A DNA stretch of 64,000 nt. It comes from Betaproteobacteria bacterium (lineage in GTDB: Bacteria > Bdellovibrionota_B > Oligoflexia > Silvanigrellales > Silvanigrellaceae). Below, piece after piece: positions 1 through 64,000 of this stretch (positions are counted from its first letter, which is position 1; every line of letters begins with the position of its first letter). The stretch lies in NCBI GenBank assembly GCA_016868315.1, contig VGHE01000003.1:62001-126000 (forward strand), in the 5' to 3' direction. The position numbers and the translations under genes are program-made. The notes under the pieces are model-generated. The model made no database searches. It was not told the DNA's origin and worked only from the letters and a program-made list of their open reading frames with translations.

Positions 1-1115
1 TATCTGGCGATCTTTATGACACTTCCAACCCGCCGGCGAGCGCGCAGCGACTATTCTACAATTTTGTGCGGGAGGTTAAAGAGGTTGCCAAAGACCTAGT
101 GATTGTTGCAGCGGCGGGGAACCACGATTCACCTGCTCGCTTTGAGATTCCTGCAGAGCTCTTTGAGTCGTTCAATGCGCACGTTGTCGGACGTGTTACA
201 AGCACAGCAGAAGGTTTATCTGCGACCGAGAATTTTTTGATCCCGTTGCATCGCCCGGGCAGCTCTAAGCCTGCTGCGGTTTGTTTGGCTCTGCCTTACT
301 TGCGCGCAGCAGATATCTATTGGCCAGGAGAGGCCATTTCCTATCCCGAGGCGGTGACCCGTGCCTACATGCAGGGAATTGCTCAGGCGCGAAAGATTTA
401 TGGTGCGCATGTTCCACTGATCGCCCTGGGGCACATGCATGCCAGTGGTGGGCAGGTATCTGAGGAATCGGAGCGTAAGCTCGTGATTGGTGGGGAAGAG
501 GCTGTTGCGCTCGGAGGAGTCGCCCCTGAATTTATCTATATTGCCCTGGGGCATTTGCATTTGGCGCAGGAGGTTGGTGGTCTAAATTTTGTCCGCTACA
601 GTGGCAGTCCGCTCCCCATGTCCTTCTCTGAGATTAACTATCGCCATCAAGTTCTCTTGGTTGATCTTGAAGAATCAGGTGAAGCGAAAATTCAATCTCT
701 GTTGGTGCCACGCAGCGTGGAAATGTTGCGCATCCCAATGAAGGCAGCGCCTCTCGATGATGTTGTGAAAGCGCTGCGTTCGTTGCAACTCCCTGAGTGT
801 ACTTTGGAAGAGCGCCCGTTTCTCGAGGTGCATGTGCAAATTGAAGGCCCGACACCAGATATGCGAGCACGTATCGATGAAGCGCTTAAGGATGTTCCGG
901 TACGGCTCGCGCGAATTGTACCCTCGCGCCTCGCTGGTTCTGTGGCGGATGCAGCAGAACCACAGCTCGTTGGGCTCGAAAATCTCCGTAGTATTGATCC
1001 CGTTGTCGTTTTCAAGAAAATTCACGAGCGTGACTATGGCACTGAACCTGCAGCGGAATTGACTCGGCTTTTTGCTGAGGTCACCCTCGAAGTGAGCGGA
1101 GGAGATGAGCAATGA
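1..1115 (+). CDS. sbcD: Nuclease SbcCD subunit D, 5' end outside window
   Basis: Mre11-type metallophosphatase subunit of the SbcCD nuclease, which cleaves hairpin and protein-blocked DNA ends in the cytoplasm. The reading frame is open from base 3, so the start codon and the first metal-binding motif (D.H) lie upstream of the window; about 370 residues are visible. Seen: SGDLYD (second metal motif) at the very edge, AGNHDSPAR, LGHMHASGG and LGHLHLA, the usual phosphoesterase motif order. The stop overlaps the sbcC start in an ATGA (1112-1115), so the subunits are translationally coupled. The C-terminal cap region is of normal length. Confidence 0.95.
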   Translation, partial: SGDLYDTSNPPASAQRLFYNFVREVKEVAKDLVIVAAAGNHDSPARFEIPAELFESFNAHVVGRVTSTAEGLSATENFLIPLHRPGSSKPAAVCLALPYLRAADIYWPGEAISYPEAVTRAYMQGIAQARKIYGAHVPLIALGHMHASGGQVSEESERKLVIGGEEAVALGGVAPEFIYIALGHLHLAQEVGGLNFVRYSGSPLPMSFSEINYRHQVLLVDLEESGEAKIQSLLVPRSVEMLRIPMKAAPLDDVVKALRSLQLPECTLEERPFLEVHVQIEGPTPDMRARIDEALKDVPVRLARIVPSRLAGSVADAAEPQLVGLENLRSIDPVVVFKKIHERDYGTEPAAELTRLFAEVTLEVSGGDEQ

Positions 1116-4100
1116 AGATTCTTGCCATTCGTGGCCAAAATATTGCGTCATTGCAAGACCACTTCGAAATCGACTTTACCCGCGAACCGCTTGCCAGTGT
1201 TGGTTTGTTTGCCATCAGCGGACCAACGGGGGCTGGCAAAAGCACAATCCTCGATGCTGTTTGTCTTGCCCTCTATCATCAGACTCCCAGGCTGGCATCA
1301 GCTCCATCGACTCAAGTGCGGATACCCGATGGTCAAAAGGAGAGTCTGCTTGCAAACGATGTTCGCAATCTGCTGCGTCGCGGTGCCGGAGCAGGTTTTG
1401 TGGAGGTTGAATTCGTTGGGGTAGATCGGCAGCACTACCGAGCACGCTGGAGCATAAATCGTGCGCGCAAATCGCCCGATGGAGCGCTTCAGGAGCCAGG
1501 AGCATCGCTGCATCATGTGAATGAAGACCGCCTGCTGACTGCAGTACGTAAAGAAGTGCGCGAGCAGATTGTGCGCTTGGTGGGTTTGACCTTTAACGAG
1601 TTCACTCGTTCGGTTCTCCTCGCACAGAATGAATTCACAAGCTTTCTCAAAGCAAGCGACAACGAACGCGCCGAAATTCTTGAAAAGCTCACGGGCAATG
1701 AAATTTTTTCAAAAATTGGTAGCAGGGTTTTTCGGATCTGCGCAACCAAAAAGGCCGAGCGTGATCAGAAGCGTGGGCAAATTCAGAATGAAAAAGTTTT
1801 GGACGATGCAGCGCGTGAAACACTCATGCAGCAGGTGAATCAAGACACTGCTCTCGGAGCATCGCTCACGGATGTTGTTCAGGAAGTTCAGAGTCTGCTC
1901 GCAATGAGCGTTCATATGCATGACACGCAGCAGAATCTCGTGGTTCAACAGAGGCAGCTCGATGCGGCAACACTGCGTCTTGCTAGCCTGCAGGGTGTGG
2001 TTGAGGAAAAACGTCATGCCTTAGAGCTGACTCGGAAGGCCTACATAGCCTCACAGGATACACTTGCACAGGCGCAAGTATTAGAGGGCAAAATTGCTGC
2101 GCTTACACCCCAGAGTGCAGCTAGCCACGAGAGTTTGCGCGCAGCTGAAAGTATGGTCAACGAAGTGCAGACACGGCTCACTGCGCTCGATCATCAGGAA
2201 AGCGCATTGCAAAGCAAGAAGTCTGCAATTGAGGGTTGGCTGCGCGAACGAGAGTCACTGCGACGCTGGGCGGAGAACTGGGGTGTTCACGAAACAGTTC
2301 TGATTGCAGCCGAGCAGTATCACGCAACTGTGCTTGAGGCTGCTGCGGAACTCCGCAGTGAAGAGCAAAAGCTTTCGCGAAATTCCGCGCAGATGAATTC
2401 TCTGACGCAGGATATTGAGGCCATCGTATCTGCGCAAGCACGTCGAAAAGCAGAAATCGATATTCTCTCTGAGGCTCTGAAGAGCGGAGAGTCTCTTTCT
2501 GCGTTGATGACTCAAGTTGAATCTCTTGAAACGAATAGACAACGACTTGTGCGGTTTCTGAAGTTGGCGGAGTCTGTGCGTGGCAATGCTGAGCAGCAAA
2601 CTGCCGCGGAAGAGCAAAGGTCAAACCAAGAGCTGCGTGCAACGGCGGCGCGTGAGTCTTTGGTTGCACTTAGGGCTCAGCAGGAAATTCTGCGTGAGCA
2701 GCTGAAACTGGCACAACAGCAGAAGCAGCAGCAGGAGAAGAAGGTCGCTGGCAATCTCGGCCTTTTGCGGGCACAGCTCGTGGAGGGGGAAGCTTGCCCG
2801 TTGTGTGGTGCAACCGAGCACCCACTTGCATTGCATGCAGCTGAGGTGCTGGATGCTGCGGTCGAGGACGTGCGCCAGCGGTGTTTGGAGCTTGAAGCGC
2901 AGCTTGAGAATAAGGTGCGCTCGGCGCAAAAAACTGAAGTTGAGCTCACAAGATCACAAACTGAGCTTAAAAACTCTGAACTGCGCCTCACTGAGCTCCG
3001 GCGAGCCGAAGCCGAGTTTAAAATTGAGGCCGAGAATGACGGATTATCTTGGCCTTGGAACGCATCTGATGTTCGAGCAAGCAGCGAGAGCAAAACGCAC
3101 CTGGAAACCCAGCTTGCTGAGGCACGTACCGCGCTCGCTCGCGCTCAACAGCAGACTCAGTCCTTGCAGGTTTTGCAGCATGAGAGTGCGGAAGTTGAAA
3201 AAGGCCGCTCCTCTCAACTCACTCGCCGCGCTGAGCTCGCAGCACAGAAGGCAGTGCTCGAGGAGCGAATGAGAAGTTTGTCTGTGCGACTCGATGAGGC
3301 TGAGCGCCAACGTAAGGAATGTTTGGCAGGGTTGGCCGAATTTGGCTCTCTCGTGGGATGGGAAAATAACCCAGGTGCATTCCGCGAGCGGCTCAACCGT
3401 GAGGTTTTAGAGTGGCGAGGCAAAACTCAAGAGCTGACGAGCATTGACTCTTCGCTGCAGGCTCTCACTCCGCAGCTTCATGCGCAATCGCTCTTGCTCA
3501 AAGAGGCTGAGCAGACGCTTCTTTCGCGCGTCACGCAGCGCGATGCATTGCACGCTGAGATCAATGCCATCGGCAATGAATTAAACCAGTTGTTGGGTGG
3601 TGTGCCTCTCGCGCGGTTTCAGGAGCAGCATAACCAAAAACTCACCCAAAGTGAGGCGGTCTGCGCAGCCGCCGAAAGGGATTTTCAGCAGCAGCAGGTT
3701 GCCATTGCTGGGTTACAGGGAGGCGTGAGCCTAGCCAAGCAAAGTTTGACAGAAATGCAAAAGGCTTATGAGCAGGAAAAAAATCGGATTGTTGCTGAGG
3801 CGCAGCGCCTCGAAGTGCCTTTTGGTGAGCGCAGCGACGTGGACTATGCAGACTTTTTAAAGAGAGAACTTGCGACATTGAGTCAACGCGAAGTCCAGGC
3901 ACGCGCAGAGCTCAGCTCAGATACGCGAGCACGCGAGAAACGCAACGAGCTAACGCAAGACCTTTCACGTATCGACGCTGAGCTGCTCCATTGGGAAAAG
4001 CTCTCAAAAATGATTGGTTCTGAAAGCGGCGATAAATTTCGCAGAGAGGCACAGCGTTTGACTCTCGAGGTTCTTTTCGCCCATGCTAATCATCATTTGT

Positions 4101-4483
4101 TGTCGATCGCACGGCGTTACCAGTTCCGCATTCCTGCACAAGGGCAGGGGATTCTTGTAGAGGATTTACATTTCGGGGGTGAACTGCGATCTGTTTATTC
4201 GCTTTCGGGGGGGGAATCCTTTTTGCTCTCGCTCGCGCTCGCTATGGGTCTTGCATCGCTCTCCTCTGAACGCATTCACGTAGAGTCGCTCTTCATTGAT
4301 GAGGGATTTGGAAGCTTGGACGCCGATACTCTCAAGGTCGCATTGGATGCCCTCGATGCGCTCCAGTCACAAGGGCGCAAGGTGGGAGTGATTTCGCACG
4401 TCGGCGACATGGCTGAGCGCATTGGTGTGCAAATTCAGGTGAAGCAAATTGCGCCGGGATTGAGTCGGGTGGTGCTCCCATGA
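1112..4483 (+). CDS. sbcC: Nuclease SbcCD subunit C (SMC-like ATPase)
   Basis: Rad50-like ATPase partner of SbcD; ATP-driven conformational change opens the nuclease. 1123 residues, normal for the family. Walker A GPTGAGKST is at residues 37-45, long coiled coils flank a zinc hook CPLC at 562-565, the ABC signature LSGGES is at 1031-1036, and the Walker B region FIDEGFGSLD starts near 1061. The zinc hook implies dimerisation through Zn. Starts inside the sbcD stop (ATGA). The signature motif is encoded over a run of eight G (4207-4214), a potential slippage site. Carbonic anhydrase follows 33 bases downstream, probably on the same transcript. Confidence 0.96.
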   Translation: MKILAIRGQNIASLQDHFEIDFTREPLASVGLFAISGPTGAGKSTILDAVCLALYHQTPRLASAPSTQVRIPDGQKESLLANDVRNLLRRGAGAGFVEVEFVGVDRQHYRARWSINRARKSPDGALQEPGASLHHVNEDRLLTAVRKEVREQIVRLVGLTFNEFTRSVLLAQNEFTSFLKASDNERAEILEKLTGNEIFSKIGSRVFRICATKKAERDQKRGQIQNEKVLDDAARETLMQQVNQDTALGASLTDVVQEVQSLLAMSVHMHDTQQNLVVQQRQLDAATLRLASLQGVVEEKRHALELTRKAYIASQDTLAQAQVLEGKIAALTPQSAASHESLRAAESMVNEVQTRLTALDHQESALQSKKSAIEGWLRERESLRRWAENWGVHETVLIAAEQYHATVLEAAAELRSEEQKLSRNSAQMNSLTQDIEAIVSAQARRKAEIDILSEALKSGESLSALMTQVESLETNRQRLVRFLKLAESVRGNAEQQTAAEEQRSNQELRATAARESLVALRAQQEILREQLKLAQQQKQQQEKKVAGNLGLLRAQLVEGEACPLCGATEHPLALHAAEVLDAAVEDVRQRCLELEAQLENKVRSAQKTEVELTRSQTELKNSELRLTELRRAEAEFKIEAENDGLSWPWNASDVRASSESKTHLETQLAEARTALARAQQQTQSLQVLQHESAEVEKGRSSQLTRRAELAAQKAVLEERMRSLSVRLDEAERQRKECLAGLAEFGSLVGWENNPGAFRERLNREVLEWRGKTQELTSIDSSLQALTPQLHAQSLLLKEAEQTLLSRVTQRDALHAEINAIGNELNQLLGGVPLARFQEQHNQKLTQSEAVCAAAERDFQQQQVAIAGLQGGVSLAKQSLTEMQKAYEQEKNRIVAEAQRLEVPFGERSDVDYADFLKRELATLSQREVQARAELSSDTRAREKRNELTQDLSRIDAELLHWEKLSKMIGSESGDKFRREAQRLTLEVLFAHANHHLLSIARRYQFRIPAQGQGILVEDLHFGGELRSVYSLSGGESFLLSLALAMGLASLSSERIHVESLFIDEGFGSLDADTLKVALDALDALQSQGRKVGVISHVGDMAERIGVQIQVKQIAPGLSRVVLP

Positions 4484-4516
4484 GACGCTGGAATATTCTA
4501 TTGGAGGGCTCACTGC

Positions 4517-5182
4517 GTGGATAAAACTATTCAACGCATTGCACAGGGTTACTTGCGCTTTCGTGCCGAATTTCTGGCCGAGTCGGGCGATTTTTACCGA
4601 AAGCTTGCCGTGAATGGACAAAAACCTCGCGTAGCTATCATCTCCTGTTCGGATTCGCGCGTTGATCCAGCTGTGATTACCGATACCAACCCAGGCGACA
4701 TGTTTGATCTGCGCAACGTCGCAAACCTGATTCCTGAACGCACCAGCGAAACCGCTTGGGGTGTGCGTGCTGCGTTGCAGTTCGCCATTGAGGTTCTTGA
4801 AGTCGAACATTTTATCGTGTGCGGACACTCTGGGTGCGGTGGCATTCAGGGAGCGCGCCGCAATCAAGTGATTGGGCCGCAGGGACAGCATCTCGAGGAT
4901 TTGAGTTTTTGGCTGCGACACCTGAGCGAAAAACTCGCGATCCTGGAAAGTCAGGCCGAAGAACTCGAGCCGGAATTGCGCGATGAGTTTTATGAGAAAA
5001 TTGGTATCATTAATTCGCTCGGAAACCTTTTCACGTTTCCTCAAATTGAAAAAAAGGTGAAGGAGGGAACCCTTCACCTGCACGGTTAGTACTTCGATAT
5101 TAAACGCGGTGAGCTGCTGGCCTACGATGCTGCATCGTATGGTTTTGTACCTTTCGATACACTCGCAAGCAGCAACGCTTAA
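4517..5182 (+). pseudogene. Beta-carbonic anhydrase with in-frame TAG near the C terminus
   Basis: Zinc enzyme interconverting CO2 and bicarbonate. GTG start at 4517 with GGAGG nine bases upstream. Ligands visible: C44, H104 and C107, with the catalytic dyad D46/R48 in CSDSR. The frame hits TAG at 5087-5089 directly after LHLHG, where family members usually have Trp (GWW/GWY-FDI). Beyond it the same frame reads YFDIKRGELLAYD and continues for 30 codons to TAA at 5180-5182, which interlocks with the alaS stop on the other strand. The missing tail normally forms the last strand and packs at the dimer interface. A 190-residue truncated product is possible; activity is uncertain. Either nonsense mutation or base error. 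Confidence 0.88.
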
Positions 5183-7920
5183 ACCATTGCCCGCACAAGC
5201 TCTCCCGCGGCATTCAATGCTGCAGGAAGTTTCTCGGGTGAGCTTCCGCCCCCACGTGCGAAATCTGGGCGACCTCCGCCTTTGCCATCCACTTTTTCCG
5301 AGAGCTGCTTAATAATGTTGCCGGCCGTGAGGTTTTTGTGGGTTTTGGTCACGTCGGGCTTCACTGCAGAGAGAAGCATGGCTTTGCCTTCGAGAGCTGC
5401 ACCGACCACAACCACTTCGATTCCCTTTTCCTTAATGCGGTCGGCATAGAGTTCAAGCTCTTGTGCATTGGAAATATCCACCTGCGCAGCCACCATGCGC
5501 ACGTTCGCTGCAAGCGGAACGGCTTGGCTTACGAGTTGTTCCACGACACTGTTGGCGAGTCGTGATTGCACTGTAGCGAGCTGACGCTCAGTTTCCTTCA
5601 GACCATCACGCAGAGTGCGTACCTTATCGAGGACATCGGCCTCGGAGCATTTGAGCAGTTCTGCCGCTGTGCCCAGGTTCTGCTTGAGACCGGAGAGAAT
5701 CTCGAGGACACCTGCACCGGTCACGGCCTCCACGCGCCGCACTCCACTGGTCACTGATCCTTCCGAGGTAATTCTGAACAAGCCAATTGAACCAGTTGCG
5801 GGTACGTGAGTACCACCGCAAAGTTCCATGGAAAATCCAGGAACCTCGAGAACCCGCACGGCATCTTCGTACTTTTCGTCGAAGATAGCCATTGCACCCA
5901 TTTTCTTTGCGTCATCGAGTTTCACGTTTTCGTGGGTTTTGACTGCTGTGTTCTTCAGGATTTCTTCATTCACCAGCTCTTCTACCCGAGCGATTTGTTC
6001 GCGGGTCATTCCGCTGGGGTGTGAGAAGTCGAAACGCAGACCATCAGGTCCCACGTAGGAACCTGCCTGACGCACGCCTTCACCGAGAACAACTTGAAGT
6101 GCTTTGTGGAGCAAGTGAGTTGCGGTGTGATTGCGCATCGTTGCTGCGCGGCTCTTCATGTCGACCAAAGCTGTAATTGGTGCATTGAAAAGCTGTTTGA
6201 GTGTTGCCTGAGGGAGTAGCTCTGCGTCTTCGGAGCTCCATTCTGAATGGCGCAGAAGGTGGACAATAGCTGCGGCCGATTTGCGCACGTCCAGAACTTC
6301 AAATTCTGCTTCGCTGCCGTCGGGAAGTTTTGCGCGCACCCATCCTGTATCCGAAACCTGGCCGCCGCCTTCGGGATAGAAAGGGGTTTGCGCAAGCCAA
6401 AGTTCAAAATATTTGTTTTTCAGCTGGCGCACACGCGCAATGTTTTTTTGCGGGATTTGGGTTTCGTATGCAGCTCGTTCACCCACGCGCGCGTTCGCTG
6501 CGTTGAAGTTGTATCCGGCAAAGGTCTTGAGAGCTGTTTGAGCGAGGTCATTGAGTTCGACCCATGGAGAGTCGTCCTGGTCAAACTTATAGAACTTTGC
6601 CTCGGCACGGCTCTTTTCTTTTTGCGCTTGCATGCAACGCACAAAGCCTTCGAGGTCAGCCTTCATTCCTGATTCCTCACACAGAACGCGGGTGAGGTCA
6701 GAGGGGAAGCCAAAGGTGTCATGCAGAACAAAGACATCTTCGCCCATAAGCATGTTGCGCCCTTGTGCACGCGCTTCATTCACGAATGATTGAAACTTCG
6801 AAAGCCCGCTTTCGAGCGTGGCAACAAAACGTGCTTCCTCGTTCCGGATAAGCTCCTGAACGCGTTTTTGTTGTTGTTGCACTTCTGGGAAGAACTCTCC
6901 GAATTCCTCGACAACTGCAGGCACGATGTCTGAGAGAAAGGATTGGCTCTTGGGAAGTGAAGGGTTCAAGCGGTGCGCATGACGCACGGCGCGGCGCAAC
7001 ACACGGCGCAGAACATATCCTCTGCCCTCGGCGCTGAAGTTCGCTCCATCGGCCAAAGTGAAGCTCAGCGTGCGGATGTGGTCGCACACCACGTTGAGGC
7101 TTTCTTTCTCATGAGCTGTGCGGGCTTCAGGAATTTGTGCGCGTTTTAGAATTGCAGCACGGATGCCCTCGAAGGAATCAATTTCAAATGCAGAGGGTTT
7201 GCCTTGCAGAAGTGCTGTGACGCGCTCGAGACCCGAGCCGGTGTCGACACTCTTGAAGGGCAGTTCTTCAAGTGTTCCATCTTCTTTCTTATCGTATTGC
7301 ATGAACACAAGGTTCCAGAACTCAAGGTAACGATCGCAATCGCACCCGGGGCCAGCCTTGCAGTCAAAGCTTTTCACATCGCACTTGCCGAGCTCAGGTC
7401 CTTGGTCAAGGTACAGCTCCGTGCACGGACCACATGGCCCTGTTGGACCCATGGTCCAGAAGTTGTCTTTGTCCCCGAGGCGCACGATGCGCTCTTTGGG
7501 CATACCGGTCTTGTTCCAGATTTCTGCAGCTTCGTTGTCGGAGTCGTGTACGCTCACCCAGAGCTTATCCATGGGAAGCTTGTAGACATCTTTCACAAGC
7601 TCATACGCCCAGGAGATGGCGTTGTTTTTGTAGTAATCGCCGAACGACCAGCTTCCGAGCATTTCAAACATCGTGCAGTGGCGTCCGTCCTTGCCCACAT
7701 CATCGAGGTCGCCAATACGGATGCATTTTTGAGAGTTCGTGGCACGCACGTACGGCCGCTTCTCGACACCCGTGAGGGCATCCTTGAACTGCGCCATGCC
7801 TGCGATGGTGAACAGAATGGTTTTGTCGCCCACGGGAATGGTGGAGCTACTGGGAACAAAGGTATGGTTCTTCTGTTTGAAAAACTCGATGAATTTCTGG
7901 CGGACCTCGCGGCTTTTCAT
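5179..7920 (-). CDS. alaS: Alanyl-tRNA synthetase
   Basis: Charges tRNA-Ala with alanine and edits mischarged Ser/Gly. 913 residues from the ATG at 7918-7920, chosen because GGAGAG lies six bases upstream and the protein then begins MKSREVRQKFIEFF as in the family; a longer frame upstream lacks homology. Class II core at the N terminus (RHCTMFEMLGSWSFGD), editing-domain HTATHLLH and CGGTH zinc ligands, and C-terminal C-Ala domain with GGGRPDFA and AGG-rich motif. Tail-to-tail with the carbonic anhydrase gene, sharing the TTAA that encodes both stops. Divergent from sodB. Confidence 0.97.
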   Translation of the reverse strand: MKSREVRQKFIEFFKQKNHTFVPSSSTIPVGDKTILFTIAGMAQFKDALTGVEKRPYVRATNSQKCIRIGDLDDVGKDGRHCTMFEMLGSWSFGDYYKNNAISWAYELVKDVYKLPMDKLWVSVHDSDNEAAEIWNKTGMPKERIVRLGDKDNFWTMGPTGPCGPCTELYLDQGPELGKCDVKSFDCKAGPGCDCDRYLEFWNLVFMQYDKKEDGTLEELPFKSVDTGSGLERVTALLQGKPSAFEIDSFEGIRAAILKRAQIPEARTAHEKESLNVVCDHIRTLSFTLADGANFSAEGRGYVLRRVLRRAVRHAHRLNPSLPKSQSFLSDIVPAVVEEFGEFFPEVQQQQKRVQELIRNEEARFVATLESGLSKFQSFVNEARAQGRNMLMGEDVFVLHDTFGFPSDLTRVLCEESGMKADLEGFVRCMQAQKEKSRAEAKFYKFDQDDSPWVELNDLAQTALKTFAGYNFNAANARVGERAAYETQIPQKNIARVRQLKNKYFELWLAQTPFYPEGGGQVSDTGWVRAKLPDGSEAEFEVLDVRKSAAAIVHLLRHSEWSSEDAELLPQATLKQLFNAPITALVDMKSRAATMRNHTATHLLHKALQVVLGEGVRQAGSYVGPDGLRFDFSHPSGMTREQIARVEELVNEEILKNTAVKTHENVKLDDAKKMGAMAIFDEKYEDAVRVLEVPGFSMELCGGTHVPATGSIGLFRITSEGSVTSGVRRVEAVTGAGVLEILSGLKQNLGTAAELLKCSEADVLDKVRTLRDGLKETERQLATVQSRLANSVVEQLVSQAVPLAANVRMVAAQVDISNAQELELYADRIKEKGIEVVVVGAALEGKAMLLSAVKPDVTKTHKNLTAGNIIKQLSEKVDGKGGGRPDFARGGGSSPEKLPAALNAAGELVRAMV

Positions 7921-8114
7921 TTGCTCTCCAATTAAGCATCTAGTGCGCGCAGCATGGGCGTTCTCACGCAGTTTGAAGCGGGAGTATGGCAAACTGACAG
8001 CATCCTGGTCAACGCCAGGAGGGTTGCTTGCACAGCGATTTCATTCCAGTTACCTTTTGGTGCTTGCAACAGCAGGCTTTCAGGCCGCCTACAAATATTC
8101 AAAGGAGATTCTCC

Positions 8115-8696
8115 GTGGCTTTCACACTTCCACCGCTCCCCTACGCGACCGACGCTCTTGCTCCCCACATTTCCAAGGAAACTCTTGAGTTTCATCATGG
8201 CAAGCACCACAACGCCTATGTCACAAAACTCAATGAGCTTGTTCCAGGTACAAAATTCGAGCATGCCACCCTCGAGGAAATCGTGCTTTCAGCCGACGGC
8301 GCCATCTACAACCAGGCTGCCCAGATTTGGAACCACACCTTCTATTGGAACTGCTTGAAGCCCAATGGCGGCGGCCAGCCGACAGGCGAGCTTCTCAAGG
8401 CAATTGAATCCTCCTGGGGTTCGTTCGACAAGTTCAAGGAAGAATTCACAGCAAAAACCATTGGCGTGTTTGGCTCCGGGTGGTCGTTCCTGGCGAAAGA
8501 CAAATCCGGCAAGCTCGTTATTACCCAGGAAGGTGCAGCGGGTAACCCCATGAAGCAGGGACTCAAGCCTTTGTTAACCTGCGACGTTTGGGAACACGCC
8601 TACTACATTGATTTCCGCAACCGCCGCCCGGATTACGTGGCTGCGTTCTGGAATCTCGTGAACTGGGACTTCGTGTCCAAGAATTTCGCGGGCTGA
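8115..8696 (+). CDS. sodB: Superoxide dismutase, Fe-type
   Basis: Dismutates superoxide in the cytoplasm. 193 residues from GTG 8115, with AAAGGAG seven bases upstream; the longer upstream frame has no homology. The N-terminal hairpin domain begins FTLPPLPY. Metal ligands are recognisable as His in [11 protein letters not shown], His in WNHTFYW, and Asp/His in CDVWEHAYY. The [14 protein letters not shown] region is typical of Fe rather than Mn enzymes. Stands alone with its own terminator, divergent from alaS. Confidence 0.96.
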
Positions 8697-8728
8697 TGCA
8701 CAGCGTATCTAAATGTGACCTCTAAAAT

Positions 8729-8757
8729 GGGCATCCCAGTCGGGGTGCCTTTTTTTA
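8729..8757 (+). terminator. Rho-independent terminator of sodB
   Basis: Stem GGCATCCC (8730-8737) pairs with GGGGTGCC (8742-8749, one G-U) around a four-base loop and is followed by eight T. It lies 33 bases after the sodB stop. Confidence 0.85.
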
Positions 8758-8975
8758 TTCTGAGTAACAAGGTCGTAATCGTTCAATTCTAACGTTTGGG
8801 AGCTAACCCCGCACATTTTCAATCGGTAATTTCAAAAAGTCATGAACACCTCAGACTCTGCCGATACGAGTTGTTACTTTGAACATCAATCGGATTAGGT
8901 TTTGGGATGGGATAACAAAAATCCTTCCCACGGGGCTTTTTCGTGCTCAGATGCAATTTTGATGGAGGATGAACG

Positions 8976-9482
8976 ATGCGGAATTTTCTTTTGAGTTTTT
9001 CTATCTGTTCCCTCCTGATTGCTTGTGGTCCGATTTCGATAACTGACTCCTCCACGAAAAGTCTGACGAAGAATTCGAGTCAATTCTCTGGGAAATATGT
9101 CGTAAAAACCATGGTGGTTGAATTTAATGGTCGCACTGCGATCGGAACTGTGTCGAAGGGCGAGTGCAGCGCGATTGTGGGCGATGCCGATGAGAGCGGC
9201 TGGCGAGAAACAGAGGCGGACTGCAATTGCGAATTGACGATAAAGACCGAAGATGGGATTCGTTCTACTCCAGTTCTTGGCTTGTCAAAAGGAAAACTGA
9301 AAATCAGCAATTCTGGGGAAGCGGTGGACGTGACCGGCATATTCTCAACGGTTAAGGAAGAGGATGGCGTCAAGTTCTTAAATTCAAGCCTTATGTTCAC
9401 TTCTAAAAAATACGTTTCAAGGACAACGTTTTCAAAAGATGGACAAACAGGCAGCATAACCATTGAGTCAGTACTCCAGTGA
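8976..9482 (+). CDS. Small orphan lipoprotein
   Basis: 168 residues with a lipoprotein signal: MRNFLLSFSI hydrophobic stretch and lipobox LIAC with Cys17. GGAGG lies seven bases before the ATG. The mature part is beta-rich with two Cys close together (CNCE) and Ser/Thr-rich strands. It reads like a small beta-barrel or sandwich anchored in a membrane. I do not recognise a family. The next gene, also a lipoprotein, starts 67 bases downstream, so the two may be cotranscribed. No retention rule for this lineage can be read from the sequence. Confidence 0.75.
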   Translation: MRNFLLSFSICSLLIACGPISITDSSTKSLTKNSSQFSGKYVVKTMVVEFNGRTAIGTVSKGECSAIVGDADESGWRETEADCNCELTIKTEDGIRSTPVLGLSKGKLKISNSGEAVDVTGIFSTVKEEDGVKFLNSSLMFTSKKYVSRTTFSKDGQTGSITIESVLQ

Positions 9483-9549
9483 TTTTTTGTGTACATGCGG
9501 CATTGGTTTGAATGTTCTGCATTCCCTTCGAAACAGATTTGGAGTTTAC

Positions 9550-10524
9550 ATGAAGCACCTGTTCGCTGTAGTTGTCTCTCTCTGTTTCGTTTCTTTGCTC
9601 GGTTGCAGTTCCGGACGCGATTCCTCTACTGCATCGCGTCGCTCAAGCGAAGATACCAGCACAGCACAATTGCTTTTCGATTCACAAATCGTGACCTACC
9701 TGCTCCCGCAGGGGCGGGTTCGACTTGCTGATCAGCTCAACCAGTTTGTAGAAAAGCTCGCACGCACACCACCCCCCAAGAGCACCCTGGTGTGCATGCA
9801 GACGGAGGAAATCAACGGCCTTTTTCTTTGCATCGGTAGCAATAAACTGGCGCAACATATACCGCTCAACCGACCAGCTATATACATTGAAGGTCGCCCG
9901 GTTTTGGGTGTTCAGTCGAGCCGCCAGATCGTCTCGAGTGCTGTTTCTGAAAGCGGCTATCAACAAAGCTCGGGGCATGACCTGACCCAGGCTCATCTGG
10001 AGGAGTTTTTTGTCGCAGCAAAGCGGCTTTGCCCTGATTTGTCTTGTCTGAACGACGGCGAGAAAGTTTTTGCCGAGAAGGTCATGCCGGCTTTCATGCA
10101 GAAAGCCGGCGGCGCATATTCTGTTGTGAGTGTGGATGTTTCCGATCTTTCCAATATCAAAAGGGCATTGAGTCACGAGATTTCACATGGGCAGTTCTTT
10201 CAGGAGCTCGGCTATCGCAACGCTGCCTATGCATTCTGGAACAGTGTTTCTCCAGTTGTGCAACTTGCCGCGAAGAGTTTGCTCGCGTCGAACTATGATG
10301 TGAATAATCCTGAGCTGCTCATCAATGAATTTCATGCTTTCACGCTCGATGGAACTTTTGAATCCATCCCCGAGGCGTATATCATTGAGCTGCAGCGAAC
10401 CAATCAGGCTCAAGCTCAGATTCTTGCATTGCTGCGCGACGGTGCCGCGCAGCGCAGAGTTACTTTGTTCAATTTACTTTCAACATCGACCCGAGTGGTT
10501 TGGGGTGCACAGCTCGCACGCTGA
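9550..10524 (+). CDS. Lipoprotein with HExxH zinc-peptidase motif
   Basis: 324 residues from the ATG at 9550, chosen because it opens a classical lipoprotein signal (MKHLFAVVV.. with lipobox LLGC); the frame extends upstream without signal. A Ser-rich linker is followed by a domain containing HEISH (H209-H213) and, about 47 residues on, NEFHAF with E260, the spacing expected of a gluzincin third ligand. Two CxxxxC-type pairs occur before the motif. Inferred to be an envelope-anchored zinc peptidase; no family recognised. It is one of three HExxH lipoproteins in the window, without obvious overall similarity to the others. Confidence 0.72.
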   Translation: MKHLFAVVVSLCFVSLLGCSSGRDSSTASRRSSEDTSTAQLLFDSQIVTYLLPQGRVRLADQLNQFVEKLARTPPPKSTLVCMQTEEINGLFLCIGSNKLAQHIPLNRPAIYIEGRPVLGVQSSRQIVSSAVSESGYQQSSGHDLTQAHLEEFFVAAKRLCPDLSCLNDGEKVFAEKVMPAFMQKAGGAYSVVSVDVSDLSNIKRALSHEISHGQFFQELGYRNAAYAFWNSVSPVVQLAAKSLLASNYDVNNPELLINEFHAFTLDGTFESIPEAYIIELQRTNQAQAQILALLRDGAAQRRVTLFNLLSTSTRVVWGAQLAR

Positions 10525-10548
10525 TGGCACCGAGACTTCTGCGCTCTT

Positions 10549-11268
10549 TCAATTCGCGCAGCGTCCGCCTTCTACAACCGAAACCTTAACCCAGCGTGCC
10601 GGGTGGGTGGGGATGATTTCGACCCTTCCTGCATTTGTGCTGAGGTAGTCCTGCATCCATTGTGGCCAGTGCTTTAGCTCTCCTGCGTCGTATTTCGATT
10701 TGTAGGTGAACGGTGAACCGTAGCTACTGCCCGAACTACTTCCCGCAATGGCAATGAGCGGCCCCTGACCTTTGTAAATGGGTGCGTCTGCCGCTGATGC
10801 TCTGATTTCCACCGACATGCCAGGCGGAACAACGATTCCGTCGAAGGTGGAATCGACAGCTCCGTCGATTTCGCCACCCCCTTCTTTGTACACGTACGGC
10901 TCAGCACGTGCAGCGAGAAAAACGCCTCCTACAGTATCGAACTTTTCACCTGTAGCGATGGGCTTGCCTGAGGTGGGTTTTGGAAACGTATCTGAGTAAT
11001 CACCAAGCCCCACATAGGTTCCACTCACAGCGAACCAGCATTCCTGCGATTTTATTGCGCTTGGTAAAGTTGCTGTTGCAGTTGGCTTGGGTTGTGAGGG
11101 CGATGGTGCCGGCTCTGCCTTTTTTGCTCCCTCAGCCTGTGCACTTTTCTTCTCTCCGGATGCAGACACATTCTGTCCGGCCGAAAAACTCGACTGTGCT
11201 GCGGAACAAGCAACACTGAGCAGCGTCAGGGCGGCCGTTAGAACCGCACCGGATGAAAAGGAATTCAT
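10549..11268 (-). CDS. Orphan lipoprotein with Lys/Pro/Ala-rich linker
   Basis: 239 residues from ATG 11266-11268 with GGAGAATT directly upstream. Signal MNSFSSGAVL... with lipobox SVAC. After the acylated Cys comes a low-complexity K/P/A/S/T linker of about 50 residues, then a beta-rich domain with two Cys, one near the domain start (SQECWF) and one at the end (GGRCAN), possibly disulfide-linked. A VPPG-type turn and several Gly-Asp loops suggest a beta sandwich. Convergent with the preceding HExxH lipoprotein (24-base gap). Function unknown. Confidence 0.72.
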   Translation of the reverse strand: MNSFSSGAVLTAALTLLSVACSAAQSSFSAGQNVSASGEKKSAQAEGAKKAEPAPSPSQPKPTATATLPSAIKSQECWFAVSGTYVGLGDYSDTFPKPTSGKPIATGEKFDTVGGVFLAARAEPYVYKEGGGEIDGAVDSTFDGIVVPPGMSVEIRASAADAPIYKGQGPLIAIAGSSSGSSYGSPFTYKSKYDAGELKHWPQWMQDYLSTNAGRVEIIPTHPARWVKVSVVEGGRCAN

Positions 11269-11592
11269 TTTAATTCTCCAAAATGTACCACAAGCACATA
11301 GTCGGTTTTTTTGAGATTTATTTGACTCGGGTGTACTTTCCATTTGAAAATGCGGGCGTTTAGCTTCCATTCGACTCTGTCAGGTTCGAGATCTAATCAC
11401 CCACCTTTTCAGGGAAAGGGAGGGTCTAGGGCCTGAAAATACGCACAATTGGGTTCGATGTTCTCGAATTATTGCGTCATTGTTGTCTCTGAGTGCTTCA
11501 TTAGCACGCAAGTAGTTGAGCAGCATGAGTTTCGTTGGTAGTATTTGGAGTTATTTTGAGTCTAAACAATCAACGACGCCTCGGAGACTGCC
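11269..11592. other. Intergenic region between divergent genes
   Basis: 324 bases between a leftward lipoprotein gene and the rightward MNT/HEPN pair. It must hold the promoters of both. No tRNA, strong hairpin or convincing small ORF was seen. A G-rich stretch near 11415-11435 is not part of a recognisable motif. Confidence 0.5.
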
Positions 11593-11952
11593 ATGGTTCT
11601 TGCGCGAATGACTGCAGAATACCGGTCTCGAGATTCAACCGATGAACTGGTTACGAAAGCTGTCGACTGGCTTCTATCCAGACACCATCCGCGCGCCATT
11701 TGGCTGTTTGGGTCTGCTTCACGCTACGAGATGACCGAATTTTCTGATCTCGACATCGCGGTTATTTTTGATTCCGAAGAAGAACTCAAGAAAGCCCGCG
11801 TAGCCAAAATTTTTTCACTTTCTCAGTCCATCCATTGGCCGGTTGATCTACTTCTTATGACCCATCAACACTTTCTTCACAGAGCCAATGTGGGCGGCGT
11901 TTGTGAAATTATCAAAGACGAAGGGATTTGTTTGTATGACTCCAAAGCGTGA
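11593..11952 (+). CDS. MNT-domain nucleotidyltransferase (antitoxin-type)
   Basis: 119-residue minimal nucleotidyltransferase of the DNA polymerase beta superfamily. The signature GS (40-41) followed by DLD (D52, D54) is complete, so it should bind Mg-NTP. In known pairs such proteins neutralise a HEPN RNase toxin, in some cases by AMPylating it. ATG 11593 has GGAG six bases upstream. The HEPN gene begins 17 bases before this one ends, so the two are coupled. Here the MNT gene comes first, the reverse of the other two pairs in this window. Confidence 0.85.
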   Translation: MVLARMTAEYRSRDSTDELVTKAVDWLLSRHHPRAIWLFGSASRYEMTEFSDLDIAVIFDSEEELKKARVAKIFSLSQSIHWPVDLLLMTHQHFLHRANVGGVCEIIKDEGICLYDSKA

Positions 11953-12337
11953 ACGCATTTTCAAAAAGAGTTATGCGCGCGAGCTTGTGGGCATCGCTGA
12001 GGGAGATCTCGAATCAGCAAAAGCTCTTGCCGAGGCAAATCGCGGGCGTCCTGAAAACGTCTGTTATCATGCCGAACAGTGTGTCGAGAAATCTTTAAAA
12101 GCGATCCTTGTGCATTTCGAAAAGGCCGTGCCGATAACCCATGATTTGGGTATCATAACTGAAAGAGTTAATCAGGTTCTACCGATTGAAATTCACGCAG
12201 ACCTCACTTCTTACACAGAATTTGCAACAACCCGACGCTACGAAGACAGTGATATGATTCTCGACCATACCGATCTCGAGGCAGCCATTAAAATTGCCGA
12301 AGATGTTCTCATCTGGGCAAAATCACACATCGGCTGA
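11936..12337 (+). CDS. HEPN-domain protein (toxin-type partner of MNT)
   Basis: 133 residues, PF05168-like HEPN four-helix protein, start chosen at ATG 11936 inside the upstream MNT gene. Typical motif YHAEQCVEKSLKAIL at about 44-58 and an RX6H arrangement (R38, H45) that could serve as RNase site, though it is not the RNxxxH form of the other HEPN proteins here. The C-terminal half contains ATTRRYED, also usual for this family. Probably the toxin half of a type VII-like or related toxin-antitoxin pair; a housekeeping nucleotidyltransferase role cannot be excluded. Confidence 0.82.
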   Translation: MTPKRERIFKKSYARELVGIAEGDLESAKALAEANRGRPENVCYHAEQCVEKSLKAILVHFEKAVPITHDLGIITERVNQVLPIEIHADLTSYTEFATTRRYEDSDMILDHTDLEAAIKIAEDVLIWAKSHIG

Positions 12338-12372
12338 GTTGATTTGCATTAGCCCGATAAATCCCCTGAAGA

Positions 12373-12408
12373 CAAAAAGAAGAGCTCAGGCAAAATGCAC
12401 TGAGCTCT
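12373..12408 (-). terminator. Terminator of the LTXXQ-protein gene
   Basis: Perfect nine-base stem AGAGCTCAG (12381-12389) / CTGAGCTCT (12400-12408) with a ten-base loop. On the minus strand it is followed by a T-rich tract (12373-12380). Confidence 0.8.
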
Positions 12409-12434
12409 AAAAAACAACACGATCTTAAAAATGT

Positions 12435-12974
12435 TTATTTGTGACCGTGGCGTCCACGCTTATGACCACCGAGCACATGCATTGTCATTCCGGAGAAGGT
12501 TTCTCGCTGTTCCGGTGTCAGGAGCAAACGTGTTTCGAGAACTCCCTCAAGGTGAAACTCGGAAAGTTTCTGATTTGTGAGTTGGAGATCATTGAACGCT
12601 TTACGCACCTCGTCATCACTCTCACTCTTAAGCGCAGTTTGTAGCGCTCCCAATTTTTGCTTCTGCTCAGCGTGAATCGGTCCTGCCTTCTGCCGCTTTG
12701 CATCGCGAATGGCATGAATTTTTTGTTTCTGATCCTTTGTTAGACTCAATTTGTACATCATACGATCGATCATTCCAGGATGATCAAACTCGACGTTTCC
12801 GCCGGCAGCGTTGGAGGCTGCCGCAGCAGTGGGTGATGAAGACGAAGAGACGTTGCTCTTGACTTCAACCTGGCTCGCAGGTTCTACTGCATGCGCGTTG
12901 TTAAATGAGGTTGGCAGCAAAATTGCGGTTGTTACAAAAAAGATCGAGAAAAAGTTCTTCATGAATATAATCAT
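12435..12974 (-). CDS. Periplasmic LTXXQ (CpxP/Spy/CnrX-like) protein
   Basis: 179 residues (175 if the internal Met five codons in is used; neither start has a strong ribosome site). Signal peptide ends near NNAHA. A Ser/Ala-rich linker leads into a helical domain with two LTxxQ motifs, LTKDQ and LTPEQ, the hallmark of CpxP/Spy chaperones and of the metal sensors CnrX/ZraP. The end is His/Arg-rich (GGHKRGRHGHK), which could bind metal. It is the last gene of an ECF sigma/anti-sigma operon, the arrangement known for metal-stress sensing (CnrYXH), so a periplasmic sensor role is inferred. Confidence 0.85.
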   Translation of the reverse strand: MIIFMKNFFSIFFVTTAILLPTSFNNAHAVEPASQVEVKSNVSSSSSPTAAAASNAAGGNVEFDHPGMIDRMMYKLSLTKDQKQKIHAIRDAKRQKAGPIHAEQKQKLGALQTALKSESDDEVRKAFNDLQLTNQKLSEFHLEGVLETRLLLTPEQRETFSGMTMHVLGGHKRGRHGHK

Positions 12975-12977
12975 CCA

Positions 12978-13383
12978 TTAGAGCGTATCGAATGCTGAAA
13001 AAAGATCGCCTACTGACTCTGAACTCGCCGTTTCCAATGAATCTGCCAGAAATAAGAGTGCTTCTTCATCGCTCACCTCAGCTAATTCTATAGGCACATA
13101 CGCCACCGTTGGCGTGTGGGTCACATTCACCCCAGGTGTTGCGACTTGCATTCCTTCTTGCCGTGATGGATGAAAAGAGATGACCAAAATAATCCCTATG
13201 CAGACTGTAGCCCATGCGTAGATACGTTTTGCTCGAAACAACCGAGCAAATTGCGTGCGCCAATGGCGCCGCACCGTTGAATCCAAGAGTTTTTTGCTCA
13301 AAATTAAGAGATTCCCTCGGAACATCGGGCTTGTGTGCGCGCAAAAACGAAATCAATTTCTCATCACCGTTCTCCTTTTTCAT
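12978..13383 (-). pseudogene. Anti-sigma factor with single-base frameshift
   Basis: Membrane anti-sigma factor, about 134 residues when repaired. The ATG (13381-13383) overlaps the sigma-factor TGA as ATGA. The N-terminal frame gives MKKENGDEKLISFLRAHKPD..FEQK, a typical sigma-binding helix; at a run of six A (13290-13295 on the minus strand) the frame must skip one base to continue as LLDSTVRRHWRTQFARLFRA.., then one membrane helix (WATVCIGIILVISF) and a short periplasmic tail. Without the shift the N-terminal frame runs into unrelated sequence and stops at 13078. The extra A is either a mutation or a homopolymer read error. No canonical slippery heptamer is in phase. Confidence 0.75.
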
Positions 13384-13931
13384 AGGTCCACTCCCTCTGC
13401 CAATAAATGGGTTCTGAGTCGCTCACGAGCATTGAAAAGTCGTGATTTGACCGTACCAATTGGAATGTTCGTAATCTGCGCTGCTGTCTCGAGCAAAAAA
13501 TCCTCAAGATCAACGAGAACAACAACCCCTCTGTGGTCAAAATCGAGAGCCTTCAATGCCTTCTCCACCAAAATTTATGCATCCATTGCCTTCTCTGGAG
13601 AATGTTCTCGCCGTCCTAGTTGTGCTTGTTGAATGAATTCATCCGCCTGGGTGCGCCGCAGGGCGGCGCTCTTGCGTGAGTCCATCGCAACGTTCCAGGT
13701 TGTCCGATAGATCCAACTCGAGAACGCACTCGGCTCGCGCAATGAACTCAGACCTTTCCAAACGCGCAAAAAAACTTCTTGAACCGAGTCATCGAGACCC
13801 TCTGCTCCAAGCATTTGTCTGAGAACGCCGCGAACCTTTCCTGAGTAGAAGCGGTAGATGCTCAGGAATCCCTGCTCATCACCACGACGAGCTGCTTCAA
13901 CCCAAGTCTGGATTCTCTCGTCGTTGCTCAT
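13380..13931 (-). pseudogene. ECF sigma factor with in-frame TAA between sigma2 and sigma4
   Basis: Extracytoplasmic-function sigma-70 factor of 183 residues if read through. ATG 13929-13931 has GGAGG four bases upstream. The sigma2 domain is intact (YRFYSGKVRGVLRQML, LDDSVQEVFLRVWKGL, PSAFSSWIYRTTWNVAMD). The frame then meets TAA at 13575-13577 (codon 119) in the linker, and continues as ILVEKALKAL..DLEDF..ITNIPIGTVKSRLFNARERLR, an intact sigma4 helix-turn-helix for -35 recognition. A truncated protein could bind -10 and core but not -35. Followed by the anti-sigma gene (ATGA overlap), itself frameshifted. Confidence 0.87.
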
Positions 13932-14287
13932 GACCCCTCCAAAGAAATTACAACCTCTGCAGATAAAGACCCGCACCACCTGAAAAAAGTTCACAGGACT
14001 CAGTATTTTTAAGAATGGGCAATCTTATCATCTTGTTCCCGCACCAGGGAACTTGCAACGTGGCGTACCTGAACATCAAACGCACTTTGAGGCGCAATGA
14101 AGCCAATTGCGGCTTGAGTCCTGCCTAAAAATTCACCCCTGTCAGCCTTCATAACCCCACATTTGTGTCAACCGATGTCCGCACTTTTTGTTCATTTGCC
14201 CAGTCCTCAAGACAGGCGCCAACACACTCTCAATTCTGTTGAAGAAGCGTCCGATACACGCCCTATCATTCTGAAGTGGATGTTTTT
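13932..14287. other. Intergenic region upstream of ECF operon
   Basis: 356 bases between the leftward ECF operon and a rightward lipoprotein gene. It should contain both promoters, possibly an autoregulated ECF promoter. I saw no RNA gene, no repeat, and no ORF with coding character. Confidence 0.45.
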
Positions 14288-15550
14288 ATGAACAAGCTGT
14301 CGATTCACTATTTTTCCTCTGTGATTTTTGGAATCGTGGGTTTGTGCTCAGCCTGCAAGCCTACGTCCCATAAATCTTCAGATCCACAGCACCAATTTGG
14401 CAACACGGTTGTTAGGTCAGAACACTTTCAAAAGTGTGAAAAAGTTGATCCCCATCCGCAGTTGACACAGACGTATGGTTATCTCGCATCGTTAAAAGAT
14501 CACATCGCAAGAGCAAATCCTCAGACCTTTTCCGGAATGCTTGTCCCACAGAATATGTGTATCGTTCTAAGCGCGTTCAATAAAGGAACTGGCGGCGGTG
14601 CATTTGGTGACAGTGGGAGAATAGAAATTGAACGCATGACAGTCTCTCAATCGGCAAATGATGCTGAATTGGCTTTCATAGTCTGTCACGAAATGGCGCA
14701 CGTTGCCATGCGACACTTGCGTATTACGCAAAGTGGCCCCAAGGGAGAATCTCTCAATTTCTCTAACGGAAAAGGGCCGGAGCATTATTTTCGACAGCTC
14801 GATCAAAAGGCCGGATACCGCGAGTTGAAAAATAAACTCGACCAAATGAATCAACGATACGCTGCTCTTGGTCTGGAGAACGAGAAACTGAACTCCGAAT
14901 ATCAAGGTGTAATTAAAAGAGCGGTTCCAGCTGAAATAATAAATCAGGCAAAGGCAAGTCCTGAAGGGGCAAGAAAAGCATTGGAATGGTATCAGCGTTG
15001 CAGCACAGTGGACTGCCTTCGGCTGAAAGAATTAGAACAAAAAAAGACCAGTCTGGAGGGCGAGAGATTCGAACTCCACAGAGCTCAAATACCGGCACAA
15101 GAATATGCAATATATAAATTTATTTCAGATTCAGTTCCTCGGGAAGTCTTCATCACTTGGGCAGAACGGGAGGCTGATGAGGTGGGCTTGGAGTACTGTG
15201 TACGCGCTGGTTTTGAACCTCGGTCATTACTCAATACTCGGGCAAGACGATTGAGGTCGAGTTCGGCCGCCGATAGTCTGGATTCATTAAAGAAGTGCAG
15301 GTCTGCAATTGATAGCGCACTGCCCAAGGTTCAAACCTCCGCAGATCCATGGGGACGGGTCAATGAAATTCCAATTGCTGAGGGCATTGTGGGAGATCAT
15401 CCCGATGAGTGCTGGAGGCTCTTTAATTTGGAGCGTGAGTTGATTATTCACGCCAAAGACTTTCGTCCGTTCATCAAAAACTTGAAGAACGCGATTCCCG
15501 GAGCCCTTGATCGGGCCAAGTTAGAAATCAAGGCCTTTGAGAGTCAATAA
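14288..15550 (+). CDS. M48-like lipoprotein metallopeptidase with coiled-coil insert
   Basis: 420 residues from ATG 14288 (a GTG four codons earlier is possible). Lipobox CSAC in a signal sequence. The first half has ELAFIVCHEMAHVAMRH, an M48-type HExxH at H134-H138; the third-ligand motif EREAD (E293-D297) follows in WAEREADEVGLEYCVRAGF. Between them lies a long charged insert (about 150-270) predicted as coiled coil, much longer than in HtpX or BepA. Even Cys content suggests disulfides. Inferred to be an envelope zinc protease acting on periplasmic or outer-membrane substrates. Confidence 0.82.
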   Translation: MNKLSIHYFSSVIFGIVGLCSACKPTSHKSSDPQHQFGNTVVRSEHFQKCEKVDPHPQLTQTYGYLASLKDHIARANPQTFSGMLVPQNMCIVLSAFNKGTGGGAFGDSGRIEIERMTVSQSANDAELAFIVCHEMAHVAMRHLRITQSGPKGESLNFSNGKGPEHYFRQLDQKAGYRELKNKLDQMNQRYAALGLENEKLNSEYQGVIKRAVPAEIINQAKASPEGARKALEWYQRCSTVDCLRLKELEQKKTSLEGERFELHRAQIPAQEYAIYKFISDSVPREVFITWAEREADEVGLEYCVRAGFEPRSLLNTRARRLRSSSAADSLDSLKKCRSAIDSALPKVQTSADPWGRVNEIPIAEGIVGDHPDECWRLFNLERELIIHAKDFRPFIKNLKNAIPGALDRAKLEIKAFESQ

Positions 15551-15611
15551 TGATGGTTTCCCCTGCCTAGGGTTTTTAACCTGAAAATTCTGCGAAAAAA
15601 TGGCTGTTGAC

Positions 15612-15965
15612 TTACTTTCTACAAACGTACGTGAGTCGCCATTCGGTTACGTTGCTGCTTGTCGTGGTGGACGAAGAATTGCTATTAAAATTTGTGTCAA
15701 AATTAGAATTAATTTGCCCGGTTGACTGCCCTTGCGTGTTACTGACCGAACCTACGACAGCTTCTGACTCTTTTACAATCTTGAACGGACCTCTGCAGTT
15801 GGATCTCATCACTGATTCAGCTTGATCACGGGCATCTCCACCAAAAATCCCCTGACGTATAGCAATAACTCCACCCCTGCGTGGGCTGACACTGACAACC
15901 CGGGTGGTCGTACACGCGGAAAAAATAAAGACGCAAAAAATCACGAACCCATGGGCAGACTTCAT
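15612..15965 (-). CDS. Small lipoprotein with Asn/Ser/Thr-rich segment
   Basis: 117 residues from ATG 15963-15965, chosen as the start of a lipoprotein signal (MKSAHGFVIFCVFIF, lipobox FSAC); upstream codons in frame lack signal character. The mature part has a short conserved-looking stretch (SVMRSNCRGPFKIV) followed by about 30 residues made mostly of N, S, T, Q and F, then WRLTYVCRK. Two mature Cys may form a disulfide. Resembles small outer-membrane-associated lipoproteins, family not recognised. Divergent from the DUF3095 gene. Confidence 0.65.
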   Translation of the reverse strand: MKSAHGFVIFCVFIFSACTTTRVVSVSPRRGGVIAIRQGIFGGDARDQAESVMRSNCRGPFKIVKESEAVVGSVSNTQGQSTGQINSNFDTNFNSNSSSTTTSSNVTEWRLTYVCRK

Positions 15966-16231
15966 AGTCTTGTCTCTTGAGAAAAATTTAAATTTGTTTA
16001 CGGGTTGAAAGTTAACACAACCCATCTGATTAAGGAAATTTATCGCTCCCGATTTTTGAGGGATGAACTTAAATATGTTTTTGCGATCAGGGAAAATGAA
16101 TGGCTGCGATCCCACTTCCATTATTGCGTTTGGCAGATATTTTTTAAGTTGAGCAGCCCTTTCGCCGAATACCCCACAACGGTTATGAATAGAGGAGCCC
16201 CAAAGCCAACCATTCGTCGGGGACAAAAGTT

Positions 16232-17359
16232 ATGTTTGCTGACAAAATTACGGAATCGGCCCTCTCCACTGCAGCGCCCGATAGCTCTTCTGTTGTTATC
16301 GCCGATGTGCGCGGCTCTACGGCAGCAATTCAACGGGGCGAGCAGCGCTTAGTGAATATGGTTGGTGCTGCGTGCATTGCGGCGGTTCGGAATAATTTCC
16401 CAGCAGGCGTCATTCCTTATGTTTTTGGTGGTGATGGTGCAACGTTTCTCGTTCCGGATGAACATCTTGCCAAGCTCAAAGACGTTTTGGAAGCAGTTCA
16501 AACAATGGCCCGAGTCCAATTTAAGCTGAGTGTTCGGGTGGGTGAAGTGCGTGTGTCCGAGCTGCGCGCGCAGAATACGGATGTGTTTGTGCGCACGCAG
16601 GACTGCGGGGCAGAAGAGAAAATTTATTTTCTGCAGGGTGATGGAGTTTCTCTGGCAGATAAATTGATAAAGGAGCGCGACAGCCACTTTGATGAGATGT
16701 CCTCTTTTCTGAACTTTTCAAAAGTGAATGTTGCTGGGCTTTCCTGTCGGCTGCTTCCCTTCAATGCGCTGAGGGGGAGCATTTACAGTTTTATTATTGA
16801 ACCACGCTTGCCTCTGAGTGAAAGCAGAGGGCTGTTCAACCATTTGTTTTCTGTGCTGGCTCAAGATGGTCACTTGGAAGAGTTTCGGCCGCTCCAAAGA
16901 GAAAATGCGCGCCGCTCGTGGCTTCCAAAAACCTGGAGGATTGAAGCTGGTTTGAAAATGACCGGCAACAGTTGGCGGGAGAGGTTCTCTAAATTTTGGG
17001 AATCAATAAAAGAGAATATTCTAACGACCTTTGTCTTTCGATTCGATGTTCAAAATGCCATGACCGGACGACCGAGCTCATACATGCAGGATATGTTGGT
17101 GCAATCGGATTGGTTAAAATTTAATGGATCCCTCTATCTGATCGTTGACCTTAAACTGGCTGAGTACCAGCGATTTGTTGCAGAACTGGAGCATCAAGAG
17201 ACGCAGGGTTCGCTTTTTTTTGGGGTTCAGCGCGCAGAATCAGCGCTGGTCGTGTGTCATCTGGATTCTTCGAGTGAGAAAAAGCATTTTCATTTTGTCG
17301 ATGGTTCAGAGGGTGGCCTGACAATGGCTGCGCTTCAGCTTAAAGCTAAGAAGCGATAA
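16232..17359 (+). CDS. DUF3095 protein, class III cyclase-like N terminus
   Basis: 375 residues matching the DUF3095 family by its opening IADVRGSTAAIQRG, VNMVGAACIAAV and YVFGGDGATFLVP, and by overall length. The first motif (D25) and the second (D68 in GGDG) resemble the two metal-binding Asp sites of class III nucleotide cyclases, so a cyclase fold with NTP chemistry is a reasonable inference; no catalytic activity is known to me for this family. The second half (PKTWRIEAGL.., WLKFNGSLYLIVDL) is a separate alpha/beta domain. The gene sits 124 bases upstream of a diguanylate cyclase, which may point to joint nucleotide signalling. Confidence 0.78.
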   Translation: MFADKITESALSTAAPDSSSVVIADVRGSTAAIQRGEQRLVNMVGAACIAAVRNNFPAGVIPYVFGGDGATFLVPDEHLAKLKDVLEAVQTMARVQFKLSVRVGEVRVSELRAQNTDVFVRTQDCGAEEKIYFLQGDGVSLADKLIKERDSHFDEMSSFLNFSKVNVAGLSCRLLPFNALRGSIYSFIIEPRLPLSESRGLFNHLFSVLAQDGHLEEFRPLQRENARRSWLPKTWRIEAGLKMTGNSWRERFSKFWESIKENILTTFVFRFDVQNAMTGRPSSYMQDMLVQSDWLKFNGSLYLIVDLKLAEYQRFVAELEHQETQGSLFFGVQRAESALVVCHLDSSSEKKHFHFVDGSEGGLTMAALQLKAKKR

Positions 17360-17483
17360 AAATAGACTTCTTCCTTTGTTTTAGCGAGTTCTTTTCGTAG
17401 GTTATCTTTTTTTTAGCATCTACCTCAAGCTTTCCTGGTTTTATCCCGAATCTCCCGCATCGCAAGCGGAGAGGTTGTGGTGT

Positions 17484-18797
17484 ATGTCGCGGCAAATTTT
17501 GTTGGCGAAGTTTGAGCGCAAGCGAAAACAGATGGTGTTTTTGTGCTTGACCTTCGTTGGGGTTGTCTCTGTTCTTGTCTTTTCGAGCTACCTCGGTGTC
17601 GTTTCTGCACAGCAGTCAATCATAGAAGCAGAGGCCGTTCGTGTGGCAAAAGTTGTGACCGAGCAGGCCATTGCAGCTCGTGCAGTGTATGCGCGGAATG
17701 TGGTCGACAAACTCAGCCGCGAGGGCGTGCCGGTCACCCACAGTTACGAGAGCACCCTTGGAGCAGCACCTATTCCGGCACAGTTCCTGCGGCTGATGGC
17801 GCATGAGGTGAACGAGAAGAATTGGGGTCTCTACAAGTATCGTTCAATTTCCAAGTGGAATATCAACCCGAGCAGTGGCCTTTCGGATGATTTTCAGCGT
17901 TGGGCCTTTGCCGAGCTAGAAAAGCAGCAATTGTCGTTGACTGGGATGAACAGCAAGTTCGTTCCTGTGTGGCGCATCGACGATATCAATGGCGAGCGAG
18001 TGCTGCGTTTTCTAACGGCAGACCCTGCTGTTTCAAGCGGGTGTGTCTCGTGTCACAATGCATTCGAACAGCGTGCAGATGTCATGACACGGCGCGTAGA
18101 AATCGGCATCGAGCCGGGTAAGAGCTTTAAACTGGGTGAGCTCATGGGAGCCATTGAAGCTTACGTTCCACTGGGACGCGTGGAATCGATTGCAAGTCAG
18201 AACAGCCGTTCTTCCTTAAACAAAGCGATTGCAATTTCATTCCTGGGACTTTTCCTTGTGGGTGGTATCTCGATTGCAACCTTCAACCGAGAGAAATTGG
18301 CCGAGCAGAGAGCCAAGATCGATACCATGACCGGACTTCTGAACAGAACTGGATTTTTAGACGAAGGAAGTTTTGCTCTTGAGGTCTGCTCGCAAACAGG
18401 CCAGCGCGCGCACCTTCTCTACTTAGACCTCAATGGTTTCAAAGCTGTCAATGACACTCATGGTCATGAGGCAGGAGATGCCGTGCTCCAAGAAGTGGGG
18501 CGCAGGCTACGCGATTCAACCCGCAATTCCGACCTTGTGGCACGCCTGGGTGGAGACGAGTTTTGCATCCTCATGGTGGGCTCAAACACGATCGATATCG
18601 ATGCCGTGATGTCTAAGATTCGTGACGCTGTGCGCATTCCGATCACTTACGGAGGTGTCATTCTTCAGGTGGGCACGAGTATTGGACACGCTGCATTTCC
18701 TGACCATTCGAATGACCTTGCGAAACTCATGAAGCTGGCAGACACTGCCATGTACCAAGACAAACAACGTAACAAAAAGATCCCCGTAGCTGAGTAA
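17484..18797 (+). CDS. Haem-c sensor diguanylate cyclase (DUF3365-like + GGDEF)
   Basis: 437 residues. A membrane helix near the N terminus, a periplasmic DUF3365/Tll0287-like domain with a c-type haem motif CVSCH (C187, C190, H191), a second membrane helix (about 245-265), then a GGDEF domain. The active site GGDEF is intact (356-360) and a product-inhibition RxxD site (RNSD) sits five residues ahead. It should make c-di-GMP in the cytoplasm in response to redox state or a ligand such as O2 or NO at the periplasmic haem. Start at ATG 17484 downstream of GGAGAGG; TTG 17475 is too close. The next gene follows by 13 bases. Confidence 0.88.
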   Translation: MSRQILLAKFERKRKQMVFLCLTFVGVVSVLVFSSYLGVVSAQQSIIEAEAVRVAKVVTEQAIAARAVYARNVVDKLSREGVPVTHSYESTLGAAPIPAQFLRLMAHEVNEKNWGLYKYRSISKWNINPSSGLSDDFQRWAFAELEKQQLSLTGMNSKFVPVWRIDDINGERVLRFLTADPAVSSGCVSCHNAFEQRADVMTRRVEIGIEPGKSFKLGELMGAIEAYVPLGRVESIASQNSRSSLNKAIAISFLGLFLVGGISIATFNREKLAEQRAKIDTMTGLLNRTGFLDEGSFALEVCSQTGQRAHLLYLDLNGFKAVNDTHGHEAGDAVLQEVGRRLRDSTRNSDLVARLGGDEFCILMVGSNTIDIDAVMSKIRDAVRIPITYGGVILQVGTSIGHAAFPDHSNDLAKLMKLADTAMYQDKQRNKKIPVAE

Positions 18798-18810
18798 AAT
18801 GGAGGTTATT

Positions 18811-19215
18811 ATGCGTTCATTGGTTGTTTTTGCTTCAATTGCGTCGCTCATTTCTGTTCCCGCTCTCGCTGCCAAGGCCAAGAAGGGTGCAGCCAAGGCC
18901 AACTCCGCTCCTGCCAAGTTTGTGAAGGGAATGCTTGTGGATCACAATGGCATGACCCTCTATACTTTTGATAAGGATGTCGCTGATTCAGGAAAAAGTG
19001 TGTGCAACGATGGCTGCATTCAGGCATGGCCGGCACTTGTCGCTTCAAGTGATTCCAAAGATATGGGCGACTTTAAGGTCATCACCCGCGATGACGGCAG
19101 CAAGCAGTGGGCACACAAAGGCAAACCCCTTTACCTTTGGGTCAACGACAAAAAAGCCGGGGACATGACCGGCGATAAGTTCAAAGACGTTTGGCACATT
19201 ATTAAAGAAAAATGA
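18811..19215 (+). CDS. Secreted YxFxxD-motif protein (PF03640-like)
   Basis: 134 residues with a Sec signal peptide (cleavage after SVPALA) and a Lys/Ala-rich mature start. Contains the family motif LYTFDKD, then CNDGCIQAWPAL and a second half DGSKQWAHKGKPLYLWVNDKKAGD, the usual duplicated pattern of PF03640. Two Cys in CNDGC could form a disulfide or hold a cofactor. ATG 18811 is used because GGAGG lies five bases before it. Thirteen bases after the haem GGDEF gene, so probably one operon; a periplasmic redox role is an inference from that context only. Confidence 0.85.
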   Translation: MRSLVVFASIASLISVPALAAKAKKGAAKANSAPAKFVKGMLVDHNGMTLYTFDKDVADSGKSVCNDGCIQAWPALVASSDSKDMGDFKVITRDDGSKQWAHKGKPLYLWVNDKKAGDMTGDKFKDVWHIIKEK

Positions 19216-19218
19216 GTT

Positions 19219-20244
19219 TCAGCAGCTGGCAATGCTGCTTTCTGACTCTATGAACTCAAGGCCTCGAGCTTTCGGCTTGAGGCCTTTTTCGTTGAGCCAT
19301 TGCTCATTGAAGAGCCGACTCAGATATCGCCCAGCGCCATCGCAAAGAATAGTGACCACTGTTTTGCCCGGTCCCAGTTTGCGAGCCATCTGCACGGCTC
19401 CCAGAACATTCAACGCGGCCGATGAGCCCAGGAAGAGACCCTCGTGATATGCGAGGTAGTGAACCATCTCCAAAACCGGCGCATCGGGAATGCGGATGGC
19501 ATCATCGATGGGTGCATTTTCCAGGTTGGCCGTCACACGCATCTGCCCGATTCCCTCGGTGATGGAACCTCCGACCACATCTTCGAGGTGTCCTTTTTTA
19601 AACCAGCTGTACATCGCTGCGCCATACGGATCGACACACACAGTGTGAACACTTGAGCGCTGCGATTTGAGGTAGCGCGATACTCCTGCGAGGGTTCCGC
19701 CCGAGCCTACAGCCGTAACAAAAGCGTCAATTGTGCCTTGTGTTTGCTGCCAGATCTCTGGTCCTGTGGTCTGCTCGTGGTAGATGCGGTTGGCGACGTT
19801 GTCGAATTGGTTGGCCCATACGGCGTTGGGGAGCTCCTCTGCGAGACGGCAGGCCACATGATTAAAGTTCTCTGGGTTGGAGTAGGGCACGGCAGGTACA
19901 GGGCGGACATCAGCACCAATGGCAAGCAGGTAATCGATTTTTTCCTGCGATTGGGTGTTGGGAATCACAATCACAGTTTTGTATCCCAAAGCATTTGCAA
20001 CATGGGTCAAGCCGATGCCTGTGTTGCCAGCGGTGCCCTCAATAATCGTTCCACCGGGTTTTAATCTCCCGGAGGCAATGGCGTCGAGAACAATCCCGAG
20101 TGCTGCGCGGTCTTTGACCGAACCACCCGGGTTGAGGAATTCGGCTTTGCCAAGAATTCTGCAGCCGGTGAGTTTGGAGAGACTCGGAATTTCAATGAGA
20201 GGTGTGTTCCCGACAGTCCCGCAGAAGCCTGCTTTGATGTTCAT
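19219..20244 (-). CDS. cysK: Cysteine synthase (PLP-dependent, O-acetylserine sulfhydrylase family)
   Basis: 341 residues, fold-type II PLP enzyme making cysteine from O-acetylserine and sulfide. The PLP lysine is K44 in NPGGSVKDR; the substrate loop reads EGTAGNTGIGL; the phosphate-binding loop is GSGGTLAGVSRYL. The sequence is of the longer type with an extra C-terminal stretch (ARGLEFIE..) rather than the short E. coli CysK. Stands alone. No cysE or sulfate genes nearby, so cystathionine beta-synthase-like use of other O-substituted serines is possible but less likely. Confidence 0.88.
   Translation of the reverse strand: MNIKAGFCGTVGNTPLIEIPSLSKLTGCRILGKAEFLNPGGSVKDRAALGIVLDAIASGRLKPGGTIIEGTAGNTGIGLTHVANALGYKTVIVIPNTQSQEKIDYLLAIGADVRPVPAVPYSNPENFNHVACRLAEELPNAVWANQFDNVANRIYHEQTTGPEIWQQTQGTIDAFVTAVGSGGTLAGVSRYLKSQRSSVHTVCVDPYGAAMYSWFKKGHLEDVVGGSITEGIGQMRVTANLENAPIDDAIRIPDAPVLEMVHYLAYHEGLFLGSSAALNVLGAVQMARKLGPGKTVVTILCDGAGRYLSRLFNEQWLNEKGLKPKARGLEFIESESSIASC
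19258..19290 (+). terminator. Terminator embedded in convergent cysteine synthase gene
   Basis: Stem AAGGCCTC (19258-19265) / GAGGCCTT (19279-19286), extendable inward (GAGC/GGCTT), followed by TTTTT. It would stop transcription of the YxFxxD operon but lies inside the last codons of the cysteine synthase gene on the other strand. Confidence 0.75.
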
Positions 20245-20500
20245 GAGTCTCTCTCTGTTGTTTGAAGCAATAGGGACGAGCGATACGCTGAAGTCAAATA
20301 TCCGCGCTCAAAAGTTCATCACGAACTGTGCCAAGCTGTCAAAGGCGAACGGGTGAACCTTCCCGTAAGACTTGGAGTAGTTCATGGATTGTGATTGAAG
20401 TTTTTTTGACGTTCACAAGGGCAGCATCGAGTGTTTTAATTCTAGCCAAGTATTTTTGTTTTTTTGTTTGGCTGCTGTTTTTATTCCTCGAGGTGTTGCC

Positions 20501-21613
20501 ATGACGTTTTCCAAAGTTCTTGATCTCTCGGAACTCCCCGAAAATTCTCATCGCCCAGTTGATTTCAAAGGTAAGAGAATTGCGCTGTTTCACTACAGAG
20601 GAAAGATCACTGCTTTGGGGAATGCCTGCTTGCACCGTGGCGGTAGCCTAGGTGATGGCTTTATTCAAGAGATTGAGGGCGAACCCTATATCGCCTGCCC
20701 GTGGCACGGTTGGCAGTACAACATTGTCACAGGCAAGGCGCCTGCTGGTTTTAAGGATTGTCAGTCGACCTACGAGGTAAAGGTTGAAAACGGCGAAATT
20801 CTCGTATCCGAGAAGCCAGCCACTCCCGCTTTTCGCGCTGAGCACGATCATGACCCGGTCGAAGACTTGCGCCACTTGCGCTATCAAACGACGCCCGCGT
20901 CGCTCAACGTCCTTGGAATTTCAACAACCAACCTTAACCCTGAACTACCACGTCCATCGACGTCTGAGTACGCCCTTGAACAAGCACTGCAGATTGCAAA
21001 AACCGAACATGGCGCGAACACCAAAATGCTCAAACTGCGTGATCTCAAATTCAGACATTGCGAAGGCTATTACAGCCGGCACGAGCAGGCCTGCACCTGG
21101 CCGTGCTCTATTACGGACATGGATGCCTCAGATGGCATGACGCAAGTTTACAGGGACTTGGTGTTGTGGGCTGACGTTGTTTTCCTTGCGACTCCTATCC
21201 GCTGGGGCAACGCCTCGTCTTTGTATTACAAGATGGTAGAGCGGCTCAACACGGTGCAGAACCAAATCACCTTGCACGACAAAGTGCTCATCAAGAACAA
21301 AGTCGCCTCCTTCATTGTGACAGGAGGCCAGGACAACATCCAGAGTGTGGTTGGGCAACTGAATACGTTCTTCACAGATATTGGTTTTGTGTTTCCGCCG
21401 TTCAATTTTGTAGCTTGGAGCCGCGGTTGGATTCAGGAAGATATGGAAAATAACGTCGAACTCTTCAAGCGATCGCGGTACATTAAGAGATCGGTTAAAG
21501 AGTTAGTTCACAATTCAGTGCAACTCTCTCGGCAAATCAAGCAGCTCGATACATCCACCTTGCGCACTCCGAAGCCAAGTATTCGTGACTCGCGCGGTGG
21601 GCATGAGGAGTAA
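20501..21613 (+). CDS. Rieske [2Fe-2S] domain fused to NAD(P)H-dependent FMN reductase domain
   Basis: 370 residues, no signal peptide. Residues 1-105 form a Rieske ferredoxin with both cluster motifs, CLH (C43, H45) and CPWH (C66, H69). A linker of about 30 residues leads to a flavodoxin-like NAD(P)H:FMN reductase domain (VLWADVVFLATPIRWGNASSLYYKMVERL; later SFIVTGGQDN). Such modules are usually separate proteins. Electrons could run NAD(P)H to FMN to the cluster and on to a partner oxygenase or other acceptor; no oxygenase alpha subunit is nearby. ATG 20501 is preceded by GAGG. The next gene starts two bases after the stop. Confidence 0.85.
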   Translation: MTFSKVLDLSELPENSHRPVDFKGKRIALFHYRGKITALGNACLHRGGSLGDGFIQEIEGEPYIACPWHGWQYNIVTGKAPAGFKDCQSTYEVKVENGEILVSEKPATPAFRAEHDHDPVEDLRHLRYQTTPASLNVLGISTTNLNPELPRPSTSEYALEQALQIAKTEHGANTKMLKLRDLKFRHCEGYYSRHEQACTWPCSITDMDASDGMTQVYRDLVLWADVVFLATPIRWGNASSLYYKMVERLNTVQNQITLHDKVLIKNKVASFIVTGGQDNIQSVVGQLNTFFTDIGFVFPPFNFVAWSRGWIQEDMENNVELFKRSRYIKRSVKELVHNSVQLSRQIKQLDTSTLRTPKPSIRDSRGGHEE

Positions 21614-21615
21614 AA

Positions 21616-22701
21616 GTGAAGTTAGTTTTGCCCCTGCTTTTGCTGCTTGTGGGATGCAAGTTCAAGCGCGCCGAGTCGCTGCCCAACATGTTGGGTCAGA
21701 CCGAAGCCGTGACTTACGAGCTCGATATTCCTCCTGCAACGGTTGACGTTGCTGTATTCGTGGCACCCAGCGAAAGTTCGACTTCATCGCGATGCACGGG
21801 CGTTGTTGTTTCCGATGATTTGGTTTTGACCGCTGCACATTGCATTGCAGACCCCGATAAAGGACTACGCGAGCCAGCACTTGTTAAAGTGCTAGCGCAG
21901 GCGCTCGGGCGCCCCGGGCTAGCCAAGAATAAGTCCGTGGATGTCGTGCAATGGAAGAAACATCCAAGCTTCACTCGGCTCGGCTCACCCGACATTGCGC
22001 TGCTCCGGGTGAAGGAATCACTCGAGCCCTTTGGCAAACCTGTTGCGCTCGCGCCGGCCAACGCGCTGAGTGTGCTTTCGCGTCTTCTTGTTGCTGGATA
22101 CGGAGCAACTGAGACCAACGAAAGTGGCGGCAAGCTGCTTGCGGGCTGGGCAGAAATCCAAAGCATGGATTCACAATCGGAGTTCACCATCCGACGTCCT
22201 AAAGACGGTGCCTCTCCCTACTACGGTGATTCCGGGGGGCCAGCGTACGTGAGCCGCCAAGGTCTGTGGTTTGCTGCAGGCTTAGTATCGCGTGGCAACG
22301 CCTCTGGGCGCGTTATTTATACTGATCTCTCTTCTCCTGAGATGGCCAAGTGGATTGCTGATACTGCTCGTGAACTTAGAGCGCAGCCTCCGGTGGTGGC
22401 GGGGCTTGCGGGCATGGGCTCACGCTCTGTGATGGGTGCGACTCCAGCCAGCACGGTTGTATCACCGGCAGCAGAATCATCTCCGGTTTCGAATCCTGCG
22501 GCGTGTGGTGGGTGCCGTGTGCCCGAACTCGATGCTTGCATTCAATCAGGCCGTAAAGATTGTTATCCAAGTCTCGGTTGTGTGGATTTTTCTCAAGCAT
22601 GCAATGCATCTGCACTGCGCATTTGCCTCGACAATGGCGGTGGCAACGCGTGCTATACCAAATGGCGTTGCGCGCGTGATTGCAGTGCGTCAGCGCGCTG
22701 A
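21616..22701 (+). CDS. Trypsin-like serine protease lipoprotein with Cys-rich tail
   Basis: 361 residues, GTG start. Signal MKLVLPLLLLLVGC gives a lipidated Cys14. The S1 catalytic triad is complete: H75 in LTAAHC, D126 in SPDIALL and S206 in GDSGGP. After the protease domain comes a linker of about 35 residues and a tail with ten Cys in about 65 residues (CGGCRVPELDACI.., CYPSLGCVDFSQAC..), probably a small disulfide-rich binding module. It would act at the cell surface or in the periplasm. Immediately follows the Rieske fusion gene, with which it is likely cotranscribed, although the functions have no obvious link. Confidence 0.88.
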   Translation: MKLVLPLLLLLVGCKFKRAESLPNMLGQTEAVTYELDIPPATVDVAVFVAPSESSTSSRCTGVVVSDDLVLTAAHCIADPDKGLREPALVKVLAQALGRPGLAKNKSVDVVQWKKHPSFTRLGSPDIALLRVKESLEPFGKPVALAPANALSVLSRLLVAGYGATETNESGGKLLAGWAEIQSMDSQSEFTIRRPKDGASPYYGDSGGPAYVSRQGLWFAAGLVSRGNASGRVIYTDLSSPEMAKWIADTARELRAQPPVVAGLAGMGSRSVMGATPASTVVSPAAESSPVSNPAACGGCRVPELDACIQSGRKDCYPSLGCVDFSQACNASALRICLDNGGGNACYTKWRCARDCSASAR

Positions 22702-22760
22702 ATTTGTTTGCGTTCAAATTTCTGAGCAGTCTGAATTTTTGCCTTTTCAATCTACCTGAT

Positions 22761-23849
22761 ATGCTACTGGCTGAACTTTCAGGGAGGTTTGTTCGTTATA
22801 TTCAAATGGTTTCTGTTTTTTCTTTGGCTCTTCTTGCGGTTGCTTGTAGTAAGAAGGAGTCCGGTGGTGCTTCGACCACGGGAGCATTTCTTAAGCCGGC
22901 TGATTTCTCCAATCTCACGTTTGACCAACTTTCTGGAACAGACGCTCTTAAGGGATTGAAAGAGTCGAGTGCGATTTACGACAATAAGCCTGACACTGCC
23001 TCAACACCAACGGGCGATGGTGATTCTGATGACAATGACCCCTTTGAAGCCTGTGAGAAGAAGAACCAGCCAACTATCAAAATCGTTGATGGCTCAACCA
23101 TAAACGTTGATGCCAATATCGATATTTTGCAGTGCCTCAAAGAGCAGGCAGCAAGTAGTGGACAGGCAGGTGGCGGCAGCCAGTCTGTCGATGGCGGTCA
23201 ATTTGCGATGCGCTTTGTGTTCAATATCACTTGTCCTGGAGCTGATTTCTCTGAGTTTCAAGGTAAGAAAATTGATGAAATTGGTCTGGGTGTAGATGAC
23301 TCGCTCCCGTCTCCGATTGAATCGAAGTGTAGGGCGCTCGAATCGATCAAGACTTTCGTAAACGCATCTTTTATTCTCAAATCACCTGAGACAGGCGATA
23401 AGGCTTTCGAGGTGAACATGAAGATGGCTCAGTTCACCAAAGAAGGTGATGCGTGCACGCAGACGAAGGTTGCTGCCGGTTACCAGTCAAACGGGTGCCT
23501 GACGATGAATTATTCTGCTGTTAATTTTGGTGGAATGATTAAAAAGAATCTCACGGTATTTGAATCCTCAAATCTGTTGAATGGCGCGAGCTCTACGGCA
23601 ACATGGTTTGCAGGTGGTGCTTATAAAGTCAGCATCAACAACTTCACAGGTACACTCACTTACACCGGTGCTGATACTGCTCCGAGCTATTCGTTGACTG
23701 GTGCAGGTGAAACGCTTACCGGAAACCTGAACAATACGACCCTTGCTCTCGAGTCAGTTTCGCCATCGAGCAGTGCAAAGGGCTTAATTTCTGGTCAGTG
23801 GAATCATTTGATAAGCCAAGCGCGTGCAGCATGGAGCAACGCACGTTGA
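22761..23849 (+). CDS. Orphan lipoprotein
   Basis: 362 residues from ATG 22761; ATG 22806, which starts directly at the signal (MVSVFSLALL), is an equally good choice and GGGAGG lies 18 bases before it. Lipobox AVAC. The mature part starts with a Ser/Gly/Asp-rich linker, then a domain with five Cys including CEKK, DILQC, ITCPG and GDACTQ, and a C-terminal half of short repeats of the kind NFTGTLTYTGAD / SLTGAGETLTGNL, typical of a beta-sheet fold. No family recognised. Ends at a strong terminator. Confidence 0.7.
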   Translation: MLLAELSGRFVRYIQMVSVFSLALLAVACSKKESGGASTTGAFLKPADFSNLTFDQLSGTDALKGLKESSAIYDNKPDTASTPTGDGDSDDNDPFEACEKKNQPTIKIVDGSTINVDANIDILQCLKEQAASSGQAGGGSQSVDGGQFAMRFVFNITCPGADFSEFQGKKIDEIGLGVDDSLPSPIESKCRALESIKTFVNASFILKSPETGDKAFEVNMKMAQFTKEGDACTQTKVAAGYQSNGCLTMNYSAVNFGGMIKKNLTVFESSNLLNGASSTATWFAGGAYKVSINNFTGTLTYTGADTAPSYSLTGAGETLTGNLNNTTLALESVSPSSSAKGLISGQWNHLISQARAAWSNAR

Positions 23850-23874
23850 TCCCCGGAGGGTATATCTTGCCTTA

Positions 23875-23900
23875 AGGGTGGGGCGTGTCCCCACCTTTTT
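23875..23900 (+). terminator. Rho-independent terminator after lipoprotein gene
   Basis: Stem GGTGGGG (23875-23881) / CCCCACC (23887-23893), loop CGTGT, then seven T. Immediately precedes the stop of the convergent gene at 23901. Confidence 0.9.
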
Positions 23901-24884
23901 TTATTGATACATGAATTTGGCTTGGAAAATAATTGAGAGCTTAATTTCTGTGGGCGTCTCAACGCTGATTCGGAAATAGTTCGGTTCTGTTCTTGAAAGT
24001 GGTGGCTCAAGCATCGTCATGCCGCATTGGCCAGCAGCTGCCGCTCCGAATTCACCACTGGCCTCTGTGTATTGCTTGTCGGTGCAGGCAGCGAAGTTGG
24101 TGATGAATTGTCCACCGGCAGCTCTAAAACCCTCATCTATGCTTCCATTCCACTTTGCGAGCGTGTCGCCCGAATTTGCGAAAGCGATGCGCACCACGCC
24201 CAAGGGTGCATTCTTCTGAACCCATCCGTACCGGGCTGAATTCAAACTGCTCTCGTCGTAAACACTCAGAAAGCTCGAGTAGGCCTTTCCGCCTGTTGCC
24301 ATCGGAAGTGCATTCGCTGAGACCTGAATTCGCGGCACATATGTTGCGCCGCCTGGAGAGGTGCCATCGCCTGAACCAGTCTGTGGGGGGAAACTCACAG
24401 CAGGAATTGCAAGCGCAAGCCTCCGATCGAGCTGTAGCCTCTGCGTAGGAGCGTTCTTGGCGCTCTCCACGAGCGCTCTCAGTTCAGGTGGGAGAGAGGT
24501 TTCAAGCTCAATTTTACTTTTAGCTGGTCGTGCAATCTCAAACGTGACCTGGCCCGAGGGCACAGACTGCACAGGAATTTGAAATTGGCCGTCGCTGCTT
24601 GTTTTACCTGCGTGCCCTGTCTGCAAAATTTTAAAGCCAGCATCGGCAACGGGAGCCCCTTCATGGTCAGTCAGGATACCTGTTAAATACGATCCCATAA
24701 CCGGTACCGGTGGAATAACTCCGTACCCTCCTTGATTGCCCGATTGAGGGCTCCCAGGCGGAGCGGAAGGAGAACCACTACTATTTGTCGTTGAAAGCGC
24801 ATTTTGAGAACCATTGTACTGTGTGCCGCTGCATGCCGCCAACATGAGCAAAAAGGCTCCACGCCCAAGGAGCGAAACTCTCAT
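23901..24884 (-). CDS. Lipoprotein with carboxypeptidase-regulatory-like domain
   Basis: 327 residues from the third in-frame ATG (24882-24884), six bases after GGGAG. Lipobox LAAC, then a Ser/Gly/Pro-rich linker of about 40 residues. Next comes a CarboxypepD_reg-like beta-sandwich (GILTDHEGAPVADAGFKI .. TSSDGQFQIPV), a domain commonly used as a surface-exposed stalk. The C-terminal half (from about 200) has three Cys and an aromatic/Gly pattern I do not recognise. Surface role inferred; partner unknown. Confidence 0.75.
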   Translation of the reverse strand: MRVSLLGRGAFLLMLAACSGTQYNGSQNALSTTNSSGSPSAPPGSPQSGNQGGYGVIPPVPVMGSYLTGILTDHEGAPVADAGFKILQTGHAGKTSSDGQFQIPVQSVPSGQVTFEIARPAKSKIELETSLPPELRALVESAKNAPTQRLQLDRRLALAIPAVSFPPQTGSGDGTSPGGATYVPRIQVSANALPMATGGKAYSSFLSVYDESSLNSARYGWVQKNAPLGVVRIAFANSGDTLAKWNGSIDEGFRAAGGQFITNFAACTDKQYTEASGEFGAAAAGQCGMTMLEPPLSRTEPNYFRISVETPTEIKLSIIFQAKFMYQ

Positions 24885-25000
24885 AGCCATCTCCCACATT
24901 GTGTTCGGGTTCGATCGGTAAAAACCCTGTGAAGCTTGAGAGGCCTCACAAGGTATTCGCTTGCTTGGAGTTTATTGAAGTGTTTCCGGCGGGATAGAGT

Positions 25001-25939
25001 TCAGGGTTGGGTTTTGTCTTGGTGGGACGATTTAATGAGCGAGGTGATGATGGAAAGCCCAAGCAAAGTCGCAATGATAGCAAGTGAAACGAACGGTGGA
25101 ATTTTGATGAAGTCGACCAAGCACATCTTTGTACCCACAAACAGAAGCACGGCCGACAAACCGAACTTCAGGTGAGCAAAGCGGTTGGCCAGGTCAGCGA
25201 GCACAAAATAAAGCGACCGCAGACCAAGGATTGCAAACACGTTGGACGTGTAAACGATGAAGGGTTCTTTTGAAATCGCCAGAATGGCTGGAATCGAGTC
25301 AACGGCGAAAACGATATCGCTTGCTTCAACCAAAATGAGTGCTGCCATCAAAGGCGTAGCAACCCACTTTCCGTTGTCTCCTTTGGTGAGAAACTTCTCG
25401 CCGTCGAGCTTGGTTGTGACCGGAATGAATTTTCTCAAAATACGCAAGGGCAAGCTTTTTTCGAGGTCGAGTTCTTTAGTTTCAGAGTCTTTGAGCATTT
25501 TGATTGCAGTTACAATCAACAGTGCACCAAACAGGTAGATGGTCCAGTGAAAAGTCTGAATGAGCTTTACGCCTGCGATAATCATAATTGCGCGCAGCAC
25601 CAACGCAGTGAGAACACCCCAAAAGAGCACACGGTGTTGGTGGATACGTGGGATTTGCATTGCTGCAAAGATCATCGTGAAGACAAAAATGTTGTCGACA
25701 CTCAGGGATTTTTCAACAAGGTAACCCGTAAAGAATTCAATGCCGGCCTGCTTGCCGAACTCATTGTAAATCCAAACATTGAAAATGAGAGCGAGGGCAA
25801 CCCAGACGGCCGACCAGCTCAGCGCTTCTTTGATTGAAACGATATGCGACTGCCTGTGAAACACTCCCAAGTCGAGTGCGAGCATGGCCAGCACGAAAAC
25901 GTGGAAAAGAACCCAAAATGATAGTTGAACTTCGCCCAC
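25001..25939 (-). CDS. TerC/Alx family integral membrane protein
   Basis: 312 residues, about nine membrane helices. Start taken at GTG 25937-25939 because GAGG lies five bases upstream and the protein then opens like Alx (VQLSFWVLFHVFVLAMLALDLGVFHR). Conserved acidic membrane motifs are present: EKSLSVDNIFVF and ILVEASDIVFAVDSIPA. Family members such as E. coli Alx and B. subtilis MeeF/MeeY export Mn2+. Divergent from an NhaR-like regulator, which may control it. No yybP-ykoY riboswitch was recognised in the 160-base gap. Confidence 0.9.
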   Translation of the reverse strand: MGEVQLSFWVLFHVFVLAMLALDLGVFHRQSHIVSIKEALSWSAVWVALALIFNVWIYNEFGKQAGIEFFTGYLVEKSLSVDNIFVFTMIFAAMQIPRIHQHRVLFWGVLTALVLRAIMIIAGVKLIQTFHWTIYLFGALLIVTAIKMLKDSETKELDLEKSLPLRILRKFIPVTTKLDGEKFLTKGDNGKWVATPLMAALILVEASDIVFAVDSIPAILAISKEPFIVYTSNVFAILGLRSLYFVLADLANRFAHLKFGLSAVLLFVGTKMCLVDFIKIPPFVSLAIIATLLGLSIITSLIKSSHQDKTQP

Positions 25940-26100
25940 TGCGACCTCTGTCTGCAAAAAGTTGAGGGATATGAACCTGGAAATGGAGGTTCGCGAATTT
26001 CCTACGCTTCAAGTCCCGCGTTGTGAAGTATCGCTCGTTAGTGATTTGATTATATAACATAAATAGATATATTCGATTCGATTTTATCGAAGAGGTCTCA

Positions 26101-27000
26101 ATGAGCTGGCTGAACTACCATCATCTTCTCTATTTTCGCACAATTGCCAATGAAGGCGGGATCGCGCGTGCTTCCGAGAAACTCAACGTCGGCCAGCCAG
26201 CGCTCAGTGCGCAGCTCAAGACGTTCGAATCAACTTTGGGGCACGAGCTCTTCGAACGCACGGGGCGAAAATTGGTTCTCACCGAGGCTGGGCGAGTCGT
26301 TTTGGCTTACGCAAACCAGATTTCGGATTTGGGCAATGAACTTTTGCAGGTCTTGGCCGACGGTTCACTCTCCAGGCGGGTGATGGTTAACGTTGGGCTT
26401 CAGGATTGTCTTCCGAAGAAAATTGTTGTTGCTATTGTTCACCGCATGAGCGAGCTTTTTCCATGCAAAATTAGGATTTCAGAGGGGCATGCCTCCTCCC
26501 TGCTGACCGAGCTCGCTCATCACAATTTGGACTTGGTGATTGCCAACCAAATGCCATTTGCTGAAGACCTTAAAGGCCTACGTTCGCGACGCATTGCTTC
26601 GTTGCCCATTGCATTTTTCGGTGCGCCCAAATTTTCTTCGCTCAAAAAGAATTTTCCTCACTCGCTCTCGGGGCAACCCATAGTCATGCCCACAAGCCAC
26701 AGCCGCACGCGCCATGAGGTTGAGCGCTGGCTGAGCGAACAGCGCGTCACGCCTCAAATCGTGGTCGAAGCACAAGACACCGCAGTGCAGAAATCATTGG
26801 CTGCTTCGGGTGTAGGTTTGATTGCTGTGCCTCTGGTGGCTGTGAACGATCTGTTGGCAGACAATCAGTTGATCGCTCTCGGAACCTTGCACGGTGTCAT
26901 GGAGGAAGTGTGGTTGTGCACAGCCGAGCGAAAGATTCCTAACCCAGTGATTGAAGTTCTTGAGACGGTCAAAGACCTTCTCGGTGACTCCGAAGTTTAA
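26101..27000 (+). CDS. LysR-family regulator, NhaR-like
   Basis: 299 residues. N-terminal winged HTH LNYHHLLYFRTIANEGGIARAS..LNVGQPALSAQLKTFE is very close to NhaR, which activates the Na+/H+ antiporter gene nhaA in response to Na+. The effector domain follows (VGLQDCLPKKIV, ASSLLTEL..DLVIANQ, LPIAFFGAPKF). No nhaA is in the window; the divergently transcribed neighbour is terC, so the local target may be that transporter. The intergenic stretch is AT-rich with TTATATAAC-type -10 candidates in both directions. Confidence 0.85.
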   Translation: MSWLNYHHLLYFRTIANEGGIARASEKLNVGQPALSAQLKTFESTLGHELFERTGRKLVLTEAGRVVLAYANQISDLGNELLQVLADGSLSRRVMVNVGLQDCLPKKIVVAIVHRMSELFPCKIRISEGHASSLLTELAHHNLDLVIANQMPFAEDLKGLRSRRIASLPIAFFGAPKFSSLKKNFPHSLSGQPIVMPTSHSRTRHEVERWLSEQRVTPQIVVEAQDTAVQKSLAASGVGLIAVPLVAVNDLLADNQLIALGTLHGVMEEVWLCTAERKIPNPVIEVLETVKDLLGDSEV

Positions 27001-27024
27001 GTTCTTTCTGCAATGAGGCGCATA

Positions 27025-28032
27025 ATGTTGCCCGTCGTTTTTCTTTCAAGTGATTTTCCAGGTATTCCTGTGGGTGTTGTTGAAATAAGAGGGAATTCAT
27101 TCAGAACGGTTCTTTTACCATCAGGAAATTCGATTCTTGAACGTCTGAGTGTGATGCCTGAGGAACAATTGAGCGCTGCTCGGGCAGTTGTTTCTGTGCT
27201 GACGGATAAGCTTGACCACAGCACGTTGTCTGCAATGAAGCTTAAGATGCCGCATTTAGATTTGGTCGCCAATTACGCTGTTGGTTTCAACAATATTGAT
27301 GTCTCTGCAGCACGGACTTTGGATATCGCAGTCACCAATACCCCCCATGTCCTTGGCGATGCGACCGCTGACTTGACCCTGCTTTTAATGCTCATGGTTG
27401 CTCGAGACGTTTTCCCACGAGCAGTCGAAATGCACACACAGAGTTGTTTTCCTGGTTGGTCGCCGCGCTACGGACTGGGGGTGGATTTAGCCGGTCGCAC
27501 GCTCGGAATTGTTGGCTTCGGAGATATTGGCCGACGGGTGGCTTTGCGAGCTAGGGCTCTGGGCATGCATGTTATTGCGCTGACGTCGTTCTCTGAGCTG
27601 GCAGCCCAAGCAGCGCCAACAGAGATGCCGATCGAGAGATATCCAGAAGCAGAGTTTCTTGCACGAACCGATGTTCTCTCGTTGCACTGTCCACTTACAC
27701 CGGCAACGCGTGGTTGGTTGAATGCAGATCGTCTCGGTGCCCTAAAACAGGGCTCAATGGTTATCAACACAGCACGCGGTGAAGTTGTTGATGAAGCGGC
27801 CTTGGCGGCTGCGCTGCGATCGAGGCATTTGTTTGGTGCGGGTTTGGATGTCTTTTGTGGTGAGCCAAAGCTTTCCGAGGCATTGCGAGGAGTCCCACGG
27901 TTGCTTGTGCTTCCGCATTTGGGTTCAGCCACAGTTGAGACGCGCACGGCCATGGGTGCGCGCGTTCTTGAGAATCTATTTGCGCTTTTTTGCGGTCAAA
28001 CGCCTCTTCCATCTCAAATTCTAGTTTCGTGA
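27025..28032 (+). CDS. D-2-hydroxyacid dehydrogenase (glyoxylate/glycerate type)
   Basis: 335 residues from ATG 27025 (GAGG six bases upstream; an ATG four codons earlier has no site). NAD-binding Rossmann motif GIVGFGDIGRRVA, substrate-side LDLVANYAVGFNNIDV, and catalytic residues recognisable as Arg in NTARGEVVDE, Glu in FCGEP and His in VLPHLGSAT. Family reduces 2-oxoacids such as glyoxylate or hydroxypyruvate. The substrate cannot be fixed from the sequence. Lies between an NhaR-like regulator and murJ. Confidence 0.87.
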   Translation: MLPVVFLSSDFPGIPVGVVEIRGNSFRTVLLPSGNSILERLSVMPEEQLSAARAVVSVLTDKLDHSTLSAMKLKMPHLDLVANYAVGFNNIDVSAARTLDIAVTNTPHVLGDATADLTLLLMLMVARDVFPRAVEMHTQSCFPGWSPRYGLGVDLAGRTLGIVGFGDIGRRVALRARALGMHVIALTSFSELAAQAAPTEMPIERYPEAEFLARTDVLSLHCPLTPATRGWLNADRLGALKQGSMVINTARGEVVDEAALAAALRSRHLFGAGLDVFCGEPKLSEALRGVPRLLVLPHLGSATVETRTAMGARVLENLFALFCGQTPLPSQILVS

Positions 28033-28092
28033 TTTTGTACCAATCATGTAAGCTCGGATGAGTGTATTTTTCCGACCTACGAGATTGTTCCG

Positions 28093-29763
28093 ATGAGTGA
28101 CATTGAGAAGCCCAATTCAAGCGAGAGAACGAATCTGGCAAAACGCTCGGCCTATGCCTCATTGGGAGTTTTGTTATCACGTTTTTCGGGGGTTTTTCGT
28201 TCGCAGGTTGTGAATGCGGTGTTTGGTGCGAGCACGCGCCTCGATGCCTTCAATGTTGCACTTCGTTTTCCCTCTGTGCTGCGCGATCTTTTTGCCGAAG
28301 GAGCTCTTTCTTCGGCCTTCACCAAAGAACTTGTTGAGGCACAAGGCCGCGGACACAACACCGTACGTTCCCTTGTAGCCGTTGTCAGTGGCTTTTTTCT
28401 TTGTGTGACGTTGCTCATTTCACTTCTGGGTGCTGTTTTCGCGCAACCCATCGTAGCCGCCGTGACTTCGGAATCGTTCCACGCCCGGGGCGGTTTCGTG
28501 CTTGCGGTCGATTGTTTTCGCATTCTCGTTTTTTATCTTCCAATCGCGATGCTTTCTGCTTTGGCCATGAGTCTGCTGGGCAATCGCGGTCAAACCTTCA
28601 GAGCGACTATCGCGTCAGCTTTTTTTAATGTGGGTACCATTGCGGGAGCGCTTTCGGGAGGAACGCTTGCACAGGTCTTTGCGTTGGATCCCGTTCTGGG
28701 GTTGGCCTATGGGACTTTGGCTGGCGGCCTTTTGCAATTTTTTTATCAGCTCACACCGCTCGTGCGCGACGGTCTTTTTCCTTGGCCTTGTTTCTCGCCA
28801 AAAGAGTGGTGGGCTCGGCCTGAATTGCGCTCCATGCTGCTCATGATGGCTCCGCGCGCAGTAAGCCAGGGAGCACTGTCGCTGGCTCTTTTCGTCAACA
28901 CTCATTTTGCAACCGCGGCGGGCGAGGGTGCAATCACCTATATCACCAATGCCCAGGTGATTATTCTTGTGCCTGTTGGCCTTTTTGGGGTGGCTGCGAG
29001 TTTCGCTAGTTTGCCGATGTTGGCTCAGGCAGTGCAGGAACGCGATTCGAAGCGTCTGGGTGTGCTTCTCTCAGATAGCTTGGCCGGTGCTGTTTGGCTC
29101 TCGTGGTTGTCATTGTTGGCGTTTGCAACCTTGGCTGTGCCCTTCTGTGTGGGACTTCTTGAACATGGAAAGGTCACAGCACTGGATTCGGTTCAAAACG
29201 CTGTTGCCGTGTGTGCTTATGCCATTGGCATGGTCTTTAACTCCGGCAGTAAGGTTCTGATGCAAGGGTTTTTCGCACTGAACGATGTGCGCCGCTCCGT
29301 GATCAACGCGTTCATCTACTTGAGCCTCAATGCCACTCTCAGTGCATTGCTTGCGCCGCGTTTAGGAATCATCGGCTTGGGCTTGTCTAACAGTATTTCT
29401 GCTGCAATCGATTTTGTGTTCAATTGGTATTTCCTAAATCGCGTTGCCTCGCATCGTGACCTTGCTCTTGATGCGTTGCACGGCAGCGCTGGCCGCCGTC
29501 TCCGCACACAGCTCTTGTGTCTTGGCACCAGCGCTTTTGTTATTGGCATTGTTGGTGTGTTTCTGGCAAAGAATGCCTGGCTTCCAGAGGCTCAGCTTTG
29601 GGGAATTTTGGGCACTGGCCGTTTCACGCACGCACTTCTTTGGCTGGTTGTGCTGGGTGGAATTTGGGGAACAGTGGCCGCTGTACTGTTGTGGTTTTGG
29701 GGACCAGAAAACCTGCGCCGCTTTTTGAAGCGAGGTTTGTCTCGCTTCTTCCCCGGCAATTAG
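28093..29763 (+). CDS. murJ: Lipid II flippase MurJ
   Basis: 556 residues, polytopic (about 14 helices) MOP-superfamily protein that moves lipid II across the inner membrane for peptidoglycan synthesis. The N-terminal region shows the family pattern: SRFSGVFRSQVVNAVFG.. LDAFNVALRFPSVLRDLFAEGALSSAF. Its TAG stop interlocks with the TAA of the convergent HEAT-repeat gene (29760-29763). Essential in most bacteria; no other wall genes adjoin it, although ddl lies 6 kb away. Confidence 0.95.
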   Translation: MSDIEKPNSSERTNLAKRSAYASLGVLLSRFSGVFRSQVVNAVFGASTRLDAFNVALRFPSVLRDLFAEGALSSAFTKELVEAQGRGHNTVRSLVAVVSGFFLCVTLLISLLGAVFAQPIVAAVTSESFHARGGFVLAVDCFRILVFYLPIAMLSALAMSLLGNRGQTFRATIASAFFNVGTIAGALSGGTLAQVFALDPVLGLAYGTLAGGLLQFFYQLTPLVRDGLFPWPCFSPKEWWARPELRSMLLMMAPRAVSQGALSLALFVNTHFATAAGEGAITYITNAQVIILVPVGLFGVAASFASLPMLAQAVQERDSKRLGVLLSDSLAGAVWLSWLSLLAFATLAVPFCVGLLEHGKVTALDSVQNAVAVCAYAIGMVFNSGSKVLMQGFFALNDVRRSVINAFIYLSLNATLSALLAPRLGIIGLGLSNSISAAIDFVFNWYFLNRVASHRDLALDALHGSAGRRLRTQLLCLGTSAFVIGIVGVFLAKNAWLPEAQLWGILGTGRFTHALLWLVVLGGIWGTVAAVLLWFWGPENLRRFLKRGLSRFFPGN

Positions 29764-32513
29764 TGTGATTCAAATGCCTTCTTCATCTGTGCAAAAACGT
29801 TGAAAACCTCTTTACGGATTTCGCTGAGCGGTGCGAGGGCAAGCATGGTTTGTCTGTGTGCAGCCGGATTGCGCAAATCTTGCAGAAGAACGAGTTTGTG
29901 CGCCAGTTGATTGTAAAGCAAAGGGTCTTTTTTCATTTGGGAGGCTCCCCAAAGTTTTTCATGACCAGAGAAAAGCATGAGAATCACAGCCCAAGCTTTA
30001 AGACCATCAATGACTTGTGTTCTTTCGCGTAGAATGCGTCCGCTCAAAATACTGCGGCAAATCATCATCATCTTGGTTGAAGGAAATGTATTGAGATCGA
30101 AAACATGTTGGGCACCGAAGTAGTGAATCACGAGATTGATGTTCGGAGATTCCTGATCCAGTTCAGCTTTGTGCAAGATGTTTTGGAACAGGTGCAACTG
30201 CTGTTCCATCTTCGGAAAAAGCAGTTTTTGGCCGAAATCCCTCTCGAGCGCGAGGTCGATGGCCTTGCAGTACTGAACAACCGAGGCAGATTTGTCGACG
30301 CTGCCTTCAAAGAGTTCGGGCTGCAGAAGAGGCAGCTCTGCGCTACGCAGCGAGGCTTTGATGGGGTCTGTAAGTTTATTGTAGTCCGCGATTTTTTCTT
30401 CCAGGCGCTTATCGAGGCCGCGGATAACATCGCTGTTCGGGAGCGCAGCGGTTGTGTCTTGGGAGCCAGAGCGCAAGCGTTGTGCCAGTTCAAAAATGTC
30501 GTCTTTCAGGCTCGCATTTCCAGTATGCTCGGTCGCTGCTTCAAGCAAAGCTGCGACTTGCGCATCGCCTTGCAATGGTGCTTTAAGGCTGCGCAGCACT
30601 TTGTCTGTGATTGAACTGTCGGAGAGGTGTTGCACAAAGTAGGCGACAACCGCATGTCTTGCAGTTGAGTGTTCGATGGCAAGGAGTGTATCGAGCGCGC
30701 GACCCGCAAGGACGCGGTGAGTAGACATGAGGCAGCGTACAAGACTATCAACACTCTTCTCATTCCTGTAGCTCCGTGCAGCTACAATTGCAGCGACTAC
30801 AACTTGCTTATTTTCTGCATCCGGGGAGCACAGAGTGGTGACCTTATCCAGAAAAGCAAGACGTGGATGAGCCGTGAGGCAGGCAAGAGCCGCAAGTTGG
30901 TCGTCGCTGCGCGCAGAGGCCAGAGCTGTTTGAATGATTTCATCTGCGGGGAGATCTTTTTCAGTGTTTTTTAGCCGTGCGCAGGCTCTCAGAAAGGGAG
31001 CAAGAGTATCAGCGTTCTTTGCGTTAGATTTCTGTAATGCGCGCAGGAGTCCCGTATTCTGATGCTCATTCTCGCGTTCAAGCATCAGCAACGCACTCGC
31101 ACACAGGGCGGGCGATTGCAGAACCCTATTTAAGAGTTCCTCGCTCCACTTCAAATCAATGAGTCCGAGTTCACCCTGTGCCCTAATCCAGCGCCCAAGA
31201 ACAAGTGCGCTACTCTCTTTGTGGATGAGTTCAGAAAGTTGCTGCAGTGTCTTCTTGGGCCAACTGCGCTCTACTTTGAGTGCCAATGAGCAGCTCACAA
31301 ATGCGTTGATGAGTTCGACTTTGTTGCGTTCGTGCCAGGCTGAAAGGAAATCTGGAGCGTTGAGAAGCTCACTGAGCAGGGCTGTGGGGTCTTTCTCAAC
31401 ACAAATAATCGCACGCAGCCAAGCAGAAAAGAGTTCGGAAGCCTGTGCGTTGCCCAAAACATTCTTAAGTTGTGTTTCAAAGATTTGATGACACAGCTCA
31501 CGCGCAAAGGGCGCACGGTGCATCGCCAAGCTTCCCATAAGAAGAATTGTTTGTTCTGCATTGAGTCGGTCAAAGTGCACAAATTGCCGATAGTGTTGCT
31601 CGGTGTCGATGAGCGAAGCAAGAGCGAGGCACAAGCGGCTGAAGTGCTTGTCCTCGGTTGCAAACATGGAGAGAGCCTCTCCGATATCGTTGACCGGGAA
31701 GGAGTTGAGCTCAAGAGGCAAGGATCTCTGGATATTCTCTGAGAAAAATATTTTCCCGAGATAATCCTCCAGAGTCCATTGTTGGCGAAAGGTCACCTGA
31801 GTCGAGCATTGTTGAAAATACTGATGATGCAGCATTTCACCTTCAAATGCGCGTTCGAATTCGTTCAGGTCTGCAGGGTTTCGAGAGAGTTTTGCAATGC
31901 CAGAAAGGAGGGTCAGCGCGGTGGCATCGGGCTGATGCCCGTTGGTTTGTGCGCGCTGGCGCAGCATTGAAATCAGATCATTGAGAACGAGTGTGTCCTT
32001 CATTTCGGAAAGAGCAACAACACAGTTGCGCAAGAGTTGTGGATGTTCTGCGGCCTCCTTGGTCTTGAGCAGGGCACGCAGTGCTTCGGCAGCGCGCAGG
32101 TCGGGAACCTTAGCGAGGGCACTGACGATATAGGCCTTCAAGTAGATGGGTGCATCCGTTAAACGGTTGAGAAGGAACGTAGCAGCAACAGGGTCACTTG
32201 TTTCGCCGAGTGCAAGAAGAGCCTCCTGCACAAGCCCGAGGTCTTCTTCTTGTGCGCAGCGAAAAAGAAAGTCGATGGCGCGCTCGCTCGCATTCTTTCC
32301 CAAAGCACGAATCAGGCTGATACGCGTGTCTCGCCAGTGGCAGTTGCGGTAAGCATCGATGAGTGCACGTGCCGAATCGTTGCTGCTGTTGTGTGCGAGC
32401 TGGTCGAGAGCCAAACGCGACTCCTGCTCGGAGCTGGAATGGATTTGAGCAGATAGCTGCAGGAGATGTTCGGGGGCGAGGTGTCGAGTTGGGGTGCCGG
32501 ACTGATGAGCCAT
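29760..32513 (-). CDS. Large HEAT-repeat protein with C-terminal HEPN-like RNxxxH motif
   Basis: 917 residues, no signal peptide, almost entirely helical. The first 250 residues are clear HEAT repeats (RISLIRALGK.., LVQEALLALGE.., KAYIVSALAKV..); further repeats occupy the middle (LACLTAHPRLAF, VVVAAIVAARS, VLRSLKAPLQGDAQVAALLEAA). The last 200 residues are different: a coiled stretch, a helix with YCKAIDLALERDFG, and near the end LVLLQDLRNPAAHRQ with R881-N882-H886, the RNxxxH signature of HEPN ribonuclease or scaffold domains. Function unknown; a HEAT-scaffolded HEPN effector is inferred. Transcribed as recA is, 102 bases downstream of it, after a terminator. Confidence 0.78.
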   Translation of the reverse strand: MAHQSGTPTRHLAPEHLLQLSAQIHSSSEQESRLALDQLAHNSSNDSARALIDAYRNCHWRDTRISLIRALGKNASERAIDFLFRCAQEEDLGLVQEALLALGETSDPVAATFLLNRLTDAPIYLKAYIVSALAKVPDLRAAEALRALLKTKEAAEHPQLLRNCVVALSEMKDTLVLNDLISMLRQRAQTNGHQPDATALTLLSGIAKLSRNPADLNEFERAFEGEMLHHQYFQQCSTQVTFRQQWTLEDYLGKIFFSENIQRSLPLELNSFPVNDIGEALSMFATEDKHFSRLCLALASLIDTEQHYRQFVHFDRLNAEQTILLMGSLAMHRAPFARELCHQIFETQLKNVLGNAQASELFSAWLRAIICVEKDPTALLSELLNAPDFLSAWHERNKVELINAFVSCSLALKVERSWPKKTLQQLSELIHKESSALVLGRWIRAQGELGLIDLKWSEELLNRVLQSPALCASALLMLERENEHQNTGLLRALQKSNAKNADTLAPFLRACARLKNTEKDLPADEIIQTALASARSDDQLAALACLTAHPRLAFLDKVTTLCSPDAENKQVVVAAIVAARSYRNEKSVDSLVRCLMSTHRVLAGRALDTLLAIEHSTARHAVVAYFVQHLSDSSITDKVLRSLKAPLQGDAQVAALLEAATEHTGNASLKDDIFELAQRLRSGSQDTTAALPNSDVIRGLDKRLEEKIADYNKLTDPIKASLRSAELPLLQPELFEGSVDKSASVVQYCKAIDLALERDFGQKLLFPKMEQQLHLFQNILHKAELDQESPNINLVIHYFGAQHVFDLNTFPSTKMMMICRSILSGRILRERTQVIDGLKAWAVILMLFSGHEKLWGASQMKKDPLLYNQLAHKLVLLQDLRNPAAHRQTMLALAPLSEIRKEVFNVFAQMKKAFESH

Positions 32514-32542
32514 GGTGCGTGAACTCCGCGCGAAGAGGCAAC

Positions 32543-32588
32543 CCCAAAAATATAAAGCAAGAGGCGCAGGTCTTCACCCGCGCCTCTT
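32543..32588 (-). terminator. Terminator of recA
   Basis: Perfect nine-base stem AAGAGGCGC (32559-32567) / GCGCCTCTT (32580-32588) with a twelve-base loop, followed on the minus strand by a T-rich stretch (TTGCTTTATATTTTT). Confidence 0.8.
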
Positions 32589-32615
32589 ATGGCAGTGTCA
32601 ATGTACAGTGAGGTG

Positions 32616-33785
32616 TCAGTCAGCCGTGGCCGTAGCACCTGTGCGCTTCCCTGAACCGGCTGCTGCTGCGGCCGGCTTAGCAGAAGTTGCTGCCTGTGCA
32701 GGAAGAGCTTTGGTTGCTGCAGGAAGTGCTTCCGCACCTTTCTTCTCGCTTGCCTTTTCGGGAGTGTGGGGAGTCTTGCCGAGAAGCTTCTTGCGCACCT
32801 CAGTTTCAATTTTCGCCATGGTTTCGGGGTGCTCACGCAGATAGTTCTTGGCGTTCTCGCGTCCTTGACCCAGGCGTTCTTGTCCGTAGGTGAACCATGT
32901 TCCCGATTTCTGCACAATTTCATGCTCTGCAGAGAGATCAAGTACGTCGCCTTCGCGGCTGATACCTGTACCGAACATGACGTCGAACTCAGCTTCGCGG
33001 AAGGGAGCTGCGACCTTGTTCTTCACGATTTTCACGCGGGTGCGGTTGCCAACAACTTCGTCGCCATTTTTGATGGCTGAAGCACGGCGCACTTCCATAC
33101 GCAGCGAAGAGTAGAACTTGAGCGCCTGACCACCAGTGGTGGTTTCTGGGTTACCGAACATCACACCAATCTTCATACGGATCTGGTTAATGAAGATGAC
33201 TGTGGTGTTGCTTTTCGAGATGGAGCCTGTGAGCTTGCGCAGCGCCTGGCTCATGAGACGTGCGTGCAGACCCATGTGGCTGTCGCCCATTTCGCCTTCG
33301 ATTTCTGCTTTGGGAACCAGAGCTGCCACGGAGTCGACCACAATGAGGTCAACGGCACCGCTGCGCACCAGCATATCGACGATTTCCAGAGCCTGTTCGC
33401 CGTAGTCGGGCTGCGAGACAAGGAGATCCGCTGTATTGACACCGATGCGGCGTGCATAGCTCACGTCGAGCGCGTGCTCGGCATCGATAAAGGCAGCAAC
33501 GCCTCCTGCCTTTTGGCATTCTGCGATTGAGTGAAGGGTCAGGGTGGTTTTACCGCTAGATTCAGTTCCGTAAATTTCAACAATGCGTCCGCGTGGCAAG
33601 CCGCCTGCACCAAGAGCCACATCGAGGCTGAGTGAACCGGTGGGCGTGGTGACGATTTCACCGCCTTCCACGGAGTCACCGTTCATGCGCATGATGCTGC
33701 CTTTTCCGAATTGCTTCTCAATGGCTGAGAAAGCAGCTTCTATGGCTTTGAACTTATTGGCCTGGGTGCTGGAGAGATCACTCAT
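32616..33785 (-). CDS. recA: Recombinase RecA
   Basis: 389 residues from ATG 33783-33785, preceded by AAGGAA. DNA-dependent ATPase for strand exchange and LexA autocleavage. Walker [10 protein letters not shown] at 73-81, [20 protein letters not shown], and the L2 loop [22 protein letters not shown] are canonical. The C-terminal tail (last 50 residues) is unusual: a Lys/Ala/Pro/Thr-rich, net-positive low-complexity extension in place of the usual short acidic tail that restrains DNA binding. A promoter and a perfect palindrome lie just upstream, indicating SOS-type control. Confidence 0.97.
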
Positions 33786-33858
33786 TGCGTGTTTCCTTAT
33801 GTTGAAAGGCGGTGGGCAGCCTGAAACTGCTTGATACCGCAGCACTGAGGAACGAGGA

Positions 33859-33881
33859 ACCATACATTTGTAGTGTATGGT
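33859..33881 (-). promoter_or_regulatory. Operator-like palindrome at the recA transcription start
   Basis: Perfect 8-base inverted repeat ACCATACA (33859-33866) / TGTATGGT (33874-33881) with a seven-base spacer. It covers the predicted +1 of recA, an ideal repressor position, so it may be this organism's LexA box. It matches none of the LexA consensus forms I know (CTGT-N8-ACAG, GAAC-N4-GTTC, TTAC-N3-GTAA). Confidence 0.6.
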
Positions 33882-33884
33882 GAT

Positions 33885-33913
33885 TTTGTACCTGCCTTGT
33901 GAATTTTCGGCAA
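33885..33913 (-). promoter_or_regulatory. Candidate recA promoter
   Basis: On the minus strand TTGCCG (33908-33913) and TACAAA (33885-33890) are separated by exactly 17 bases, a sigma-70-type arrangement. Transcription would start near 33878, within the palindrome. Confidence 0.5.
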
Positions 33914-34013
33914 GGGGGTCAGAAAAAAACTTTTTCAACACATCTCCGCCGCGCGATTCGCAGAGATCAAGTGGGCATCGAGACTCAGCTGCCGACGCCT
34001 CGTTTTCGATCTC

Positions 34014-35501
34014 TCAGCCACAGATCGCTTTAACGATATTGACCATGGAACGGGCACCGTATGAGGTTGCACCTCGATTACGCAGATAGGCTGAAGGGCG
34101 ACCACTCCAGGCCACGTTCGCGATGTCCAAATGAACCCAGAGAGTATCAGCTGGAACAAACTGCTTGAGGAATGCTGCAGCATACATTGTGGGGGCACCC
34201 GAGCTCCAACGATTGTGCATGTTGGTCAGGTCAGCCACGTCGCTCTTCAGATCCTCCAAGGCCTCGTCGAGAACCTCAAGGTGAACGAATTTTTCACCAG
34301 CCTCACGGCACGCACTTTTGAGCGACGGCAACAGACTTTCATCGTTCGTGCAGAGAATTCCCGCCATGTTGCCGGCAATGTGAGTTGTTCCGCCTGTGAG
34401 CGTCGCAATATCGATAATCGCATCGGGTCTGAACTGCGCCGCAAAACTCAAAGCATCTCCCAGAATCAAACGCCCTTCTGCGTCGGTATTGTATACCTCA
34501 ACCCACTTGCCATTGTGAGCTTGATAAACGTCACCTGGGCGTTGAGCATCGGCGCTGACCATGTTCTCAGCCAGTGGCATGATTCCCACGAAGCGCACAG
34601 CCGGCAACATGGGCACAAGGATTTCCAGAGCTGAAACGGCATTCGCGGCACCGCACATGTCGTACTTCATTTCATTGTGGTGTTGTTTACCCTTGATGGA
34701 ATAACCACCGGTGTCGAAGGTGATTCCTTTGCCCACAATCACAACTGTCTTTTCAGGTTTTTCCGGTCCTGCTTCAAAAATCACAAGACGAGGTCTATTT
34801 TTGCTGCCCTGTCCGACGGCGATGATCCCTCCAAAACCTTGCGCTTCCAATTCGCGTTCGTTGAGCGTTGTGACCTGGCCGACTTGAGAGAGTCTTTCCT
34901 CAATCATGGCGGCAAGACTCTGCGGATAAAGCGCATTAGGCGGAAGATCACCAAGCCAGCGTGCATAATTGAGAGATTGGCCACGGTGAATGCCGTCGTC
35001 GAGATAGCTCTCAATAGAGTTTTGCTCGACCGAGCTGACTGCCGTGGTTGGAAGAACAAGATTCACCACCAAGTCGCAGTTCTGCTCAGGTTCACGCGGC
35101 GTGTAACAGCTCAGCTCGAGTGTCTCAGAGAATGTTCTTAAGAGAACATCTAGGCCAACGATGTTCAGCGTTTCAGGGGCGATATCAATAAAAATCGTAA
35201 GGTCACGTGTGACGAGGGAATCGGCGTCACCAATAATTAACCCAACTCCTTTGCGCAGATTTGCGAGGATTTCATGGGAGGTTGAGGATGAATAAAATTG
35301 AGCATCACAGATAACGCCCTGTTTGGTTTCAAGACGATGCCTTCTTTTGAGTTCCATAACCGATTCTGTTGTTTTAAATCGAATCGAAGATGTTTCAGTA
35401 AAAGACAGAAAATAACAAAAGAGACCTTTTGGCTCTGTAGCCTTCTCCCAATGCAATTTCTTGAGTCGCTCGTAAGCATTTTTCCCATAGAGTTGACGCA
35501 T
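34014..35501 (-). CDS. Leucyl aminopeptidase family protein (M17)
   Basis: 495 residues from ATG 35499-35501 (GGGAG five bases upstream; a TTG seven codons earlier is weaker). Cytosolic M17 aminopeptidase with the two-metal site: Lys/Asp motif VGKGITFDTGGYSIK, then DMCGAANAV and the hallmark NTDAEGRLILGDAL. The N-terminal half (about 1-190) is the less conserved macro-like domain. Cleaves N-terminal residues from peptides as a hexamer; some PepA also bind DNA (XerCD recombination), which cannot be judged here. Divergent from ddl. Confidence 0.92.
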   Translation of the reverse strand: MRQLYGKNAYERLKKLHWEKATEPKGLFCYFLSFTETSSIRFKTTESVMELKRRHRLETKQGVICDAQFYSSSTSHEILANLRKGVGLIIGDADSLVTRDLTIFIDIAPETLNIVGLDVLLRTFSETLELSCYTPREPEQNCDLVVNLVLPTTAVSSVEQNSIESYLDDGIHRGQSLNYARWLGDLPPNALYPQSLAAMIEERLSQVGQVTTLNERELEAQGFGGIIAVGQGSKNRPRLVIFEAGPEKPEKTVVIVGKGITFDTGGYSIKGKQHHNEMKYDMCGAANAVSALEILVPMLPAVRFVGIMPLAENMVSADAQRPGDVYQAHNGKWVEVYNTDAEGRLILGDALSFAAQFRPDAIIDIATLTGGTTHIAGNMAGILCTNDESLLPSLKSACREAGEKFVHLEVLDEALEDLKSDVADLTNMHNRWSSGAPTMYAAAFLKQFVPADTLWVHLDIANVAWSGRPSAYLRNRGATSYGARSMVNIVKAICG

Positions 35502-35581
35502 GAAGTCTCCCAATCGCTCCAAATTGTTTTTCTTGGCAGTTCATCATGATAATCTTTCGGACAAAAGACTCAATCAGGCCA

Positions 35582-35590
35582 GGGGGGGGG
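35582..35590. repeat. Run of nine G at the ddl ribosome-binding site
   Basis: Homopolymeric G9 ends two bases before the ddl ATG, where the Shine-Dalgarno sequence should be. Length change would alter the ribosome site, or the frame if translation starts upstream. Confidence 0.9.
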
Positions 35591-35592
35591 CT

Positions 35593-36768
35593 ATGCTGGG
35601 ACATCGCGACGCAGAGAACACAGTGGGAGTGCTATTTGGTGGCCGCTCTTCAGAACATGAAATCTCACTCCGCTCAGCTGTCTTCATTCTTAAACAGATG
35701 CCCAAGCAGTATCGTATCATTCCCATCGGCCTGCGCCGCGATGGCTCCTGCGTCAGCCTCGAGGGAACCTTTTCGAGCGATGACTTCAAAGACGTTGAGC
35801 CAGCCGATCTTGCGGATATGATTGCAGGTCGGCGTTTGCGAACACTTCCCAAAGCAAACTTGGTTGAAAGCCTGATTCTACCCTTCAGAACAGAAACACT
35901 CTCAACCCTTCCTGAATACCAGGTGCGCCTTCTGAACTTGGAAGCTGGGGTTTTCTTCCCAGTGCTTCATGGGCCAAATGGCGAAGATGGCAGACTCCAA
36001 GGGGTCTTCGAAATGGCAGAGGTCGCATATGTCGGGTGTGACATTCGCTCGAGCGTTATTGGAATCGACAAACACCTGCAAAAGGTTCTGGCTAAGCAGA
36101 ACGGCATTCATGTTGCAAAATACGAACTCGTTGAATTGGAAGATTGGCAGAGTCATGCATCGCGGGTCATTGAGCGGGTGCGGAACAATATTGGCTTCCC
36201 CTGTTTTGTTAAGCCCAATTCACTCGGCTCGGCTGTGGGCGTGAACCGAGCCAAAGATGAGGGTGAGCTCTCACGCTATGTTAACGAAGCTCTGGCTTTC
36301 GACGACAAGGCGCTCATTGAAGAACCCATGACCGGTACCGAGGTGGAGTGTGCCTTCTTAGGAACCGGGGTGCACCCGCGCATCACCGTCGCGGGCGAGA
36401 TTGCTCCGAAGGATTTCTATTCCTACGAGGCCAAGTACCAGGCCGCCGATGGTGCTGAACAATTCATCCCAGCGCGCCTCGACCCAAGGCGCATGGAAGA
36501 GCTGCGGGGGCTCGCAGGCAAACTCGCGCGAGCATTCTCCCTGGCTGGTCTCTCGCGTCTTGATTTTTGGAATTGCACCAAAACGGGGCGTTTTGTATTC
36601 AACGAAGTGAACACTTTGCCTGGCCTGACCTCTATTAGTATGTTCCCTAAGCTGTGGGAGTACGAGGGAGTCCTTGGACCACAGTGGATTTCCGAGCTCG
36701 TCGAGGGCGCGAAGGAACGGCGCACCCAGATGCTCACGAGGCAGTTTGGAATCACTGCCAAATCCTGA
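35593..36768 (+). CDS. ddl: D-alanine--D-alanine ligase
   Basis: 391 residues from ATG 35593. ATP-grasp enzyme joining two D-alanines for the peptidoglycan stem. N-terminal signature VGVLFGGRSSEHEISL, then VFFPVLHGPNGEDGRLQG, the ATP-grasp KPNSLGSAVGVN, and the metal/product site FNEVNTLPGLTSISMFPKLWE. The open frame runs back to 35500 but homology begins right after this ATG. Slightly longer than E. coli DdlB because of an insert around 60-110. Divergent from the M17 peptidase; the start region is unusual (see G9 run). Confidence 0.94.
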   Translation: MLGHRDAENTVGVLFGGRSSEHEISLRSAVFILKQMPKQYRIIPIGLRRDGSCVSLEGTFSSDDFKDVEPADLADMIAGRRLRTLPKANLVESLILPFRTETLSTLPEYQVRLLNLEAGVFFPVLHGPNGEDGRLQGVFEMAEVAYVGCDIRSSVIGIDKHLQKVLAKQNGIHVAKYELVELEDWQSHASRVIERVRNNIGFPCFVKPNSLGSAVGVNRAKDEGELSRYVNEALAFDDKALIEEPMTGTEVECAFLGTGVHPRITVAGEIAPKDFYSYEAKYQAADGAEQFIPARLDPRRMEELRGLAGKLARAFSLAGLSRLDFWNCTKTGRFVFNEVNTLPGLTSISMFPKLWEYEGVLGPQWISELVEGAKERRTQMLTRQFGITAKS

Positions 36769-36881
36769 ACCACTAAACATTGAAAAGTAAATTGAGATCA
36801 GTTATCGAGGGCGGGTGTTTTGGGCTCCTTCGGGAGGCTCAGCGATCTCTCCCATCATTCTTGTATGGAAGTTAGACAATT

Positions 36882-38999
36882 ATGGCGACCACAGGCAAAG
36901 ACCTCTCCATTGTTCGCAATATTGGTATCTCAGCTCACATTGACTCCGGAAAGACTACTCTTTCTGAGCGTATCCTGTTCTATACGGGCAAGATTCACAA
37001 AATTGAGGAAGTGAAGGGCAAGTCCGGCGTGGGTGCCACCATGGACTTCATGGAACTCGAGCGCGAGAAGGGCATCACGATTCAGTCTGCTGCAACCTTC
37101 TGCCAGTGGAACCAATTCGAAATCAACCTCATTGACACCCCCGGACACGTGGACTTCACCATTGAAGTTGAGCGCGCACTCCGCGTTCTCGACGGCGCCG
37201 TTCTGGTTCTCTGCTCGGTGGCCGGCGTGCAATCGCAGTCCATCACGGTCGACCGCCAGATGCGCCGTTACAACGTTCCACGCATCGCGTTCATCAACAA
37301 AATGGACCGCGCCGGCGCGAACCCATACCGCGTTTGCGAACAGCTGCGCGAGAAGCTCAACCACAACGCATGGATGATCAACATCCCAATTGGCGCTGAA
37401 GACCAATTCAAAGGCGTAGTTGACCTCATCACTATGAAGGCCAACTTCTACGACGGGTCCAACGGCGAGAAAATCCGCGTTGAAGACATCCCTGCAGAAA
37501 TGGTCGACATCGCTCACACCAAGCGCAACGACCTGCTCGGCGCTCTGGCCGACTTCGACGACAACCTGGCCGAGAAATACCTCGCAGAAGAAGCTATTTC
37601 TGAGCAAGAAATCCGCACAGTTCTGCGCAAGGCTACACTTTCTCTGGATTTCACTCCCGTCATGTGCGGCTCTGCATTCAAGAACAAGGGTGTGCAGAAC
37701 CTTCTCGACGCAGTGGGCTTCTACCTGCCCAACCCAACTGAAGTTGAGAACACCGCATTCAATCAGGATAAAAACGAAGAGAAATTCGTTATCAAGAACG
37801 ATCCAAACGGCCCACTTGCAATGCTTGCATTCAAGCTTGAAGACGGACGTTTCGGTCAGCTGACTTACATGCGCATCTACTCAGGTACTATCCGCAAGGG
37901 TGACACCATTCTGAACGTTAACAGTGACAAAAAGGTCAAGGTTCCACGTTTGGTGCGCATGAACGCAAACGAAATGGTCGAGTGCGAAGAAGCGGTGGCT
38001 GGCGATATCGTGGCCATGTTTGGTGTTGAGTGTGCCTCGGGTGAAAGCTTCACCGATGGCATCGTGCGCTACACCATGTCGTCGATCTTCGTTCCCAACG
38101 CGGTTATCTCTCTCGCAGTTGCTCCTAAGGATAAGTCTGCCCAGGCAAACTTCTCGAAGGCGCTCAACCGCTTCACCAAGGAAGACCCAACCTTCCGCGT
38201 TCACCGCGACGAAGAATCGGGCGAAACTATCATTTCCGGTATGGGCGAGCTTCACCTCGAAATCTACGTCGAGCGTATGAAGCGCGAATTCAACTGCGAA
38301 TGTATTGTTGGTAAGCCTCAGGTGAACTTCCGTGAAACAATCGGTGGTCGCGCTGAAATCAACTACACCCACAAAAAGCAGTCCGGTGGTTCGGGTCAGT
38401 TTGCGCGTATCATTGGCTTCTTGGAGCCCATCGCCCCCGATGAAGCTGGTGTTATTAAGCCATACGAATTTGCCGACGAAACCGTTGGTGGTTCTATTCC
38501 ACGTCAGTACATTCCTGCGTGTGACAAGGGCTTTATTGAGCAAATGCGAACCGGTCAGTTGGTCGGCGCTCAAGTCACCGGCGTGAAGATTGTTGTCAAC
38601 GACGGTCTGCACCACCCTGTCGACTCTTCGGAAATGGCGTTCAAGATCTGTGCGATGGCCGCTTTCCGCGAATCGTATTTGAATGCGAAACCCACGATCC
38701 TCGAGCCTATCATGAAGGTTGGTATCGAAGGACCAGAAGAGTTCCAGGGAACTATGATGGGTCTCATCAGCCAGCGCCGCGGTATGCTGACCGGCTCTTC
38801 GAGCAACGGCGGCTACGCGCAAATTGAAGCTGAAGTCCCGCTGAGCGAAATGTTCGGCTTCTCGACCGACCTCCGCTCCGGTACGCAGGGCAAGGGCGAA
38901 TTCTCGATGGAATTCCACAAGTACGCCCCAGTACCCAAGAACGTTCAGGACGAAATGATCGAGAAGTACAAAGCGAAGCGCGCTGCCGAGAACAAGTAA
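36882..38999 (+). CDS. fusA: Elongation factor G, spd/mitochondrial EFG1 type
   Basis: 705 residues. Translocase GTPase on the ribosome: P-loop AHIDSGKTT, switch [31 protein letters not shown], plus domains [15 protein letters not shown] and GITIQSAAT follow the form found in mitochondrial EFG1 and its spirochaete/planctomycete/delta-proteobacterial relatives rather than E. coli FusA (HIDAGKTTTTER). Codons are strongly biased to C-ending forms (aac, ttc, atc), unlike neighbours, consistent with very high expression. Not in a str operon; no rpsL, rpsG or tuf nearby. The next gene begins two bases after the stop. Confidence 0.95.
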
Positions 39000-39001
39000 C
39001 A

Positions 39002-39463
39002 ATGACGCTTGTTTCTTCGGAACTTGTCGAGGGAATGAATCAACTGCTGCAGGTGCTGACAACAGCCCTGCAGCAGTTGCGCGTTCACAGGGCAAAAACT
39101 CGAGTTTGGGGCTACCAACGTTTGCACGAACTGCTCACGGCTCAGTCTTCGAAAATCTCCGATTTTCAGGACGCGCTGCTCACGCGGCTGTTGGTCATGG
39201 ATGCGCACGTCGACCTGCAGAATGTAGGGCGCCTTCGCATCGGCCAGACCGTTGAAGATATCCTGGCAAGCGAACGTGGCTTGGCACTTGAAAGTGTCCA
39301 GCTCTGCCAGCGACTTCATGAAATGACCCGGCTCGACGTCGCGACACGTGTTCTCCTCGAAAAAATCGCCCTGGCGGAAGACGAAAGACTCCAGAGCTAC
39401 GATCAAAGCCTTGAGCTCATTCGGCAACTCGGAACTCCCCAGTTTCTTTCCACCCGATGCTGA
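39002..39463 (+). CDS. Bacterioferritin-like protein lacking most ferroxidase ligands
   Basis: 153 residues, full bacterioferritin length. The similarity is clear in the second half: LQNVGRLRIGQTVEDILASERGLALESV.. and SLELIRQLG match the usual LGxLxIGE.VxEML..DLALE and LELI..IG. By my alignment the ferroxidase ligands E18, E51, H54 and H130 of E. coli Bfr are replaced by L19, I52, F55 and R129; only E97 and E126 remain, and the haem Met52 is Ser53. It should keep the four-helix fold but not oxidise iron. Begins two bases after fusA, so it rides on a very highly expressed transcript. Confidence 0.78.
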   Translation: MTLVSSELVEGMNQLLQVLTTALQQLRVHRAKTRVWGYQRLHELLTAQSSKISDFQDALLTRLLVMDAHVDLQNVGRLRIGQTVEDILASERGLALESVQLCQRLHEMTRLDVATRVLLEKIALAEDERLQSYDQSLELIRQLGTPQFLSTRC

Positions 39464-39478
39464 TGCTCTGGAGGTAGG

Positions 39479-40951
39479 GTGACCATGCAAAATCCCGCAC
39501 TCCCTTTTTTCCTGTTGCCGTTCTTCATGATGTCCGGTGTTGCTCTGCAGACCGCCGGTGTTTACCTGTGCCTTGTTTTGTGGGTGTTTGTCCGCGGACA
39601 GAGTGTCGGCTTTGCATCTCACAGAGCCATTCTAAGCACAGCCTCGCTGCTGGCGGTGGCCTACCTTATCCCCATTGTTTTTCAATCGATTTTGGCAACG
39701 AGTATAAACCCGCTGCAGTACTGCTTTGTTGATCCGCCTCGGGTTCTCGATTGCAAAGTCACTTTGAAAACCTGGTTGAAAAGCCCAGTAAGCTCACTTT
39801 TCATCGGCTTGGCTTTCGGCTGGACTCTTTTCGTTCTCACGCACAAAAAATCTGCTCGCCCCACTCAGGCACAGGCCGTTGCCGGCTTGAATGTGCTCAG
39901 TGACGATGTCCAAAGAGTGCGTGGCTTTTCGCGCGGACTTTTGTACGCAACGCTCATTTTCTTTGCCTACTGTCTTTATCAGCACCTGACTGGGTTCAGT
40001 GCTCTGCTCAAAACCAAAATCCTCGCCGATGAACACCGCATGCCCAATGGCACGTGGCGTGTGTTTGGATTTTACGGACATCCACTGTCGTTGGCCGGTG
40101 CATGCCTCATCTGGAGCTCAATGGCTCTCTTTGGTTTGTGTACCGAAGTCCGCAGCCGTGGCGCGCAAGCATCAGGCTTGAGCCTCCAGGGCTGGGCTAT
40201 TGTGGCTCTGCTTCAATCTGCACTGGTCTACATGAGCGGTGGTCGCATGGCTCTTGCCGTGCTGGCGGTGCTTTGGCTCTTTTTTGCTTTGGCTGTTGCT
40301 GTCGGGGTACTTATTCCACGTTTTGCAACCAGCAAAAAAACAAAGCATTTGGTGCAAACTTTGCTTGGTGCCTCTGCACTTTCGACCATTGCCGCACTGG
40401 CTTGGGCTCTCTCTTCCGGCATCATTCAAAACTGGGCCGAGAAAATTTTCTCGCGTGGTTTGGGTGGCGGAACCTTGGGGCAAGGCCCTCTCGGCGACCG
40501 CGAACTCTTCTGGCAAGTTTATCTCGCGATGTGGCGCGATTCACCGCTGGTGGGGCAAGGCTACTTTGCTGTCGAGCATGGGCTCCGCACAGAATACTAC
40601 CTGCGTGAAGGTCTTGCCTCGCTGCGCGATAAATTCAACGCCCACAACATCTTCCTCGAAATTCTCGGATTAACCGGAGTCTTGGGACTGCTCTCTTATT
40701 TGGTTGTCTGTGTGTTGCTTGGATTGAACATGAAGGTTCTGGCGGGGCGTTCCCCCCAGCGACGATTCATACTGGGTTCACTGGTCTTTGCATTCCTTGC
40801 GAATTTGTTGCACGGCCTGACCCAGAACACTTTTTTCGATTCAGCTCTCACAACCTGTTACCTCGCTCTTGTAGGTGTTCTGGTTGTTCCGCCGTTGAAG
40901 CAGAAAAGTGCAGAGTCCTCACCTTCATCAATGAATTTTAAGAATCAATGA
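39479..40951 (+). CDS. O-antigen ligase/polymerase-like membrane protein
   Basis: 490 residues, about 11-12 membrane helices. The large soluble loop with RVFGFYGHPLSLAGACLIW and the later DRELFWQVYLAMWRDSPLVGQGYFAVEH, then FNAHNIFLEILGLTGVLGLLSYL, are the pattern of the Wzy/WaaL family (PF04932), enzymes that polymerise or ligate O-antigen or other surface glycans on the periplasmic face. GTG 39479 (or ATG 39485) follows GGAGG. No other glycan genes adjoin, so ligase versus polymerase is undecided. Overlaps the next gene by ATGA. Confidence 0.82.
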   Translation: MTMQNPALPFFLLPFFMMSGVALQTAGVYLCLVLWVFVRGQSVGFASHRAILSTASLLAVAYLIPIVFQSILATSINPLQYCFVDPPRVLDCKVTLKTWLKSPVSSLFIGLAFGWTLFVLTHKKSARPTQAQAVAGLNVLSDDVQRVRGFSRGLLYATLIFFAYCLYQHLTGFSALLKTKILADEHRMPNGTWRVFGFYGHPLSLAGACLIWSSMALFGLCTEVRSRGAQASGLSLQGWAIVALLQSALVYMSGGRMALAVLAVLWLFFALAVAVGVLIPRFATSKKTKHLVQTLLGASALSTIAALAWALSSGIIQNWAEKIFSRGLGGGTLGQGPLGDRELFWQVYLAMWRDSPLVGQGYFAVEHGLRTEYYLREGLASLRDKFNAHNIFLEILGLTGVLGLLSYLVVCVLLGLNMKVLAGRSPQRRFILGSLVFAFLANLLHGLTQNTFFDSALTTCYLALVGVLVVPPLKQKSAESSPSSMNFKNQ

Positions 40952-42204
40952 TGCGAGAAGCGCTTTCATCGCGCCTCTCATTTGCCCTATCTGTTGCTCT
41001 GCTGTGCGCTCTGCTGGGTGCAATTTTCAATCATGGCCTCGATGCTGTTATAGGTTTTCACCGTGCGCATCCTTGGTGCGTGTGGCTACTTCCCATCGTA
41101 TTGATGCTCACTCTTTTTCTTGAAAATCGTCTTGCAGCTTACACATCTCAAACAGAAGAACAGAGTGACCAGCGCCCAGTCAACACCGAAACACTGCACA
41201 GCCGATGGTTTGGTTTTCTGTTGGTTCCACTCACCTGGATGTCTCACCTGGGTGGAGCATCGGTTGGGCGCGAAAGTGTGGCTGCGCGCTTGGGTCGCTC
41301 CATAGCATTCGAACTCAAGCTTTTTCCTTGGCTCCCTTTCAGCCGGATTGATGACCTCCTCGCTGCACGTATTGGTGTGGCCTGCGGGTTTGCTACGGTT
41401 TTCGGTTCTCCGTTTGCCGGTGCAATATTCGCACTGGAATCGTTGCACAGTGTGCGTTCTGCAAGCGAGTTTTCAAATACATTGAATCAGGATGATGAAC
41501 AGACGGGATGGAAATTCAAAAATAATTTAATGCACCTTTTGCTGTGCCTTGTACCTGCTTGGATTGCGCATCTATCTGCAACTCAAATACTCGCTGTTCA
41601 GCATCCGGAGTTTCCGATTGGCACATTTCAGTTCAACGGAGTTTTTATCCTCTTTCATGCGACACTCTTTATCGCCACCGGCGTGACTTGGCTTGTTTAC
41701 AAAAACCTCTCTGAATTTTTCCAGCAAATTTTTGCGTCGCAGTTGTTTTCTAGGCTCTGGGTTCTTTTCTTTGCAGCCTGTGCGCTCTCCGTGCTGCTCT
41801 CCTTAAATACTTTTGCTCCATACAAAAACCTTGGAACGGATTTCATTCAGGGTTCTCTTGCCTCACACGCGTCTCCAAAAACAATTCAAAATTGGGACTG
41901 GCTGCTCAAATCCCTCTTCACAACCCTTTGTCTTGGATTGGGCTTCCGAGGCGGTGCGGTCACACCATTGCTGTCAATTGGTGTGCTGATGGCTGTGCCC
42001 ATCGGGGCACTATTTGGGGTTGCGGCTCCATTTGCAGCGGCATCGGGTTACGCCGTGATGTTCAGCGCCATTATGAACATGCCGTTCACCGGTGCTGTTC
42101 TTGCGTTGGAGACTTTTGGTTTTAATGGCGGTCTAGGCGCTATGACTCTGTGTCTTGTGGCTGGTCTGATTTTTTCCAGATTGTCAGCCCCTCTCTCAAA
42201 ATAG
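40948..42204 (+). CDS. ClC-family chloride channel/antiporter
   Basis: 418 residues, about ten membrane segments. ClC signatures: HLGGASVGRESVAARLG (selectivity-filter motif with the gating-type Glu retained as GRES rather than GREGP), GVACGFATVFGSPFAGAIFALE, and GLGFRGGAVTPLLSIGVLM. Slightly short for the family. The gating Glu suggests a Cl-/H+ exchanger or a F-/Cl- variant; this cannot be settled by eye. Coupled to the upstream ligase-like gene by ATGA. The last 65 bases overlap the 3' end of the convergent MNT gene. Confidence 0.87.
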   Translation: MMREALSSRLSFALSVALLCALLGAIFNHGLDAVIGFHRAHPWCVWLLPIVLMLTLFLENRLAAYTSQTEEQSDQRPVNTETLHSRWFGFLLVPLTWMSHLGGASVGRESVAARLGRSIAFELKLFPWLPFSRIDDLLAARIGVACGFATVFGSPFAGAIFALESLHSVRSASEFSNTLNQDDEQTGWKFKNNLMHLLLCLVPAWIAHLSATQILAVQHPEFPIGTFQFNGVFILFHATLFIATGVTWLVYKNLSEFFQQIFASQLFSRLWVLFFAACALSVLLSLNTFAPYKNLGTDFIQGSLASHASPKTIQNWDWLLKSLFTTLCLGLGFRGGAVTPLLSIGVLMAVPIGALFGVAAPFAAASGYAVMFSAIMNMPFTGAVLALETFGFNGGLGAMTLCLVAGLIFSRLSAPLSK

Positions 42205-42544
42205 CTGCTTTCAGTGCCTCTGGCGCCTCGTTCCAATCAACGGCATCGATATCCAAAAGCGTGTTTGCCTTCTCTGGAAGGTCGAGAGAAAATCTAAGCC
42301 ACTCTGTTCTTTTTCCCGTCGGAAACTTAAAGCACAAATCCCAATCAGATAACGGACGCTCATCACCACGAGCGCGGGAACCAAAAACAATGAGTTCTTC
42401 GAGCGCAATGCTCGCTCTTGCTTGGAAAACTATTTCCTTCAAAAAAAGGGGCAAAAAATCAAACCTTTGACCCACCGGAATAGTCTTCAAATCTTTCAAA
42501 GTCACATGAGAGCTGAGCTTCAGGGAACCGTGATGTTTATTCAT
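42140..42544 (-). CDS. MntA-like nucleotidyltransferase antitoxin
   Basis: 134 residues. MNT nucleotidyltransferase with GSRARG (G55-S56) and DWD (D67, D69), a complete GSx10DxD motif. In HepT/MntA pairs this enzyme AMPylates a Tyr of the toxin and so silences it. The start overlaps the stop of the HEPN gene (ATGA at 42541-42544). Here the substrate gene comes first, as in HI0074/HI0073. The 3' end runs 65 bases into the ClC gene on the other strand, an unusually long convergent overlap. Confidence 0.88.
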   Translation of the reverse strand: MNKHHGSLKLSSHVTLKDLKTIPVGQRFDFLPLFLKEIVFQARASIALEELIVFGSRARGDERPLSDWDLCFKFPTGKRTEWLRFSLDLPEKANTLLDIDAVDWNEAPEALKAAILREGLTIWKKSDQPQDTES

Positions 42545-42939
42545 GGAGCCTCTGTTTGTAACTCTTCTTTTAATTTATCCAAAAGTCTCTGAAACTCTTT
42601 GACGTAGAGGTTTTTCATGCGCGCAATCATTTCTGGCAGATAATCTGTCGAGTACGTGTGCGCGGTGGTGTTGCGATCTTTCTGCAGAGAGAGCCACAAG
42701 GGCTCGTCAACAATAAGACCCACCTTGAGGGCGTTGCGGATTGCATCGCGTGGAGACACAGACTCTAATCCACGTGACTCGGTGTAACTCTTCATAGACT
42801 TCAAAGAAAGTTCGTAGGTGTACTCGAATGCCTTTACGAAAGCTGCTTTGGGCATATTCTCTTCAAGATTCTCTCGAGAAAATTCTTCAAAAGTCCGCAA
42901 TGCTTTACCCAGGGCAACGAGTCTTTCATTTAATTTCAT
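42541..42939 (-). CDS. HepT-like HEPN toxin / nucleotidyltransferase substrate-binding protein
   Basis: 132 residues of the PF08780 (HI0074-like) family, four-helix bundle. Carries RNTTAHTY with R89, H94 and Y96: the HEPN RNase motif RNxxxH and, in full, the RX4HXY motif in which the Tyr is the AMPylation target of MntA. FEYTYELSLKSMKSYTE and SPRDAIRNALKVGLI are also family-typical. Promoter lies in the short AT-rich gap before ggt. Most likely the toxin of a type VII toxin-antitoxin pair. Confidence 0.88.
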   Translation of the reverse strand: MKLNERLVALGKALRTFEEFSRENLEENMPKAAFVKAFEYTYELSLKSMKSYTESRGLESVSPRDAIRNALKVGLIVDEPLWLSLQKDRNTTAHTYSTDYLPEMIARMKNLYVKEFQRLLDKLKEELQTEAP

Positions 42940-43067
42940 GATTCACCCACATCGAAAACTCATACCCGAGAAACTTATTATGCTCTTGTGTAAACATGAA
43001 GAGCAAATAGAGTACTTATCATGAGATTAAACTAAAAATTAAAAGAACGAAATGGAAGTTATAGCCT

Positions 43068-44840
43068 ATGTCGTTGACCCTCCTGCGCCACAAATTTGCG
43101 CTCAGCTTGTTCCCACTTTCTTGCTCCAGTTATGCAATTTTTATTCTCATTTTGATGCCTCAGGTGCAGGCCTCGGTGCAAATCGGACCACAGGAAAGTG
43201 TTCGGTTCGCCCGGGAAGGCACGCGGGGAATGGTGGTTGCCGACGACCAGCAGGCAGCGGAGTGGGGGGCAACTCCCCTGCGCAAAGGCGGCAACGCCAT
43301 CGACGCAGCGGTTGCCACAGGCTTTGCTCTAGCAGTGACGAGACCACACTATGCAGCTCTGGGCGGAGGCGGCTTTTTGGTCTTTTGCCCTGCACCCCGC
43401 AACGGTCAACCAAAGCAATGTCAGGTGATTGATTTTCGCGAGAAAGCGCCGGCATTAGCTCACCGCGACATGTATTTGCGCAACGGTAAAGCGGACACTC
43501 AAGTCTCACAAAATGGGGCTTTGGCCTCCGGAGTTCCTGGAGTCACCGCAGGACTTCTTTTAGCGCTTGAAAAATACGGAACACGCCCGCGCAAAGAAAT
43601 TCTGGCCGAGCCTATTCGCCTTGCCCGCAAGGGAATTCGCTTCAGCACAAATACAGAACAAGCGCTGCGTAGCCGCTGAGCCTCTATGAATCCAGAGGCG
43701 AAGCTCGTTTTCAGTTGTGCACGGGAAAATCAAGAGCACTGTAAAGTGGGAGATACACTGCGCCAAGAGGATCTTGCGCGTGTGCTTGAAGCTATTACCA
43801 AACGAGGAAAAAGAGGCTTTTACGAGGGCGTCGTTGCGCAAAAGTTAGTTCAGGGACTGCGTGCCTCAGGGGGAATCATGTCCCTCAAAGATCTGGCTCA
43901 GTACGCTCCGGCAGAGCGAATCCCTGTGCGGGGAGAATTTCAAAACCACGAAATCATCACCATGCCGCCCCCATCTTCGGGTGGTGCAGTGCTCGTGCAA
44001 ATGCTCGAGTACATGAAACGTGCAGGTGAACAGAAGCTCCTGAATAAAGGTTTTGCCTCTGTAGATGCTTTGCGTGCCCAGATTCATGCCATGTCGCTTG
44101 CTTTTGCTGAACGCGCCGAACACATGGGCGACAGCGATTTCTGGCCTGTCCCACTCGATATACTTTTGTCTGCACAGTACCTCGATGAGCGCTGGAAGAC
44201 TTTTCAGCCTGGCAAAGCCAACTTGCCGGAGGGCTCGGGCTTCCAATCGCCTGAGAAACTTCAAACAACCCACTTCTCTGTGATTGATGCAGAGGGCAAT
44301 GCTGTGGCCGTAACCGTAACGGTGAACGGCAATTTTGGCTCCGCTTTTGTTCCGCCCGGAACCGGTGTGGTTATGAACAACCAAATGGACGACTTCAGCA
44401 CGCAGCCAGGAGTTCCAAATCTCTTTGGTTTGGTGGGGGGTGAAGCCAATGCCATTGCACCCAACAAACGGCCTCTAAGCTCAATGAGCCCAACCATTGT
44501 CCGCAGCAAAAATGGAGTTGTGAAAGTCGTATTGGGTGCGGCTGGCGGGCCAAGAATCATCACATCTGTATTTCAAACAGTTCTCAATCGTCTTCAGTTT
44601 GAAATGCCGCTTGTGGATGCGGTGAGTGCTGCGCGGATTCATCATCAATGGAAGCCACAAACAGTGCGATTTGAACGCAACGGCCTGCCTGCCGAAACGT
44701 TGGAGCAACTAAAAGCATTGGGTTACACTCTCGAGGCCAGCAACGGCCTCGCAGTGATTCATGCCCTCGAGCGGACTTCGGATGGAAGAGTGGTTGGAGT
44801 TCCCGATCCACGCGGAGAAGGCTTTGCAGCTGCGGAGTGA
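43068..44840 (+). pseudogene. ggt: Gamma-glutamyltransferase interrupted by in-frame TGA
   Basis: Periplasmic enzyme cleaving the gamma-glutamyl bond of glutathione. With read-through it has 590 residues: signal peptide ending near VQA, the large-subunit start (GMVVADDQQAAEWGATPLRKGGNAIDAAVATGFAL), and the autoprocessing nucleophile T400 in QTTHFSV, with NNQMDDFS and NKRPLSSMSPTIV. TGA at 43677-43679 (codon 204) interrupts the frame after QALRSR; the same frame resumes with intact family sequence. The upstream part cannot be active. The downstream part has the nucleophile and an ATG at 43686 but no signal peptide or good ribosome site. Recent nonsense mutation (or base error) inferred. Confidence 0.9.
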
Positions 44841-44908
44841 TCAGAAGCGTTAGGGATAAGAAAAGCTGGGTTTCGGGTCATCTGATGCACGGGTGATGAT
44901 TCAAAGCG

Positions 44909-45802
44909 TCATTGCCCGCTCAAAACCGATTTCTTCCCCGCTTCCACGGACACGTTTCTCAGATCAACGACTTTATTGTCGCGGGTGATATTCACAACTT
45001 GATACTCACCTGCACGCAGGGCACCAATAGTGGCCGAGCCTTGCGCTGACACAATCTGTGATTTGTACCCTTGTCCCGTGCAGGCATCCGCTGTCGCTGT
45101 TGGGCGGGCGACTCCCGTGAACACACAAACAAGTGATCCCGATTCGAAGTTGTCAAACGCAACCGTTCCGGCATCCTCAACCGGGAGGAACGAGTGCTTT
45201 TGCTGAATCACGTACAAAACATCCTGTGGCAAATTGAGTGCGGAGCGCTGCTGGATGGTTATAGGTTTAAGAGTTTTTCTCAGTTCGATATCTACAACGA
45301 TATCTTTCGTAACACCCGATTTAGTTAATCCCTCGAAAACCAGCGAGCGAGTCAGTTCACCATTTTCATCTAAAACAACAGCCTTTACTGGTTGGCTTTG
45401 GGAGCTCATCGACAGTTCCAAGTATGAAGCCTCTTTCGGGAGCGATATCTCAACTTTCTGCAATTCGGAATTTTCATCAACGACATTTTCCAGAGAAAAT
45501 GCCACTGCTGTATCATCGCTCGGTGATTTATTTTGACTCAGCAAGTCCACTTTTTGCGCCGGATAAGACTTCGAAACCGTTCTGCTGCCTTGCAAAACGC
45601 TGACTGAATCAATTGCAGCCGAAACAGCGCCCACATCGGAGTAGGACGTCGGCGAAATATAAATACGAAACAGCTTACCGCCCTTTGAATCCGGGTTTCC
45701 TGCCTCAACTCCACAGCCTCCTGCGAGCACAAAACAAGCAGCAAGAGTCAGTTGGCGAAGGGTATTTTTCCAAGTCAAGCTCTTCTTCATCACAAGCCTC
45801 AT
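44909..45802 (-). CDS. Lipoprotein of the GCG.E.GNP type, paired with TIGR02147 regulator
   Basis: 297 residues; ATG overlaps the upstream stop (ATGA, 45799-45802), so translation is coupled. Signal with lipobox GGC followed by GVEAGNPDSKG, a CGxExGNP motif that recurs after the acylated Cys in lipoproteins found next to TIGR02147 regulators. The mature protein is beta-rich: first domain with VSAAIDSVSVLQG, second (about 110-180) with EISLPKEASYLELSM, and a C-terminal Ig-like end (LRAGEYQVVNI). No catalytic motif. Probably exposed at the surface and controlled by its operon partner. Confidence 0.75.
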   Translation of the reverse strand: MRLVMKKSLTWKNTLRQLTLAACFVLAGGCGVEAGNPDSKGGKLFRIYISPTSYSDVGAVSAAIDSVSVLQGSRTVSKSYPAQKVDLLSQNKSPSDDTAVAFSLENVVDENSELQKVEISLPKEASYLELSMSSQSQPVKAVVLDENGELTRSLVFEGLTKSGVTKDIVVDIELRKTLKPITIQQRSALNLPQDVLYVIQQKHSFLPVEDAGTVAFDNFESGSLVCVFTGVARPTATADACTGQGYKSQIVSAQGSATIGALRAGEYQVVNITRDNKVVDLRNVSVEAGKKSVLSGQ

Positions 45803-46656
45803 TTGCTCAACGGAAAAAGTTGGATGTTGACTTGCATGACTTTACCGTCTCCTTGCGATTGCGATGACAAAGAGAGCAGATGTTTTCGGAGTTGTTCAAT
45901 TTCTCTTTTGATTGATTCAATCTGGTCTGGGTTCACTGATATAGTCACAGACGACACATCCCGTTCTGCAGGTGGGCTCGTGATGAGTGAATCCTTGGCA
46001 AGATTGAGCATCTCCTGATGATAGCGCACAATTGCAAGACCTGGCACCGCACTTCCCAGACTGAAATCTTTTTTGAGTTTGATGTACTTTCTCTCCTCAG
46101 AGCCTTCTTCTTTGCGAATTTCAACCATGCCTAGGCTTTCGAGAAAAATCAGACTCTTCTCAACGGCCGACTCTTTCACATCGGGCATGATTTTGCGGCA
46201 TATTTCCTCGAGCGGCTGGGAATCCTGCATAGAGAGCACTTCAAATACAACCGAGTGAACCCAAGAATTGAAGAATTCGAGCGCTCTGTTGTCGTTGCTT
46301 GATTCACTGTGCCGCGCACGCAGCTCAAGTATAAGGGCAAACAAGCGATCGCGTTCTTCGGCTGTGTCGGCATGCTTCACTTTTACGAGAGACAAAAAAT
46401 AGGTTCTTTCAACGCGTGAGAGTTTAAAAGAATCAGCGATTCTTTCGCCGGCCTTATCCGAAATTTTACGATGTCCTGAATGAACCTGGGCCATTGTATT
46501 GTTGTTGCCAAAGCCGAGGAGCTCGGAGAAGTCTGCAATAGAAAATGATTTCTGAACCAGACGAATTTCTTCGTAGACGGCCTTGCAATAGCGACCGACG
46601 TCCGAGTATTCGAACAGTCCGACCTTTTTTCTGATTCTTGGAAGATCAATATCCAT
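45799..46656 (-). CDS. TIGR02147 / DUF4423 family regulator
   Basis: 285 residues from ATG 46654-46656 (GAGGG six bases upstream). N-terminal HTH-like part FSIADFSELLGFGNNNTMAQVHSGHRKISDKAGERIA and FLSLVKVKHADT, then the DUF4423 domain with YHQEMLNLAKDSLITSPPAERDVSSVTISVN and the closing MQVNIQLFPLSK, all hallmarks of this family. It is abundant in Fibrobacter and Bdellovibrio-type genomes and believed to be a transcription regulator. Directly coupled to a lipoprotein gene. Its own promoter lies in the AT-rich gap shared with the fasciclin gene. Confidence 0.9.
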   Translation of the reverse strand: MDIDLPRIRKKVGLFEYSDVGRYCKAVYEEIRLVQKSFSIADFSELLGFGNNNTMAQVHSGHRKISDKAGERIADSFKLSRVERTYFLSLVKVKHADTAEERDRLFALILELRARHSESSNDNRALEFFNSWVHSVVFEVLSMQDSQPLEEICRKIMPDVKESAVEKSLIFLESLGMVEIRKEEGSEERKYIKLKKDFSLGSAVPGLAIVRYHQEMLNLAKDSLITSPPAERDVSSVTISVNPDQIESIKREIEQLRKHLLSLSSQSQGDGKVMQVNIQLFPLSK

Positions 46657-46920
46657 TTCAGCCCTCACACAGAGCTTATCGAAATTTCCCTGTAATTCTT
46701 TATCTAAATTATCTGCCTAAAAACGGATATTTAAGAAGATACAAAAAAGTCTTTATGGAAAAAAGGAGTAATTTTTGCCGAATTCAACCAGAAATTACAC
46801 AATCTCGGCTTTGAAAATAACTTATATTACTAAAATTTAATGAAAAAAGGCTGAAGTTTGTTACAAAAATGACGAAGAGAATGGTGGCAGTAGTTGCCCA
46901 CCCACAGAAAGCTACCAACC

Positions 46921-47502
46921 ATGAGACTTCGAATGATTGCCCTTCTCCCCCTCTCTATCGCTCTCGTTCAGCCTCTGCTCACCGCATGCGGTACTTCGAC
47001 AAACACCATTTCTAGAGATCCAAAAGTGGCCATGTCGGGCGACACCATGAGCAAGCAGAATCTTGTGCAACTGCTTCAAGCAGACAGCCGCTTTTCCATC
47101 CTTGTTGCAGCAGTCAAGGCCGCAGGACTCGTTGAGGTGCTCTCGGGAAGTGCTAAGTTTACTGTCTTCGCTCCCTCAAACAAAGCCTTTGAAGCTCTTC
47201 CTCCCGGCACACTCGAGTCGCTGCTCAAGCCAGAAAATAAAGAAACGCTCAAGAGCATCCTGCTCTATCATGTTGCCGCAGGAAGCCTGAAGGCAGCTGA
47301 TGTTTTGGCAAAGGAGAGCATCGCAACAGCTCAGGGTAAATCTGTTTCCGTTGATGCCGACAATGCCAGGATCAATGCATCGAACATCGTCAAGACAGAC
47401 ATCTTCGCCAGCAACGGTGTGATTCACGAGATTGACGCAGTTCTCCTGCCACCAAGCGATGTTGCTGCGAACATGACCGCTCCTGCGTCAGATTGTAAGT
47501 AA
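46921..47502 (+). CDS. Fasciclin-domain lipoprotein
   Basis: 193 residues from ATG 46921. Lipobox LTAC at the end of the signal. A single FAS1 domain fills the mature part: LVAAVKAAGLVEVLSGSAKFTVFAPSNKAFEAL, then ILLYHVAAGSLKAADVL and the closing GVIHEIDAVLLPP. FAS1 proteins mediate adhesion or bind ligands at cell surfaces. Monocistronic with its own terminator; divergent from the TIGR02147 operon. Confidence 0.93.
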   Translation: MRLRMIALLPLSIALVQPLLTACGTSTNTISRDPKVAMSGDTMSKQNLVQLLQADSRFSILVAAVKAAGLVEVLSGSAKFTVFAPSNKAFEALPPGTLESLLKPENKETLKSILLYHVAAGSLKAADVLAKESIATAQGKSVSVDADNARINASNIVKTDIFASNGVIHEIDAVLLPPSDVAANMTAPASDCK

Positions 47503-47558
47503 GCACCGAACTGGCACTCTGCTGACTCGTGCAAATAGACCGAAATTTTGCACGTTCC

Positions 47559-47596
47559 TGAACCTCTCTGAAAATGGGAGGTTCAGCTTTTTCTTT
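47559..47596 (+). terminator. Rho-independent terminator of fasciclin gene
   Basis: Stem TGAACCTC (47559-47566) / GAGGTTCA (47578-47585), then GC and a T-rich run to 47596. Confidence 0.85.
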
Positions 47597-47700
47597 TGAG
47601 CTGCAAATTTACACCACACGTTACATTTTGAAAATCTGCTTTGAGCCAATACACTGTTTGAAAAAACTTCTTCTTTCCAACAGTGCACGGGAGCAGAGGC

Positions 47701-48636
47701 ATGAGGACGCAGACTTACATCAATTTCTCGATTTTTTTGACACTGTTGGTTTCCTCTGCCTGCCGTCATACCCGCACGAATCATGCACAGCAGCCGGATT
47801 TTGAAACTCGAAAAATCACACATCAGAACAGAGCACGCGAGTACCTTCTCTATACGCCACCTTCATACAACCCAAAGAGCCCAGCACCTCTTGTGCTTGC
47901 TTTCCACGGCGGCTCAACTTCTCACGAACGCATTGCGAGAACCACACTCTTTCACAAGCTCGCAGATGATCATGGGTTTCTTGTGGCCTATCCAAATGGT
48001 GTGGACGGGCATTGGAATGATGGTCGCGCATCATCGAACCCGAAAATCGACGACGTCGGTTTTGTAAGGCTCATCCTTGATGAGGTCAAAAGAACGCGAA
48101 GCCTCGATACCGCTAGAATCTATGCCACCGGAATTTCTAATGGCTCTTTCATGACCCAACGCCTCGCCTGCGAACTATCCGATCGGTTCGCTGCAGTCTC
48201 TGTGGTCGCGGGCTCCATGAGCGCTGAACTCAATGCCGTGTGCAAGCCCAAGCGGCCAATGCCCATCATGTTCATCAATAGCCCCGAGGACAAGTTTGTG
48301 CTTTGGCAGGGTGGGGAAATGAAACGAGGCAAGGGCGGGAAAATGCTTTCTGTGGCCGATTCAGTTGCCTTCTGGACAAATCACAACGGCTGTAAATTAG
48401 AAAAGGGAAAATCATTTCCCAAAAAGATTCCACAAGACCAAACCAATGTTAAACTTAAAGAATTCAGCAACTGCCAGAACAACACGCTTGTGTTGCAGTT
48501 TATTGTAGAGGGTGGTGGACACACATGGCCCTCTGGCAAAGACCAACCCGCGTGGCTGGTTGGCCCCACGACTCAACATCTCGATGCGACATTGGCTAGC
48601 TGGGATTTTTTCGAGAAATTCAAACTCACAGAATGA
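47701..48636 (+). CDS. PHB-depolymerase-like esterase lipoprotein (LpqC family)
   Basis: 311 residues from ATG 47701, GGGAG upstream. Lipobox SSAC (Cys21). Alpha/beta hydrolase of the polyhydroxybutyrate depolymerase/feruloyl esterase group: oxyanion HGG (69-71), HGFLVAYPNGVDGHWNDGR, nucleophile elbow TGISNGS with S146, and catalytic His probably in EGGGHTWPSG. Would hydrolyse esters outside the inner membrane. The natural substrate cannot be told. Convergent with the following lipoprotein gene (18-base gap). Confidence 0.88.
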   Translation: MRTQTYINFSIFLTLLVSSACRHTRTNHAQQPDFETRKITHQNRAREYLLYTPPSYNPKSPAPLVLAFHGGSTSHERIARTTLFHKLADDHGFLVAYPNGVDGHWNDGRASSNPKIDDVGFVRLILDEVKRTRSLDTARIYATGISNGSFMTQRLACELSDRFAAVSVVAGSMSAELNAVCKPKRPMPIMFINSPEDKFVLWQGGEMKRGKGGKMLSVADSVAFWTNHNGCKLEKGKSFPKKIPQDQTNVKLKEFSNCQNNTLVLQFIVEGGGHTWPSGKDQPAWLVGPTTQHLDATLASWDFFEKFKLTE

Positions 48637-48654
48637 ACAACCAACAGGTCGCTC

Positions 48655-49764
48655 TCAACGGCATGCTTCATGGGTATTGAGAGTATCGCGGTATGCACCC
48701 GCGGCGAGGGCTAGCAACATAACCTTTTCAATCCCGGGAAAAAATCCCACTCCAGAGCCTGAGGTTGAAACCAGCGGAATAGAACGAGCAAGATTCACCG
48801 CGCGGCCGGTATAACCCATGCCGGCCTTGATGTTGTCGATGCGTACGCATTGACCTTGACACGTATCATTCCCCTGCATTGAATTTTTAATTCCCAATTG
48901 TGTGAGGCGGCGGCTCACCTTCTGATTTTCCACTTTATCGATTGTCCAGTTGCCCGAAGCAATTTGCACGGCACCAGGCAGGGCGGTTGGAACGCCCACA
49001 CCGGCACTCAGACCTACAGTGCCTCCCTTGAAGCGTAAATCGGTTTGTCCCTGGGGTGTTTGAGCAGCGAAATAGGCCACATGCCCGGAGAGGTACTCCG
49101 AGAGAATGGGCAACGAACCGGACACGCCGGAAGTTACGAATTTCCCCGACCAGGCATCATTGACGTCGCGCTTGTTTCCAAAACCAAGACCACCGTAAAG
49201 ATTGATACCTGCACCTACAGTTCCGGCACCAAAAACCAATTCAATGGCTTTATAATTGAATACGGCAACCTGAAGATTGTACAAATCCCAGACGTAGTCG
49301 CGGCCTATCATGCCGTGCACACCCGCACCCGCTTCGGCGCTCGCACCCACAAAAAAATACGGCCGGGCAAGCTCACGTCCAACCGATTTCACAATGGGTG
49401 ACCACACACGACAAGGGTTCCCCTGAACATTCTTCCAAAGACCATTCACACGGGAAACGAGAGACTTGAATCCAGCCCGTGGGAGTGCACCCGAGAGCGA
49501 AAAATTTTCTGGAGCCGGGGCTACAGACGACTGCGCTGAATCGAGACTCTCGAGCTCGACACTCAGTTGGTCGAGAGCCTGATTCATGCGCTGAGACATT
49601 TCGACGTTGGCTTTTTCCAGAGCTGCAGCCGAGGTCAAAGACTCTTCGGATGCTTTCGGCTTACAGGAATTCAGAAATAGAGCAGGACAAATTGCAAATA
49701 ACGTTGCGAACCGCAGACAGCTGCTCGACCCAAGCCAAGATGTGTGCTTCCAGCTTTTTAGCAT
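48655..49764 (-). CDS. Orphan lipoprotein, Gly-rich beta domain
   Basis: 369 residues. Long signal with basic/aromatic start and lipobox NSC before KPKASEES. A helical stretch (45-85) precedes a Gly-rich, beta-rich domain: YFFVGASAEAGAGVHGMIGRDYVWDL, FGAGTVGAGINLYGGLGFG and KGGTVGLSAGVGVPTALPGAVQI, alternating small and aromatic residues as in membrane-associated or SYLF-like beta structures. Four mature Cys. No family recognised. Cotranscription with the two leftward genes upstream is possible. Confidence 0.7.
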   Translation of the reverse strand: MLKSWKHTSWLGSSSCLRFATLFAICPALFLNSCKPKASEESLTSAAALEKANVEMSQRMNQALDQLSVELESLDSAQSSVAPAPENFSLSGALPRAGFKSLVSRVNGLWKNVQGNPCRVWSPIVKSVGRELARPYFFVGASAEAGAGVHGMIGRDYVWDLYNLQVAVFNYKAIELVFGAGTVGAGINLYGGLGFGNKRDVNDAWSGKFVTSGVSGSLPILSEYLSGHVAYFAAQTPQGQTDLRFKGGTVGLSAGVGVPTALPGAVQIASGNWTIDKVENQKVSRRLTQLGIKNSMQGNDTCQGQCVRIDNIKAGMGYTGRAVNLARSIPLVSTSGSGVGFFPGIEKVMLLALAAGAYRDTLNTHEACR

Positions 49765-49781
49765 CTTGCCGTAAACCTTTC

Positions 49782-50633
49782 TCAGCGCGAAAAAAAAGTT
49801 TTGCGCATGTTCATTCGGGCAACACGCGGATAAGAGCGCTTACGGGACGCTGCATTGCGAGAAACTAGTTCTGAGGCTTTTGGCAGCTCTTCTTGTCCCA
49901 AAAGGCTCTGGTTGTTTGCTGCAGCAGAAGAAAAAGAACGCGCAGCAGAGAATTTGAGCGAATCTTGCCTAAGTTGCAGAAGAACTTTCTTGAGCTCCGC
50001 GAATTCAAGAAAGAGCAGGCTCACCTGATGATCTTGATGCTGAACTTGTGCACGCAGCAGACCAAGAGTCTCGGCAAGGGATCTAAATTGTTCGAGGTGG
50101 TCTGCGCGAGCTTGAACATCCGCCGCCGAGGGCAGGGTTTTTCTCTCGGGCGCAGAGATGTGAGCTTGAATTTGTAGGCTCAGCTCGCGGATTTTGAGGA
50201 GGAGATCGGTGTTGCTTTGTTCGCGCGCAAGCAGCCGCGACATTTCAACCAACAGATTTTCAGGCCACAAAGATGCGGAGCGTTGCGCAGGTTGAGCCAT
50301 TGCGCCCGCACGCACAGAATGAGCGCCTTGTGCATCACTCAGATTCTCACTGAGCTCTTCCCGGTCGTGAGCCGTGCGGTCAGCACCAGCAGAAGTGCTG
50401 GAAATATGCCTGCCATAAAAAGTTTGCTGGTGTGCCAGCACTTCGCTACGGCGGTAATACAAGCGGTTGCGCGCACCAACGCGCCTGCGTTCAAACGAAA
50501 GCTGACCTGTAGACGTCAACTGAGACACGCGAGTTCGCGTGACTCCCAGCAACTGCGCAACCTCGTTCACATCCAGCAGATAACCTTCATTAACTTGTGC
50601 AAGCGAGGTTTCTGGCAGCGATGTTTCAGTCAT
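49782..50633 (-). CDS. MerR/excisionase-type HTH protein with coiled coil
   Basis: 283 residues from ATG 50631-50633 (GGGAGAG upstream). N-terminal winged HTH: LLDVNEVAQLLGVTRTRVSQLTSTGQL, then RLYYRRSEVLAH, a domain of the HTH_17/excisionase type that binds DNA. The middle (about 115-235) is a helical, heptad-rich region likely to dimerise; the end is basic (RKRSYPRVARMNMRK). It sits only 41 bases downstream of a secreted hydrolase gene with the same orientation. Could be a regulator or a nucleoid/partition-type protein; no partner is identifiable. Confidence 0.75.
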   Translation of the reverse strand: MTETSLPETSLAQVNEGYLLDVNEVAQLLGVTRTRVSQLTSTGQLSFERRRVGARNRLYYRRSEVLAHQQTFYGRHISSTSAGADRTAHDREELSENLSDAQGAHSVRAGAMAQPAQRSASLWPENLLVEMSRLLAREQSNTDLLLKIRELSLQIQAHISAPERKTLPSAADVQARADHLEQFRSLAETLGLLRAQVQHQDHQVSLLFLEFAELKKVLLQLRQDSLKFSAARSFSSAAANNQSLLGQEELPKASELVSRNAASRKRSYPRVARMNMRKTFFSR

Positions 50634-50674
50634 GGGCTTCTCTCCCGAGCGATACCAAGAGTCCGCCGGGCACG

Positions 50675-51265
50675 TCACTCAAGAGGTGAGCGAAGTGCAT
50701 AGGCAAATGCAGAATAATCTTTTTTAACGTCACCGGCTAGAGCACGCTCATGGGTAAAATCTTGGTTGTCCACAGCCCAAGAGATGGTGCGCGCGGCATC
50801 CACATAGCCATTGTGCATGAAAACGTGCGCCGGGTATCCGGGTGCAGTGGGCTCATCCACGGTGAACACCAGGTCGCCCAGTTTTAGACCGGTCGAAGAA
50901 TTGATGCGTGTCCAGCCGAGTCGATTCTGGAGGTATGCTGAAAAGGGTTTTGTTAGGAGAGAAACCCTTTCACCGTTGTAGACAGTCTCAATTCCAATAC
51001 TCGCACCCAAAAAACGCAACGCAGTCGAAGCAAACGCAACACAACCATTCTTGGTCGAACCGTACCAGGACATCACATTCCAATAGACACGGTTGTAGTT
51101 GGCCTCATTGCTAAAGAATGCATTGAATTTGGAAGCAGAGACACCTGAAGAGGCTCTCTCTGACTCAGGTGAGAAGACATTCGCGTTCAAGCCTTCAGCC
51201 AAACTCACACAAGGAAGAATGGCTAGGCAAACGGCGACGGTTTGAATCACTTTGCTCTTATTCAA
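50675..51265 (-). CDS. Secreted papain-fold Cys-His protein (NlpC/P60- or CHAP-like)
   Basis: 196 residues with a Sec signal peptide (cleaved after SLA). Contains NGCVAFASTALRFLG, with a Cys at the start of a helix, then LGDLVFTVDE, PAHVFMHNGYVD with a His after a strand, and WAVDNQ. This Cys..GDLV..HV order is typical of NlpC/P60 and CHAP hydrolases that cut peptidoglycan peptides. Length fits one domain. A cell-wall hydrolase in the periplasm is inferred. Confidence 0.72.
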   Translation of the reverse strand: MNKSKVIQTVAVCLAILPCVSLAEGLNANVFSPESERASSGVSASKFNAFFSNEANYNRVYWNVMSWYGSTKNGCVAFASTALRFLGASIGIETVYNGERVSLLTKPFSAYLQNRLGWTRINSSTGLKLGDLVFTVDEPTAPGYPAHVFMHNGYVDAARTISWAVDNQDFTHERALAGDVKKDYSAFAYALRSPLE

Positions 51266-51347
51266 GGCAAAACCCCATGTCTTGATAAGTCGGGAAACGT
51301 CTTTTTGGAATAATTCAAATTTAATCGCGAAAATGCAACTCTAACTG

Positions 51348-52730
51348 TCAGGGGAATGATTGACTCGCTGAAATAGAGATCACCTGAAGTCGCCCAGAGC
51401 TCGACTCTTGCTTCCCTGCGACCTTCTCGGCCATGCCTTTGCCACGCTGCTCAACATAGTGAATTCCATATTCACCCGAGCGCAGCCTGAGCCCTGTGGA
51501 CAGGGCAACGCCGCGGTAATCCATGTATTCGCGTCTTTGATCGGGTGAAGAGAGGTCGCGCGATGCAGTGGCATCATTGTTAGTGAAAAAACCACTGCGC
51601 ACAAACAGAGTGCCACCCAGAACGAGTTCAGCCCCTGCTGAAACGTTGATTGTTTCAGCGCGCTTTACATTCGCAATTGTACCTTGCCCTGGCCCCATAC
51701 GCACCACATCGGCGCTCAGCAAAAGTGGACGCCAGAGCTGATAAGCCACCCCAAGACGCAGCTCGTCGGGCCAACGCTCGACGAAGCTACGCGTTGTGGT
51801 GCGAATGATGTTGCGCAGCAATTGCCCTTTCAGGCTCGCATTGGAAGTATTTTCAACTTCGATGACCTGATTATTTTCATCGGTAAAGACTTTGTTGATT
51901 TCGGAGTCGTAGTCCAATTTCTGGTAGACCATTTCGGAACGCTGATAGGAAATCCCCAACCGCACTCCACTTTCAAACGACGTCCTGATCCCGCACCTGA
52001 GGGCACCACCACGCAACACCAAATGCACTCGCACGTTCTGCCCCAGGGTTGAGTACACAGCTTTTCCCGGCAGTTCCTGAAAAGTAAATGGACCTTGAAC
52101 AGCATCCTGGTAAATTTGTTCAAGCTCATCCACATCGAGATATGAGGCGGCACAACCGAGGCCAAAATCTTTCCCAATCCGCTTCGCTGCACCCACAATC
52201 ACTTGCGACGCGCCAGAGCGAATATTTGCAGACCGATGGTAGCGGCGCACCGATGTCGCAGGCTCGTTTTCAACCAACGCGTTCTCGTCGCTCAGGGCTG
52301 AATCTGGATTCACGAATGCAATCCCAACCTGAACTGTGCCAAGGAGAGGAGGGGTCATTTTTTTCGAAAAACCGAAAAAAGTGGACAAACTCCCGCGCGC
52401 TGTTTCTTCAAATGCTTTTTCACCAAAGACGCGATCGAATGTGTTGCTCTTCAAATAGAAAGTATTGATGGAGCTGCTGAGTTCAGTTGAGCTCTGCAAG
52501 GCCAGGCCGCCGGGGTTGTAGTAAAGCCCAGAAGTATCATCCGACAGAGCGGTAAATGCCCCGCCCAATCCAATAGCGCGCGGCCCAATCAGAAGATTGT
52601 TGTAGTGGAACAAATCTGCCTGCGCCCAGCTGGGTATCAGAGAAAAAAACGCAAGCACACCCAACACGCTTGCCGGGCAGCGCAATCTCTTTTTGTGAAG
52701 CGAGTGTTTTTGATTCTGTGTGTCTCTCAC
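51348..52730 (-). CDS. Outer-membrane beta-barrel, OmpP1/FadL-like
   Basis: 460 residues, signal peptide ending WAQA. The mature start LFHYNNLLIGPRAIGLGGAFTALSDDTSGLYYNPGGLAL is the FadL/PorV-type N terminus, with the conserved GxGGAFxAxxDD..xxYNPAGL-like pattern. Amphipathic strands run to the end, closing with VISISASQSF plus a terminal Pro, close to the usual C-terminal Phe of barrels. Probably transports hydrophobic compounds across the outer membrane. Divergent from the next barrel gene. Confidence 0.85.
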   Translation of the reverse strand: MRDTQNQKHSLHKKRLRCPASVLGVLAFFSLIPSWAQADLFHYNNLLIGPRAIGLGGAFTALSDDTSGLYYNPGGLALQSSTELSSSINTFYLKSNTFDRVFGEKAFEETARGSLSTFFGFSKKMTPPLLGTVQVGIAFVNPDSALSDENALVENEPATSVRRYHRSANIRSGASQVIVGAAKRIGKDFGLGCAASYLDVDELEQIYQDAVQGPFTFQELPGKAVYSTLGQNVRVHLVLRGGALRCGIRTSFESGVRLGISYQRSEMVYQKLDYDSEINKVFTDENNQVIEVENTSNASLKGQLLRNIIRTTTRSFVERWPDELRLGVAYQLWRPLLLSADVVRMGPGQGTIANVKRAETINVSAGAELVLGGTLFVRSGFFTNNDATASRDLSSPDQRREYMDYRGVALSTGLRLRSGEYGIHYVEQRGKGMAEKVAGKQESSSGRLQVISISASQSFP

Positions 52731-52892
52731 ACTGAAACACTAACAGGTCAGCCTCGGGTTTTCTAAGCCGATTTTGACAGTTTTTGAGTCATTCCCACGG
52801 ACTGCAAAATTGTGCACTGCGAAGCTTTCCACAGAGGTTAAGATGGGGTGTGCAAAGCCTCCTGGATTTTCAGACAAAAGACGAGGTATTGG

Positions 52893-53762
52893 ATGAGCAT
52901 TGCAAAGAGAGAACTTTTAACTCGTTGTTCGACTGCTCTGTCGTGTGCCGGTCTTGGTGCTTCGCTGTTTTCTACAGGTCAAGCTTATTCGGGACCAAGA
53001 TATTTGGACGTGCCACCGGTTGTTCAAAACAACGACGAGAGCCGCAACAGCACATCCACTCCTGGCGCACCCGCGTCCCTGGCCACAGCCTCAAAATCAA
53101 CCGCTGCTGTTGGAAGCAGCCCTGCTACAAGCACTGCTAGCGGCGAAACAGAGAAAAAGGCAGAAACCGAAACTCCGCGCTACCTCGAACGCGGCTACCG
53201 GCATGAGTTTTTGTTCACAGGCGATGTGGACTTCGTTAAAGGCGCGACCAAGAGCAGACCCGATGAAACCGGTCTCAGCGAACAGAGTCTCGATTATCGC
53301 GCTGAGCTTATTTATGGATACTTCATTGCTGAATTCGTAGAGCCGGTGATTGAAGTGGCCTATTCGCAACAAAAAAACAAACTCGGTGAATTCGATGGCA
53401 CGAGCCGTAGTTTTTCCTGGGGAGCAGGGTTGTTGTTCAATTTGCCGATTGTTCCCGATGATAAACCTGTCCGCATGCACTTTGCGCGCTGGGTTCCTTT
53501 TGGTGGATTGCTTGTGATGAGTGAGAACTCTTTGAACGATGGCCGCCTGGCCTCGACCTCAACATCAAACAATAAAAGCCTAATGACCAATCTCATTGTG
53601 GGAGCGCGCTATTTGGCCTTCCCGAATGTTTCCATTAACTCCTCAATCCGCATGTCTTATGAAAAAAGCTCTACTGCAGCCGAGGCAGAAGGCAAATCCG
53701 GCGGTGAGCGCAGCAAAACCCGCATTCAAGCACGACTCTTCGGGCTCAGCCTGTTGTTCTGA
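52893..53762 (+). CDS. Outer-membrane barrel protein with disordered N-terminal linker
   Basis: 289 residues from ATG 52893 (GAGG upstream). Signal peptide to about GQAYS, then about 65 residues rich in Ser, Thr, Ala and Glu, likely disordered, followed by an eight-to-ten-strand barrel (LDYRAELIYGYFIAEFVEPVIEVAY, FSWGAGLLFNLPIV, TNLIVGARYLAF) ending LFGLSLLF with a terminal Phe, the BAM recognition signal. No family name recognised. Its 3' end overlaps the convergent recombinase gene by 37 bases. Confidence 0.78.
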   Translation: MSIAKRELLTRCSTALSCAGLGASLFSTGQAYSGPRYLDVPPVVQNNDESRNSTSTPGAPASLATASKSTAAVGSSPATSTASGETEKKAETETPRYLERGYRHEFLFTGDVDFVKGATKSRPDETGLSEQSLDYRAELIYGYFIAEFVEPVIEVAYSQQKNKLGEFDGTSRSFSWGAGLLFNLPIVPDDKPVRMHFARWVPFGGLLVMSENSLNDGRLASTSTSNNKSLMTNLIVGARYLAFPNVSINSSIRMSYEKSSTAAEAEGKSGGERSKTRIQARLFGLSLLF

Positions 53763-54838
53763 ACCCAGGGCAATTGCAGCGCTGCAGCTTCCAGAGTTTC
53801 GTCGACGCGGTGGAGATACAACTGCGTGGTTGTGACCTGGGAGTGGTTGAGGAGGCGTTGGATTTCAACCACGGGCACAGCATTTAAATGAAGTTGAGTG
53901 GCAAGAGTTGCTCTGCAACCATGAGGCGAAAACGGACGCGTGATGCCCGCTCGCTTGGCCGCTTCCTTTACAATCCGAAAGACAGTGCTGCGATGAATAT
54001 GGAGCTCAGCTAAGGTACCAGAAGTTACTCGCGACGCCGGAAAGAGGGGTGCATCAGGCTGCACACCAGAGCGTTCGGAGCGCACGTATTCCATGAGAAT
54101 GCGCGCTGTTTCGGGATGAACCAACGGGCTATGAGGAACTCCGCCTTTGGCCAGCAGATGAAGGCGGAGCAAATCCCCTTCGAAGCTCAAATCACACAGC
54201 TTCAACTGGCACAATTCGCTGACGCGTATTCCCACCGTAAACAACAAAGCCAACATGCACCACTCGAGTCGGGCGCGCTGAAGAGCCTTCGCATGGTCTT
54301 TTTGTGACTGCCCGCCAGACTGCGCAACCAACTCTAAACGCTCGCGCGAACACTGCAAAACCTGGCGCAGCTCGTCGTCACTCAAGACGGTGGCATGACT
54401 CATACGCCGCACCTTAGGTCTCACGATATGCTGCATCGGAGATTCATGAATAAGTTTGCGTTTCAAAGCAAAATCAAAAAACGAAGCCAACGTGCAGAGC
54501 TTCCGTGCCACAGAGGAGTTCACCACCCTGCGTCGGCTATCATCAAAGCGAGTGTGCTTATGGCTCAAATGCTCTTTCCACAAAAGCACTTGCTTCTCGC
54601 TCACCTGAGTGATCTGCCGGCAAAGCCAACCAGAGTTCTCGGCAAATTTGAGAAACTCGAGCAGGTCACGCGCATATGCCATACGGGTGTGGTTCGACGA
54701 CTTGGTGAGGAGAAAATGAGTCAGGACGTTGAGAATATCGTCGCTCAGTGGCTCGCCTGCCCAAACGGATACGGCATCGATGTTGGCGCTGAGAGCCTGC
54801 GTATAGGCGTTGAGCGATGAGCCGGGCAGCGTTCTCAA
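53726..54838 (-). CDS. Tyrosine recombinase, XerC/XerD-like
   Basis: 370 residues. SAM-like N-terminal core-binding domain and C-terminal catalytic domain with all residues: Arg in GIRVSELCQL, Lys in LAKGG, HxxR in SPHGCRATLA, His in LNHSQVTTTQLYLH and the nucleophile Tyr there. Longer than XerC/D of E. coli (about 300) because of an N-terminal extension and a linker around 180-200. TTG start with GAGGGGGAAC upstream; no ATG before the core domain. No phage, integron or attachment site nearby, so a chromosomal dimer-resolution role is most likely. Confidence 0.88.
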   Translation of the reverse strand: MRTLPGSSLNAYTQALSANIDAVSVWAGEPLSDDILNVLTHFLLTKSSNHTRMAYARDLLEFLKFAENSGWLCRQITQVSEKQVLLWKEHLSHKHTRFDDSRRRVVNSSVARKLCTLASFFDFALKRKLIHESPMQHIVRPKVRRMSHATVLSDDELRQVLQCSRERLELVAQSGGQSQKDHAKALQRARLEWCMLALLFTVGIRVSELCQLKLCDLSFEGDLLRLHLLAKGGVPHSPLVHPETARILMEYVRSERSGVQPDAPLFPASRVTSGTLAELHIHRSTVFRIVKEAAKRAGITRPFSPHGCRATLATQLHLNAVPVVEIQRLLNHSQVTTTQLYLHRVDETLEAAALQLPWVQNNRLSPKSRA

Positions 54839-54886
54839 TTCAAGTTCCCCCTCAGCCGGCTCTGAGCCGACTCTGAGCTGATTATC

Positions 54887-55453
54887 TTAAATGCCTTTGC
54901 CCAGAGCAAGCTGAACGGCAAAAAACAGGAACAGCAGCGCCGCCAAAACTCGGAACGCCTGCATGGGCACCCGCTTCAAAAGCGTTGCACCCAGTGCCAC
55001 GGCCAAACCATCGGCAATCATCATTCCCAACGTTGTCCCGGCAGTGACGAGCAACAGCTAATCTTTGTGCGCTGCACCCAAACTGACCGTCGCAAGCTGG
55101 GTTTTATCGCCCATCTCAGCAATGAAGAAAGTGATTGTGGTGGTGAGAAAAGCATTGCCTTTGTTTTTGGTTTCTTCATCAGAGTCTTTGTCGGGCACAA
55201 GCACCCAGGCTGCAAAACCTAAGTATAGAGCCACCAGCGTCCAACGCAAAACAGTTGCCGAGACAAGTTGAGCTGCTCCAGAACCGAGCGCTGCAGCGAG
55301 AAAATGGTTTGCAATGGTTGCAACCAAAATCCCGAGCATGATTTGCACCGGAGCCCTGAAACGCGCGATCAGTGCCAGCGCTAAAAGTTGGGTTTTGTCC
55401 CCCATTTCCGAGAGGGTCACAAGCGAGACTAAATTCAAAAAAGCTTAATTCAC
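54887..55453 (-). pseudogene. GDT1/TMEM165-family transporter with two in-frame stops
   Basis: UPF0016 membrane protein; relatives export Mn2+ or exchange Ca2+/Mn2+ for H+. It has the two hallmark motifs EMGDKTQLLALAL and EMGDKTQLATVSL, in a duplicated fold of six helices. The best start is GTG 55451-55453, seven bases after GAAGGA, but the third codon is TAA (55445-55447). A second stop, TAG at 55058-55060 (codon 132), follows AAHKD, after which the frame continues LLLVTAGTTLGMMIADGLAVALG to TAA at 54887-54889, matching the family end. Full length would be 188 residues. A TTG at 55436-55438 could start a 126-residue fragment. A second Mn exporter family (TerC) is present in the window. Confidence 0.87.
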
Positions 55454-55533
55454 GGATAAGTCCTTCTCTGATGCAGCAATACGTTGCACTCTTTGCGCAA
55501 TCTTGATTGTTTGGGCAGTATTGCAGAGCCTTA

Positions 55534-56520
55534 ATGGAAGGTGACATCTTGCGGAGGAGCGGTTTGGAACACACTTCAACCTTTCAAGCGCCGCATGCTC
55601 TGCGTTTTTTTCCGGTGTGGAGCTGTGAAAATTATCCGCTCGAGCTCCCCGAAGGGCACCCATTTCCCAACCGAAAATATCCGCTGCTCGAAAACCTCCT
55701 CAAGGAATCAGGTTTCTCGGAACATATTCGCCGCTGCGGCACGATTGACCCGCATTTGCTCGAGCATGCACACACACGCGCATACATAGAAAGCGTTTTG
55801 TCTTTTTCACTTTCGCCCGAGGAAACACGCAGAGTTGGTTTTCCTGTGGGGCAAAGCTATCTCAACCGCGCTCTTGCTTCGGTTGAGGGCACACTTTGCG
55901 CCACCAAGGAAATCCTCTTCAACGGTTCCAGACTTTCAGGAGTACTTGCTGGAGGCACACATCATGCGTTTGCTGATCATGGGGAAGGGTATTGCACTTT
56001 TAATGATGTCGCTGTTTGCGCTCGCTATGCTCTGAATCATTCGGTGAACCGCGTCATGGTTGTTGATCTCGATGCTCACCAAGGCAACGGCACCGCTGCA
56101 ATCTTTGCCCATGAGCCGCGGGTGTTCACGTTCAGTATGCATGCCGAAGAGAATTATCCCCGGCAGAAGGAACGCTCCACGCTCGACATTGGCCTTCCGA
56201 GCGGTGTTGAAGACAAACACTACTTGCGCCTTTTAAAAGAGCACCTGCCCATGATTCTCGACTACTTCCAACCCGAGCTGGTGTTCTTCCAAAGCGGGGT
56301 CGATGTCTTGGCAGCCGACAGGTTTGGCCGACTCGGCTTGAGTTTGTACGGACTGCAACAACGCGATTCATTTGTCTTTGAAAACTTGCTGGCGCGCAAA
56401 ATTCCCTGTGTCATTACTTTGGGAGGCGGATATCAGAAAGATCACTCCGCCGTGGCTCGCGCGCATGCACAAACCTATTTAACAGCTGCTCAAAAATTTC
56501 ATGAGCACGCGCCCGCATGA
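55534..56520 (+). CDS. Histone deacetylase-family protein (HDAC11-like)
   Basis: 328 residues from ATG 55534. Zinc-dependent amidohydrolase of the arginase/deacetylase fold, nearest to class IV (HDAC11-like) enzymes: GGTHHAFADHGEGYCTFNDVA carries the active-site His pair (143-144), DLDAHQGNG gives zinc ligands D180 and H182, and SGVDVLAADRFGRLG gives D257. Substrates of bacterial members are acetylated or long-chain-acylated lysines or polyamines; which one cannot be told. Overlaps the next gene by ATGA. Divergent from the broken gdt1. Confidence 0.92.
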   Translation: MEGDILRRSGLEHTSTFQAPHALRFFPVWSCENYPLELPEGHPFPNRKYPLLENLLKESGFSEHIRRCGTIDPHLLEHAHTRAYIESVLSFSLSPEETRRVGFPVGQSYLNRALASVEGTLCATKEILFNGSRLSGVLAGGTHHAFADHGEGYCTFNDVAVCARYALNHSVNRVMVVDLDAHQGNGTAAIFAHEPRVFTFSMHAEENYPRQKERSTLDIGLPSGVEDKHYLRLLKEHLPMILDYFQPELVFFQSGVDVLAADRFGRLGLSLYGLQQRDSFVFENLLARKIPCVITLGGGYQKDHSAVARAHAQTYLTAAQKFHEHAPA

Positions 56521-58358
56521 ACTTTTCCGATAGAACATCCATGAATTTATCAATCCGCATTTCTTGTCTTCCTGCTGCTGCGTTTTTTTTAACCATCCCT
56601 CTGCCGGGCAAAGTTCTTGCAAGCGCACCTGCAGCAACACCTGCCAGCGCAGCTTCGCCCAAATCACCTTCCAAGAAGACACCTCAAAAGAAAGAGAAAC
56701 GTCCGCGTCTGGTGCTCCTCATAACCATCGACCAAATGCGTGCCGATACTCTTGAACGCTATACTCCCGCATTAAAGAAAACTTCCGGGGGTAAAAGTGA
56801 GGGGCTGTTGTCCCTCAAAGAAAATGGCACGTTGTTTACACTGGGCTACACGGCGGGTACTCCGACCGTGACTGCTGCTGGCCACGCCTCTCTGTGCACC
56901 GGAGCAAATCCTGCAAAGCACGGTGTGGTGGGCAATGAGGTCTTCGATTCAAAAACTCAACGCGGTGTTCACTCAACAGCCGACGACACAGTGTCTGACC
57001 TCCTGACCCCGGGTTTATTGCCCGATGATCCGCTCTCGCGCGTGAAAGAGAGCAGCAGCAGCGCGCGCAGGTTGAAGACACCAACTCTCGCCGACGCACT
57101 CTTTGAGTGGAGTGGGGGAGCCAGCAAGACCGTTGCAATTTCATTGAAAGATAGGGGCTCGGTGTACTGCGGAGGCAAGAATGCAGCGGGGGTCTACTGG
57201 TACGACTACAAAAGCGGAAGCATGATGAGCAGCACAGCATTCACTTCCGCCTTGCCGCAGTGGGTCAACACATTCAATGCCCAAAGGCGAACCCAGTTTC
57301 AAACATCCTGGGAGCCTCTTCTGCCCACAGACCAGATGAAAGAACTTCTTCCGAGCGATGAAAAACGCAAGGCATTCGCGGTGCGCTCAGCACTTTCGCA
57401 GTGGTTTGGACAGGGGTTTCCCTACGCATTCAAAAACGAAGATGGCAAAACTCTGGTTGCGCGCCAGCGCTTTCAATACACCCCTGCAGCAAGCAACGGC
57501 TTGGTCGACTTCGCACTCGAGGCTGTAGGGCAGGAACGATTAGGGTGCGCCTCGCGCAAAGCGAACACTCCTTGTCAGTCGCCGGAATTTCCAGACCTGT
57601 TGACGATAAGTTTTTCAACGCCTGACCTTGTCGGGCATGCGTTTGGACCTGAGAGCCCCGAGCTCATGGACATCTATTTGAATCTCAACCGCAGTGTAGA
57701 ACGACTTAAAAACAAACTGCACAAGCGCCTTGGCGAACAGAACATTTTGTTTGTTTATTCCTCTGATCATGGCGTGCAGCCCATGCCCGAGGTCATCCAG
57801 TCACGCGGAGCAGTCGCAGGGCGCATGGTGAGCAAAGACATCAAAGCCAGCCTTGAAAAAGTGCTCGCCGACAAATGGGGTGAAGGTCCCTGGATTGCCG
57901 ATCTGGTGACCGGAGAAATTCACTTCAGCAAAGAGACTTTTGTTAAAAACAAAAAATCCAGTGCGGAAGCTCTTGCTCTACTCAAGGACACTCTCAAATC
58001 TTTTAAGGGTGTGCGCGGGCTACTCACGCGGGAAGACATTATGCAGGCTACCAGCGCTGAAATTGAACACTACAAACGCGGGCACGACCCCGAGCGCTCG
58101 GGTGAGGCTGTTATCCTCCTTGAAAAAGGCTGGTTGCTCGACAGCCGCAATGCAGCGAGCCACGGCACGGCGTTCGACGACGACACCCGTATTCCGATTG
58201 TCTTTTCAGGGTGGAATGTCCGCCCGGGTTTTGAAATCAAAGACACAGCCCGCGCCGATGATGTGGCTCCAACCATCCTCGAGCTTGTTGGTGCAAAAGT
58301 AACAACTCAAATGACGGGACGTTCATTTGCGCCACGTCTGCGGCGCACAGCCAGATAA
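56517..58358 (+). CDS. Alkaline phosphatase superfamily protein, PafA-like
   Basis: 613 residues, exported (signal to about LAS), then a Lys/Pro/Ala/Ser linker. Superfamily metal site: Asp in TIDQMRAD, nucleophile Thr in GTPTVTAAGHASLCTG, Asp/His in TPDLVGHAFGPES, DH in SSDHGVQPM, and the last His in SHGTAFDDDTRIPIVF. This is the order of PafA-type phosphomonoesterases and nucleotide pyrophosphatases. Likely releases phosphate from organic phosphates in the periplasm. Translation is coupled to the HDAC-like gene (ATGA at 56517-56520). Confidence 0.9.
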   Translation: MNFSDRTSMNLSIRISCLPAAAFFLTIPLPGKVLASAPAATPASAASPKSPSKKTPQKKEKRPRLVLLITIDQMRADTLERYTPALKKTSGGKSEGLLSLKENGTLFTLGYTAGTPTVTAAGHASLCTGANPAKHGVVGNEVFDSKTQRGVHSTADDTVSDLLTPGLLPDDPLSRVKESSSSARRLKTPTLADALFEWSGGASKTVAISLKDRGSVYCGGKNAAGVYWYDYKSGSMMSSTAFTSALPQWVNTFNAQRRTQFQTSWEPLLPTDQMKELLPSDEKRKAFAVRSALSQWFGQGFPYAFKNEDGKTLVARQRFQYTPAASNGLVDFALEAVGQERLGCASRKANTPCQSPEFPDLLTISFSTPDLVGHAFGPESPELMDIYLNLNRSVERLKNKLHKRLGEQNILFVYSSDHGVQPMPEVIQSRGAVAGRMVSKDIKASLEKVLADKWGEGPWIADLVTGEIHFSKETFVKNKKSSAEALALLKDTLKSFKGVRGLLTREDIMQATSAEIEHYKRGHDPERSGEAVILLEKGWLLDSRNAASHGTAFDDDTRIPIVFSGWNVRPGFEIKDTARADDVAPTILELVGAKVTTQMTGRSFAPRLRRTAR

Positions 58359-58362
58359 TCCC

Positions 58363-59430
58363 TTATGGGGTAGGAGAACGAGCATCCTCAGAATCGACTG
58401 CCAAATACAGCGCACGGCTGGCCAGCAGCGTCTCTGACCAAAATTCGACCGTAACCTTTTCCCAGCCCTTGCTGGCCTGAGTACTGATTTCGAACACCGG
58501 ATTCATGCGATCTGTACCTTTGCTGTCGGCGCGAAAAAGCTGCATTGAAGCGGGCCAACGCACCTCGAAACTCGGAAATCTTTTGAGAAGCTCGGGGTTC
58601 GTTCTGAAGGAGAGCTGCAACGGCTTGAGCTGACCAACACGATAGCGGTTCAGTTTCGACGCTGCAGCGTTCAGCGGAACAACCTCTACCCGCGGACCGC
58701 TCGGGCGCAGGCAAGAGTCAGTGCTGGCGATCGCGCTGGCAATTTTATCAACCGTAAAGAAATCCTTTTTGAGCCAGTCAGCGACGCTCGAGAGAGCAAC
58801 TTTGCTTTCGAGCAAAGCTGAGACCAAAGCATTGCCTTTCGCATGTTCACCTTCCAGCATGCTGTAACACAACCGCGTTCGATATTTTCGCACAAAGGGA
58901 AGGTCTTTGTAGAAGTTTTCACCGAAGCTCTCATCGGGATTGAGCGCATGAGCAAAGACATCAGCAAAAGCCTCGTGTATCGCAGTCTTTTCCTCCGACT
59001 TCAAAAATTCAGGCGTGCACAGTTCAGGACTAGAACGGCAGAGCAGGGCGTGAAAAACCTCGTGATGGATGACATCCTCTGAATCGGTGCCATAAGCCCG
59101 AGTATTTGTGTTGTTACAAAAGACCACCTTTTTGCTTTCAAACTGATAACCCGTGCGCAAACAACCTTGACCACCGACAGCAATATCTAGAACTTCAGCT
59201 GCAGCGCCGAACGACCTTTCGAAACTCTCAAAGGCTTTTGCGATGGTTTGCCGCAGGCGAAACTCATTAAATTGCCCCACAGCATCGGGATGAATCTGCA
59301 ACGCGAATTTTACAGTGGTCTGCTGCACGGTGCTGGAAGGCTCGGGGGAATTGTAAGCGCGGGGTATGCAGCTCAGCGCACTTGCAAGCAGCACACAGGC
59401 CGTCAAACGTGGCAGATGCGGTGTGTCCAT
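58363..59430 (-). CDS. Lipoprotein with HExxH metallopeptidase domain
   Basis: 355 residues from ATG 59428-59430 with GGAGG four bases upstream. Lipobox ALSC (Cys21). A gluzincin-like site: HHEVFHALL (H123, E124, H127) and IHEAFADVFAH with E153, a spacing of 26 residues to the third ligand. Several Cys around the site (CLRTG, FCNN, LLCR, ELCT) suggest disulfides. The C-terminal half is a beta-sandwich (LQLSFRTNPELL, VTVEFWSETLL). Envelope-anchored zinc peptidase by inference; family not recognised. Confidence 0.75.
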   Translation of the reverse strand: MDTPHLPRLTACVLLASALSCIPRAYNSPEPSSTVQQTTVKFALQIHPDAVGQFNEFRLRQTIAKAFESFERSFGAAAEVLDIAVGGQGCLRTGYQFESKKVVFCNNTNTRAYGTDSEDVIHHEVFHALLCRSSPELCTPEFLKSEEKTAIHEAFADVFAHALNPDESFGENFYKDLPFVRKYRTRLCYSMLEGEHAKGNALVSALLESKVALSSVADWLKKDFFTVDKIASAIASTDSCLRPSGPRVEVVPLNAAASKLNRYRVGQLKPLQLSFRTNPELLKRFPSFEVRWPASMQLFRADSKGTDRMNPVFEISTQASKGWEKVTVEFWSETLLASRALYLAVDSEDARSPTP

Positions 59431-59612
59431 AAAACCTCCAAGTGCCCGCGTAACCCAAGTTATCCTAGCACGACCAGTACAATCACTTCTGGTATGCATT
59501 TTATGCATATTAGAGATACTTTAATATCCGTTTAAGTTATAACTCAATCCGGGTAGTTCTTCGTCCAACAGCTCGTGTCCATGTTGGTCACGAATGCTTG
59601 GAGGTGCTCGTT

Positions 59613-59972
59613 ATGGTTCGTTTTTCTGCTTGTCTTGGTCTTTCGATTTGCGCTCTTTCAGTCAGTTCAGCCTTCGCACAGCCTGCTTGGGCTCTCATGG
59701 GTGCGGTTTCCGAACCTGAGCCTCGTTTCTGTGCCGACATGCTGGCATCAGTTTACCATCCTGAAACTGGGGCAGAGGTCGTCGCACGCGACTTGTGCGA
59801 ATACGAAGACCTGCTAGAGCAGGGTTACCTTCCAGAAAAGCCTATGATGTGCGCACAGGCATTCGGATACGTGCGCCATCCTGAGACTGGAGCCACACTC
59901 ACGTATAGAAACAGCTGCGAGCTGCAGGGATTCCTTAAGGCCGGCTATATCCTCTTGCTGCGCAAACCTTGA
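59613..59972 (+). CDS. Small secreted protein with two tandem Cys repeats
   Basis: 119 residues from ATG 59613 (GGAGG eight bases upstream). Signal peptide ends near AFA. The mature part is a 40-residue module repeated twice: C40..YHPETGAEVVARDLCEYEDLLEQGY and C80..RHPETGATLTYRNSCELQGFLKAGY, each with two Cys at the same spacing. The pattern C..Y.P.TG.T..N.C recalls a reduced Kazal module, but it has too few Cys to say so. Possibly an inhibitor or binding protein. Function unknown. Confidence 0.75.
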   Translation: MVRFSACLGLSICALSVSSAFAQPAWALMGAVSEPEPRFCADMLASVYHPETGAEVVARDLCEYEDLLEQGYLPEKPMMCAQAFGYVRHPETGATLTYRNSCELQGFLKAGYILLLRKP

Positions 59973-60079
59973 TACTGCCCACGGTTTTATTTACTGATTC
60001 TTCCTTGAAGCGTGAACAAGCGCGCACTGTGGATATTTGCCGCGGTGCGTGCTTCACGTCTCGCAGTGAGGAACATCAC

Positions 60080-60574
60080 ATGTCTATGCAGGTTGAACTC
60101 GACACATCCAATCCAGCTGCTTTCTACGACTCGCTCGCATCCACACTAAAAGCTCTGCTTGCAGCTGAATCCGATTTCATTGCCAACTTGGCCAATGCCT
60201 CTGCGCTGCTGTTCTCCCATCTTCCGAACATCAACTGGGCGGGGTTCTATCTCCTCAAGGGAAATGAACTCGTACTCGGGCCGTTCCAGGGCAAACTTGC
60301 GTGCACGCGCATCAAGCTCGGGCGCGGTGTGTGCGGAACCTCAGCCAGCACACGTGAGACACTGGTTGTAGCCGATGTTGAGGCCTTTCCAGGACACATT
60401 GCCTGCGACAGCGCGAGTCGCTCAGAGATCGTGATTCCCCTCATCAGCCGCGGTGAACTCTGGGGCGTTTTGGATATTGATAGCCCCATTCTGAACCGCT
60501 TTACCGAAGCGGACAGGGCGGGACTTGAGATGTTTGTGCATGTGCTGACGCTTTCGATTGAAGCGCGTGCGTGA
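60080..60574 (+). CDS. msrC: Free methionine-(R)-sulfoxide reductase (GAF domain)
   Basis: 164 residues from ATG 60080 (GAGGA upstream). GAF-fold enzyme reducing free Met-(R)-sulfoxide with thioredoxin. The three conserved Cys are present: C75 in GKLACTRI, C85 in GRGVCGT and C109 in GHIACDS, along with NWAGFYLL and ELWGVLDIDSP. Length and order match E. coli fRMsr (YebR). Monocistronic, next to a HEPN/MNT pair. Confidence 0.94.
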   Translation: MSMQVELDTSNPAAFYDSLASTLKALLAAESDFIANLANASALLFSHLPNINWAGFYLLKGNELVLGPFQGKLACTRIKLGRGVCGTSASTRETLVVADVEAFPGHIACDSASRSEIVIPLISRGELWGVLDIDSPILNRFTEADRAGLEMFVHVLTLSIEARA

Positions 60575-60617
60575 TAGTGTTGCTTGAAGAAAACCATATC
60601 CATGAAAGAATTAAATT

Positions 60618-61019
60618 GTGTTGGATCTTTCTTCATTTGATAAAGCCCTGACAAGCCTGAATCGAGCCCTCGAGCGCGCACACAGTGCTCCTGAGGATGA
60701 AGAACTTCGAGATGCTGTCATTCAGCGTTTTGAATATTGTTTTGAACTGAGCTGGAAGATGCTCAAGCGTCAACTCGAACTAGACGTGGCAACTCCATCT
60801 TCGGTCGATGCCATGTCTTTTCGGGAACTCATGCGCGAGGGCTTTGAACGCGGATATATAGCCAAACCCGAAGAGTGGTTTGTCTTTCGCGAACATCGAA
60901 ACACTGTTTCACATACCTATAACGCAGAAAAAGCCCGAGTCGTTTTCAAATCTGCCGAAAATCTTAACTCAGTTGCGCGAGCACTTTATGAAAAGCTCAA
61001 AGAAAAAAACAAAAACTGA
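60618..61019 (+). CDS. HepT-like HEPN toxin / nucleotidyltransferase substrate-binding protein
   Basis: 133 residues, GTG start (weak ribosome site; no better alternative in frame). PF08780-type four-helix protein, with FEYCFELSWKMLKRQLE and MSFRELMREGFERGYI. Motif RNTVSHTY gives R94, H99 and Y101: HEPN RNxxxH and the full RX4HXY of HepT toxins. Overall like the 42.5 kb protein but clearly diverged, so not a recent duplicate. The MNT gene begins 32 bases before this one ends. Confidence 0.88.
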   Translation: MLDLSSFDKALTSLNRALERAHSAPEDEELRDAVIQRFEYCFELSWKMLKRQLELDVATPSSVDAMSFRELMREGFERGYIAKPEEWFVFREHRNTVSHTYNAEKARVVFKSAENLNSVARALYEKLKEKNKN

Positions 61020-61311
61020 AAGCTTGCAACTTGATGAATCCCACCTTCAGTTGGTGAGGGACATCCTCGAGCGCAACCTCTCAGAAAGTGTTGTTTGGAT
61101 TTTCGGCTCACGCGCACAGGGGTGTGCTAAACCTCACTCGGATCTGGATTTAGCAATCGTTTCTCCCCCAAATCCATCTGCTCTCCAAATCTCGAATTTG
61201 AAATTGGACTTTGAAGATTCAAACTTGCCTTTTCGCGTAGATATCGTTGTTTGGAGCGAATTGGACGCAAACTTCCAGCGCATTATTGAACAGAATCATC
61301 TTGTGATTTGA
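60988..61311 (+). CDS. MntA-like nucleotidyltransferase antitoxin
   Basis: 107 residues from ATG 60988, inside the HEPN gene. Basic N terminus (KSSKKKTK), then the MNT core with GSRAQG (G40-S41) and DLD (D52, D54), and a third Asp in VDIVVWSEL, so the active site is complete. Expected to AMPylate the partner Tyr101. Its stop is eight bases from the convergent Gly-rich gene. Confidence 0.88.
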   Translation: MKSSKKKTKTESLQLDESHLQLVRDILERNLSESVVWIFGSRAQGCAKPHSDLDLAIVSPPNPSALQISNLKLDFEDSNLPFRVDIVVWSELDANFQRIIEQNHLVI

Positions 61312-61318
61312 ACCTAAA

Positions 61319-64000
61319 TCAGTCGATAATCACCACACGCCCGTGCTGAGATGCAGCCCCCTGACCCGCATTGTCTGCATCGCTTGCTTGTCCCGCACTG
61401 GCTCCAGAACCCGGTGTGAGCGTTCCAGTGCCGAATGATGAATTGAAGTGAGAGGAACCACCTCCACCCCCCATACCCCAACATCCGCCACCACCGCCGC
61501 CGCCACCAGAGTATCCGGCACCGCCACCACCGCCGCCGCCATCTCCTGGCACGGCACCACCATCTCCCCCATTGCGCCAGCCCCAACCACCTGTGCCGGT
61601 TTGCGTGCTCCCACCATTGCCGGAGCCCCCGTCACCTCCGCGGCCATCGCGTCCGGGCTGGCCTGCTGCGTAATTGCGATTCGAGGGCCCACCTACACCT
61701 TGAGTTGAGCCACTGGCTCCGCCACCGCCCAGCCCGCCGCCGCAACCATCGCCTCCTCCCTGGACGCCCACATTGCCTCCACCTGCGCCTCCATAGCCCG
61801 AGCCGGCAACAGCATGCGAGCCACCTCCGCCAGCGCCCACCGCAAAAAGCACATCGCCCTTCAGTACCGCAGAGGCACCACCGCCACCACCGGCTGAACG
61901 ACTCGCTGCTCCGGGCTGGCCGGCACCGGCAACGTAAACAGACAACGCATCTCCCGCATTGATCCCAGATGTGACCGAAATCTCTGAGTAGCCGCCACCG
62001 CCGCCTGCGGCGCCGTCTTTCACAGTTGCGCCTCCGGCTCCCCAAACTTTAATCACGATAGGATTCGTGGGAGTTGCTGCGCGTTGAGCCTTCCATGTTT
62101 GCACCGAGCCAGAAAATGAATAAGCGGACTTCCGCGGCGGTGGTGCTGTGACTGTCCCGACAAGGTCAACTGAGGAAGGATATAACCAAAGCCTCATTCG
62201 ATTCGAAGAATAGCTGTAGGCGGTCGAAAAAAAGCTCGGATTTCCCGCCTGATTGTACCAACCAAATGTGCTGTATCCGTTCGGTCCTCCGTAAATAATT
62301 CCCGAGTAATCCATCCCTGTCCAAGTGTCGCCTGAAGTTTCATGGTGAAACAAGCTATACACATATGCTGTTAAGACCGGAGCAGCGAGAGTCTTGAGTA
62401 AAGGCAAACGATTAGCATTCTTCATTAAATGGATATTGTTGGCTGCAGGCTCACTCACGTTTTCCCACGCATTTGCAGAGGTCTCCATTTGCGCGGCAAG
62501 GCGCCAGTTCCCTGCAGAAGTGGCATCTGCTGCGTTCCAAATTTTTTGCCAGCGTGCATCATCGATCACCTTTGAGGTGTCATCGGGTCGCACCGCTCCT
62601 GTGACTTGGGATGGGTTAATGACATTTTGCTTGATGACCCCAATAAGGTAACGAGAACCCTCTTTGTACAAACAACCCAAGCCAGGAACATTTGCCTCAT
62701 CTGCAGCACAGACACTCGACGCGGCAGGAGTAGGGCTGCTGTTCGCGGTAGCCACAAGACTCGCGGGCAATCCATAGCGGATCACAACACGGCCGTTGCC
62801 ACCCACAGCCGCCTTCCAGTTCGCCGAATACCCTGGTATCTGGACCGCATTGGCTTTTTCGCCACCACGCCCCACGCCTGCAACATAATCCACGTCATTG
62901 AGCTTCGGTGGGTTCTTTTCCGAACCACTCAGGCATTCTGCCATTGAGTAAGTTCGCCCACTCGACAAGCGGTAGCCACCAGCAGAATCGATATAGTCTT
63001 GACTCGAGTTTGAGCCGGAATTTGGAACCAAAACAGCACCACCAGTGGCGAAGCCCACAAAACAGCTTCCGCCCCCACCACCACCATTTGTTCCACCGTT
63101 CCCACCGACACCGGAAGCACCACCGTAGTAGCCTCCACCGCCCGCACCTGGTCCACCAGAGCCTCCATTCCCGGATGCAGCTGCTCCCTTTAAGAGTGTG
63201 CCTTTCACGTTGCCGGTTTGGCCGCCTTCGCTCTGCGTGCCACCAGCACCAGGATTTGCTTTTCCGCTTTGGGCAATCAAGCCCCCTCCAGGAGCACCGT
63301 TACCTTGAGGTTGCGCGCCACGGGGGGTGTACCAACCTGCACCACCGCCACCGCCCGCAACCAAAATCAAATTCTGCGCACTGGTGCCACCAATGAAAAC
63401 ATTCGAAGAACCTCCGCCATCGCAGCCTCCGTTGTAGCCTGCGCCACCATTGGGGTAGCCGCCTGCTCTGGAACTTGTCTTTTGACCGCCTTGCGCCACT
63501 TGGATGGATAAAATTTCATCCGGCTGAACAGAGATCACCGCAGAAGAAAATCCACCCGCGCCCCCAAAATCTGCGTTGTGAGACGCAGCGTAATTTGGAG
63601 TTTCATCAAAGACACAACCACCGCCGCCCCAAGCCTTAATCTCGAGCGAGTAAACACCCTTGGGTACTTTGAAAGTCTCAATTGCTCCGGTGTAGGCAAA
63701 CGCCGCTTGCTGAGGCACGAGAGTTTCACATTTCTCAAACTGGTAACTTCCCGACCAAGGACTCAGCGCACCGTTTGAACAGGAACGCGATTGGACTTCG
63801 CTGATGCACTGACCAGCAGTATTTCCGAGAGCTGCAACATAACGGGTGCGGGTCTCAAATCCGGCGTGTGGAACTGCTCCGCAAGAAAGCGGAGGCGCCA
63901 CAGCACAGGCCGGCTCAGCGAAGGAACCAGACCAATCCGAAAACCGCCCATTGTTGCAAGTTCTTGTTTGAATTTCCTCCTGGCAGGTCTGTCCAAAAGC
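61319..64000 (-). CDS. Giant Gly-rich surface protein with TSP-like Cys modules, 5' end outside window
   Basis: At least 893 residues; the frame is open to the right edge. From its visible start: Cys modules of the form GQTCQEEIQTRTCNNGRFSDWSG and GQCISEVQSRSCSNGALSPWSG, about 50 residues apart and resembling short thrombospondin-type repeats. Next a Gly-rich beta domain (AFAYTGAIETFKVPKGVYSLEIKAWGGGG to GRVVIRYG), a Cys-containing middle domain (AADEANVPGLGCLYKEG.., Trp-rich), and a second Gly-rich domain (YSFSGSVQTWKAQ.. to GRVVIID) with runs of up to nine Gly. The two Gly-rich domains resemble the poly-glycine-helix domain of ALK/LTK-type receptors. Likely an exported adhesin-like protein. 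Confidence 0.8.
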   Translation of the reverse strand, partial: AFGQTCQEEIQTRTCNNGRFSDWSGSFAEPACAVAPPLSCGAVPHAGFETRTRYVAALGNTAGQCISEVQSRSCSNGALSPWSGSYQFEKCETLVPQQAAFAYTGAIETFKVPKGVYSLEIKAWGGGGCVFDETPNYAASHNADFGGAGGFSSAVISVQPDEILSIQVAQGGQKTSSRAGGYPNGGAGYNGGCDGGGSSNVFIGGTSAQNLILVAGGGGGAGWYTPRGAQPQGNGAPGGGLIAQSGKANPGAGGTQSEGGQTGNVKGTLLKGAAASGNGGSGGPGAGGGGYYGGASGVGGNGGTNGGGGGGSCFVGFATGGAVLVPNSGSNSSQDYIDSAGGYRLSSGRTYSMAECLSGSEKNPPKLNDVDYVAGVGRGGEKANAVQIPGYSANWKAAVGGNGRVVIRYGLPASLVATANSSPTPAASSVCAADEANVPGLGCLYKEGSRYLIGVIKQNVINPSQVTGAVRPDDTSKVIDDARWQKIWNAADATSAGNWRLAAQMETSANAWENVSEPAANNIHLMKNANRLPLLKTLAAPVLTAYVYSLFHHETSGDTWTGMDYSGIIYGGPNGYSTFGWYNQAGNPSFFSTAYSYSSNRMRLWLYPSSVDLVGTVTAPPPRKSAYSFSGSVQTWKAQRAATPTNPIVIKVWGAGGATVKDGAAGGGGGYSEISVTSGINAGDALSVYVAGAGQPGAASRSAGGGGGASAVLKGDVLFAVGAGGGGSHAVAGSGYGGAGGGNVGVQGGGDGCGGGLGGGGASGSTQGVGGPSNRNYAAGQPGRDGRGGDGGSGNGGSTQTGTGGWGWRNGGDGGAVPGDGGGGGGGAGYSGGGGGGGGCWGMGGGGGSSHFNSSFGTGTLTPGSGASAGQASDADNAGQGAASQHGRVVIID

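Follow-up and report, generated by a model that had tools for sequence, protein, structure and literature searches.

A Silvanigrellaceae bacterioferritin derivative beside fusA, kept in fold and altered in its ferroxidase and haem sites

A bacterioferritin-like gene downstream of fusA

The window analysed here, a 64,000-nucleotide stretch of contig VGHE01000003.1, carries a bacterioferritin (Bfr)-like gene at 39002-39463 (+), which we call bfrL. It lies between fusA, encoding an EF-G, and an O-antigen ligase-like gene (Table 1). Profile searches place the bfrL product in the ferritin superfamily (PF00210; 36.7 bits, Pfam gathering cut-off 24.5) and leave it below the cut-off of the NCBIfam bacterioferritin equivalog TIGR00754 (57.6 versus 125.55 bits); its orthologues score 38-58 bits against the latter model. 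The closest solved proteins are Bfrs, aligned over the full length at about 23-25% identity.

Structure prediction returned a ferritin subunit. A first AlphaFold (AF2) model was built from an alignment that included canonical Bfrs and a second from the divergent sequences only (pLDDT 94.1 and 91.4, respectively). Both contain the same five helices, at residues 6-36, 39-65, 84-108, 113-143 and 145-152, which make up the five-helix ferritin subunit fold with its short helix E. Both also superimpose on solved Bfr chains (Z ~23.8, rmsd 1.4-1.5), and the structural register sets model residues 2-153 on Bfr 1-154.

Table 1 Features of the bfrL locus, in window coordinates
Feature	Position	Strand	Basis
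fusA, EF-G of spdEFG1/mitochondrial EFG1 type, located away from the str operon; neighbour on the upstream side, a functional link being unlikely	36882..38999	+	Profile, sequence scores, terminator folding
bfrL, Bfr-like gene, 153 aa	39002..39463	+	ORF list, profile matches, orthologues, AlphaFold models
Leu19 codon, replaces ferroxidase ligand Glu18	39056..39058	+	Alignment
Gln24-Gln25-Leu26-Arg27 codons; invariant Gln24 and Arg27 replace haem-pocket Asn23 and Phe26	39071..39082	+	Alignment, PMC2777505
Ile52 (Glu51), Ser53 (haem Met52), Asp54, Phe55 (His54) codons: ligands lost	39155..39166	+	Alignment
Invariant Asp57 codon (Bfr position 56, two-fold pocket)	39170..39172	+	Orthologue alignment
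Ala95 codon, invariant replacement of ligand Glu94	39284..39286	+	Alignment and orthologues
Glu126 (= Glu127, only kept ligand) to Arg129 (replaces His130) codons	39377..39388	+	Alignment
Gene for an O-antigen ligase-like (Wzy_C) protein, 15 nt after bfrL; probably same transcript in the window's genus	39479..40951	+	Profile, neighbourhood

Loss of ferroxidase and haem ligands

Ligands are numbered as in E. coli Bfr. Its ligand numbers match those of P. aeruginosa BfrB (PMC12120770) and PDB alignments. Measured this way, five of the six di-iron ligands are replaced in the window's bfrL (E18L, E51I, H54F, E94A and H130R), leaving E127 as the sole one kept, and the axial haem ligand is replaced as well (M52S). 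A preliminary description of this DNA had proposed a Bfr homologue without a ferroxidase centre, with four of six metal ligands and the haem Met replaced. The proposal holds, since the ligands and the haem Met are gone, the subunit fold is intact and the gene is conserved in relatives; the number of lost ligands is five rather than four. Profile, pairwise and structural alignments against Bfr agree on these losses. An alternative alignment that would restore the ligands was ruled out because the structural alignment gives the same register as the other two.

The substitutions recur throughout the orthologue set. E18, E51, E94 (always Ala) and M52 are absent from all nine sequences, with Ser at position 52 in eight and Cys in one, while H54, E127 and H130 are each retained by a minority. 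The inner-surface iron site H46/D50/D126, together with E47, Tyr25 and W133, is not conserved in the group. No conserved acidic patch was found on the inner surface at positions 46, 47, 50 and 126, which are either non-conserved or non-acidic. From these residues, we infer that the bfrL protein itself would neither oxidize nor store iron.

A possible rebuilt pocket at the two-fold axis

The haem pocket of M. tuberculosis BfrA is lined by L19, I22, N23, F26, R45, F49, M52, R53, A55, E56 and Y71 (PMC2777505). At Bfr pocket positions 23, 26 and 56, the bfrL orthologues carry invariant Gln, Arg and Asp, next to the Ser or Cys at position 52. The old haem pocket at the two-fold may thus have been remade from Gln24, Arg27, Ser53 and Asp57 (bfrL numbering), and could serve either to join the two subunits through polar contacts without haem or to hold another, possibly anionic, ligand.

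Five residues are critical for oligomerization of E. coli Bfr, namely K33, Y45, D56, E60 and E128 (PMC6529640). Only D56 is kept throughout the bfrL orthologues (one of five), so assembly may be altered or lost. The bfrL protein would still form the antiparallel two-fold dimer, and it probably forms a shell via helix E at the four-fold.

Orthologues, selection and canonical Bfrs

The bfrL orthologues number only nine, including the window's, with five from one genus and genomes that are partly draft; all belong to the GTDB family Silvanigrellaceae (G000-G003, G006-G008, G011 and G012), freshwater bacteria related to Silvanigrella. Named carriers include Fluviispira multicolorata, a cultured relative, together with one uncultured Silvanigrella MAG and one Silvanigrellales MAG. 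The orthologues form one clade (support 100/100) and reach profile scores of 210-253 bits, whereas canonical Bfrs score at most 84 bits. Scanning bacterial and archaeal genomes with two short conserved peptides, which distant bfrL members could escape, produced 49 matches and no bfrL-type relative outside the family: four were divergent, all in-family, and the remainder were canonical Bfrs with ligands intact. No bfrL was found in viral contigs. At the corresponding place in G004, G009 and G010, bfrL is missing.

Within two genera, dN/dS of bfrL is 0.04-0.11, with dS partly saturated. Frames are intact, and class-specific residues are fixed across ~40% identity. These comparisons indicate that bfrL is under purifying selection. 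Constraint is unevenly distributed along the protein. Mean pair identity in the bfrL group drops to 0.33 in helix B (canonical Bfrs, 0.65) and to 0.29 in the first two thirds of helix D (canonical Bfrs, 0.63). Constraint remains in helix A, the BC loop, the start of C, the end of D and helix E; bfrL and canonical values are 0.67 and 0.69 in the BC loop, 0.66 and 0.64 at the start of C, 0.76 and 0.60 at the end of D, and 0.75 and 0.67 in E. In ferritins the cavity is lined by helices B and D, which bear most of the iron chemistry. With these helices now variable in bfrL, constraint has moved away from iron handling and onto the outer parts and those at the dimer and the four-fold.

Canonical Bfrs are unevenly shared among the same genomes. 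The five Silvanigrella/Fluviispira-type carriers (G006-G008, G011 and G012) have one with all ferroxidase and haem ligands, 20-50 kb from bfrL. None was found in G000-G003, where bfrL is the only form; these drafts are 91-98% complete. Conversely, G005, G009 and G010 have a canonical Bfr without bfrL, and neither gene was found in G004. A canonical Bfr is therefore not an obligate partner of bfrL, which seems to act without one in G000-G003. Besides bfrL, the window's genome has a rubrerythrin-like ORF and encodes a Dps-like protein, both named by sequence inspection. The same genome, in which no canonical Bfr was detected, also encodes a small Fer2_BFD protein (93 aa, L156 1450-1731).

The fusA neighbourhood

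As described previously, bfrL starts two bases after the EF-G gene, just past the fusA stop at 38999. The two genes adjoin in all nine carriers, and the order recA-ddl-fusA is conserved in the family, in carriers and non-carriers alike. A leucyl aminopeptidase gene (PF00883; 34014-35522 (-) in the window) separates recA from ddl in G003 and in the window's genus, and was not seen at this place in Silvanigrella/Fluviispira-type genomes.

Folding revealed a strong intrinsic terminator between fusA and bfrL in six of the nine carriers (the five Silvanigrella/Fluviispira-type genomes and G003), consisting of a hairpin and U-rich tail at -18 to -22 kcal/mol; a terminator scan missed these structures, probably because their loops exceed 8 bases. 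A similar terminator lies 3' of fusA in the non-carriers G009 and G010. Only in the window's genus do fusA and bfrL abut, with neither a terminator nor a clear ribosome-binding site, which makes read-through and translational coupling likely in that genus. The cotranscription with fusA suggested in the preliminary description is therefore plausible only in the window's genus. The fusA link is conserved across relatives as adjacency, but it is interrupted by terminators in six of nine carriers, and the gene order persists without bfrL.

In the five Silvanigrella/Fluviispira-type genomes, a convergent HTH-like (HTH_17/MerR-like) gene flanks the pair, with bfrL in between; examples convergent to fusA-bfrL are L112 3654-4433, L113 671-1444 and L038 8962-9702. 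In G009 and G010, nothing separates fusA from the HTH-like gene, which suggests that bfrL was lost there.

Codon usage does not bear out the very high expression level once proposed for bfrL. Its codon adaptation value of 0.608 lies with ordinary neighbours (0.57-0.66), compared with 0.767 for recA and 0.841 for fusA, itself part of the reference set. No EF-G column separates bfrL carriers from non-carriers. Switch I of the window's EF-G carries an insertion of three residues, and the protein scores highest against human mtEFG1; a second EF-G gene follows rpsL-rpsG elsewhere in the genome (L119). In spdEFG1, the conserved switch I insertion is KDG (PMC3150367). The window's protein resembles spdEFG1 and mitochondrial EFG1 in having such an insertion and differs in its sequence, KSG; it fits an spdEFG1/mtEFG1-type copy, not the str-operon one.

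Beyond the O-antigen ligase-like gene, the window holds an overlapping pair at 42140-42939 (-), comprising a nucleotidyltransferase (PF18765) and an NTase substrate-binding/HEPN-like protein (PF08780) and resembling an MNT-HEPN toxin-antitoxin pair. A gamma-glutamyltranspeptidase gene at 43068-44840 contains one in-frame TGA (43677-43679), and both halves match PF01019; it is a pseudogene, an assembly error or a case of unusual readthrough.

Discussion

The description that fits the bfrL protein best is of a bacterioferritin derivative, specific to this lineage, whose ferroxidase, haem and nucleation features are lost and whose fold is kept; the label 'bacterioferritin' would mislead on its function. 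Like canonical Bfrs (E. coli Bfr, P. aeruginosa BfrB), it has the subunit length, five-helix fold, BC loop and helix E, and it shares with them Q24, H28, W35, G36, Q72, G80, V83 and G145 (E. coli numbering). Unlike them, it lacks five of six di-iron ligands and Met52, along with W133, the inner iron site and most of the chemistry of helices B and D, and its haem pocket is re-lined with Gln, Arg, Ser and Asp. We favour, with a probability of roughly 55%, a lineage-specific pseudo-bacterioferritin of Silvanigrellaceae that has given up iron chemistry while retaining the fold and, probably, the dimer and the shell, that has a remade two-fold pocket and would act as a structural or binding protein, and whose place beside fusA is inherited gene order. 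More speculatively, and with considerable doubt on our part, the two-fold pocket (Arg27, Gln24, Ser53 and Asp57 from both subunits) might bind another, probably anionic, small molecule, which an iron-free Bfr dimer or cage would sense or buffer.

It is also conceivable, if unlikely, that bfrL is a non-catalytic partner that mixes with a ferroxidase-competent Bfr in a hetero-24-mer, like Magnetospirillum Bfr2, Shewanella Bfr2 or vertebrate L-chain ferritin. The L chain is a subunit without a ferroxidase centre or haem, and bfrL is similar in both respects; unlike the L chain, bfrL has no conserved acidic nucleation patch, the inner acidic residues of such a nucleator not being conserved, and no catalytic partner was found in several carriers. 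Bfr pairs with divided functions are known (PMC6529640, PMC12120770), and the five Silvanigrella/Fluviispira-type carriers could supply a complete canonical Bfr. Those canonical Bfrs, however, have full ferroxidase and haem sets and need no helper. Magnetospirillum Bfr2 (PMC6529640) and Shewanella SoBfr2 (PMC12120770), which bfrL resembles as Bfr subunits with a damaged ferroxidase centre, are ferroxidase-poor hetero-Bfr subunits that keep Met52 and act with a ferroxidase-competent partner. In contrast, bfrL has lost Met52, does not lie beside bfr and occurs where no canonical Bfr was found, and three genomes show the reverse combination. Unless a canonical Bfr is missing from all four drafts G000-G003, a hetero-24-mer is possible in some carriers and is not the shared function.

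We consider it improbable that bfrL remains a ferritin active on iron or some other metal through a relocated or changed metal site. In its favour, histidine stands at 18, 47, 54 or 130 in some members (all four in G007), which may have a different metal site, and two acidic positions are retained or fixed, namely the B-channel acid at 66 and an invariant Glu at 139. However, no bundle-core set of His, Asp or Glu is common to all nine, and five of the six ligand sites in the window's bfrL are occupied by Leu, Ile, Phe, Ala and Arg. A cage or adaptor working with EF-G or the ribosome and co-made at high level, akin to the ribosome-linked protein first thought possible, appears very improbable. 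Adjacency in every carrier and the probable translational coupling across the 2-nt gap in the window's genus would suit it; the terminators, ordinary codon usage, conserved ddl-fusA order, lack of any EF-G position that tracks bfrL and several relatives without bfrL whose EF-G is unchanged led us to reject an EF-G partnership. The preliminary description knew of no EF-G/Bfr pairing, and our literature search likewise found nothing on such a link or on a bfrL protein. The fusA adjacency looks incidental, a matter of inherited gene order and not of functional pairing. Finally, bfrL could be a decaying gene without function, as its absence at the same place in three genomes might suggest, an idea made barely credible by the low dN/dS within two genera, by reading frames that are intact and by class-specific residues that have become fixed.

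The ferroxidase-poor Bfr subunits described in PMC6529640 and PMC12120770 are helpers of an active partner. If the pseudo-bacterioferritin reading is true, the bfrL family would instead represent a bacterioferritin fold or shell retained for a non-iron purpose, among genomes that yielded no active Bfr.
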